A DNA stretch of 35,470 nucleotides, taken from contig JAMLIM010000039.1 of the NCBI GenBank assembly GCA_023954175.1, forward strand, positions 1-35,470. Reading direction: 5' to 3'. Below, in pieces: positions 1-35,470 of this stretch. Within the stretch, counting starts at the first letter, position 1, and each line of letters starts with the position of its first letter. Position numbers and translations under genes: made by a program. The notes beneath the pieces were generated by a model. That model searched no databases. It saw only the letters and a list, made by a program, of their open reading frames with translations, and was not told the origin of the DNA. This DNA is from Rhizobacter sp. Lineage in GTDB: Bacteria > Pseudomonadota > Gammaproteobacteria > Burkholderiales > Burkholderiaceae_C.

Positions 1-855
1 TGGGGTGATGAGCGGCAGATCGGCGAACGCCGCGTCGTAGCGCGCGGCAATCGCCTCGCGCCGGCGCTGGAAGCCCTCGATGCGCTTTAACTGCTGCAGG
101 CCGAGCGCGGCGGCGATGTCGGTCAGGTTGTACTTGAAGCCCGGGGCGACGATCTCGTAAGCCCAGCTCGGCACGCTCGCCGAGTAGCGATCGAACGCGT
201 CGCGGCTCATGCCGTGCAGGCGCATCACCCGCGCGCGCTTCGCGAGCGCCGCGTCACGCGTGACGAGCATGCCGCCCTCGCCGGTCGTCATCGTCTTGTT
301 GGCGTAGAAGCTGAAAACGCAGGCATCCGAGGCAAGTGTGCCGACGAGCTTGCCACCGCAGGTCGTCGGCAGCGCGTGGGCAGCGTCTTCCACCACTTTC
401 AGGCCGTGCCGGCGCGCGATGTCGAGGATCGCACCCATGTCGGCCGCGAGCCCCGCGTAGTGCACCGGCACGACGGCCTTGGTGCGCGGCGTGATCGCCG
501 CCTCGACCGCGCGCGGGTCGATGTTGAGAGTCGCCGGATCGATGTCGACGAGCACAACATCCGCACCGAGGTAGCGCACGACCTCGGCCGTCGCGGTGAA
601 GGTGTGCGTCGTTGTGATCACCTCGTCGCCCGGGCCGATGTCGAGCGCCTCGAGCGCCAGGTGCAGCCCGGCCGTCGCCGAATTGACGGCGATCGCCTGC
701 AGCGACGCATCGCCGAGGAAGGCGATGAAGTCCTCCTCGAAACGCTTCGCCTTCGGGCCGGTCGTGATCCAGCCCGAGCGCAGCGTGTCGACGACTTCGG
801 CGATCTCTTCTTCACCGATCTCGGGCAGGGCGAAGGGAAGGAACGGGAGGCTCAT
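1..855 (-). CDS. DegT/DnrJ/EryC1/StrS-family PLP aminotransferase (partial, C-terminus outside window)
   Basis: The reverse strand from ATG 855 reads open for 285 codons to the window edge, so the C-terminal part (roughly 90-100 residues for this family) is missing. The product starts [17 protein letters not shown] and follows the ArnB/PglE-like pattern: WITTGPK near residue 29, [11 protein letters not shown] near 58, VEDAAHA with the PLP-contacting Asp157, and [14 protein letters not shown] with the probable Schiff-base Lys187. Enzymes of this family transfer an amino group from glutamate to a keto group of a nucleotide sugar, in the cytoplasm. The start codon overlaps the stop of the upstream methyltransferase as ATGA. 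It is the last visible gene of the polysaccharide cluster and the second DegT enzyme in it. The family is certain; the sugar substrate is not. Confidence 0.93.
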
Positions 856-1562
856 GGCAGGGGCTTGACGATCCAGCACAGCAGGTGCGTGCGCAACGGC
901 GGCAGCGCGTTGAACAGAGTGTAGAGGGCGGGATGCAGGCGGCAGACGGCGCGCGCGATCGGCGGTGCGAGCGTGACGCGACGCGCCGTCACGCGCGCCT
1001 TTGGAAACAATGCCCGAACGCGCGACAGCGGCACGCCGCGCACGTCGGGGTTGCGCGGGTTGTCGTAGGTGAAGTCGTACCAGAGCACGGCGCCACCGGG
1101 CCGGAGCCAGCGCCACATCGCATCCGCAAGGCGCTGCTGGAAGGCGTCGTCGAGCAGCGAGGAGAAGACGGTGGAGACGAACACAACGTCCTGCGAGGCC
1201 GCGGCAACGTCCGCCTGCAATGCATCACCCTCGATCACATTCAGCGCCGCCGGCAGGACGTGCCGCGCTTGCGCGCAGCGCTCGGGCAACAGCTCGATGG
1301 CCGTCAGGTGCTCGGGCATGAAACCCAGGCGCAACAGTTCCAGCAGGTTGCCGCCGCTGCCGCAGCCGACTTCGAGCAGGCGCAGCGTCGAGAGATGGGC
1401 GACACGCTCGCGCGCGAACAGACGGAGGATCACGCGTTGCCGCTCCTGCACCGATTGCCAGACAGCGGGGTTGAGCATGCGGTAACGCGGATCGTGCACG
1501 GCCTCGGGCCGGCGCGCGTAGCGCGCGCGGATGGCATCGGTTTCGCTTGGCTGCTCGCTCAC
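852..1562 (-). CDS. class I SAM-dependent methyltransferase
   Basis: This 236-residue cytoplasmic protein has a clear Rossmann motif I ([10 protein letters not shown], residues 63-72), an acidic residue closing strand 2 (TAIELLPE), and a motif around [12 protein letters not shown]. It therefore binds S-adenosylmethionine and probably methylates a small molecule or sugar. The start is GTG at 1562, overlapping the stop of the GT4 gene as GTGA; the end overlaps the aminotransferase start as ATGA. Being locked between a glycosyltransferase and a sugar aminotransferase, it probably methylates a sugar residue or lipid-linked glycan, but the acceptor cannot be read from the sequence. Confidence 0.88.
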
Positions 1563-2785
1563 GAGACCGCCTCGATGAAGCGCTCCGCAAGCACCGACCA
1601 GTCATGGTGGCGCCGAACGTACTCGCGGCCACGCGCGCCCATCGCGCGGCGCTCGTCGGCAGATCGGGCGGCCAACTGGCGCAGACCCTGCGCGATCGCC
1701 GGCGCCGACTCGGCCTGCACGGTGACGCCGCAATCGGCCTCGGCCACCGGGTCATTGCCGGCGTCGATGGCGCAGAGCACGGCGCAGCCGGCCATCATGT
1801 AGTCCATCAGCTTGTTCGGCGCGATACCAAAGCGAAAGATCGGCACGCGCTGCAGGCTGATGTAGGCGATGTCGGCCTGCGCGAGCAGCGAAGGAATTTG
1901 CCTCTTCGCAATCGGGTCGAACAATCGCACGCTGGCAAGATCTTCAGCGTCAACGCGTGCCGCCAGGCGTTCGCGCTCGGCACCGCTGCCAACGAGCACG
2001 AAACTGAAAGCCTCGTCCCGCAGCAAGGCGGCGGCATCGAGCAGGCTGTCGAGCGCATTTGCAATGCCGTGCGCGCCGGCATAGACGACGACGAGCCGCC
2101 CGCGGGCGTGCGCATCCTGGATGTGCGCGGCGAGCGCAGCGTCCAACGGCGCGGCAGGCTCACTCCACTCTGCGACGAGCACGCCGTTGGGCACGATGTG
2201 CAACTTGCGCAGATCGAGCCCCCGATCCCGCAGGTGCTCGTGCACGCACGGCAGCATCGACACCACCAGATCCGCATCGCGGCAGGCAGCGTCCTCGGCG
2301 GCCTGGCAGACGCGGATGAACGGATGGCGCGGCGACATGCCGCCGAGTTCGACCGGAGACAGCGGCCACAGGTCGTGAATCTCGTGCACCAGCCTGGCCT
2401 GCCCAGCCCGCGCAATGCGGCGCGCGGGCCAGATGTCCATCGGATAGGTGCTCGAAGCAATCACCACGTCGGGGCGAAAGCCGCGAGCCAGCCGCTTCGC
2501 TATCGCCCCCAGTCGCAAACAGAACACCGCGATGTTGAGCACGCGGCCGACGCCGTTGCCACGGTAGGCCGGCGTGCGCAGCCACAGGTAGTCGACGCCG
2601 TCGACCTGCTCGCGCGCGCTGCCGCCCTCCAACCGCGGAGCCACGCTGCGCAGGTGCGACTGTGACGCGGCGACGATCAACACCTCGTGCCCCGCCTTCG
2701 CCCACTCGCGCGCGAGGTAGAACGGCCGGAACTCCATGCCGTGGCGCAGCGAGCCCGCATAGTGGTTGACGAGCAGGATTCTCAA
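1559..2785 (-). CDS. GT4-family glycosyltransferase, WbuB-like
   Basis: The product is a 408-residue retaining GT-B glycosyltransferase. The N-terminal half begins MRILLVNHYAGS and carries a glycine- and histidine-rich acceptor-side fold with HEIHDLWPLSP, typical of WbuB-like proteins. The C-terminal half has VPNGV, VYAGAHG, FVLVGSG and GIAPNKLMDYMMAG, the nucleotide-sugar site of GT4 enzymes. WbuB-type enzymes transfer N-acetylated deoxyamino sugars in O-antigen assembly. Together with the 2-epimerase just upstream, this suggests transfer of an amino sugar, but donor and acceptor are inference. The start is TTG at 2785, forming a TTGA overlap with the stop of the epimerase gene; the end overlaps the methyltransferase as GTGA. 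Confidence 0.9.
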   Translation of the reverse strand: MRILLVNHYAGSLRHGMEFRPFYLAREWAKAGHEVLIVAASQSHLRSVAPRLEGGSAREQVDGVDYLWLRTPAYRGNGVGRVLNIAVFCLRLGAIAKRLARGFRPDVVIASSTYPMDIWPARRIARAGQARLVHEIHDLWPLSPVELGGMSPRHPFIRVCQAAEDAACRDADLVVSMLPCVHEHLRDRGLDLRKLHIVPNGVLVAEWSEPAAPLDAALAAHIQDAHARGRLVVVYAGAHGIANALDSLLDAAALLRDEAFSFVLVGSGAERERLAARVDAEDLASVRLFDPIAKRQIPSLLAQADIAYISLQRVPIFRFGIAPNKLMDYMMAGCAVLCAIDAGNDPVAEADCGVTVQAESAPAIAQGLRQLAARSADERRAMGARGREYVRRHHDWSVLAERFIEAVS

Positions 2786-3873
2786 GCCGCGTCGCCGAGC
2801 AGGATGCGCGCAATGCGCGGCGCCGCATCGCCCTCACCATAGGGCTTCACCGGCCGACCGCTCGACCCGATTGCCGAGCGCATGGCCGCGAGCAGCGCCT
2901 CGACCGAGGTCGGCGGCGCGAGCCGGTTCCAGCCGGCTTCGACAAGCTCGACCCACTCGGTCTCGTCACGCAGCGTGACGCAGGGCTTGCCGAAAAAAAA
3001 GGCCTCCTTCTGCATGCCGCCCGAATCGGTGACGATGAGTTGCGCGGCCGACTGCAGCTCGATCATGTCGAGGTAGCCGAGCGGATCGACAACATGCAGC
3101 GACGGCAAAGCGTCGACCGCGATGCGCTGCTGGGCCAGCACCTTGCGCGTGCGCGGGTGCAGCGGCCAGACGACATCGACCTCGGCGGCCAACCTGACGA
3201 GCGCCTCTACGATGGTGCGCAGGCGCTCGGGTGCGTCGGTATTCTCCGCCCGGTGCGCGGTGGCGAGCACGAACGGGCGGTTGGCGACCGCGCCGCACAC
3301 GCCTGCCCGACGCGTGCGCTCGCGCGCAACGGCGGCGAAGCGCAGCACGGCGTCGTACATCACGTCGCCGACCTGGTGCACGTTTGCCGCAGCGATGCCC
3401 TCTTGGCGAAGATGGGTCACGGCCGCGTCGGTGGGCGCGAACAACCAGTGCGACACGTGGTCGGTGAGCACACGATTGATCTCCTCGGGCATGCGCCGGT
3501 TGAATGAACGCAGCCCGGCCTCGACATGAGCCACCGGAATGTGCAGCTTGGCCGCAGCCAAGGCACCAGCGAGCGTCGAGTTGGTGTCGCCGTACAGGAG
3601 CACAGCATCCGGTTTCTCGACAACCAGAACCTGCTCGATCGCGGCCATCTGCGCGCCCGTCATCGCACTGTGCAGGCCGCCACCGATACCCAGGCTCCAT
3701 GCGGGATGCGGGATGGCGAGTTCGCGAAAGAACACCTCCGACATGTCGTCGTCGAAGTGCTGTCCCGTGTGCAGGATGCGCTCGCGGATTGTTCCGCTCG
3801 CCAGCAGCGCGGCGCTGACGGGGGCGGCCTTGATGAATTGCGGGCGGGCACCGACGATGGTGATGAGGTTCAT
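2782..3873 (-). CDS. non-hydrolysing UDP-N-acetylglucosamine 2-epimerase family (WecB/WbpI type)
   Basis: The 363-residue protein starts MNLITIVGARPQFIKAAPVS. The GARPQ form of the N-terminal motif is the one I associate with WbpI-like enzymes rather than the GTRPE of enterobacterial WecB. Further family signatures are HTGQHFDDDMS, YGDTNSTLAGALAA, VEAGLRSFNRRMPEEINR, TAHRAEN, LHPRT and TDSGGMQKEAFFFGKP. The family inverts C2 of UDP-GlcNAc or UDP-2,3-diacetamido sugars to the manno form in the cytoplasm. An upstream in-frame extension to 4119 lacks family similarity and overlaps the flippase gene, so ATG 3873 is chosen; no strong ribosome site precedes it. It lies 133 bases from the flippase gene, the only real gap in the cluster. 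Which UDP sugar it uses is undecided. Confidence 0.92.
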   Translation of the reverse strand: MNLITIVGARPQFIKAAPVSAALLASGTIRERILHTGQHFDDDMSEVFFRELAIPHPAWSLGIGGGLHSAMTGAQMAAIEQVLVVEKPDAVLLYGDTNSTLAGALAAAKLHIPVAHVEAGLRSFNRRMPEEINRVLTDHVSHWLFAPTDAAVTHLRQEGIAAANVHQVGDVMYDAVLRFAAVARERTRRAGVCGAVANRPFVLATAHRAENTDAPERLRTIVEALVRLAAEVDVVWPLHPRTRKVLAQQRIAVDALPSLHVVDPLGYLDMIELQSAAQLIVTDSGGMQKEAFFFGKPCVTLRDETEWVELVEAGWNRLAPPTSVEALLAAMRSAIGSSGRPVKPYGEGDAAPRIARILLGDAA

Positions 3874-4006
3874 GAAAAGCGGCGCATTGCATCGCGCCCG
3901 GCTGGAAGGGTGACGGGGGTGGGCGCGCCGTCTCTGACTGGCGCGCCAGCCCGGCCGCGGCGCACTCGAGCGCACGCAAGAGTAATCGATGCAAGCAGGC
4001 GTGGAC
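3874..4006. other. 133-base intergenic gap inside the polysaccharide operon, with a GGCGCGCC hairpin
   Basis: This is the only gap of note between flippase and epimerase genes. It contains two copies of GGCGCGCC (3922-3929 and 3940-3947) separated by 10 bases, which can form a GC-rich hairpin extended by a few more pairs. No T-tract follows on either strand, so it is not a standard intrinsic terminator. It could be a processing or pausing site or chance in GC-rich DNA. No convincing promoter was seen. Confidence 0.4.
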
Positions 4007-5452
4007 TCACGACGCCGCGTCCGGTTCGCCCGCGGCGGATGCCGCGCGGGGTGCGGGTTTCCATCGCCGAGGCACAAGGCCCAGAGCGCCAAGGGCTCCG
4101 GCCAGGGAGGCAAGAACAATCAGCTTTGCGACGATGCCAATGCCACTCGACCCGACGCCATGATCGACCCATCGCCCAAGCGCGGCAAGCGCCACGTAGG
4201 CCAGCGCAGCCAGGCCGAGCGCCGGGCCGCGCAGCGGCAGCGCATAGACGCGCTGACTGGCGGCAACCCACATCAGCAGGAAGGCGGCAGCGGCGAGGCA
4301 ATTCGCAACCGCCGCGCCGACGGCTCCGAGCCGAGGGATGAGCTGCAGATTGAGGTACACGGCGAGTGCGGCGACCAGACAAGTCAGCACGAGTTGCCAG
4401 TGCGTCTTGCGCGCGATGGCGATGCCTGGCGCGAAGATGTACATCTGACTCAGCAGCGCCGCCGGCGCCAGCCACGGCACCAGCGCCGCCGCGGCGACGA
4501 ACTCCGGCGCAGCGATGAGTGCGACCAGTTCGCGTGCGAACACGGTCAGGAACAGGCAGCAGATCATCGCAACAGCGACGAAGCCTTCGAAAAGTCGCGC
4601 CAATTGCGCCGGGACACCGGGCTCGCGGTGGTGGCGATACACGAGCGGCGTCAGCGCTCCTTGAAGGCCGACGATGAGCAGCAAGGTGAGGCCCGCAATT
4701 CGCTGGCCGACGCCGAAGATGCCGACATCTTCGAGCGAGGCGAGCTCGGCGAGCATCGGCCGGTTCACGTACTGGCCCACGAGCAGGGCAACGCCGCTAG
4801 CCACCAGTGGCAGCGAGAAGCGCAGCATGCGCCCCAGCTGCGGCCAGCTCAGTCCGAATCCGATCTGTCCGCGCAGCATCGTCAGGCTCATGCAGACGCA
4901 CAGGCCTGCGGCGATCGCCTGACCCCACAGCACGCCGCGCAGTCCGCAGGAGTAACCGAGCCCCGCGCCGAGGGCCAGCGTGAGCACGCCGTAGGTGAGG
5001 CTGACCGCCGCGTAGGCGCGCGGGCGCATATCCCAACGGAACTGGCTTTGAAGTTGCAGGAAGACTGCGTTCGCGGCGATGAAGACGAGGCCCGCGCGCA
5101 GTTCAGCTTCGAAATCGGGCGCGCCCAGCAGCAGTTGCGTCAGCGACGCCGACGCGGCGAGTGCGACAGCGAGGAAGGCCGCGTGCGAGAGCACCGTGAA
5201 CGCAAGCGCCGTGCTGGCGAGCTGGCGTCGCTGCGCAGGGTGATCCGCCCATTCGCGCGCAAGCCCTTGACCCACCTCGAGAGCCACGACCAGAGTCACC
5301 AGCAAGCCGGCGGTGATGATCAGGTCGAACGCGCCGTACGCGAGCGGATCGAGCAGTCGTGTGTAGATCGGCACGAGCAGAAAGCCCATGCCACGCGACG
5401 CCATGGTCGCAAACGCGTACACGGCCCCGTCGCGCGTGAGGCGTTCAATCAT
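4007..5452 (-). CDS. polysaccharide/O-antigen flippase (Wzx-type, MOP superfamily)
   Basis: This 481-residue inner-membrane protein has about a dozen to fourteen hydrophobic helices along its length. It starts MIERLTRDGAVYAFATMASRG with FLLVPIYTRLLDPLAYG, the usual first-helix pattern of RfbX/Wzx lipopolysaccharide exporters. It should flip undecaprenyl-diphosphate-linked repeat units from the cytoplasmic to the periplasmic face. The reading frame stays open to 5620, but that extension is arginine-rich, unlike the family and inside the preceding gene. ATG 5452 gives an ATGA overlap with the upstream glycosyltransferase stop, so it is the preferred start. No Wzy-like polymerase was recognised next to it. 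Confidence 0.9.
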   Translation of the reverse strand: MIERLTRDGAVYAFATMASRGMGFLLVPIYTRLLDPLAYGAFDLIITAGLLVTLVVALEVGQGLAREWADHPAQRRQLASTALAFTVLSHAAFLAVALAASASLTQLLLGAPDFEAELRAGLVFIAANAVFLQLQSQFRWDMRPRAYAAVSLTYGVLTLALGAGLGYSCGLRGVLWGQAIAAGLCVCMSLTMLRGQIGFGLSWPQLGRMLRFSLPLVASGVALLVGQYVNRPMLAELASLEDVGIFGVGQRIAGLTLLLIVGLQGALTPLVYRHHREPGVPAQLARLFEGFVAVAMICCLFLTVFARELVALIAAPEFVAAAALVPWLAPAALLSQMYIFAPGIAIARKTHWQLVLTCLVAALAVYLNLQLIPRLGAVGAAVANCLAAAAFLLMWVAASQRVYALPLRGPALGLAALAYVALAALGRWVDHGVGSSGIGIVAKLIVLASLAGALGALGLVPRRWKPAPRAASAAGEPDAAS

Positions 5453-6828
5453 GGCACTGCCAGGCGATCGGCGGCGGCGTCGACCACCGCCGGCGCGCGG
5501 GCCCAGGACGCGAAGGCGGCAGCCAGGCGTGGCTTGTCGGAAAGCTGCAAGGCGTCGAGCCCGGCGTGCTCGATCAGGCGGCGCACGCGCGCGCGCGCCA
5601 CGTCCTCGGTCAGTCCGCAACCGGCCAGATAACTGATACCGGCAGGATCAAGCCACCATGCGGGTGGCACGTCGCCGCGCAGGATGCGCAGCAGCCGCGC
5701 GGCCACCGCGCCGGTGGACCACTGGGTGCGCACGAACTGCGCCGCGGCCGCGCCGAGCGCGGCACGCGCAGATGCCGACGCCACCAGCTCCTCGAGCGCA
5801 AGTTCGAAGGCTTCGGGCGCGACAAAGCGGGTCGGCGGCACAGGCAAGCCGCCGAGCGCCTGCGGCATGTCGCGGGCCAGGTAGCCGCCGACGAGCACCG
5901 GTTTGCCGAGCAACGCAGCCTCGGTCGCCAGGCCGGCCATCGGCGTGTCGGAGTAGAGCTGGTCAACGACGAGGTCGCAGCGCCGCAGCGCGGCAAGCAC
6001 CTGCCGGTTGCTGAGGCCGCAAAGGCTCTCGAACTCGACATCGAATCCCTGCTGCTGCAAGCGCTCCACTGCGGCCCGGATCGCCGCACTGCCCTTGAGG
6101 ACCGGGTGCGACGGGCTGTGGACGATGCGCACGGTTGCGGCGGCCGACGCGTCGCAGCCGCGGCCCGGATCGTCGGCGCCGCGCACCGCATCCGCGCCGC
6201 CGGCAGGCGCCAGCGGCCCGAGCGTGCGCGGGAAGCCGAGCGCGAACCAGTTGACGATTGGTCGTTCGTGGAAGTGCGCCGTGCCAGGCGCGTTCACGCA
6301 CACCGTTGCCCAACTCTCGAGCCGACGAAGCCGCCGCTTCTGGCGCCGCACCATTCGGGCAAGCTGCGCCGCGGTCACGTCAGTCCAGGCACCATTGATG
6401 TACGCCGGTCGCGCGTCCGAACCGAGGTAGATCACCACCGACGTGCGCTTCAGGGCGCGCAGCAACCACAGTTCCATGCGCGTGTTCGTCAGCGTCTTGC
6501 CGTAGAGGAACACGAAGGCGTCGAAGCGCAGCAGCGCCCACAGCAGCACCGGCCAGCCGAGGACGAGGTGGATGGCGTAGAGGATCATCTGCTGCCAGAG
6601 CCGCCCCGGGCCGGCGGCGCGCGCCCGGGTACCAAACCAGTTCCATGCCCGCACCCACACGGATGCCGCCTCGGTAGCAGCGTAGGCGAAAGGGTGCCGG
6701 CACTCGAGGACCAGTTCGGACGCAACACCGATCTGCGCCAGACCCTGCTGCAAGCCCTGCCCGACGCCGGCGACCTCAACCGGACCGATCAGGACCCGCT
6801 TGGGCGTCCAGCCCGGCCGGTCTATCAT
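5449..6828 (-). CDS. probable GT-B-fold glycosyltransferase of unassigned specificity
   Basis: This 459-residue protein is not one I can name. The N-terminus reads RVLIGPVEVAGVGQGLQQGL, like the first Rossmann strand and loop of GT-B glycosyltransferases. A hydrophobic stretch at about residues 84-103 may be a membrane-associating helix. Near residues 234-246, RIVHSPSHPVLKG matches the linker and first strand of a GT4-like C-terminal domain. It is followed by a possible donor-site region, RRCDLVVDQLYSDTPM and ATEAALLGKPVLVGG. About 30 residues (205-232) between the halves are rich in Gly, Ala and Asp and look like a linker. It overlaps both neighbours by ATGA. Acting at the inner membrane on lipid-linked glycan is a reasonable inference; an unrelated role cannot be excluded. 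Confidence 0.7.
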   Translation of the reverse strand: MIDRPGWTPKRVLIGPVEVAGVGQGLQQGLAQIGVASELVLECRHPFAYAATEAASVWVRAWNWFGTRARAAGPGRLWQQMILYAIHLVLGWPVLLWALLRFDAFVFLYGKTLTNTRMELWLLRALKRTSVVIYLGSDARPAYINGAWTDVTAAQLARMVRRQKRRLRRLESWATVCVNAPGTAHFHERPIVNWFALGFPRTLGPLAPAGGADAVRGADDPGRGCDASAAATVRIVHSPSHPVLKGSAAIRAAVERLQQQGFDVEFESLCGLSNRQVLAALRRCDLVVDQLYSDTPMAGLATEAALLGKPVLVGGYLARDMPQALGGLPVPPTRFVAPEAFELALEELVASASARAALGAAAAQFVRTQWSTGAVAARLLRILRGDVPPAWWLDPAGISYLAGCGLTEDVARARVRRLIEHAGLDALQLSDKPRLAAAFASWARAPAVVDAAADRLAVP

Positions 6829-7448
6829 GCGGTCCCGTCGCGTTGCGCCTGCAGTTGCTCACGCAGCGCCTGCACAAACGCCTCGGAGGCCGGGCCGATG
6901 CTTCGCGCGGGAGCGCCCGCCACGATGTCGCCTGCAGCCACGTCGTGCGTCACGCACGACATCGGCAGCACGATCGCGCCATCGCCTACGTGCACGCCCG
7001 GATTGAGAACGCTGTGGCCGACGATGTAGCAACCGACACCGATGCGCGTGGGCCTTCGGATCACGTGCGCGCCGCCCGGCTCGTTCGCGTGCATCAAGTT
7101 GGCCAGCACGCTGGTGTGCGTCCACACGTACACGCCGACGCCGATGGTGGAATGCGCGCCGATCTCCAGGCCGCCCGAGGCGTCGATGTAGGCGTTTTCG
7201 CCGATCCACACGTTGTCGTGGCAGGTCAGCCTCTCGGGGTTCAGGATCTTGGTGTTCTCGCGTACGCGGCAACTCGCCGGCAGACCGTAGAGCCGCGCAC
7301 GCTCGTCGTCGGCGAGCAGTTGCGACAGGAAGCGCAGCGCGATGTCGCGGCGCAGGCCGCGATTGCGCTCGCTGTCGACGCGCGCGCCCAGTACTTCCTG
7401 CATCAGTGCCTCGATCCCGGGTTCGAAGGCCTTCAAGAACTCAAGCAA
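6825..7448 (-). CDS. left-handed beta-helix acyltransferase (hexapeptide-repeat, sugar O- or N-acetyltransferase)
   Basis: The 207-residue protein has hexapeptide repeats from about residue 75 on: VWIGENAYIDASGGLEIG, IGVGVYVWTH, IGVGCYIVGHSVLNPGV and VGDGAIVLPMSCVTHDV, ending GDIVAGAPARSIG. This is the LacA/NodL/CysE-type acyl-CoA transferase fold, normally a trimer. The predicted start is TTG at 7448, eight bases inside the upstream aminotransferase gene, with a purine-rich GGGGGA a few bases before it; an ATG at 7403 is an alternative. Coming directly after a sugar aminotransferase, it probably acylates the newly made amino group of a nucleotide sugar, but O-acetylation is equally possible from sequence alone. 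Confidence 0.85.
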   Translation of the reverse strand: MLEFLKAFEPGIEALMQEVLGARVDSERNRGLRRDIALRFLSQLLADDERARLYGLPASCRVRENTKILNPERLTCHDNVWIGENAYIDASGGLEIGAHSTIGVGVYVWTHTSVLANLMHANEPGGAHVIRRPTRIGVGCYIVGHSVLNPGVHVGDGAIVLPMSCVTHDVAAGDIVAGAPARSIGPASEAFVQALREQLQAQRDGTA

Positions 7449-8568
7449 GTGTCCCCCGAAGTGCGTTGGTCAGCGCGGAAGCAACACGGGCGATCTCGGC
7501 GCTCCCGTACTGCTCGCAAAATGGCAGCGCGAGTCCCTGACGGTCCAGCCGCAGCGCGTTCGAGGTGGCACTGGGCGACCGGGCGCACGCGGCGAAGGCA
7601 GGCTGCGCCGACAGGCACTGCGCTCCGAGATTGGCCTCCAGGCCCGCCGCGGCCAGCGCGCTGATCACCGCGGCGCGGTCGATGCCTTCGGCAAGTGCCA
7701 CCATGTAGGTCTGCCAGCTGTGGCCGGGATGCGAGTCCGGCAGGGTCAGCAGACCGCGCTCCGCGAGCGGCGCCAGCGCCGCCGAATAGGCCTGTGCCAA
7801 CGCCCGGCGCGCCTCGATCCAGCCTTGCAGACGGGGCAGTTGCGCACGCCCCAGCGCCGACTGGAAGTCGGTCAGGCGATAGTTGAATCCGGCTTCATGG
7901 AATACCGTGACACCGTTGCTGCGCTCCATGCCGTGATTGCGCAGTCGGCGCAACCGCCGCGCGAGGGCGTCGTCGCCAGTGGTCAGGAAGCCTCCCTCGC
8001 CGGTGGTCAGGGTCTTGCGCGGATGCATCGAGAAGCAGCCGATGTCGCCCATCGCGCCGGCCTTGGTTCCCGAATGCGTCGCGCCGATGGCGCAGGCCGC
8101 ATCCTCGATGACGCGCAGGCCATGGGCCGTTGCGATCGCACGCAATGCGGGGACATCCACCGAGTGGCCGAACTCGTGCACCGGCATCATCGCCCTCAGG
8201 CGCTCAGGACCGCGCCAGGATTCGATCGCTGCAGCCAGCGTCTCGGGCGTGATGCAGTAGCTGCGCGTATCCACGTCCACCAAGACCGGCCGCGCGCCGG
8301 ACAGCAGAACCACGTTTGCGGTCGCCGGGAAGGTGAAGTCGGGCACCAGCACGGCGTCGCCTGCGCCGATGCCGAGTGCAGCCAGCGCAAGGTGCAGCGC
8401 TGCCGTGCCCGACGACACGAGGACGACGTGACGCACGCCGATCCACTCCTGGAGTTCGCGCTCGAAGGCGGCACCTTGCTCGCCGTGGACGAGTTGGCCG
8501 CTGCGCAGCACCTGGCCGACCGCAGCGATCGCCGCGTCGTCGATGTTGGGCAACGAAAGGCGCAGCAT
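7441..8568 (-). CDS. DegT/DnrJ/EryC1/StrS-family PLP aminotransferase
   Basis: This complete 375-residue enzyme has the normal length for the family. Landmarks are SSGTAALHLAL (residues 52-62), VPDFTFPATANVV, VIEDAACAIGATHSG with PLP-binding Asp156, and CFSMHPRKTLTTGEGGF with the probable Schiff-base Lys185. FNYRLTDFQSALGRAQL is the dimer-interface region. It would aminate a keto sugar nucleotide in the cytoplasm using glutamate. It starts 4 bases after the epimerase/dehydratase stop and runs 8 bases into the acyltransferase gene, so the three probably act in sequence. It differs clearly from the DegT protein at the window start, so the two are unlikely to be a recent duplication. Confidence 0.94.
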   Translation of the reverse strand: MLRLSLPNIDDAAIAAVGQVLRSGQLVHGEQGAAFERELQEWIGVRHVVLVSSGTAALHLALAALGIGAGDAVLVPDFTFPATANVVLLSGARPVLVDVDTRSYCITPETLAAAIESWRGPERLRAMMPVHEFGHSVDVPALRAIATAHGLRVIEDAACAIGATHSGTKAGAMGDIGCFSMHPRKTLTTGEGGFLTTGDDALARRLRRLRNHGMERSNGVTVFHEAGFNYRLTDFQSALGRAQLPRLQGWIEARRALAQAYSAALAPLAERGLLTLPDSHPGHSWQTYMVALAEGIDRAAVISALAAAGLEANLGAQCLSAQPAFAACARSPSATSNALRLDRQGLALPFCEQYGSAEIARVASALTNALRGTLA

Positions 8569-8572
8569 GCGA

Positions 8573-9562
8573 TCAGGTCTTGAATATCGGCGCGAGCGGC
8601 GGCAGCTTGCTCTCGTTCGCCGCGATCCACTCGGCAGTGCGGCGCAACCCTTCTTCCAGGTCCACCTTCGCGGCGAAGCCGATGCGCTCGAACGCCTTGC
8701 CTACGTCGGGGATGCGCAGTTCAATGTCGGCCGAAAGCGCCGGCCGGTACAGGATGCGCGACCTTGAACCGACGACGCGGCAGATCGCCTCGGCAAGTCC
8801 GTGGATGGTAGTCACCGCGCGCGCGTTTCCGATGTTGAACGACTCGCCGATCGCATCCGGATGCTCGAGCGCGCACATGACGCCGTCGACCATGTCGTCG
8901 ACGAAGCACCAGGCGCGGATCTGCGAACCGTCGCCGAAGATCAACAGATCTTCGTTCTTCAGCGCCTTGCGCACGAAGATCGACAGCGCGCCTTCACCCG
9001 TCTGCCCCGGTCCGTAGACATTGAACGGCCGCAGCGTCACCGTCGGCAGGCCGTACTGCTTGTAGTAGGCATGCGCCATGTGCTCGCCCGCGAGCTTGCT
9101 CACGGCGTAGGTCCAGCGCGCCTCGCCGACTGCGCCAGTGACGGCTTGCGATCCTTCGTTGACCTTGTAGGCCTGCGAGCCGAATACCTCGGAGGTAGAG
9201 AAATCGATGAACCGTTCGACGCCACCGATCTGGTGCGCGGCCTCGAGGACGTTGGCGGTGCCGATCATGTTCACACGCATGGTCGTCACCGGATTGCGCA
9301 GCGTGCTCTCGATGCCCGCGATGGCCGCCGCATGTACCACCACCTGGGCACCCTGCATGCGCGACTTCAGATTCTCGAATTCCAGCACGTCGCCCTCGAA
9401 CTGCGTTACGTTCGGGTGCTTGTCATAGGGCGTGCCCCGCAGCGTGTTGCGCGTGTAGTTGTCGAACACCACGATGCGGTTGTTCGCCGCCAGTTTGGCG
9501 ATGAGTGTGCTGGCAATGAAGCCCGCACCGCCGGTAAGGAAGATCGTCTTGTCCTGAATCAT
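8573..9562 (-). CDS. NAD-dependent epimerase/dehydratase (extended SDR), nucleotide-sugar modifying
   Basis: The 329-residue product has the extended SDR layout. The NAD-binding GGAGFI is at residues 11-16, followed by [18 protein letters not shown] and the catalytic set Ser124 with Tyr152 and Lys156 (YAVSK). The substrate-side signature is [11 protein letters not shown], then [12 protein letters not shown]. It resembles UDP-glucose/glucuronate epimerases, dehydratases and decarboxylases; the exact reaction cannot be settled. The open frame continues to 9706, but ATG 9562 begins the Rossmann fold directly and has GAAGG about 6 bases upstream. It is the first gene of the cluster, divergent from lysS, and probably makes the keto or epimerised sugar used by the aminotransferase 4 bases downstream. 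Confidence 0.92.
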
Positions 9563-9709
9563 GTATGCCTTCGAACGGCCTGCGACGCCGCGGGCGCGCA
9601 GCCCGGCGAATCCCGTTGCGGGCTCGCATGCGCGATAGCGCGGATTATCACTGAGCGAGAAGCACGCGCTCACTACAATTGAGCGGCCTTTCACGCCCAC
9701 CGGCACACT
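9563..9709. promoter_or_regulatory. divergent intergenic region between polysaccharide cluster and lysS, with a possible lysS -10 box
   Basis: The region must carry promoters in both directions. TACAAT at 9674-9679 on the plus strand is a good -10 match with a leader of about 25 bases to lysS, but the hexamer 17 bases upstream (CTGAGC) is a poor -35. On the minus strand GATAAT (complement of 9644-9649) could serve the polysaccharide operon, again with no good -35. Both assignments are weak. Confidence 0.35.
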
Positions 9710-11230
9710 ATGACGACCGAGAGTTCAACCTCCGCGCCCGACACCCCGCTCATCACCGAGCGCCGCGCCAAACTCGCCGCGATCCGCGCCGAAGGCATCG
9801 CGTTCCCGAACGACTTCAAGCCCCACCATCATGCCGGTGATCTGGTGCGGCAGTACGACCCGCTGCCGGCCGCGGAGCTCGAGGCGCTCGGCGTCAAGGT
9901 CAGCGTCGCCGGCCGGATGATGCTGAAGCGGGTGATGGGCAAGGCGGCGTTTTGCACGCTGCAGGATGGCTCGATGGGGCCGGGCGGCAGCCGCATCCAG
10001 CTCTTCGTCACCAAGGACGGGCTGGGCGACGACGTCTACGAGGCGTTCAAGCACTGGGACCTGGGCGACATCATCGGCTGCGAGGGCACGCTCTTCAAGA
10101 CCCGCACCGGCGAGTTGTCGGTGCGCGCGAGCACGCTGCGCCTGCTGACGAAGAGCCTGCGGCCGCTGCCCGACAAGTTCCACGGCATGGCGGACCAGGA
10201 GCAGAAGTACCGCCAGCGTTATGTCGATCTGATCACCGACGAGGCGGCGCGGGCGCGCTTTGCGGCGCGCAGCAAGGCGATCAGCTCGATCCGGCAGTTC
10301 ATGGTCGAGCACCACTTCATGGAAGTGGAAACGCCGATGCTGCACCCGATCCCGGGTGGCGCGAACGCGAAGCCTTTCGTCACGCACCACAACGCGCTCG
10401 ATCAGCAGATGTTCCTGCGCATCGCGCCCGAGCTGTACCTGAAGCGCCTCGTCGTCGGCGGCTTCGAGCGGGTGTTCGAGATCAACCGGAGTTTCCGCAA
10501 CGAGGGCATCTCGGTGCGGCACAACCCCGAGTTCACGATGATGGAGTTCTACGCCGCGTACTGGAACCATCACGATCTGATGGACTTCACCGAGCAGGTG
10601 CTGCGCCATGCGGCGCGCCAGGCGACGGGCTCGGCAATCGTCAGCTACGCGGGACGCGAGGTCGATCTCGAGCAGCCCTTCGCACGCCTGAAGGTGCGCG
10701 ACGCGCTGGTGGTGCACGCGGGCCTGAGTGAGGCCGAGGCGGCGGATGCCGGCGTGCTGCGCGCGCAACTCAAGACGCTCGGCCACGAGGCGCCGGCGCA
10801 CTGGAAGCTGCCGGAACTGCAGTTCGGGCTGTTCGAGGCGGCAGTCGAAGAAAAGCTCTGGCAGCCGACCTTCATCATCGACTACCCCGTCGAGGTCTCC
10901 CCGCTCGCGCGCGCGTCCGACACCGACCCGACGGTGACGGAGCGCTTCGAGCTCTTCATCACCGGGCGCGAATACGCAAACGGCTTTTCGGAACTGAACG
11001 ACGCCGAGGATCAGGCGGCGCGCTTCCTCGCGCAGGCGGCGAACAAGGAGGCGGGCGACGAGGAGGCGATGTACTACGACGCCGACTTCATCCGCGCGCT
11101 CGAATACGGCATGCCGCCGACGGGCGGCTGCGGCATCGGCCTCGACCGCCTGATCATGCTGCTGACCGACAGCCCGAGCATCCGCGACGTGATCCTCTTC
11201 CCGTCGCTGCGCAAGGAAGGCGGCGCTTGA
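9710..11230 (+). CDS. lysS: lysyl-tRNA synthetase, class II
   Basis: The 506-residue enzyme is the usual length. It charges tRNA-Lys with lysine in the cytoplasm. The N-terminal OB-fold anticodon-binding domain is at about residues 55-165 ([21 protein letters not shown]). The catalytic domain follows: [20 protein letters not shown], motif 1 ([20 protein letters not shown]), motif 2 ([20 protein letters not shown]) and motif 3 ([20 protein letters not shown]). There is no strong Shine-Dalgarno before ATG 9710, but the family alignment fits this start. The next gene begins 42 bases downstream on the same strand. Confidence 0.98.
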
Positions 11231-11272
11231 CGGCGCCTGCACGGCCCACGACTTGCGGGTAGAGTCGCGGCC

Positions 11273-11848
11273 ATGATGCGACACCTGACTTCACTGGAGG
11301 CCATCCGCGCCGAGGTGTGGCAGCAGCTGACGCGGGCGACCGAAGACAAGCAGCATGCCTGGCGCACGCCGGTGCTCGCCACCGTCAACGGCAACATGGC
11401 CGACGCGCGCACCGTGGTCCTGCGCGAAATCGACACGCGCGAGCAGCGCTTCCTGATCTACACCGACGAGCGCGCGTCCAAGGTGCCGCAGTTGCTCAGC
11501 CACCCGGTCGGCACGCTTGTCATGTGGTCGGCCGAGATCGGTTGGCAACTGCGCTGCCGGGTGCATCTCGGGCTCGAGATGACGGGCCTGGCCGCATCGT
11601 CGCGCTGGGCGCGCATCAAGCTGTCGCCCGCGGCGCAGGACTATCTTTCGCCCCTGCCACCCGGCACGCCGCTCGACACCGCGCCGGCGCCTTTGCCTGC
11701 GCCTGCGCCCACGCATCTGCCGGTCCCGCGCGACTACTTCTCCGTCATCTCCGCGAAGGTGATCTCGATCGACTGGCTCGAGCTGCACGAGCAGGGCCAC
11801 CGCCGCGCGCGCTTCGAAAACGGCTCCTCGCGCTGGCTGCAGCCCTAG
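11273..11848 (+). CDS. pyridoxamine 5'-phosphate oxidase-like FMN-binding protein
   Basis: This 191-residue protein has the split-barrel flavin-binding pattern: WRTPVLATVNGNMADARTVVLRE, then LIYTDERASKVPQL, WSAEIGWQLRCRVHL and DYFSVISAKVISIDWLELHEQGHRRARF. It resembles the Alr4036-type flavoproteins within the PNPO-like clan rather than true PdxH, which has a longer conserved C-terminus. It probably binds FMN as a dimer; the substrate is unknown. A proline/alanine stretch at about residues 139-152 looks like a flexible loop. ATG codons at 11273 and 11276 are both possible starts. It lies 42 bases after lysS and converges on the enoyl-CoA hydratase gene, with only 26 bases between the ends. 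Confidence 0.85.
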   Translation: MMRHLTSLEAIRAEVWQQLTRATEDKQHAWRTPVLATVNGNMADARTVVLREIDTREQRFLIYTDERASKVPQLLSHPVGTLVMWSAEIGWQLRCRVHLGLEMTGLAASSRWARIKLSPAAQDYLSPLPPGTPLDTAPAPLPAPAPTHLPVPRDYFSVISAKVISIDWLELHEQGHRRARFENGSSRWLQP

Positions 11849-11874
11849 CGGGAACATCAGGGCGCCGGCCCGCC

Positions 11875-12663
11875 TCAGCGGTGCCTGAACTGCGGCGCGC
11901 GCTTGTTGACGAAGGCGTCCATGCCTTCCTTCTGGTCCTCGGTCGCGAACAACGAGTGGAAGATGCGGCGCTCGAACAGCACACCCTCGGCAAGCGGGGA
12001 TTCGTAGGCGCGGTTCACGCACTCCTTGGCGAACGCAACGCTCGGGCCGCTCATCGCGCAGATCGTCTGCGCGGCGGCGAGTGCCACCTCCTGCAGCTCG
12101 GCGAGCGCGACGACGCGCGAGACGAGGCCGGCGCGCTCGGCTTCCGCGGCATCCATCATGCGGCTCGTCAGCACCATGTCCATCGCCTTGGCCTTGCCGA
12201 CCGCGCGCGGCAGGCGCTGCGTGCCGCCCGCGCCCGGGATGATGCCGAGCTTGATCTCGGGCTGGCCGAACTTCGCATTGTCCGCGGCGATGATGAAGTC
12301 GCACATCATCGCCAGCTCGCAGCCGCCGCCGAGCGCGAAGCCGGCGACGGCAGCGATCACGGGCTTTCGCACGCGCCGGATCGTCTCCCAGTTGCGGGTG
12401 ATGAATTCGCGGCCGTGCACGTCCATGTAGCTCGAGGTTGCCATCGCGCCGATGTCGGCGCCGGCGGCGAAGGCCTTGTCGCTGCCGGTGATGACGATGC
12501 AGCCGATCGCATCGTCGGCGTCGAACGCGAGCAGCGCGGCGCCGACCTCGTCCATCAAGCCGTCATTCAATGCGTTGAGCTGCTTCGGGCGGTTGAGCGT
12601 GATGAAGCCAGCCCTGCGCGGGCCGTCGCCGCGGACGTCGGTGAGGATGAATTCGGTTGCCAT
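11875..12663 (-). CDS. enoyl-CoA hydratase/isomerase family protein (crotonase)
   Basis: The 262-residue protein has the full crotonase pattern. The oxyanion-hole region is [10 protein letters not shown] (residues 65-74) and [14 protein letters not shown] (109-122). Both catalytic glutamates of true hydratases are present: Glu116 in GGGCE and Glu136 in QPE, exactly 20 residues apart. It ends with the usual [12 protein letters not shown]. It should hydrate 2-trans-enoyl-CoA in fatty-acid or related acyl-CoA breakdown. ATG 12663 is chosen over the in-frame 12696 because AGGAG sits 6 bases upstream and the N-terminus then fits the family. It is the last gene of a minus-strand run, 35 bases after the DUF3108 gene. 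Confidence 0.95.
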
Positions 12664-12698
12664 GGGGGCTCCTGTTTGAGTGGACGAATGGTGCAAGC

Positions 12699-13910
12699 CT
12701 ACTGCGCCGCGATCTCCGGCCGGCGCGCGATGACGAGGTCGATGTAGGTGTAGGCATCCTGCTCGATGCGGATCCGCACCGGCAGGTAGCGCAGCTGCGG
12801 CGCGAACCAGATTTCGGCGGTGAGTACGTTACCGCGATCCTTGATGTCGCGCGGCTTCAGGTGCGCGGTCTGCAGCGTGCCGAACGGCGTTGCCGTCTCT
12901 TCCAGCCCCATCACGTCGTAGGTGAAGAGGCCGACGCGGTTGCGCAGCGCGATCAGCATGTCGATCGTGTTGCCGGCCTGCAGCAGCTCGGGGTGGGTCG
13001 TGAAATGCGCGGCGAGCTGGATGAACTGGCTGGCCGCATCCTGCACGCCGGCAGCGCGCGCCAGCTTCTCGCCATTGGGCAGCAGAATCTCGTCCGGCCC
13101 GAGCAGGATCGTCAGGCGCCGCGGCTTGCGCATCAGCACCCTGGTGTCTTCATCGTAGCGGGTGGGGTGCAGGCTGTCGCCGACAAGCTCACCCTCGCTG
13201 CTCATGCGGCGCGTGATGATCGGCGCGAAGCGGGCGCCGATGCCGACATCGACGTGCACCTGGTAGCGCGAGCCGACGCGCACCCATTCGACCTGCGCGT
13301 CGCCCAGCACCTCGCCGCGGTAGTTGCCGCTCAGCGCGTAGGTCAGTCGCGTCGACACGGGCCAGTCGAAGGCCTGGGCCGTGGCATCGGACGCTGCGCT
13401 CGCCGGGCTTGCCGCGGCGAGTGCCGTGGCGGCGTCGGATGCGGCCGAGGCGGGCGCGGCAGCGGCCGAGGGCGGCGTCAGCGCGGCCGTGGCTTCGGCC
13501 GGCGGCGGCGCCTTGGCGGCCGCCGCAGACGCCGCCTGCGCGGCGGCCCATGCCAAGGCCCGCGCGCGCAATGCCGCTTCGTCGTCCGCCGTCGGCTCCG
13601 GCTGCGGTTGCGGTGCCGGTCCAGGCTGCGGCGCCGATGCGGGCGGCGCTGCCGGCGTTGCCGCTGTGGTCGGCGCGCGCGCGGGCGGCGCGACGACGAC
13701 AGGTGCCGCCACCGGCGGCGGCGCGAGCTCGAGTTCGCGCACGTAGGTGACGCGGATGCGCTCGGGCATCTCGCCCGCGCGCACGAAATCCGCCAGGCTT
13801 TGCGCAACCTGCCGCGTCACGACGAGGTGAAGCGCGAGGACCATCGCGACCAGCAGCGCGGCACCGACGAATCGGCGCGCGCGCCGCGCCGCACTCAGCC
13901 GGCGAGCCAT
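12699..13910 (-). CDS. DUF3108-domain protein with N-terminal membrane anchor and long Ala/Pro-rich linker
   Basis: This 403-residue protein has an arginine-rich start, one membrane helix at about residues 14-32, and then a low-complexity Ala/Pro segment at roughly 60-175. The folded C-terminal region from about 178 to the end reads [37 protein letters not shown] and [21 protein letters not shown] recognise this as DUF3108, a periplasmic-side domain of unknown function common in Betaproteobacteria. The architecture (anchor, proline-rich spacer, periplasmic domain) resembles envelope-spanning proteins such as TonB, but there is no TonB C-terminal motif. The gene start lies 16 bases inside the M61 peptidase gene, so the two are translated together. 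Confidence 0.85.
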
Positions 13911-15685
13911 GCCCGCCGCAGCGCGCGCGCAGTGGCGCCGGCCGCGGCGTCGACCGCCAGTTGCACGCTGCCCTTCGCCGCGCCCGCATCCGGGGCCGCG
14001 AGCGGCAGGCTGAGCATGCGCTGGTCGCGCGAGACGAGCAGCGTGACCGGCGCCGTCGCGCGCTTGGACGACGCGTCGGCATTGGCCGCCAGCGCCTGCA
14101 CGTCGTCCAGCCGCCGCAGCCGCCAGCCGTCGGCGGCGATCAATTCATCGCCCGCGGCGAGGCCGGCGCGCTCGGCCGCGCCGCCGCGCAGCACGTGAGT
14201 GACCTTCACGCCGGTCAGCGCGCTCTCGGCCACACGCAGGCCCCAGCGCTGCGCCAGCGTCGCTGGCTGGGCCCGCCATTGCACGCCGGAGCGGCTCAGC
14301 AGACCGGCCAGCGGCAGCTCGTCGGTGTCATGCACCCAGCGCGAGAGCTCGGCGGCGATCGCCTGGCCGCGGCGCGGCCCGGCGACGGCTGCCACCGCGG
14401 CGAGGATGTCGGCCTCGCTTATCGGCCCGCCGCTGCTCGCGGCCCACAGCGCACGCATCACGTCGTCGAGCGTCGCCTTGCCGCCCGACGCGCCGCGCAG
14501 CGAGAGGTCGAGCGCGAGCGCGACGAGCGCGCCCTTGGCGTAGTAGCTGATCGTCGCGTTGGGCGTGTTCTCGTCGCTGCGGTAGTACTTGACCCAGGCA
14601 TCGAAGCTCGCCTGCGCGACGCTTTGCACCTGCCGGCCCGGCGTCGCGAGGACGGCATTGACGTTCTTCGCGATCAGGCCGAGGTAGCGCGCCTCGTCGA
14701 CCAGGCCCGCGCGGCGCAGCATCAGGTCGTCGTAGTAGCTCGTGAAGCCCTCGAAGAACCACAGCAATTCGGTGTAGTTCTCCTGCGTGTAGTCGTAACG
14801 CGCGAACTCGGCCGGGCGCAGCCGCTTGACGTTCCAGGTGTGGAGGTACTCGTGGCTGATGAGGCCGAGCAGGTCGACGTAGCCCTCGTCGTCCACGTTG
14901 GTGCCGGCGCGCGGCAGCTTGCGCCGCGCCGCGATGAGTGCGGTGCTGGCGCGGTGTTCGAGACCGCCCTGCCCTTCGTCCACCGCATTGAGCATGAACA
15001 GGTAGCGCTCGAACGGCAGGTCGCGCGCGCGCGCCTTCGCGCCATGCCAGAGCGCGATCTCGGCTTCGCAGATGCGGCGCGTGTCGGCCAGCAGCCGTTC
15101 GCCGTCGAAGCCGGGCCAGGCGCCGGCGACGACGAACTCGTGCGCAACGCCACCGGCGACGAAGCTGCCCCGCCAGAAGTTGCCGAGCTCGAAGGGATGG
15201 TCGACGAGTTCGTCGTAGTCGCCGGCGACGAAGCGGCGGCCGCCCGCTGCCGGCGGCATCGCGCTCGCGATCTGCCAGCCGCGCGGCAACGAACCGAAGA
15301 CGACCGCGTGCGGCTCGGCTTCGCGGCCATGCACCCTGGGGCACAGGCTCGTGCCGTTGAAGAAGCCGCGCTGCGCGTCCAGAAACGCCGCGCGCACCGA
15401 CGGGTCGAAGGCGTGCACGTTGAAACTGATCGACAGCGTCGCGCGCCCCTCGCAGCACACCCGCCAGCTGGCCTTGTCGAGCTGGCGCAGCGGCACGTCC
15501 CGTCCGCCCTGCTTCGCTTGCAGACCGGAGAGATGGCGCGCGAATTCACGCACCAGGTAGCTGCCCGGGATCCACACCGGCAGGCTGATGCGCTGCTCGC
15601 GCGCCGGGCGCGGAATGCCGAGCGTGACGCGAAACCGGTGCGCGCGCGCGTCGGCTTCGGTGACGTCGATTCGATAGGAAATCAT
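13895..15685 (-). CDS. M61-family metallopeptidase (glycyl aminopeptidase-like) with C-terminal PDZ domain
   Basis: The 596-residue protein matches M61 peptidases over its length. The N-terminal beta domain includes ISLPVWIPGSYLVREFARHL. The zinc site is HEYLH at residues 278-282, followed by WNVKRLRP, and the third ligand is probably the Glu of FFEGFTSYYDD near 312. The C-terminal PDZ-like segment is VTHVLRGGAAERAGLAAGDE. M61 members cleave N-terminal glycine or alanine peptides. No signal peptide is visible from ATG 15685, so it is probably cytoplasmic. The frame stays open to 15772, but that extension looks unlike the family. There is no strong ribosome site at the chosen ATG. It overlaps the DUF3108 gene by 16 bases. 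Confidence 0.92.
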   Translation of the reverse strand: MISYRIDVTEADARAHRFRVTLGIPRPAREQRISLPVWIPGSYLVREFARHLSGLQAKQGGRDVPLRQLDKASWRVCCEGRATLSISFNVHAFDPSVRAAFLDAQRGFFNGTSLCPRVHGREAEPHAVVFGSLPRGWQIASAMPPAAGGRRFVAGDYDELVDHPFELGNFWRGSFVAGGVAHEFVVAGAWPGFDGERLLADTRRICEAEIALWHGAKARARDLPFERYLFMLNAVDEGQGGLEHRASTALIAARRKLPRAGTNVDDEGYVDLLGLISHEYLHTWNVKRLRPAEFARYDYTQENYTELLWFFEGFTSYYDDLMLRRAGLVDEARYLGLIAKNVNAVLATPGRQVQSVAQASFDAWVKYYRSDENTPNATISYYAKGALVALALDLSLRGASGGKATLDDVMRALWAASSGGPISEADILAAVAAVAGPRRGQAIAAELSRWVHDTDELPLAGLLSRSGVQWRAQPATLAQRWGLRVAESALTGVKVTHVLRGGAAERAGLAAGDELIAADGWRLRRLDDVQALAANADASSKRATAPVTLLVSRDQRMLSLPLAAPDAGAAKGSVQLAVDAAAGATARALRRAWLAG

Positions 15686-15790
15686 TGCTGTGAGGGGCTC
15701 GCCGTACCTGCCGGCATTGTGCCGCTCATCACTGGAAGCAAGGCGCCGCGGCAGGACACCGCAGCATGACACCGCGACGGCTCAGTGCGC

Positions 15791-16522
15791 TCAGCGTTTC
15801 GCGCTGCTCGCGACGAGTTGCTTTTCGAACTCCTCGGCGCCCACCGCGCCGGGCACGCGCGTTCCGTCCTCGAAGATCACGGACGGCGTGGAGTTGATCT
15901 TGTGCTTGCGGCTGAGCGCCAGGTTGCGCGCGATCGGCGTTTCGCAGGCGCCCATGCTGCGCGGCGGCGTCTTGCCTTCGATCATCCACTCGCGCCAGAC
16001 ACGCGTGCTGTCCTTCGCGCACCAGATGTTGGTCGCCTTCTCGGGCGAGTCTCCACCGAGTATCGGGATCAGGAAGGTATAGACCGTCACGTCCTTGATC
16101 TGCTGCAGATCGCGCTCGAACTTCTTGCAGTAGCCGCAGTTCGGGTCGGCGAACACCGCGACCTTGCGCGAGCCGTTGCCCTGCTTCCAGACCATCGCAT
16201 CCTTCAGGGGCAGGCTGTCGAAGTCGATCGCACTGAGCTTGTTCACGCGTGCCTGCGTCAGGTTCACGCGCGCGCGGGTGTCGATGATGTTGCCTTCGAT
16301 CACGTAGTTGCCCTGCTCGTCGCTGTAGAGCACCTCGGTGCCGATGCGCAGCTCGTAGAGGCCCGGGATCGGCGTCTTGCTCACCTCGTCGATCTTCGGA
16401 AAGTCCGGCAGGCGCGCGGCGATGTTCTTGCGGATCGTCGCTTCCTGCGCCTGCGCGGGCTGGAAGGAAAAGCCGAGGGCGGCGAGCGCAAGCAGCGCCG
16501 CGAATGCGGTTCGGTTGTTCAT
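15791..16522 (-). CDS. dsbC: thiol:disulfide interchange protein, DsbC/DsbG family
   Basis: This 243-residue periplasmic protein has a signal peptide of about 25 residues ending QPAQA. An N-terminal dimerisation domain precedes a thioredoxin domain with the redox motif CGYC (Cys129 and Cys132) in FADPNCGYCKKFERDL. The cis-proline region is INSTPSVIFEDG. A second cysteine pair (NIWC and MGAC) fits the structural disulfide of DsbC. CGYC is the DsbC form, so it should isomerise wrong disulfides in exported proteins, kept reduced by DsbD. AAGG lies about 6 bases before ATG 16522. It starts 25 bases after the ubiquinone-type hydroxylase, probably co-transcribed. Confidence 0.94.
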   Translation of the reverse strand: MNNRTAFAALLALAALGFSFQPAQAQEATIRKNIAARLPDFPKIDEVSKTPIPGLYELRIGTEVLYSDEQGNYVIEGNIIDTRARVNLTQARVNKLSAIDFDSLPLKDAMVWKQGNGSRKVAVFADPNCGYCKKFERDLQQIKDVTVYTFLIPILGGDSPEKATNIWCAKDSTRVWREWMIEGKTPPRSMGACETPIARNLALSRKHKINSTPSVIFEDGTRVPGAVGAEEFEKQLVASSAKR

Positions 16523-16547
16523 CGGTACCTTGGAGAGGGTCGGCGGG

Positions 16548-17672
16548 TCATGAACCCAGCGCGCGCGATGCGAGCCAGCGCTTGAGCGGCGGGAGTCGAT
16601 TTACAAGAGTCAATCCACGGTTGCGAAGTTCCTTCACCGCAGGTTCGGATGCCGAAAACAGTTGCAGCAGGCCGTCGGTCAGGCGGCCCATGGCCCAGGT
16701 CGGCGCGGCGCGTTCGCGCACGTAGCGGCGCAACAGCTTTTCGTCGCCGAGCGCGCGCCAGGGCTCGCGATCCGCCAGCACGCGCGTGAGTGCCTCGACG
16801 TCGGCCAGCCCCAGGTTGAGCCCCTGGCCCGACAGCGGGTGCACGACGTGCGCGGCATCGCCGAGCAGCGCCCAGCCCTCACCGCACCAGGCCTCCGCGG
16901 TGGCGAGCATCAGCGGCCAGGCCGCGCGCGGCCCAGCCAGCCGCAGCGCGCCGCAGGCGCCGTCGGTAGCGTCGAGCAGGGCCTGCTCGAACGCATCGTC
17001 GTCCAGCGCGAGCAGCGCCTCGGCGCGATCGTCCGGCAGCGACCAGACGAGCGCGTACGAGCGCCCGGGCTCGGGCGCATCCATCGGCAGCAGCGCGAGC
17101 ACGTCCGGCGCGCGAAACCATTGCCGCGCCGTATGTTGGTGTCCTTGATCGGCGACGAGGCGGGTCGCAATCGCCTTGTGCCCGTAGTCGGTGCGCGCCA
17201 TCGTCACGCCCAGCGCCGCGCGCGTCGCCGAGGCCTTGCCCTCGCACAGCGCGACCAGCGCGGCCGGCGGCGCATCCCGTGCCGGGTCGGCGAGCGTGAC
17301 GTGCGGCGCAAAGCGCACGGCATCTTCGAGCTGCCGCTCGAGGACGGCCGCATCGACGATCCACGCAAGTTCGGCGACGTGCTGCTGCCAGGCCGAGAAG
17401 TCGATCCCGCCGCTCGCGGCGTCGCCGTGGACCCGCATGTCGTGCACGGCGGTCTTCGCCTGCGCCGGCAACGCATCCCAGACCTTGAGGCGCTTCAGCA
17501 GATCGACCGAGGTGGCGTTGAGCGCATAGGCGCGGATGTCCTCGCCCGCGCGCCTTGCCGCCGCCGCGCCCTCGGGCAGCAGCGCGACCTGCAGACCCTG
17601 GCGCGCCAGCGAAAGGGCGAGGCTCTTGCCGACGATCCCGGCGCCGCGTACGCAAACATCGAAGCGTTCCAT
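16548..17672 (-). CDS. UbiH/UbiF/VisC-family FAD-dependent hydroxylase (ubiquinone biosynthesis)
   Basis: The 374-residue flavoprotein has the three fingerprints of aromatic hydroxylases. These are the Rossmann GAGIVGKSLALSLA near residue 11, a DG-type motif in MARTDYGHKAIATRL, and the GD motif ALLGDAAHVVHPLSGQGLNL. The last is the Ubi-family form that closes the FAD ribityl site. Members hydroxylate the polyprenylated benzene ring during ubiquinone synthesis at the inner membrane. I cannot say which ring position is modified. It heads a minus-strand group (this gene, dsbC, M61, DUF3108, enoyl-CoA hydratase). No Shine-Dalgarno precedes ATG 17672, and a TACAAT box ends only 8 bases before it. 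Confidence 0.9.
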   Translation of the reverse strand: MERFDVCVRGAGIVGKSLALSLARQGLQVALLPEGAAAARRAGEDIRAYALNATSVDLLKRLKVWDALPAQAKTAVHDMRVHGDAASGGIDFSAWQQHVAELAWIVDAAVLERQLEDAVRFAPHVTLADPARDAPPAALVALCEGKASATRAALGVTMARTDYGHKAIATRLVADQGHQHTARQWFRAPDVLALLPMDAPEPGRSYALVWSLPDDRAEALLALDDDAFEQALLDATDGACGALRLAGPRAAWPLMLATAEAWCGEGWALLGDAAHVVHPLSGQGLNLGLADVEALTRVLADREPWRALGDEKLLRRYVRERAAPTWAMGRLTDGLLQLFSASEPAVKELRNRGLTLVNRLPPLKRWLASRALGS

Positions 17673-17680
17673 CGTGGGGG

Positions 17681-17686
17681 ATTGTA
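17681..17686 (-). promoter_or_regulatory. possible -10 box (TACAAT) immediately before the UbiH-family gene
   Basis: On the minus strand TACAAT is followed by 8 bases and then the ATG at 17672. Transcription would begin at or within a base or two of the start codon, giving a leaderless or near-leaderless message; this agrees with the absence of a ribosome site. There is no recognisable -35 hexamer, so this stays tentative. Confidence 0.35.
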
Positions 17687-17772
17687 GAGAGGCGGGTTGG
17701 CGGCGCGCCGCGCCACCGAGCGGTCGTCGCGCAGGGGGAACACGGGCGCACGCCGCCCCGCTTCAACCTGGG

Positions 17773-18651
17773 TCAACGCGGCGGCAGCGGGATGAATTCC
17801 GTCTCGCCCGGCACCGGGTCGAAGCGCTGCGCCGCCCAGTCGTCCTGCGCCTGCGCGATGCGCTCGCGCCGGCTCGAAACGAAGTTCCAGACGATGAAGC
17901 GCGGGCCAAGGGACTTGCCGCCAACCAGTGCGATGCGGCACGCCGCAGGCGTACGCAGCTTCGGTGTGCTGCCAATCGCGAGTACCGCGAGCGTGAACGG
18001 CGGAATGACTTCCCCATCGAGCTCGAACGCGGCGTCGACGCTGTAGAGCGCGCGCTCGGCCGCACCGTCGGCGCCAAGGGCCGGCAGCGTGAGCGCGGCA
18101 CCGGCCGGGCAGTCGAGCATCAGGTAGAGCGTCTCCGACAGGGTCGCGACCGGCGACGCGGCGCCGAACGCGCCGCCGATCAGCACCCGGACCCTGACAC
18201 CATCGAGCTCGAGCTCGGGCAGCTGCGCGGCCGGCGTGTGGACGAACGCAGGCGCATCCTCCTCGTGCGCCTCGGGCAAGGCGCACCAGAGCTGCAGACC
18301 ATGGCTGCGGCGCGTGACGGCGCGCAGATCGTCCGGCGTGCGCTCGGAGTGCACGATGCCGCGCCCGGCCGTCATCAGGTTGATGGCGCCCGGTTCGATG
18401 CGCTGCACCGCACCTAGGCTGTCGCGATGCATCATCGCGCCCTCGAACAGGTAGGTCACGGTCGCAAGGCCGATGTGCGGATGGGGCCGCACATCGTGGT
18501 TGTCGGCCGGCCCGGCGGTGACGGGGCCGAAGTGATCGAAAAACACGAACGGGCCGACCGACCGGCACGCGGCCGACGGCAGCAAGCGGCGCACGCGAAA
18601 GCCGCCGCCGAGGTCGTGCTCGCGTGGTGCGATGAGTGTGGCCGTCGGCAT
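17773..18651 (-). CDS. pirin family protein
   Basis: This 292-residue bicupin has the pirin iron-binding set: His57 and His59 in RPHPHIGL, then His101 and Glu103 in GRGIVHSE. Bacterial pirins bind Fe and some have quercetinase activity, others act as redox-linked regulators; which applies here is unknown. The frame starts at ATG 18663, but GGAGG (complement of 18657-18661) sits 5 bases before ATG 18651 and overlaps the first ATG, so 18651 is the better start. The gene is cytoplasmic, divergent from ychF and 100 bases upstream of the UbiH-family gene. Confidence 0.93.
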
Positions 18652-18663
18652 TGCATCCTCCAT

Positions 18664-18756
18664 TGCTTACGTCTTGAAAGGGCCAGTGTAGGGTGGCGGC
18701 TTAAAATTCACCGGGCTTCGCCCCTTCTCCCCTCCCCCCTCTCCCGAAAGCGCTCG
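18664..18756. other. divergent pirin-ychF intergenic region
   Basis: These 93 bases separate pirin and ychF. TTGAAA (18674-18679) and TAAAAT (18702-18707) resemble -35 and -10 boxes toward ychF but are 22 bases apart, too far for a normal sigma-70 promoter. A pyrimidine-rich run (18719-18744) precedes ychF. Nothing firm can be assigned. Confidence 0.3.
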
Positions 18757-19854
18757 ATGAGTCTCCAATGCGGCATCGTGGGCTTGCCCAACGTCGGCAA
18801 GTCCACCCTGTTCAACGCGCTGACGAAAGCCGGCATTGCAGCCGAGAACTACCCGTTCTGCACGATCGAGCCCAACGTCGGCGTCGTCGAACTGCCCGAC
18901 CCCCGGCTGGCGCAGCTCGCGGCGGTCGTCGCGCCCGAGCGCGTCGTGCCGGCGGTTGTCGAGTTCGTCGACATCGCCGGGCTCGTTGCCGGCGCGTCGA
19001 AGGGCGAGGGTCTGGGCAACCAGTTCCTGGCGCATGTGCGCGAAACGGATGCGATCGTCAACGTCGTGCGCTGCTTCGACGACGACAACGTGATCCACGT
19101 CGCCGGACGGGTCGATCCGATCTCGGACATCGAGGTGATCCAGACCGAACTCTGCCTGGCCGACCTGGCGACGGTGGACAAGACGCTGCAACGCTCGCTC
19201 AAGGCGGCGAAGTCGGGCAACGACAAGGAGGCCGCCAAGCTCGTCGACGTGCTGCAGCGCTGCCACGACGCATTGAACGAGGGCAAGCCGGCGCGCGGCA
19301 TTGCATTCAGCAAGGAAGAGCTCGCGATCCTCAAGCCGCTGTGCCTGATCACCGCCAAGCCGGCGATGTTCGTCGCCAACGTCGACGAGCACGGCTTCGA
19401 GAACAACGCCTATCTGGACAAGCTGCGCGCCTATGCCGAGGCCCAGTCGGCACCGGTGGTCGCGATCAGCGCCCGCACCGAGGCCGAGATGGCCGAGATG
19501 AGCGACGAGGACAAGGAGATGTTCCTCGCCGACATGGGGCAGACCGAGCCCGGGCTGGCGCGCCTGATCCGCGCCGCGTTCAAGCTGCTCGGCCTGCAGA
19601 CCTACTTCACCGCCGGCGTGAAGGAAGTGCGCGCCTGGACGATCCACATCGGCGACACCGCGCCGCAGGCGGCGGGCGTGATCCACACCGATTTCGAGCG
19701 CGGCTTCATCCGCGCGCAGACGATCGCGTTCGATGACTTCATCGCCTACAAGGGCGAACAGGGCGCGAAGGACGCCGGCAAGATGCGCGCCGAGGGCAAG
19801 GACTACGTCGTGAAGGATGGCGACGTGCTGAACTTCCTTTTTTCCCCGAAGTAG
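18757..19854 (+). CDS. ychF: redox-regulated ATPase YchF (Obg-family P-loop protein)
   Basis: The 365-residue protein matches YchF in length and sequence. Its P-loop is [14 protein letters not shown] (residues 8-21), with the G3 segment [29 protein letters not shown] lies at the G4 position, where YchF has an N-x-x-E form that switches preference to ATP. The TGS-like C-terminal domain includes [15 protein letters not shown] and ends NFLFSPK. YchF binds ribosomes and is a negative regulator of oxidative-stress responses in several bacteria. The reading frame is open further upstream, but ATG 18757 is the conserved start (MSLQCGIVG). Confidence 0.97.
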
Positions 19855-19991
19855 GCAGGCCATCGGTGCCAACGACCTGCGTCCGCACCCGCACCTGCCG
19901 CAGGATGAGGTCCGGCTTCGACGTCTGATCGAGTCCACCAGCGCGACATGCCCTCCATACAGCGTGACATGAGCCGACCGGACGCACACGG
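19855..19991. other. intergenic region between ychF and the hybrid kinase
   Basis: These 137 bases contain no terminator-like hairpin with a T-tract and no convincing promoter. A short open frame (MPSIQRDMSRPDAHG) ends in a TGA that overlaps the kinase start codon as ATGA. It could couple translation of the kinase, but without a ribosome site of its own this may be chance. Confidence 0.3.
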
Positions 19992-22900
19992 ATGAACACC
20001 GGCGCCGGCGCGCGGGCTTGGCGCAATCCGGTCATCGTGCTGGGCGTCGCGCTCGCCTATGCGATCGTCGCCTGGCTCTCGCTGCGAATGTCCCAGCCGC
20101 CGAGCGAGGCATCGCCGCTGTACGCGCCGGCCGGACTCGCGCTGGCCTGTGCCCTGCGCTACGGATGGCGGGGCTTGGCGGGCGTCGCGCTCGGCGCGCT
20201 GGGGGTCGCTGGCGCCACGCTCGGCCTTCAACACAATGCCGATCCGGCCCTGCTGGCGATCGCGGTCGCCATCACCTGCGGCGCGACACTGCAGGCCGGC
20301 GTCGGGGCGGCGCTGGTGCGGCGCTTCCTGCCGGGTGCGTTGACGCTCGCCGAGCCGCGCGATGTCGCGCTTTTTCTGCTGCTCGGCGCGCCGATCGCTT
20401 CCCTGATCAGCGCCAGCGTCGCCGCGCTGTCGCTTGGCCTCGGCGGCATCGTGCCGCGCGATGCACTCGCCGCGAGCTGGTGGATCTGGTGGATCGGCGA
20501 CACCTTCGGCGTGCTGATCGGCGCGCCAATCGTGCTGACGCTGATCGGCCGGCCGCGCGCCGACTGGGCGCCGCGCCGCCTGACCCTCGGATTGCCGCTG
20601 ACCCTCGCGGCGGTGCTGTTGACGGTCGCCATCGTGCAGGTGAACCGCTGGAACGAGGAGCGCTCGCACGCGCTGTTCGACCGTGAGGCGGCACAGGCGT
20701 CGTCGATGCTGGCGGCGCGACTCGAGCAGCCGCTCGAGGCCTTGCAGGTGTTGCGCGGCGCGTTTGCGGTATCGAGCGCACCGGCGCCGCAGGCCCTGCG
20801 GCGCACGGCGCGCAGCTGGCTGACCGATGACGCCGCCATGCAGGCGGTCAACAGCAGCGTGTGGTCGCTCGGCTACGCCCAGTGGATCACGAACGCAGAA
20901 GCGCACGACGCGCCCTTGCAGGCCGAGGGCGGAACCGCCCCCCTCGCCATGGACGCGCCCGCGGCCGGCGCGACGTCGGCAGCGGGCACGGCCGACAAGA
21001 GCGCGCTCGTCGTGCAGCAGGTCGAGCCGGCCGCATCGCACGCGCCGCTGCGCGGGTTCGACCTGACGACGCTCGCGCCGCTGCGCGAGGCGATCGAGCG
21101 CACGCTGCGCACCGACGGACCGGCCGCGAGCGCGGGCTTCGCGCTCGCCGGCGGGCCTGCGAACGACGCCGCCGTGGCGCTGGTGCATGCGCTGTTCCGC
21201 AGCGAGCACCGCACCATGAACGAGCGGCTCGCCGACCGGGACGGCCTCGCCTTCGTGATCCTGCTGCCGCAGATCGTGCTCGAGCAGTTGCTCCCCTCGC
21301 TGCCGCCCTCGATCGAACTGTGTCTGATCGACACCGACCCGCTCGCCACGCGGCGCGTGCTGGCGGGGCGGCCCGACTGCATGGCGCTCGGCCCCGATGC
21401 GCTGCTGAAGGTGCGCAACCTGGACTACGGCGGCCGCAGCTGGGACATCCGCGCGAGCGCTTCGCACCAGGCGCTGCTGGCGGGCGGGCGTGACAGCGCG
21501 CTCGCCTTCACGCTCGTCGGGCTGCTCGCAACGGCGATGCTCGGCGCGCTGCTGCTGACCGTCACCGGGCGCACGCGCCGCATCGAAAACGCGGTGACGG
21601 CACGCACCGCAGAGCTCGAGCGCGAGATCCGCGAGCGCGCACACACCGAGTCCGCGCTGCGCGAAAGCGAGACGCGCTTTCGCAACATCTTCGACAACGC
21701 ACCGATCGGCGTGATCTACACCGATCTGGACGGCAACGTGCTGCAGACCAATCCGCGCTTCTGCGAGATGCTCGGCTACAGCGCGGAAGTGCTGGCGAAC
21801 ATGAACCTGCGCGACTTCGTCCATCCCGACGAATGGGCACTGGAGACCGAGCTCGCGCAAGGCCTGCTGCGCAACGGCCTGCCCTCGGCCAGCGCGCACC
21901 GGCGCTTCCTGTCGGCGAGCGGCGAAACGCTGTGGGTGCAGCGCTCGATCTCGCTGCTGCGTGACGCCGGCGGCACGCCGCAATGCCTGGTCGGCGTCGT
22001 CGAGGACATCACCGAACACCTGCTTCTGCAGGACGCCGAACGCGCGCGCGAGGTGGCCGAACAGTCCAACCGCGCGAAGAGCGAATTCCTCTCGCGCATG
22101 AGCCATGAACTGCGCACGCCGCTCAACGCGATGCTCGGTTTCGCGCAGCTGCTCGAGCTCGACCAGCGCCACCCGCTGGACGACGCGCAACGCCCCTGGG
22201 TGGCACAGATTCAGGGCGCCGGCTGGCACCTGCTGGAGATGATCAACGACGTGCTCGACCTTTCGCGCATCGAGGCCGGAACGATGCGCCTGCAGCCCGA
22301 GCCGCTCGCATTGCCGCCGCTGCTCGCAACGACGCGCGCGATGATCGAGGGCGACGCCGAACGCCGCGGCATCGTCGTCACCCAGCACGTCGACGACGAT
22401 GCCACGCGTGTGCTCGGCGACGCCACGCGCGTCAAGCAGATCCTCACCAATCTGCTCTCCAACGCGGTCAAGTACAACCACGACGGCGGTCGCATCCACG
22501 TGATGGCACGCACCCGCGGCGACGATCAGATCGAAATCAGCGTGACGGACACGGGCCTCGGGATGACGCCCGAGCAGGTCGAGAGCCTGTTCCAGCCGTT
22601 CAATCGCCTCGGCCGCGAGCACACGGTGCGCGAGGGCACCGGCATCGGCCTCGTCATCAGCCGGCGGCTGGCGGAACTGATGGGCGGCAGCCTTCGGGTG
22701 CGCAGCAGCGCGGGTGAAGGGTCATCCTTCATCCTCGTGCTGCCCCGGGTCGCGCCGTCCGACACGGTGCCTTCCGCGCTCGACGCGCCCTACACCACGT
22801 CCTCGGGCTACCACCGCCGCATCGTCCACTATGTCGAGGACAACGAGACGAATGTCGAGGTCATGCGCGGCATTCTTGCGCAACGCCGCCAGGTCAGGCT

Positions 22901-23201
22901 CGAAGTCTCGATGACGGGGCTGGATGCACTCGCGACCCTGCGCCAGCGCCGCCCGGACCTGATCCTGCTCGACATGCACCTGCCGGACATCGACGGCCTG
23001 GAACTGCTGCGCCACCTGAAGGCCGACCCCGAGCTGGCGGACATCCCGGTCGTCGTCGTTTCGGCCGACGCGATGCCGGCGCAGGTCGAGGCAGCGATCC
23101 AGGCCGGCGCCCTGCGTTACCTGACCAAACCGGTCAGCGTCGCGGCGCTGCTGGCCACGGTGGACGAACTGCTGGAGCGGGTGGCGACCCAGTTCGGCTG
23201 A
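19992..23201 (+). CDS. hybrid sensor histidine kinase: MASE1-CHASE-PAS-HisKA-HATPase_c-REC
   Basis: This 1069-residue inner-membrane sensor starts with several hydrophobic helices (residues about 10-210) of MASE1 type, with YAPAGLALACALRYGWRG. A CHASE-like extracytoplasmic domain follows (about 220-485: EQPLEALQVLRGAF, SLGYAQWI), then another helix near 505-525. A PAS/PAC domain begins RESETRFRNIFDNAPIGVIY at about 555-680. The HisKA phospho-acceptor is His705 in RMSHELRTPLN. HATPase boxes are NLLSNAVKYN, DTGLGM and GTGIGLVISRRLAELMGG. The receiver domain has EDNETN, phospho-acceptor Asp994 in LILLDMHLPD and the Lys of YLTKPV. There is no Hpt domain or DNA-binding output, so phosphate must pass to an unlinked partner. 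It lies 132 bases upstream of rpoH on the same strand; the ligand is unknown. Confidence 0.93.
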   Translation: MNTGAGARAWRNPVIVLGVALAYAIVAWLSLRMSQPPSEASPLYAPAGLALACALRYGWRGLAGVALGALGVAGATLGLQHNADPALLAIAVAITCGATLQAGVGAALVRRFLPGALTLAEPRDVALFLLLGAPIASLISASVAALSLGLGGIVPRDALAASWWIWWIGDTFGVLIGAPIVLTLIGRPRADWAPRRLTLGLPLTLAAVLLTVAIVQVNRWNEERSHALFDREAAQASSMLAARLEQPLEALQVLRGAFAVSSAPAPQALRRTARSWLTDDAAMQAVNSSVWSLGYAQWITNAEAHDAPLQAEGGTAPLAMDAPAAGATSAAGTADKSALVVQQVEPAASHAPLRGFDLTTLAPLREAIERTLRTDGPAASAGFALAGGPANDAAVALVHALFRSEHRTMNERLADRDGLAFVILLPQIVLEQLLPSLPPSIELCLIDTDPLATRRVLAGRPDCMALGPDALLKVRNLDYGGRSWDIRASASHQALLAGGRDSALAFTLVGLLATAMLGALLLTVTGRTRRIENAVTARTAELEREIRERAHTESALRESETRFRNIFDNAPIGVIYTDLDGNVLQTNPRFCEMLGYSAEVLANMNLRDFVHPDEWALETELAQGLLRNGLPSASAHRRFLSASGETLWVQRSISLLRDAGGTPQCLVGVVEDITEHLLLQDAERAREVAEQSNRAKSEFLSRMSHELRTPLNAMLGFAQLLELDQRHPLDDAQRPWVAQIQGAGWHLLEMINDVLDLSRIEAGTMRLQPEPLALPPLLATTRAMIEGDAERRGIVVTQHVDDDATRVLGDATRVKQILTNLLSNAVKYNHDGGRIHVMARTRGDDQIEISVTDTGLGMTPEQVESLFQPFNRLGREHTVREGTGIGLVISRRLAELMGGSLRVRSSAGEGSSFILVLPRVAPSDTVPSALDAPYTTSSGYHRRIVHYVEDNETNVEVMRGILAQRRQVRLEVSMTGLDALATLRQRRPDLILLDMHLPDIDGLELLRHLKADPELADIPVVVVSADAMPAQVEAAIQAGALRYLTKPVSVAALLATVDELLERVATQFG

Positions 23202-23231
23202 GGGCGGCCAAAGGCGGCCGAGGGCGGCTGC
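23202..23231 (+). repeat. three imperfect 10-base GGCGGCC repeats after the kinase stop
   Basis: Immediately after the kinase stop the sequence reads three near-identical decamers centred on GGCGGC. The third can fold with the following CGCCCCTC into a short GC hairpin. The nearest T-run is about 25 bases later, so this is at best a weak terminator. Confidence 0.4.
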
Positions 23232-23265
23232 GCCCCTCCCAACCCGGTCAACCCGGTGTTTTTCA

Positions 23266-23292
23266 TCAGCACTCTCGGTGGTCGAGTGCTAA
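23266..23292 (+). promoter_or_regulatory. CIRCE operator (HrcA binding site) upstream of rpoH
   Basis: The left arm TCAGCACTC (23266-23274) and right arm GAGTGCTAA (23284-23292) are separated by exactly 9 bases. The known CIRCE consensus is TTAGCACTC, nine bases, GAGTGCTAA, so 17 of 18 arm positions match; the only difference is C for T at position 2. CIRCE is bound by the repressor HrcA, classically in front of groESL or dnaK. Here it overlaps the apparent rpoH -10 box, as expected for repression. The hrcA gene is not in the window. Confidence 0.9.
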
Positions 23293-23295
23293 TAT
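23287..23295 (+). promoter_or_regulatory. extended -10 promoter element for rpoH
   Basis: TGC followed by TAATAT is a good extended -10 element (TG, one base, hexamer). Its first six bases lie inside the right arm of the CIRCE operator. No -35 hexamer is placed correctly, which extended -10 promoters can tolerate. Transcription would start near 23302, giving a leader of about 32 bases. Confidence 0.55.
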
Positions 23296-23333
23296 GGGGG
23301 AACGAATGGAGCTTCGAACACTCCAATCCCCCA
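23295..23333 (+). promoter_or_regulatory. inverted repeats in the rpoH leader next to the start codon
   Basis: TGGGGG (23295-23300) pairs with CCCCCA (23328-23333), and inside it TGGAG (23307-23311) pairs with CTCCA (23321-23325) around a 9-base loop. The outer 3' arm ends directly at the AUG. If transcription starts near 23302, only the inner stem is in the mRNA; an upstream promoter would include both. The only Shine-Dalgarno-like purine runs are inside these stems. This is a candidate translational control structure, unproven. Confidence 0.4.
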
Positions 23334-24272
23334 ATGAACGCTACCTTGCCAATGACTCTGCCCTCCTCCGCCATCGTCAAGCGCGACGCTTGGGCGCTGG
23401 TGCCGCCGCTCGGCAACCTGGACGCCTACATTTCGGCCGTGAACCGGGTGCCGTTGCTGACGCCCGAAGAAGAACTGCGCTTCGCGAAGCGCCTGCGCGA
23501 GCATGGCGACGTCGAAGCGGCGGGAAAGCTCGTCGTCTCGCACCTGCGGCTCGTCGTTTCGATCGCGCGCCAGTACCTCGGCTACGGCTTGCCGCACGGG
23601 GACCTGATCCAGGAAGGCAACGTCGGCCTGATGAAGGCGGTGCGCCGCTTCGACCCGGAACAGGGCGTCCGGCTCGTCAGCTACGCGATGCACTGGATCA
23701 AGGCCGAGATCCACGAGTACATCCTGAAGAACTGGCGCATGGTCAAGGTCGCGACGACCAAGGCGCAGCGCAAGCTCTTCTTCAACCTGCGCTCGATGAA
23801 GCAGAGCCTGAAGGAGGACGCGACCGACGTCGACGCCCACCGCGGCACGCTGACGCAGGGCGAGGTCGACACGATGGCGCGGCGCCTGAACGTCAAGCGC
23901 GAGGAAGTGCTGGAGATGGAGACGCGCATGTCGGGTGGCGACATCGCGCTCGAACCGCAGGTGGATGATGGCGAAGAGGGCTTTGCGCCGATCGCCTACC
24001 TGGCCGACGAAAGCACCGAGCCGACACGCGTGATCGAGGCCCACCGGCGCGATTGGCTCGCGACCGACGGCATCGCCCACGCACTCGACGCGCTGGACGA
24101 CCGCAGCCGCCGCATCGTCGAGGAGCGCTGGCTGAAGGTCAACGACGACACGACCGGGGGCATGACGCTGCACGAGCTGGCGACGGAGTACGGCGTCAGC
24201 GCCGAGCGGATCCGCCAGATCGAGGTCGCCGCGATGAAGAAGATGCGCAAGGCGCTGGCCGAGTCCGCCTGA
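23334..24272 (+). CDS. rpoH: RNA polymerase heat-shock sigma factor RpoH (sigma-32)
   Basis: This 312-residue sigma factor is slightly longer than the E. coli protein (284). Region 1.2/2.1 begins PLGNLDAYI. Region 2 includes DLIQEGNVGLMKAVRRFDP and RLVSYAMHWIKAEIHEYIL. The RpoH box QRKLFFNLR at residues 145-153 separates RpoH from other sigma factors. Region 4 has the helix-turn-helix TLHELATEYGVSAERIRQIE. It directs polymerase to chaperone and protease promoters after heat stress. ATG 23334 is chosen; ATG 23352 is possible and neither has a normally spaced ribosome site. Upstream lie a CIRCE operator and leader hairpins, and downstream converging cytochrome oxidase assembly genes. The position beside sco matches other Burkholderiales as I recall them. 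Confidence 0.97.
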   Translation: MNATLPMTLPSSAIVKRDAWALVPPLGNLDAYISAVNRVPLLTPEEELRFAKRLREHGDVEAAGKLVVSHLRLVVSIARQYLGYGLPHGDLIQEGNVGLMKAVRRFDPEQGVRLVSYAMHWIKAEIHEYILKNWRMVKVATTKAQRKLFFNLRSMKQSLKEDATDVDAHRGTLTQGEVDTMARRLNVKREEVLEMETRMSGGDIALEPQVDDGEEGFAPIAYLADESTEPTRVIEAHRRDWLATDGIAHALDALDDRSRRIVEERWLKVNDDTTGGMTLHELATEYGVSAERIRQIEVAAMKKMRKALAESA

Positions 24273-24409
24273 GGCTCGCGATCGGGAGCGCCCCGCAAGA
24301 CCGGCGCACTTCTCCACATTTTCGTTTCCCTTCAGCCACCGCTGCGGCGCCCCAGTTCGGCTGAGTTCACCTCGGAGCCGCGAGCAACGCGAGCCTCGGG
24401 CCGTGGCAG
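24273..24409. other. convergent intergenic region between rpoH and sco
   Basis: These 137 bases separate two converging genes. I see no perfect stem followed by a T-tract for either. A short direct repeat (CGCGAGC at 24379-24385, CGCGAGC again at 24388-24394) and a T-rich patch (24319-24329) are the only notable elements. How the two transcripts end is not evident. Confidence 0.3.
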
Positions 24410-25039
24410 TCAGCCTTCGGCAAGCACCTGCTTCAGGTCGGCCTCCAGCTGTTCGGCCGGCATGCCGTAACGCTCGAACAGACGGATGCGGCCCTGGGCG
24501 TCGATCACGTAGGAGCCGGCGGTGTGGTCGACCGTGTAGCTGCCCGGCGTCTTCCCAGGCGACTTGGCGAAGAACACCTTGAACTCGCGCGCCGCTTCGG
24601 CTGTCTGCTCGGGCGAGCCCCGCAAGCCGACGAAGCTCGGGTCGAACGCCGCCAGGTAGGCCTTGAGCACCTCCGGCGTGTCGCGCTCCGGATCGACCGT
24701 GACGAAGATCGCCTGGATGCGATCGCCATCGGCGCCGAGCCCGCGTTTGATCAACGCCAGCTCGCCCATCGTCGTCGGGCAGACGTCGGGGCACTGCGTG
24801 TAGCCGAAGAAGACGACACTGACCTTGCCCTTGAAGTCCGCGAGCGTGCGCTCCTTGCCGTCGGCGTCCGGCAGCGACAGCTTGCGGCCGTAGTCGGCGC
24901 CGGTGATGTCGACGCCATGAAAGCTCGGCTTGCCCGGGCCCAGGCCGAGTTTGTCGCAGCCGGCCAGCGGCAAGGCCAGCAGCACCGGCAACAGCGCGCT
25001 CAACACGACGCCGCGGCGGGAAACGGATTGCGGCTTCAC
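24410..25039 (-). CDS. SCO1/SenC family copper chaperone for cytochrome oxidase (lipoprotein)
   Basis: The 209-residue protein has an N-terminal lipoprotein signal with lipobox LAGC, so Cys28 should be lipidated and the protein anchored on the periplasmic side. The thioredoxin-like domain has the copper site CPDVC (Cys83, Cys87) in [16 protein letters not shown] and the third ligand His172 in [14 protein letters not shown] proteins deliver Cu to the CuA site of subunit II. The start is GTG 25039, overlapping the stop of ctaB as GTGA; a much longer open frame upstream is the out-of-frame complement of neighbouring genes. Confidence 0.95.
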
Positions 25040-25950
25040 AGCAGCGGCCTCAGGTAGTGATCGAGCAGCAGCGCCGCGAACAGCAGCGCCAGGTAGAGGA
25101 TCGAAAAGCGGAACGTGCGCCGCGCCAGGGCATCGCTGTAGTCGCGCCACAGCACGAAGGCATAGGCGGTGAAGACGCCGCCGAGCCCGATCGCGGCAAC
25201 GAGGTAGATCACGCCGCTCATGCCGAACAGATAGGGCAGCAGCGTCGCGGCGAACAGCACCAGCGTGTACAGCAGCATCTGCAGCCGGGTGAACGCCGAG
25301 CCATGGGTGACGGGCAGCATCGGCAGGCCCGAGCGCCGATAGTCCTCGACGCGGTAGAGCGCAAGCGCCCAGAAGTGCGGCGGTGTCCACAAGAAGATGA
25401 TGAGGCACAGCATCAGCGCTTCGGGCCCCACGTCCCCGCGCATCGCGGCCCAGCCGAGCACCGGCGGCATCGCACCCGATGCGCCGCCGATCACGATGTT
25501 CTGCGGCGTCGCCGGCTTCAAGACGACGGTGTAGATGACGGCATAGCCGACGAAGGTCGCGAACGTCAGCCACATCGTCAGCAGGTTGACGAACAGGCCG
25601 AGCAACGCGCTGCCGAACGCGCACAGCACGACCGAGAAGGCAAGCGCCTGCGCATCCGTCAGCTGGCCCTTTGCGGTGGGCCGCCAGGCGGTGCGTGCCA
25701 TGCGGGCGTCGATGCGCTTCTCCACGAGGCAGTTGAACGCCGCGGCCGCAGCGGCGACGAGCCAGATGCCCACGCTGGCGGGCAGCACGAGCCGCCAGTC
25801 GGGCAGGCCCGGTTCGGCGAGCAGCATGCCGATCACCGCGCAGAACACGATGAGCTGGACCACGCGCGGCTTGGTCAGCGCGTAGTACTGACGCACGCGC
25901 GATGCCGCTGTAGCCCGCTGGGGATGCGATGGGGACAGTGCCTGCGTCAT
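25036..25950 (-). CDS. ctaB: protoheme IX farnesyltransferase (heme O synthase)
   Basis: This 304-residue UbiA-superfamily enzyme has about seven to nine membrane helices. The prenyl-diphosphate and Mg site is [19 protein letters not shown] (Asn73 and Asp81 among the key residues). The second Asp-rich loop lies around [16 protein letters not shown]. It joins farnesyl diphosphate to heme B to make heme O at the inner membrane, the substrate for the heme A synthase encoded just upstream. The N-terminal [17 protein letters not shown] is typical. ATG 25950 is 114 bases after the ctaA stop; the gene end overlaps sco by 4 bases. Confidence 0.97.
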
Positions 25951-26064
25951 CTGGAATCGATTCCGTGGCCGGCCGGGCCGTGCGAGCCCAGGCGCCCGAA
26001 GCGAGAACCTGGGGCGGCTGCGTACGTGAAGGGGATTGAATCGCGATGCATGGGCGGAGCCATT

Positions 26065-27237
26065 CTACGAAGCGGCGACCGACAGACGACCCGCATCGCG
26101 CGCCGCGGCAGTCTGGCGCGCCTGATGCGCCCTTGTCAGCAGCACGGTCATCAACACGACGATCATCGCCGCGCCGCCGGTATGCGCCACGGCTGCGACC
26201 AAGGGCCATCCGAGCACGACGTTCGACAATCCGCTCGCCAGTTGCCACAGGGCCACGCCACCGAACGCGAGCGCCCAGCGCCGCAGCGGGGGGACTTCAC
26301 CGCCCGCCCGCCAGAGGCGCCAGGCGAGCCAGGCGAGGCCCGCGAGCACGACATAGGCCATCAGCCGATGCATGTAGTGGATCGCAGTCAACGCCGCGAA
26401 CGGCAGCCAGCCGCCGTCCTTGCCTTCGCCGAGCGCGCGCCAGATCGTGAAGCCGTGATCGAAATCCATCAGCGGCCACCAGGCGCCTTGGCAGGTCGGA
26501 AAGTCCGTGCAGGCGAGCACGGCGTAGTTGGTGCTGACCCAGCCGCCGAGCGCGATCTGGATCACGCAAAGGGCGAACACCCCGAGCGCCGCGCCGTAAA
26601 GCCCGCCCGGCAGCGCCAAGGGCGCACGGCGATAGCCTTCGAGCTGTGCCGCGAGCAGCGCGAGCAGCCCGAGCCCGCCGAGCAGGTGCAGCGTCACGAT
26701 CGCGGGGTACAGCTTCATCGTCACCGTGAGCGCGCCGAAGGCACCCTGGACGGCCACCCACACGAGCGTGGCGGTCGCCCACCATGGCGAGACGCCACTG
26801 CCACCGTCACGCTTGCGGCGCCTCGCCTCGAACCAGCTCGCGATCGCGAGCACCGTGATCAGCACGCCGACGCCGGTCGCGAGATAGCGGTGGATCATCT
26901 CGACCCAGGCCTTGCCGTGCGTGACCGGGCCGCTGGGCATCGCGGTCTGCGCCGCGTGGATGTCGGCGCTGGCACCGAGCGGGCTTGCATTGCCGTAGCA
27001 ACCCGGCCAGTCAGGGCAACCGAGCCCGGAATCCGTGAGGCGCGTGAAGGCGCCGAACAGCACCAGATCGAAGGTCAGAAACAGCGTCAGCAGCGTCAAC
27101 GCGCGCAGCCGGCCGACGCTGCCCGCTTCGCGATTGCGCAGCCAGACCCACGCCAGCGGGCCGGCGGCGAGCGCGATGCCCATCAGCGCGACGCGCGCGA
27201 TCGGCGCCAGATCGTACAGAGGCTGCGCGCTGTCCAT
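26065..27237 (-). CDS. ctaA: heme A synthase, COX15/CtaA family
   Basis: The 390-residue inner-membrane protein has about eight helices in two pseudo-repeats. A cysteine pair lies in GCPDWPGC (Cys74, Cys80) and a second in ACTDFPTCQGAWWP, as in CtaA proteins with both loops. Heme-ligand histidines are suggested by MIHRYLATG, TLHLLGGLG, IHYMHRLMAY and VAHTGGAAM. It oxidises the methyl group of heme O to formyl, making heme A for the aa3 oxidase. It begins 3 bases after the SCO-like gene stop and precedes ctaB, so the heme pathway genes are in one unit. Confidence 0.95.
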   Translation of the reverse strand: MDSAQPLYDLAPIARVALMGIALAAGPLAWVWLRNREAGSVGRLRALTLLTLFLTFDLVLFGAFTRLTDSGLGCPDWPGCYGNASPLGASADIHAAQTAMPSGPVTHGKAWVEMIHRYLATGVGVLITVLAIASWFEARRRKRDGGSGVSPWWATATLVWVAVQGAFGALTVTMKLYPAIVTLHLLGGLGLLALLAAQLEGYRRAPLALPGGLYGAALGVFALCVIQIALGGWVSTNYAVLACTDFPTCQGAWWPLMDFDHGFTIWRALGEGKDGGWLPFAALTAIHYMHRLMAYVVLAGLAWLAWRLWRAGGEVPPLRRWALAFGGVALWQLASGLSNVVLGWPLVAAVAHTGGAAMIVVLMTVLLTRAHQARQTAAARDAGRLSVAAS

Positions 27238-27240
27238 GCG

Positions 27241-27963
27241 TCAACGGCCCGGCAGATCCCACGACGCCGAGGCGCGCAGCAGGCGCTCGATGTCGCGCTT
27301 GAGCTTTGGCGGGTCCGGATCGGCCGGTACGCGCATCATCCAGCGGCCCATCGGATCGACGATGTAGAGGTGCTGCTCGAGCGTGTGTCCGGCCGCCGGC
27401 GACAGCCAGCGTGCAAGCGCCTCGCGCGGCGCTCGAAGCGTCGTAACGGCAACGCCCGCCGTCGTCGCGGCGGTCACTTCGGGCCGTACCGGTGCAGCAT
27501 CGGTGACGAGCCAGACCTTGTCGACGCGATCGCGCTCCTTGCCGAGCGTCTCGCGCAGTTGGCGCTGCAGCACGAGCAGGCCCTCGCATCGCGCGTCGCA
27601 ATCCGCGCCCGCAACGACAACGAGCAGCCATTGCCCCTTGAGGGCCTCGGCCGACACCGCGCCGCCCTGCATGTCGGTGAGCGGCAGTTCGCCGGCCTCG
27701 GGCATGGGCAGCGGCGGCGAGATGAGCTCGCTGTAGTTCGCCCCGCCTTCGGGCCGCACGACATAGAAGGTGAAATACGAAGCGATGACGGGCGCCGCGC
27801 ACACGAGCAGCACGGCAAGCATCTTGATGCGCCCGCTGCGCGTGCGCGCCTGCTCGGGCAACACCGGCTCGGGGAGGCGATGCACGGTCAGCCCGACGCG
27901 GTCGAGCGCGTCCTCAGCGTGGGTCGCGGGCAAAGCGGGGGCGGATGAGTTGGTACCAGACAT
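27241..27963 (-). CDS. membrane-anchored SCO-like thioredoxin-fold protein of the oxidase assembly locus
   Basis: This 240-residue protein is usually left as hypothetical. It has one membrane helix at about residues 48-67 and then a periplasmic domain. That domain looks like a diverged SCO/thioredoxin fold: LPLTDMQGGAVSAEALKGQW resembles the strand before the active site, and CDARC (Cys122, Cys126) has the CxxxC spacing of SCO proteins. His198 in LEQHLYIVDPMGRWMMR sits where SCO has its third copper ligand. It may help load copper or reduce oxidase cysteines. ATG 27963 has AGGA 4 bases upstream, supporting a start 50 bases inside the SURF1 gene. It is followed 3 bases later by ctaA. Confidence 0.8.
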   Translation of the reverse strand: MSGTNSSAPALPATHAEDALDRVGLTVHRLPEPVLPEQARTRSGRIKMLAVLLVCAAPVIASYFTFYVVRPEGGANYSELISPPLPMPEAGELPLTDMQGGAVSAEALKGQWLLVVVAGADCDARCEGLLVLQRQLRETLGKERDRVDKVWLVTDAAPVRPEVTAATTAGVAVTTLRAPREALARWLSPAAGHTLEQHLYIVDPMGRWMMRVPADPDPPKLKRDIERLLRASASWDLPGR

Positions 27964-28642
27964 AAAGTCCTGCGATGAGGGCGCTCATGGCCCACCACTG
28001 GAAGGCGTAGCCGTAGTGGGTGTTGACGTTGAGCGCGGGGCGCGGCCAGTCACGCAACAGGCCGTCGGGCGTCGACGCGCCCTCCTGCTGCACAGAGACC
28101 GGCGCGAGTGCGACGCCGATTTCGCGCGCGTAGTGTTCAGGGTCGATATTTTGCCGGATCGGGCCGCTCGCGGCGGCTTCGAACTCATACAGCCGTGACG
28201 GCGGCGGGGCAATCCGCCCTTCGAGACGGACAAGGCCCTCGGGCGTCGCAAGCGCCGGCACCCGCGTGCGATCTTCGAAGCTGCGCGGCGCCCAGCCGCG
28301 CTGCACCAGCACCGCACCGCCTTGCCACTGAAACGGCGTGACGACGATGAAGCCGGTGCGCGAATTCAACGGCCGGTTGTCGAGGAACACGGTGCGCTCG
28401 GCAAGCCAGCGGCCTTCGAGCCGAACGCGCCGAAATTGCAGGCTGTCGTCACCCGGGCGCAGCAAATCGAGTTCATGCGCGCCGACCGGCGGCATCGCGC
28501 TGCGCGCGTCGAGGGCGGCCTGCAGCGCGGTCTTCTGCGCCGCGCGGTCCCACTGCCAGTAGCCAAGCCCGGCGCCGATACCCGTGCCGATCACGGCCGC
28601 GAACAGCAGGGTCGCGTGCGTGGCCGCACGCCTCAGATCCAC
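27914..28642 (-). CDS. SURF1-family cytochrome oxidase assembly protein
   Basis: From GTG 28642 the product is 242 residues, the normal size. It has an N-terminal helix (ATLLFAAVIGTGIGAGLGYWQW) and a C-terminal helix (WWAMSALIAGLYVWYQLIRP) flanking a periplasmic domain. Family marks are GYWQWDRAAQKTAL, RLEGRWLAERTVFLDNR, FIVVTPFQW, VQRGWAP and HYGYAFQWW. SURF1 assists heme A insertion into subunit I. The frame is open to 28936, but that part runs over the divergent DUF2909 gene, so GTG 28642 is the best available start. It leaves 33 bases to the divergent start codon. The C-terminal 50 bases overlap the next gene. Confidence 0.9.
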   Translation of the reverse strand: MDLRRAATHATLLFAAVIGTGIGAGLGYWQWDRAAQKTALQAALDARSAMPPVGAHELDLLRPGDDSLQFRRVRLEGRWLAERTVFLDNRPLNSRTGFIVVTPFQWQGGAVLVQRGWAPRSFEDRTRVPALATPEGLVRLEGRIAPPPSRLYEFEAAASGPIRQNIDPEHYAREIGVALAPVSVQQEGASTPDGLLRDWPRPALNVNTHYGYAFQWWAMSALIAGLYVWYQLIRPRFARDPR

Positions 28643-28661
28643 GCGGCGCGGGCCTCGAGCG

Positions 28662-28667
28662 GATAAT
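28662..28667 (+). promoter_or_regulatory. possible -10 box (GATAAT) for the DUF2909 gene
   Basis: GATAAT is followed by 8 bases and then the ATG at 28676, so a transcript from it would be leaderless or nearly so. No -35 hexamer is evident, and the whole divergent region toward SURF1 is only 33 bases. Weak support. Confidence 0.3.
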
Positions 28668-28675
28668 CGCTGCGC

Positions 28676-28897
28676 ATGAAATTCGCGATCGGCATCGTTC
28701 TCGTCCTGATCCTGTCGGCGCTCGCCGTGGCCGGCGTTGCGATGCTGCGTGGCGGACGAGAAGGCGAGCCCAAGCGCCACACCATGATGCACGCACTCGC
28801 CTGGCGCATCGGCCTGTCGGTGCTGCTCTTCGTCTGCCTGCTGGTCGCCTACTGGTTCGGGTGGATCCAGCCGACTGGCCTGCCGCTGAATCGCTAG
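28676..28897 (+). CDS. DUF2909 twin-transmembrane small protein
   Basis: The 73-residue protein has two hydrophobic helices (about residues 4-24 and 44-65) joined by a charged loop (RGGREGEPKRHTMMHALAWR). This matches the small proteins called DUF2909 or twin transmembrane proteins that sit beside cytochrome oxidase genes in Burkholderiales. It is an inner-membrane protein, perhaps an oxidase accessory, but no function is established to my knowledge. It is divergent from SURF1 and has no ribosome site before its ATG. Confidence 0.85.
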   Translation: MKFAIGIVLVLILSALAVAGVAMLRGGREGEPKRHTMMHALAWRIGLSVLLFVCLLVAYWFGWIQPTGLPLNR

Positions 28898-28977
28898 CCA
28901 GTCACAGGACAACTCGTCGCCTGCCCGGAAAGGCATTGTAGGGCTCGACCCGGCGAAACTCGGGTAGCCTCAAAAGC

Positions 28978-29004
28978 AAACGGGAGCCCGATGGGCTCCC
29001 GTTT
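28978..29004 (-). terminator. strong intrinsic terminator downstream of the PEP-CTERM gene
   Basis: A perfect 12-base-pair stem (AAACGGGAGCCC at 28978-28989 with GGGCTCCCGTTT at 28993-29004) closes on a 3-base loop. On the minus strand it is followed by a T-rich run (TTTGCTTTTG), about 45 bases after the PEP-CTERM stop. On the plus strand it may also stop transcripts from the DUF2909 gene, though the T-run there is only three bases. Confidence 0.9.
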
Positions 29005-29049
29005 GTCGGACTACAGCACCACGCGCAGAACGCGCGCGAGCGGGTGGCG

Positions 29050-29745
29050 TCAGTCGCGTTGGCGCCGGCGCGCAGCGTACGCGAGACCCATCAGACCCAG
29101 GCCGAACAGGGCGTAGGTCGAAGGCTCTGGCACGCCCGGAACCGCACTGCCAAACGTCACGTCGTCGAACACGATGTAATTGGCGGTGCCGGCGAACGAG
29201 ATCGACTTCGCAACACCCGCGAAGTTGACACCCGCCGCGACGAACGGGCAGTAGCCCGCGTTGTAGGCCGCATCGCAGGTGCTCGGGGTCAACCCGAGAT
29301 TCAGGGTGGCGAGGATATTGCCGGTACCGTTGAGCCCGTCGTAGACGCTGACGCTGCCCGGCGTGTTGGGCGCGGCATAGTTGAACGAGAAGCCGGTGTC
29401 GAACCCGGCTGCATAGTTCATGTACGTTTCCGGCCCATTCAGCCAGAACAGAGCGCCCAACTCGGATCCAGGCGCGAAGCCCCCGCGTGACGTGTTGGAG
29501 CACACGACGCCTGGCGTGTTCAGGCAGATCGCCAGCGCGTTGTCGGTGAATTCGACACCGTAGTTCGTGCCGCTCGTGCCGTCGCTGCTCATGCCGCCGT
29601 TGTAGAAGTCATAGATGTTGGCAAAGCCCGACGGATAAGTCGCGTTGATGCCTTCGAAATTGAGCACGACTGTCGCGGCATTCGCCGAACCGAATGCCCA
29701 GAGGAAGCCGGCAGCTATCGCCGACAGTTTGTAAGTGACCTTCAT
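29050..29745 (-). CDS. PEP-CTERM sorting-domain exported protein
   Basis: This 231-residue secreted protein has a signal peptide (residues 1-23, ending GSANA). The body contains FYNGGMSSDGTSGTNYGVEF, a pattern I recall in a family of PEP-CTERM proteins. The C-terminus has VPEPS, a hydrophobic helix (TYALFGLGLMGLAYA) and the basic tail ARRRQRD, the exosortase sorting signal. It should be cut and transferred at the inner membrane by an exosortase, then go to the surface or matrix. Four cysteines outside the signal could form disulfides. The start is ATG 29745 with AAGGAG 8 bases upstream, although the frame is open to 31173. It is less GC-rich than its neighbours (32 of 60 bases G or C at 29581-29640). 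Confidence 0.93.
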   Translation of the reverse strand: MKVTYKLSAIAAGFLWAFGSANAATVVLNFEGINATYPSGFANIYDFYNGGMSSDGTSGTNYGVEFTDNALAICLNTPGVVCSNTSRGGFAPGSELGALFWLNGPETYMNYAAGFDTGFSFNYAAPNTPGSVSVYDGLNGTGNILATLNLGLTPSTCDAAYNAGYCPFVAAGVNFAGVAKSISFAGTANYIVFDDVTFGSAVPGVPEPSTYALFGLGLMGLAYAARRRQRD

Positions 29746-30048
29746 CGAGATGCTCCTTGAGTGAGTTTCCTGCCTACCGAGGCTCCCCAGCAACCTTGTT
29801 CCCAAGCATGCCCCCAAGAGCCATGGGGGAATCGTAGTCGTGTAGACGGTCGTCCAACACCCCTCATTCGTGGGGCCATTGCGGTTGGGCGCTCGCATGG
29901 AGCCACGCAATGCGCAGGCACATGGGCACAGCAACCCCGCGGTCCGGAACATAGAATTCGACGGTGCGTCAGCATGGGTTGGTACGGCGGAAAGCAAAGC
30001 GCCCGGCGTCCCTTTCCTGGTCGCTGCCGTCTCCCGTGGAGCCCGCAG
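29746..30048. promoter_or_regulatory. 303-base divergent control region between the PEP-CTERM and sulfotransferase genes
   Basis: The region holds no gene. Near the PEP-CTERM side is a sigma-54-like element (29789-29805). Upstream of it are two similar inverted repeats: CCCCC, 9 bases, GGGGG (29811-29829), and CCCC, 8 bases, GGGG (29860-29875), about 47 bases apart. A third (CGCAT with ATGCG, 29894-29914) is weaker. They could bind an activator or be RNA hairpins. No clear promoter toward the sulfotransferase was found. Confidence 0.5.
29789..29805 (-). promoter_or_regulatory. candidate sigma-54 (-24/-12) promoter of the PEP-CTERM gene
   Basis: On the minus strand the element reads TTGG, then 9 bases, then TTGCT. 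The -24 GG and -12 GC pairs have the required 10 bases between them, and TTGG and TTGCT fit the consensus; the middle CACG is only partly matched. Start of transcription would be near 29778, with a leader of about 33 bases containing AAGGAG. No competing sigma-70 promoter was seen. Confidence 0.5.
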
Positions 30049-31656
30049 ATGCATTCCACTGAACGCGAGGCACAGATCGAGGCGCTGGCCGAGGTCCGCG
30101 AAGCCGCAACCCGCGGTGAATTGACGGCTGCCCACGAGCTCGCTCTTGCAGCGAAGCGCTGGGTCGAACAGCCCGGAGTGATGCAGCGCGTGCTGAACGA
30201 CCTCGAACGCGAGACCGGATTCCGGCCCGGAGCATCGGCCGCGCCGGAAGTCTGGCGGCGCTATGGCGGCCTGTCGGCGCGCGCGGGCAATCTCGCGGAC
30301 GCCCAGGTAGCGCTCGATCTGGCGTTGGCGCTCGAACCCGACGTCTACCGCACCAGGATCGATGCCGGGACCGTGGCGTTCATGCGCGCCGAATTGCCTA
30401 CCGCGCAGCTTCACTTCGAGCGCGCCGCGGCCCTGAAGCCCGCTGAGCCCGAGCCACTCGCATCGCTGGCGGCGGTCGCCGCCCGGCAGCAGCGCCATGG
30501 CGACGCGCGGGAACTGGCCGAGCGGGCGCTGGCGCTCCGCCCCGGTCTGGTCACTGCCCACATGGCGATCGCGCGCGCGGATCTGCTCGAGGGCCTCGCC
30601 GCCCGCGCCGAGGCACGGATGTCGGAATTGCTCGCGTCTTCTGCCCTCAACGAAGCCCAGCGCATCGGCGCCCTCGATCTGCGCGCCGACGCCCTCGATG
30701 CGCTCGACCGGCCAGCCGACGCCTTTGCCAACTACACGAGCCGCAACGCCATACTCGAACGCATCAACGCGCCGCGCGTCGCTGCGGAACTGCGTGAACG
30801 CAGCATCGACCAGGCACGCCGGCTTGCGCGCTGGTTCGAGTCGGCCCCGCCCGAGCCGTGGCGAACGAAGCCCGGCGCCGACAAGGTGCGGGTGGTACGA
30901 GAGCACGTGTTCCTGATGGGTTTCCCGCGCTCGGGCACGACACTGCTCGAGAAGACACTGGCTTGCCACCCCGACATCTCCACGCTCGAGGAGGTCGATC
31001 ACCTGTCTGCTGCAGCAGGGGGGTTGCTCGCCAGCGACGCCGCACTGCGCCAACTGGCGAACCTGAATCCCACCCAGGCCGATGCCATCCGCGAGGCCTA
31101 CTGGCGAGGCGTCGAGACCTCGGTCGGCACTTCGCTGTCCGGGCGAATACTGGTCGACAAGTTGCCGCTGCACACCATCGCAATGCCGCTGATCGCCCGA
31201 ATTTTCCCGGACGCGAAGATCCTGTTCGGGCTGCGCGACCCGCGCGACGTCGTGCTGAGCTGTTTCAGGCGACGCTTCCAGGTCAACGCCGCGATGTTCG
31301 AGCTCCTGACGCTGGAAGGCGCGGCTCGCTACTACGCGGCCGTCATGTCACTCGCGCGGCAATATCGATCGCTGCTGCCACTCGAGGTGCACGAAGTTCG
31401 CCATGAAGCGATGGTTGCCGATTTCGAAGGCGAGGCGCGCAAGACGCTGGCGTTCGTCGGGGCGGAGTGGAACCCTGCCGTCCACGGCTTCGCGGAACGG
31501 GCGCGGGCGCGAGCTGTCACGCCCAGCGATCTTCAGCTCACGCGTGGTCTCAATGCCGACGGATTGGGTCAGTGGCGCCGCTACGAGGCCTCACTCGCGC
31601 CTGCAATGGAAATCATTGAGCCCTGGATCACCCACTACGGGTACGCCCAAGCCTGA
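30049..31656 (+). CDS. TPR-repeat sulfotransferase family protein
   Basis: This 535-residue protein has an alpha-helical N-terminal half with TPR-like repeats (about residues 60-230, for example AELPTAQLHFERAAALKP and GDARELAERALALRP). The C-terminal sulfotransferase domain starts near residue 285. The PAPS 5'-phosphosulfate loop is FPRSGTTLLEKTL (about 291-303) and the 3'-phosphate site is RDPRDVVLSCF (about 396-406). It would transfer sulfate from PAPS to a glycan, protein or small molecule, probably in the cytoplasm as no signal peptide is visible. ATG 30049 has GTGGAG about 9 bases upstream; the frame is open further but without family similarity. It is divergent from the PEP-CTERM gene and converges on ctaE. 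The acceptor is unknown. Confidence 0.88.
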   Translation: MHSTEREAQIEALAEVREAATRGELTAAHELALAAKRWVEQPGVMQRVLNDLERETGFRPGASAAPEVWRRYGGLSARAGNLADAQVALDLALALEPDVYRTRIDAGTVAFMRAELPTAQLHFERAAALKPAEPEPLASLAAVAARQQRHGDARELAERALALRPGLVTAHMAIARADLLEGLAARAEARMSELLASSALNEAQRIGALDLRADALDALDRPADAFANYTSRNAILERINAPRVAAELRERSIDQARRLARWFESAPPEPWRTKPGADKVRVVREHVFLMGFPRSGTTLLEKTLACHPDISTLEEVDHLSAAAGGLLASDAALRQLANLNPTQADAIREAYWRGVETSVGTSLSGRILVDKLPLHTIAMPLIARIFPDAKILFGLRDPRDVVLSCFRRRFQVNAAMFELLTLEGAARYYAAVMSLARQYRSLLPLEVHEVRHEAMVADFEGEARKTLAFVGAEWNPAVHGFAERARARAVTPSDLQLTRGLNADGLGQWRRYEASLAPAMEIIEPWITHYGYAQA

Positions 31657-31719
31657 CTGTCCGCCAGCGCGGAACGCCGCCTCGGCCGCGCTCCCGCTGC
31701 TCGCGACAGCCGCGACCCG
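31657..31719. other. convergent gap between sulfotransferase and ctaE
   Basis: These 63 bases are GC-rich and contain only imperfect short hairpins without a T-tract. Nothing can be assigned. Confidence 0.3.
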
Positions 31720-32604
31720 TCAGAGCCAGTAGATGACGATGTAGAGCCCGAGCCAGACGACGTCGACGAAGTGCCAGTACCAGGCCGCACCCTCGAAGCC
31801 GAAATGGCGCTCGGGCGTGAAGTGGCCCTTCTTCAGGCGCAGCGTGATGAAGAACAGCATCAGCATGCCGACGAACACGTGAAAGCCGTGAAAGCCGGTC
31901 AGCATGAAAAACGTCGTGCCGTACGCGCCGGAGTCGAGCCGCAGGTTGAGCTCGCTGTAGGCGTGCGTGTACTCATAGCCCTGCACGATCAGGAAGGTCA
32001 GGCCGAGCAGGACGGTCGCCCACATGAAGCCGATGCACTTGCTGCGCTTGTTGGCGAGCAGCGCGTGGTGCGCGATCGTGATCGTGACGCCCGAGCTCAG
32101 CAGCAAGGCGGTGTTGATCGTCGGCAGCGGCCACGGACCCATGGTCGTGAACGCCGCGACGGTGCCGGCGGGCGACGCGGTGAGGCCGGCCTGCACGCTC
32201 GGCCAGATGCCCTTGAAATCGGGCCACAGCAGCGCATTCTCGATGCTGCCCAGGTTGGGCACCGAGTGCACCCGCAGCCAGAACAACGCGCCGAAGAAGG
32301 CGCCGAAGAACATCACCTCCGAGAAGATGAACCAGCTCATGCTCCAGCGGTAGGACGCGTCGACGCGGTCGCTGTAGAGGCCGCTCTGGCTCTCGGCGAT
32401 CGAGGTGCGGAACCACTGCTGCAGCGTGAACAGCCACAGCGCGAGGCCGAAGAAGAGCGAGTACGCCCCCCAGTCGTGCCCGTTGATCCACATGGCGGCG
32501 CCGAGGATCACGAAGAAGAAGCCGATCGCCGTCGTGACCGGGAAGCGCGAGGGTTCCGGGATGAAGTAGTAAGGCTGTTGCCCTGGCGTAGTCGCTGCCG
32601 ACAT
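31720..32604 (-). CDS. ctaE: cytochrome c oxidase subunit III
   Basis: The 294-residue protein has seven hydrophobic helices. Family marks include WPVTTAIGFFFVILGAAMW-like helix 1 (here PSRFPVTTAIGFF), WRTSI-like QQWFRTSIAESQ, SEVMFFGAFFGALFW with the conserved Glu in the membrane, and the C-terminal TGFHGFHVFVGM and AAWYWHFVDVVWLGLYIVIY. It is a core subunit of the aa3 oxidase in the inner membrane and stabilises proton uptake. ATG 32604 has AGGAG about 10 bases upstream. It is 64 bases after the DUF2970 gene and ends the structural operon. Confidence 0.97.
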   Translation of the reverse strand: MSAATTPGQQPYYFIPEPSRFPVTTAIGFFFVILGAAMWINGHDWGAYSLFFGLALWLFTLQQWFRTSIAESQSGLYSDRVDASYRWSMSWFIFSEVMFFGAFFGALFWLRVHSVPNLGSIENALLWPDFKGIWPSVQAGLTASPAGTVAAFTTMGPWPLPTINTALLLSSGVTITIAHHALLANKRSKCIGFMWATVLLGLTFLIVQGYEYTHAYSELNLRLDSGAYGTTFFMLTGFHGFHVFVGMLMLFFITLRLKKGHFTPERHFGFEGAAWYWHFVDVVWLGLYIVIYWL

Positions 32605-32668
32605 ATCGTTCTCTCCTGCAGATCAGTTTCGTTTGCGGATCACGGGGCTTCGGGCCGCGCGATCGTGT

Positions 32669-32908
32669 TCAGCCATTCGCGCCAGCGACGCCGCTGGCGA
32701 TCACCCAATTGACAAGCACGACGAGCGCGACGATGAACGCGACCCCGCCGATCACCCCCGCGATGATCACATGCACCGGATTGAGCTGATTCAGGTCGCG
32801 CTCATAGGCCGATGACTTGCGAATGCCGAAGAACGACCACGCGACCGCTTTCATCGTCTGCACGAACGAGCCCTTGCGCGCGACCGCATCCTTGAGCGGC
32901 GCCGTCAT
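32669..32908 (-). CDS. DUF2970 small membrane protein
   Basis: From ATG 32908 the product is 79 residues: a polar N-terminus (KGSFVQTMKAVAWSFFGIR), the motif LNQLNPVHVI and one membrane helix (IIAGVIGGVAFIVALVVLVNWVIA). This is the DUF2970 family found between ctaG and ctaE in Betaproteobacteria; its role is not known to me beyond this linkage. The start overlaps the ctaG stop as ATGA. The open frame extends to 33265, but that part merely reads ctaG in another frame. Confidence 0.88.
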   Translation of the reverse strand: MTAPLKDAVARKGSFVQTMKAVAWSFFGIRKSSAYERDLNQLNPVHVIIAGVIGGVAFIVALVVLVNWVIASGVAGANG

Positions 32909-33540
32909 GTCCCGGGCCTCACGGCCGCAAGTGCGGCCTGCTGGCGGGCATCGGGCGCGGCAGGCACCCTGCCGCCGACCTCGAAGAAGGTGTAGGACAG
33001 GGTGATCGTCTTCACGTCCTTCGACAGCTTCGGGTCGATCACGAACACCACGGGCCAACTCCTGGACTCGCCCGGCGCAAGCGTCTGTTCGGTGAAGCAG
33101 AAGCACTCCAGCTTGTTGAAATAGGGCTCGGCCTGCTTGGGCGCATAGCTCGGGATCGCCTGCGCGACCATCGCGCGCGGCTGCACGTTCCGGAACTCGT
33201 ACATCACCGTCACGAGTTCGCCCGGATGGACGTCGACCGAGCGCTGCGCCGGCTTGAACTCCCACGGGCCGCGCGCGTTGGCATCGAACTCGACGCTGAT
33301 CGTGCGGCTCAGGTCGACCTGGGTGCTGACCGCATCCGCACCGGTGGCAAAGCTGGCGGCCCGGCGCTCCGAGATCGACAGCACGTTGATGCCGAGCTGG
33401 TTGCAGATCGCGCGATAGACCGGCACGAGCGCATAGCCGAAGGCGAACATCAACACTGCGATGACGCCGAGTTTGCCCACCATGCGCAGGTTGTCCCGAC
33501 GCAGGAGCGCGTTGGCGGTGTCGGCGTTCGGGCGCGTCAT
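32905..33540 (-). CDS. ctaG: cytochrome c oxidase copper-insertion protein CtaG/Cox11
   Basis: The 211-residue protein has an N-terminal membrane helix (residues 21-43, ending VPVYRAICNQLG) and a periplasmic beta domain. The copper-binding pair is CFCF (Cys146, Cys148) in KLECFCFTEQTL, and Cys46 lies just after the helix as in Cox11. FDANARGPWEFKP and YFNKL are further family marks. It delivers copper to the CuB centre of subunit I. It is 8 bases downstream of the 47-residue peptide gene and overlaps the DUF2970 start. Confidence 0.96.
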   Translation of the reverse strand: MTRPNADTANALLRRDNLRMVGKLGVIAVLMFAFGYALVPVYRAICNQLGINVLSISERRAASFATGADAVSTQVDLSRTISVEFDANARGPWEFKPAQRSVDVHPGELVTVMYEFRNVQPRAMVAQAIPSYAPKQAEPYFNKLECFCFTEQTLAPGESRSWPVVFVIDPKLSKDVKTITLSYTFFEVGGRVPAAPDARQQAALAAVRPGT

Positions 33541-33548
33541 CTGGCGCG

Positions 33549-33692
33549 TCAGATCCCGAACAGCGCCGACTTGACGATGAAGCCGACGAAGAGCGCGATC
33601 GCGACCGACCCCAGGATCAGGCCAAGCCGAAGATTGGCGCGCCGTTGCTGGCGCTGCGCGGGCGTCATGCGCGCCTCGTCGACATCCACCAT
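33549..33692 (-). CDS. cytochrome oxidase small assembly protein (47 residues)
   Basis: This short gene encodes a charged N-terminus (MVDVDEARMTPAQRQQRRAN) and one membrane helix (LGLILGSVAIALFVGFIV), ending KSALFGI. The shape and the place between ctaD and ctaG fit the small oxidase assembly peptide annotated in Burkholderiales. It starts 5 bases after the ctaD stop and ends 8 bases before ctaG, so translation is probably coupled. Its function is known only from context. Confidence 0.85.
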   Translation of the reverse strand: MVDVDEARMTPAQRQQRRANLRLGLILGSVAIALFVGFIVKSALFGI

Positions 33693-33697
33693 CGCGT

Positions 33698-35329
33698 TCA
33701 ACCGATCACCTTGGTCGCCGCCGCGTTGAGCTTGGGCGGATGCTCGAAGGTGTGGAACGGCGCCGGCGACGGCACTTCCCATTCCAGACCTTCGGCGCCT
33801 TCCCAGGGATGTTGCGACGCCTTGACGCCCTGCCCGCGCATCGCCGGAATGACGACGAAGAACAGGAAGTAGACCTGCATCAGGCCGAAGCCGAAGCCGC
33901 CGATCGAGGCCAGCATGTTGAAGTCGGTGAACTGCAGCGGGTAGTCGGCGTAGCGCCGCGGCATGCCCGCGAGGCCGAGGAAGTGCATCGGGAAGAAGGT
34001 GACGTTGAAGAAGATCAGCGAGCCCCAGAAGTGGATCTTGCCGCGCGTCTCGTTGGCCATCACGCCGGTCCACTTCGGTGCCCAGTAGTAGAAGCCCCCG
34101 AACATCGCGAACAGCGAACCGGCGACGAGCACGTAGTGGAAGTGCGCGACGATGTAGTAGGTATCCTGGATCTGGATGTCGATCGGCGCGACGGCGCACA
34201 CGATGCCGGTGAAGCCGCCCATCGTGAAGACGAAGATGAAGCCGACGGCCCACAGCATCGGCGTCTCGAAGGTCATCGAGCCGCGCCACATGGTCGCGGT
34301 CCAGTTGAAGATCTTGACGCCGGTCGGCACCGCGATCAGCATCGTCGCGTACATGAAGAAGAGCTGCCCGGTGACCGGCATGCCGGTCGTGAACATGTGG
34401 TGCGCCCAGACGATGAACGACAGGATCGCGATCGACGCCGTCGCATACACCATCGAGGTATAGCCGAACAGGCGCTTGCGCGCGAAGGCCGGGATGATCG
34501 CGCTGACGATGCCGAACGCCGGCAAGATCATGATGTAGACCTCGGGGTGGCCGAAGAACCAGAAGATGTGCTGGTACATCACCGGGTCGCCGCCGCCCGC
34601 CGGGTTGAAGAAGCTGGTGCCGAAGTGGCGGTCGGTGAGCGTCATCGTGATGGCGCCGGCGAGCACCGGCATCACCGCGATCAGCAGGTAGGCCGTGATC
34701 AGCCAGGTCCAGCAGAACAGCGGCATCTTCATCAGCGTCATGCCCGGCGCGCGCATGTTCAGGACCGTGACGATGATGTTGATCGAACCCATGATCGAGC
34801 TCGCGCCCATGATGTGCAGCGCGAAGATCGCCATGTCCATCGACGGGCCCATCTGCAGCGTCAGCGGCGCGTACAGCGTCCAGCCCGCGGCCGGCGCGCC
34901 GCCGGGCACGAAGAACGAGCCGGCGAGCATCAGACCGGCCGGGATCAGCAGCCAGAACGACAGGTTGTTCATGCGCGCGAAGGCCATGTCGGGCGCGCCG
35001 ATCTGCAGCGGGATCATCCAGTTCGCGAAGCCGACGAAGGCCGGCATGATCGCGCCGAACACCATGATCAGCCCGTGCATCGTCGTGAGCTGGTTGAACA
35101 GCTCCGGGTTGACGAACTGCAGCCCGGGCTGGAACAGCTCGAGGCGGATCAGCATCGCCAGCGTGCCGCCGATCATCAGCATCGTGAGCGAGAACACGAG
35201 GTACATCGTGCCGATGTCCTTGTGGTTGGTCGCGTAGGCCCAGCGGCGCCAACCGTGCGGGGCGCCGTGGTCGCCGTGATCGGCGTGGTCGTGGCCGGGA
35301 AGTCCCGGGTGGTCGATGACTGCACTCAT
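33698..35329 (-). CDS. ctaD: cytochrome c oxidase subunit I (aa3 type)
   Basis: The 543-residue protein has twelve membrane helices. Heme a ligand His85 is in [10 protein letters not shown]; Asp114 in [12 protein letters not shown] is the D-channel entry; GHPEVY (residues 260-265) holds the CuB His261, the channel Glu263 and the cross-linked Tyr265; the other CuB ligands are His310-His311 in [10 protein letters not shown]; the heme pair is in VAHFHYVLV. Glu in GHPEVY marks an A1-type proton-pumping enzyme. The N-terminus is unusually His-rich (residues 13-25). ATG 35329 has AGGA about 11 bases upstream; the frame is open to 35428 without family similarity. Confidence 0.98.
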
Positions 35330-35367
35330 GAGGGCGTTTCCTGCTGGTTGTCGCTGGGCGCGGCCGC

Positions 35368-35470
35368 TTACTTGCGGGCGGCCTGCACGTCGGCTGGCTG
35401 TACCAGCTGACCGGTCTTGTTCGACCAATGGTTCTTCGTGAAGGTGATGACGGCCGCGATGTCGGTATCG
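35368..35470 (-). CDS. ctaC: cytochrome c oxidase subunit II (C-terminal end only)
   Basis: The reverse strand reads [20 protein letters not shown] and a short tail to TAA at 35368-35370. This matches the C-terminal end of subunit II, where the last strand of the CuA domain is AVITFT-NNWSN. The CuA site and membrane helices lie outside the window. It is directly upstream of ctaD, with 38 bases between them. Confidence 0.88.

What the first reader, a model, noticed from the sequence alone, without database searches (positions are those of the whole stretch)
23266..23295. Near-perfect CIRCE operator overlapping the promoter of rpoH
The arms TCAGCACTC and GAGTGCTAA with a 9-base spacer differ from the CIRCE consensus at one base. 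They overlap an extended -10 (TGC TAATAT) 39 bases before the rpoH start codon. HrcA normally represses groESL or dnaK. Here it would control the heat-shock sigma factor itself, nesting one heat-shock regulator under another: free HrcA after chaperone recovery would shut off sigma-32. I have a vague memory that comparative studies of betaproteobacterial heat-shock regulons considered such sites, so novelty is uncertain, but the site itself is clear.
Basis: partly seen in the sequence, partly recalled or inferred. Interest (0 to 1): 0.7.

Follow-up and report, generated by a model that had tools for sequence, protein, structure and literature searches.

The report
HrcA operator inside heat-shock sigma promoter
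The gene for the heat-shock master switch (sigma-32) carries, right on its promoter, the landing site of a second heat-shock regulator, HrcA; the arrangement recurs in related bacteria and was absent in the sampled relatives that have lost HrcA, so two heat-shock systems thought of as parallel appear to be wired in series.

Summary
A CIRCE repeat with one mismatch lies at 23266-23292 on the rpoH promoter; no match occurred in 100 shuffles of the window. The genome has hrcA and two CIRCE with up to 3 mismatches: at rpoH and at groES.

The site is not private. In an even sample of 120 genomes of the order, 106 of 106 rpoH loci read from hrcA-positive genomes carry it, 0 of 12 from hrcA-negative ones. 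The HrcA regulon here looks like mainly groESL plus rpoH.

In most loci the operator is interleaved with a sigma-E-type promoter (GGAACTT-N16/17-TCNNA), its -10 in the CIRCE, and is followed by a conserved TAANAT -10; groES sites largely lack both. In part of the window's own clade the sigma-E-like element lies just 3' of the CIRCE, with an ATG 5-7 nt after its -10; the window has no Shine-Dalgarno: a predicted leaderless rpoH message.

CIRCE before rpoH was already predicted in Geobacter sulfurreducens (PMC545781), so the kind is known; reach, co-loss with hrcA and sigma-E interleaving seem new. HrcA binding and transcription starts are untested.

The parts
23266..23292 (+). CIRCE operator (TCAGCACTC-N9-GAGTGCTAA), one mismatch to consensus
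   Evidence: conserved
23287..23295 (+). extended -10 (TGC TAATAT), partly made of the CIRCE right arm
   Evidence: the T three bases after the right arm is kept in 183 of 184 rpoH sites and NAT in 163 of 184, against NAT in 1 of 21 groES sites; no full sigma-70 promoter in the scan
23299..23305 (+). sigma-E-like -35 (GGAACGA)
   Evidence: 6-7 bases after the CIRCE in 10 loci, the window included, all within one 23-row clade
23322..23326 (+). sigma-E-like -10 (TCCAA), 16 bases after the -35
23334..24272 (+). rpoH, sigma-32 (start ATG 23334; alternative ATG 23352), no Shine-Dalgarno at either start
   Evidence: TIGR02392 399 bits; Pfam sigma-70 regions 1.2, 2 and 4; anti-SD duplex +0.4 kcal/mol at both

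Best explanation
The repeat is a true HrcA operator laid over the promoters of rpoH. HrcA (inferred to be kept active by free GroEL, as recalled from Bacillus) blocks transcription of rpoH in unstressed cells and again after recovery. Misfolded protein draws GroEL away, HrcA lets go, and rpoH is transcribed from a vegetative extended -10 promoter and, where present, from a sigma-E promoter. Sigma-32 then activates groESL, whose own sigma-32-like promoter is followed by the only other CIRCE found in the genome. HrcA thus represses both sigma-32 and a sigma-32 target: a coherent feed-forward loop closed by the chaperonin. In most of the order the sigma-E -10 lies in the CIRCE (end of the left arm plus spacer), so HrcA and sigma-E polymerase could hardly both sit there. 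In the window the sigma-E-like promoter lies just 3' of the CIRCE and would start the message at or near the start codon. Shown: site, hrcA, rpoE, conservation, co-loss, positions. Inferred: binding, repression, promoter use, the GroEL link, which sigma factor reads which element.
For: CIRCE with one mismatch, 0 in 100 shuffles (composition estimate). hrcA over its cut-off. Two CIRCE with up to 3 mismatches in the genome. 78 of 80 close loci have CIRCE before rpoH, 63 perfect. In the order sample 106 of 106 hrcA-positive loci have it (44 perfect, 38 with one mismatch, 20 with two, 2 with three, 2 with four), against 0 of 12 hrcA-negative loci; the 12 hrcA-negative genomes have no CIRCE with up to 2 mismatches anywhere. 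Two relics (L177, L168) of the 12 keep sigma-E elements while the CIRCE has decayed. In 30 of 32 close loci with the -35 at -12, TCNNA stands exactly 16 bases on, in spacer letters that the CIRCE does not fix. Sigma-E elements score in 80 of 106 and 49 of 78 loci against 2.7% and 1.7% with shuffled flanks and spacer. Spacer TNA in 57 of 106 rpoH sites against 0 of 21 groES sites; NAT after the right arm in 86 of 106 and 77 of 78 against 1 of 21. rpoE over its cut-off, followed by a frame that looks like RseA (by eye). The 21 groES sites read are preceded by CTTGAAA-like and CCCTAT-like elements, loosely so in L256 and L258 (by eye).
Against: No binding or transcript data. One named relative, Allofranklinella (L078), has hrcA but no CIRCE at rpoH. 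Controls are not silent: the pattern read backwards matched once in each of 7 of 120 genomes, the reversed upstream sequence had a best match of 4 mismatches in 1 of 118 loci, and a GGAACTT-like 7-mer stands before 2 of 21 groES sites. The window's site is not a perfect CIRCE and has no good sigma-70 -35. The window's sigma-E-like -35 (GGAACGA) is weaker than the GGAACTT common elsewhere; 23 of 106 order loci and 25 of 79 close loci show no such element at the threshold used. Ten of 12 hrcA-negative loci show no sigma-E element either. Genomes are related, so raw counts overstate independence.
Confidence: 0.8

Rival explanations
1. HrcA binds, but control of sigma-32 is in practice post-transcriptional as in Escherichia coli (translation, DnaK/GroEL and protease feedback), so the operator only trims basal rpoH mRNA.
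For: In E. coli most heat control of sigma-32 is after transcription (recalled). Allofranklinella has lost the site while keeping hrcA.
Against: Conservation in 44 of 48 families with loci in the order sample is hard to square with a trivial effect. No Rfam match and no unusual RNA fold at the 5' end of rpoH, so no sign of an mRNA thermometer there, though these tests would miss a weak one.
Confidence: 0.3
2. The inverted repeat works as RNA or DNA structure (leader hairpin, terminator of the upstream gene) and not as an HrcA site.
For: It is an inverted repeat with 9-base arms that pair but for one position, and lies between two genes.
Against: The letters themselves are conserved (63 of 80 perfect) and are absent where hrcA is absent. 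No terminator-like site found. The predicted starts lie at or downstream of the repeat.
Confidence: 0.04
3. In the window the sigma-E-like element downstream of the CIRCE is a chance match, and rpoH is transcribed only from the extended -10 on the CIRCE.
For: GGAAC-N18-TCNNA occurs once elsewhere in the window; the -35 here is 5 of 7; 13 of the 23 rows of the clade do not have the element there (8 'none', 5 with it upstream), among them Methylibium (L009, L010).
Against: GGAAC (GCAAC in L005) stands 6 or 7 bases after the CIRCE in 10 loci, all in that one clade, with TC at N16 or N17 in 10 of 10, TCNNA at N16 in 8 of 10, and an in-frame ATG 5-7 nt after the -10 in 9 of 10.
Confidence: 0.35
4. 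The downstream sigma-E-like promoter escapes HrcA: a repressor bound 5' of it does not block it, so in this clade only the vegetative transcript is HrcA-controlled.
For: The operator ends 6 bases before the -35 of the downstream element.
Against: A bound repressor that close would normally hinder polymerase (inference).
Confidence: 0.3

Closest known systems
CIRCE at rpoH in Geobacter sulfurreducens (Rodionov et al. 2004, PMC545781, Table 8; passages read)
   Same: A CIRCE at -51 from the rpoH start in a genome with CIRCE sites at groESL and at hrcA's operon.
   Different: There also a CIRCE at hrcA-grpE-dnaK-dnaJ; in Table 8 rpoH is listed for that one genome; the passages read mention no sigma-E promoter.
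HrcA/CIRCE regulons of beta-, gamma- and epsilon-proteobacteria (Permina and Gelfand 2003; not held, seen only as a reference in PMC545781)
   Same: Covers the group to which the window belongs; may well list rpoH sites.
   Different: Could not be read, so its overlap with this finding is unknown.
RpoE control of a heat-inducible rpoH promoter in Burkholderia pseudomallei (Vanaporn et al. 2008, not held; stated in review PMC5994319, passages read), and the sigma-E promoter P3 of E. coli rpoH (recalled)
   Same: Sigma-E drives rpoH.
   Different: The passages read do not mention a CIRCE at that promoter.
groESL CIRCE of the same genomes
   Same: Same operator, presumably the same repressor.
   Different: Sits just after a sigma-32-like promoter (by eye); spacer TNA in 0 of 21 and following NAT in 1 of 21, against 57 of 106 and 86 of 106 at rpoH.

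Membership tests
HrcA/CIRCE operator | TTAGCACTC-N9-GAGTGCTAA within few mismatches | tested here: met
   1 mismatch of 18
HrcA/CIRCE operator | hrcA in the same genome | tested here: met
   TIGR00331 300 bits, cut-off 197
HrcA/CIRCE operator | conserved in relatives with hrcA and absent without it | tested here: met
   106 of 106 against 0 of 12 loci; exception outside that sample: L078
HrcA/CIRCE operator | HrcA binds it and represses | not testable with these tools
   needs protein and mutant
rpoH (sigma-32) | match to TIGR02392 over cut-off | tested here: met
   399 bits against 323
sigma-E-dependent promoter (23299-23326) | GGAACTT, 16-17 bases, TCNNA (consensus recalled) | tested here: met
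   GGAACGA-N16-TCCAA; -35 5 of 7
sigma-E-dependent promoter (23299-23326) | RpoE in the genome | tested here: met
   TIGR02939 262 bits, over its cut-off of 236
sigma-E-dependent promoter (23299-23326) | transcript start 5-8 bases after the -10, dependent on rpoE | not testable with these tools
   needs 5'-end mapping
sigma-70 promoter on the CIRCE | -35 and -10 hexamers at 16-18 bases | tested here: not met
   no full promoter in the scan; only an extended -10

The most novel reading that the evidence does not exclude
Through most of the order the rpoH promoter is a competition gate: the -10 of a sigma-E promoter lies in the HrcA operator, so envelope stress (sigma-E) and chaperonin load (HrcA) are weighed on one stretch of about 45 bases that sets sigma-32; HrcA's regulon is just groESL and its activator. 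In part of the window's clade the sigma-E promoter slid past the operator and fires a leaderless rpoH mRNA.
Probability: 0.5. Interest if true: 0.7.

Novelty: new variant of a known kind. Interest (0 to 1): 0.57.

Why it matters
HrcA and sigma-32 are usually described as parallel heat-shock systems. Here they appear to be in series across an order, and sigma-E seems to join at the same bases. If true, chaperonin load directly sets transcription of sigma-32, a layer that E. coli cannot show (PMC545781 says that the HrcA/CIRCE regulon is not present in E. coli). The finding gives a compact testable construct and natural losses (L177, L168, L078) as experiments already done by evolution.

Tried and rejected
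RNA thermometer in the rpoH leader: no Rfam match at E up to 1 in 22900-23700 and a fold of 23300-23480 no better than shuffles, z +1.18. Intrinsic terminator and full sigma-70 promoter in 23150-23400: none found. The first protein tree held four wrong-frame rows (L018, L030, L059, L065) picked by my longest-frame rule; I rebuilt it with the frames of the protein match, and only that tree is used. The class 'down' in the order sample (4 loci) has no consistent -10 and I treat it as noise, L017 in the close set likewise.

Rows dropped or patched: L071 holds only 21 bases before the match and cannot be judged. L097 and L149 scored as misses only because the protein match began late; the wider rescan finds their sites. 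G033 and G048 gave no rpoH and are not in the locus counts. The window's own locus is not among the 106; G050 gives two loci, so 118 loci come from 117 genomes. The 80 loci are the best 80 of 584 relatives (a capped list, there are more), hence close kin. The match list was cut, so CIRCE per genome comes from its genome table, tallied by eye. For one search I copied 37 non-rpoH spacers from that cut list, leaving out at least two weak ones (in G119 and G120), without knowing their strand, so both were counted; the cleaner control is (20 fetched plus the own one, all beside groES). The lists were cut too, so counts outside the order are lower bounds.

Papers: 10 searches; I saw their listings and starts of abstracts, and passages of four papers (PMC545781, PMC5994319, PMC3135505, PMC3989490). 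Only PMC545781 among these passages speaks of CIRCE at rpoH; PMC3989490 speaks of CIRCE at groESL. Most subscription journals are not held, so this does not show that nothing is in print.

Full report
What is there. At 23266-23292 the window reads TCAGCACTC-TCGGTGGTC-GAGTGCTAA, a CIRCE with one mismatch; it is the only match with up to three mismatches in the window and none occurred in 100 shuffles. By base composition about 0.0005 sites with up to one mismatch, and 0.33 with up to three, are expected in 3.9 Mb. The right arm runs into TAATAT, making TGC-TAATAT. The gene that follows is rpoH (TIGR02392, 399 bits against a cut-off of 323), with ATG at 23334 and another in-frame ATG at 23352.

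The rest of the genome. hrcA is present (300 bits, cut-off 197). With up to three mismatches the genome (148 contigs, 94.7% complete) has two CIRCE: this one and one on another contig, also with one mismatch, 116 bases before the start of groES. rpoE is present over its cut-off and is followed by a frame that looks like rseA (by eye). So the pieces that the circuit needs are there.

Conservation near the window. Of 80 rpoH loci fetched from named genomes (the best 80 of 584 in a capped list; Roseateles, Rhizobacter, Aquincola, Methylibium, Comamonas, Variovorax and others), 78 have a CIRCE before rpoH: 63 perfect, 13 with one mismatch, 2 with two; the same stretches read backwards have best matches of 6-9 mismatches. 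The two misses are L071, which holds only 21 bases upstream, and L078 (Allofranklinella), a true absence although its genome has hrcA.

Conservation across the order and co-loss with hrcA. In 120 genomes drawn evenly from the order (50 families), 118 had rpoH, 107 had a CIRCE with up to two mismatches (the backward control pattern matched once in each of 7 of the 120) and 108 had hrcA. The 12 genomes without hrcA have no CIRCE at that cut-off. Of the 108 with hrcA, 107 have at least one; the exception, G033, also gave no rpoH. I read 118 rpoH upstream regions from 117 genomes (30 loci, 88; the window itself not counted): 106 of 106 loci from hrcA-positive genomes have a CIRCE (44 perfect, 38 with one mismatch, 20 with two, 2 with three, 2 with four), and 0 of 12 from hrcA-negative genomes, whose best match has 5-8 mismatches. 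Read backwards, 1 of the 118 regions reaches 4 mismatches and 1 reaches 5. The site is thus in 44 of 48 families with loci. Three families (f4, f24, f34) hold genomes with and without hrcA, and the match holds within each. A family outside the order but in the class, f56, adds a fourth contrast: two genomes with hrcA have a variant palindrome (CAGTC...GACTG in one, CAGTC...GATTG in the other, 2 mismatches) at rpoH, one without hrcA has at best a partly decayed copy by eye (7 mismatches). Genomes are not independent, so the Fisher value (1e-16) only describes. By eye from the table, 93 of 120 genomes have exactly two CIRCE, 13 none, 8 one, 6 three. The 20 non-rpoH sites that I fetched, and the one of the own genome, stand before groES (21 of 21). 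The HrcA regulon of this order thus looks like mainly groESL and rpoH; other targets with weaker sites are not excluded.

Upstream of the left arm many loci read GGAACTT, and TCNNA follows 16 or 17 bases later, inside the CIRCE. Scored together, this occurs in 80 of 106 order loci and 49 of 78 close loci (a few of these downstream), against 2.7% and 1.7% when flanks and spacer are shuffled. The -35 mostly takes a few places (-17, -16, -14 or -12 from the CIRCE), and the -10 moves with it. Scanned without fixing the spacing, 79 of 106 order loci have an upstream -35, with TCNNA at 16 bases in 51 and at 17 in 17; the next best spacing, 14, has 6. In most of the order the -10 is the last TC of the left arm plus TNA of the spacer; TNA opens the spacer in 57 of 106 rpoH sites, against 1 of 37 other CIRCE copied and 0 of 21 groES sites. 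The strictest test is the 32 close loci with the -35 at -12, where the CIRCE supplies no letter of the -10: TCNNA stands at exactly 16 bases in 30 of 32, with 2 counts at 17 and 1 at 18. A GGAACTT-like 7-mer also stands before 2 of 21 groES sites. The layout is that of a sigma-E promoter (consensus recalled). The review PMC5994319 states that RpoE controls a heat-inducible rpoH promoter in a Burkholderia (passages read). At the threshold used, 23 of 106 order loci and 25 of 79 close loci show no such element.

A second promoter. After the right arm comes NAT: 86 of 106 and 77 of 78 rpoH sites, with the T kept in 183 of 184, but 1 of 21 groES sites. With the TAA of the arm this gives TAANAT, a -10 hexamer with TG one base before it. 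groES sites instead follow CTTGAAA-like and CCCTAT-like elements, a sigma-32-like promoter (by eye; loose in L256 and L258; in the own genome the CIRCE starts 9 bases after it).

The window's own clade. A quick tree of 79 RpoH proteins puts the window in a 23-row clade (support 97) with Roseateles, Rhizobacter, Aquincola, Methylibium and Aquabacterium. In 10 of these 23 rows (window, L004-L008, L011, L013, L014, L065; GCAAC in L005), and in none of the other 56, a GGAAC element lies 6 or 7 bases after the CIRCE; 8 of the 23 have no element and 5 have it upstream, and the tree needs 4 changes of the label, so the move happened, or was lost, more than once or the tree is unsure. A TC -10 follows at 16 or 17 bases in 10 of 10 (TCNNA at 16 in 8), and an in-frame ATG lies 5-7 bases after it in 9 of 10. 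A sigma-E polymerase would start at or next to that ATG (inference). The window has no Shine-Dalgarno pairing at either ATG (+0.4 kcal/mol); L008, L011 and L014 are weak too (-2.2 to -3.5 at best), but the other six of the ten reach -5 kcal/mol or better at some candidate start, as do 43 of 43 close loci of the upstream type. A leaderless rpoH message in the window's genome is therefore a prediction, not a finding.

How it most likely works. Inferred: GroEL-charged HrcA (recalled from Bacillus) sits on the CIRCE and shuts both promoters. When GroEL is drawn off, HrcA leaves, sigma-32 is made, and it fires groESL, from which HrcA has left as well. HrcA thus represses both an activator and its target, a coherent feed-forward loop, and GroEL closes the feedback. 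Sigma-E lets envelope stress raise sigma-32, but only as far as HrcA allows. When hrcA is lost the sigma-E elements can stay while the CIRCE decays: L177 and L168 show this among the 12 hrcA-negative loci; ten show no such element. In L078 GGAACTT remains without the CIRCE.

What is known. A CIRCE at -51 of rpoH in Geobacter sulfurreducens was published as a prediction in 2004 (PMC545781, passages read). A 2003 survey of beta-, gamma- and epsilon-proteobacteria could not be read and may already list such sites. In the listings of ten searches and the passages of four papers I saw nothing on a CIRCE joined to a sigma-E promoter at rpoH. I therefore call it a new variant of a known kind. Outside the order, of 26 rpoH loci of the phylum sample that I read, 4 have a CIRCE or variant within 2 mismatches (L225, L227, L228, L237, all of the same class), and four genomes of family f65, of another class, have one 51-70 bases before the rpoH match (G132, G143, G166, G221; coordinates; hrcA present). 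So the arrangement is recurrent.

Check against the calls. 

Noticed in passing
L225, L227 and L217 (family f56): A variant palindrome TTAGCAGTC-N9-GACTGCTAA (L227; GATTGCTAA in L225) before rpoH in two genomes with hrcA, with only a partly decayed copy (by eye) in a third without hrcA; a possible shift of HrcA specificity.
   Followed up: partly
G132, G143, G166, G221 (family f65): CIRCE 51-70 bases before the rpoH match in genomes of another class, with hrcA present.
   Followed up: partly
L163 and L170 (genome G050): Two rpoH genes in one genome, each with its own CIRCE and GGAACTT element.
   Followed up: no
L078, 1883-2342: The stretch before rpoH of Allofranklinella has GGAACTT but no CIRCE although hrcA is present.
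   Followed up: partly
window 19992-23201: The gene before rpoH is a MASE1-CHASE-PAS hybrid histidine kinase with a receiver domain; in some other loci of the order (L149, L189, L097) the frame before rpoH looks like the end of ftsX (by eye, recalled).
   Followed up: no
window 24410-26248 and 27914-28936 (minus strand): SCO1/SenC and SURF1 proteins of cytochrome oxidase assembly lie downstream of rpoH on the other strand; the SCO1 domain fills only the last part of a 612-aa frame.
   Followed up: no
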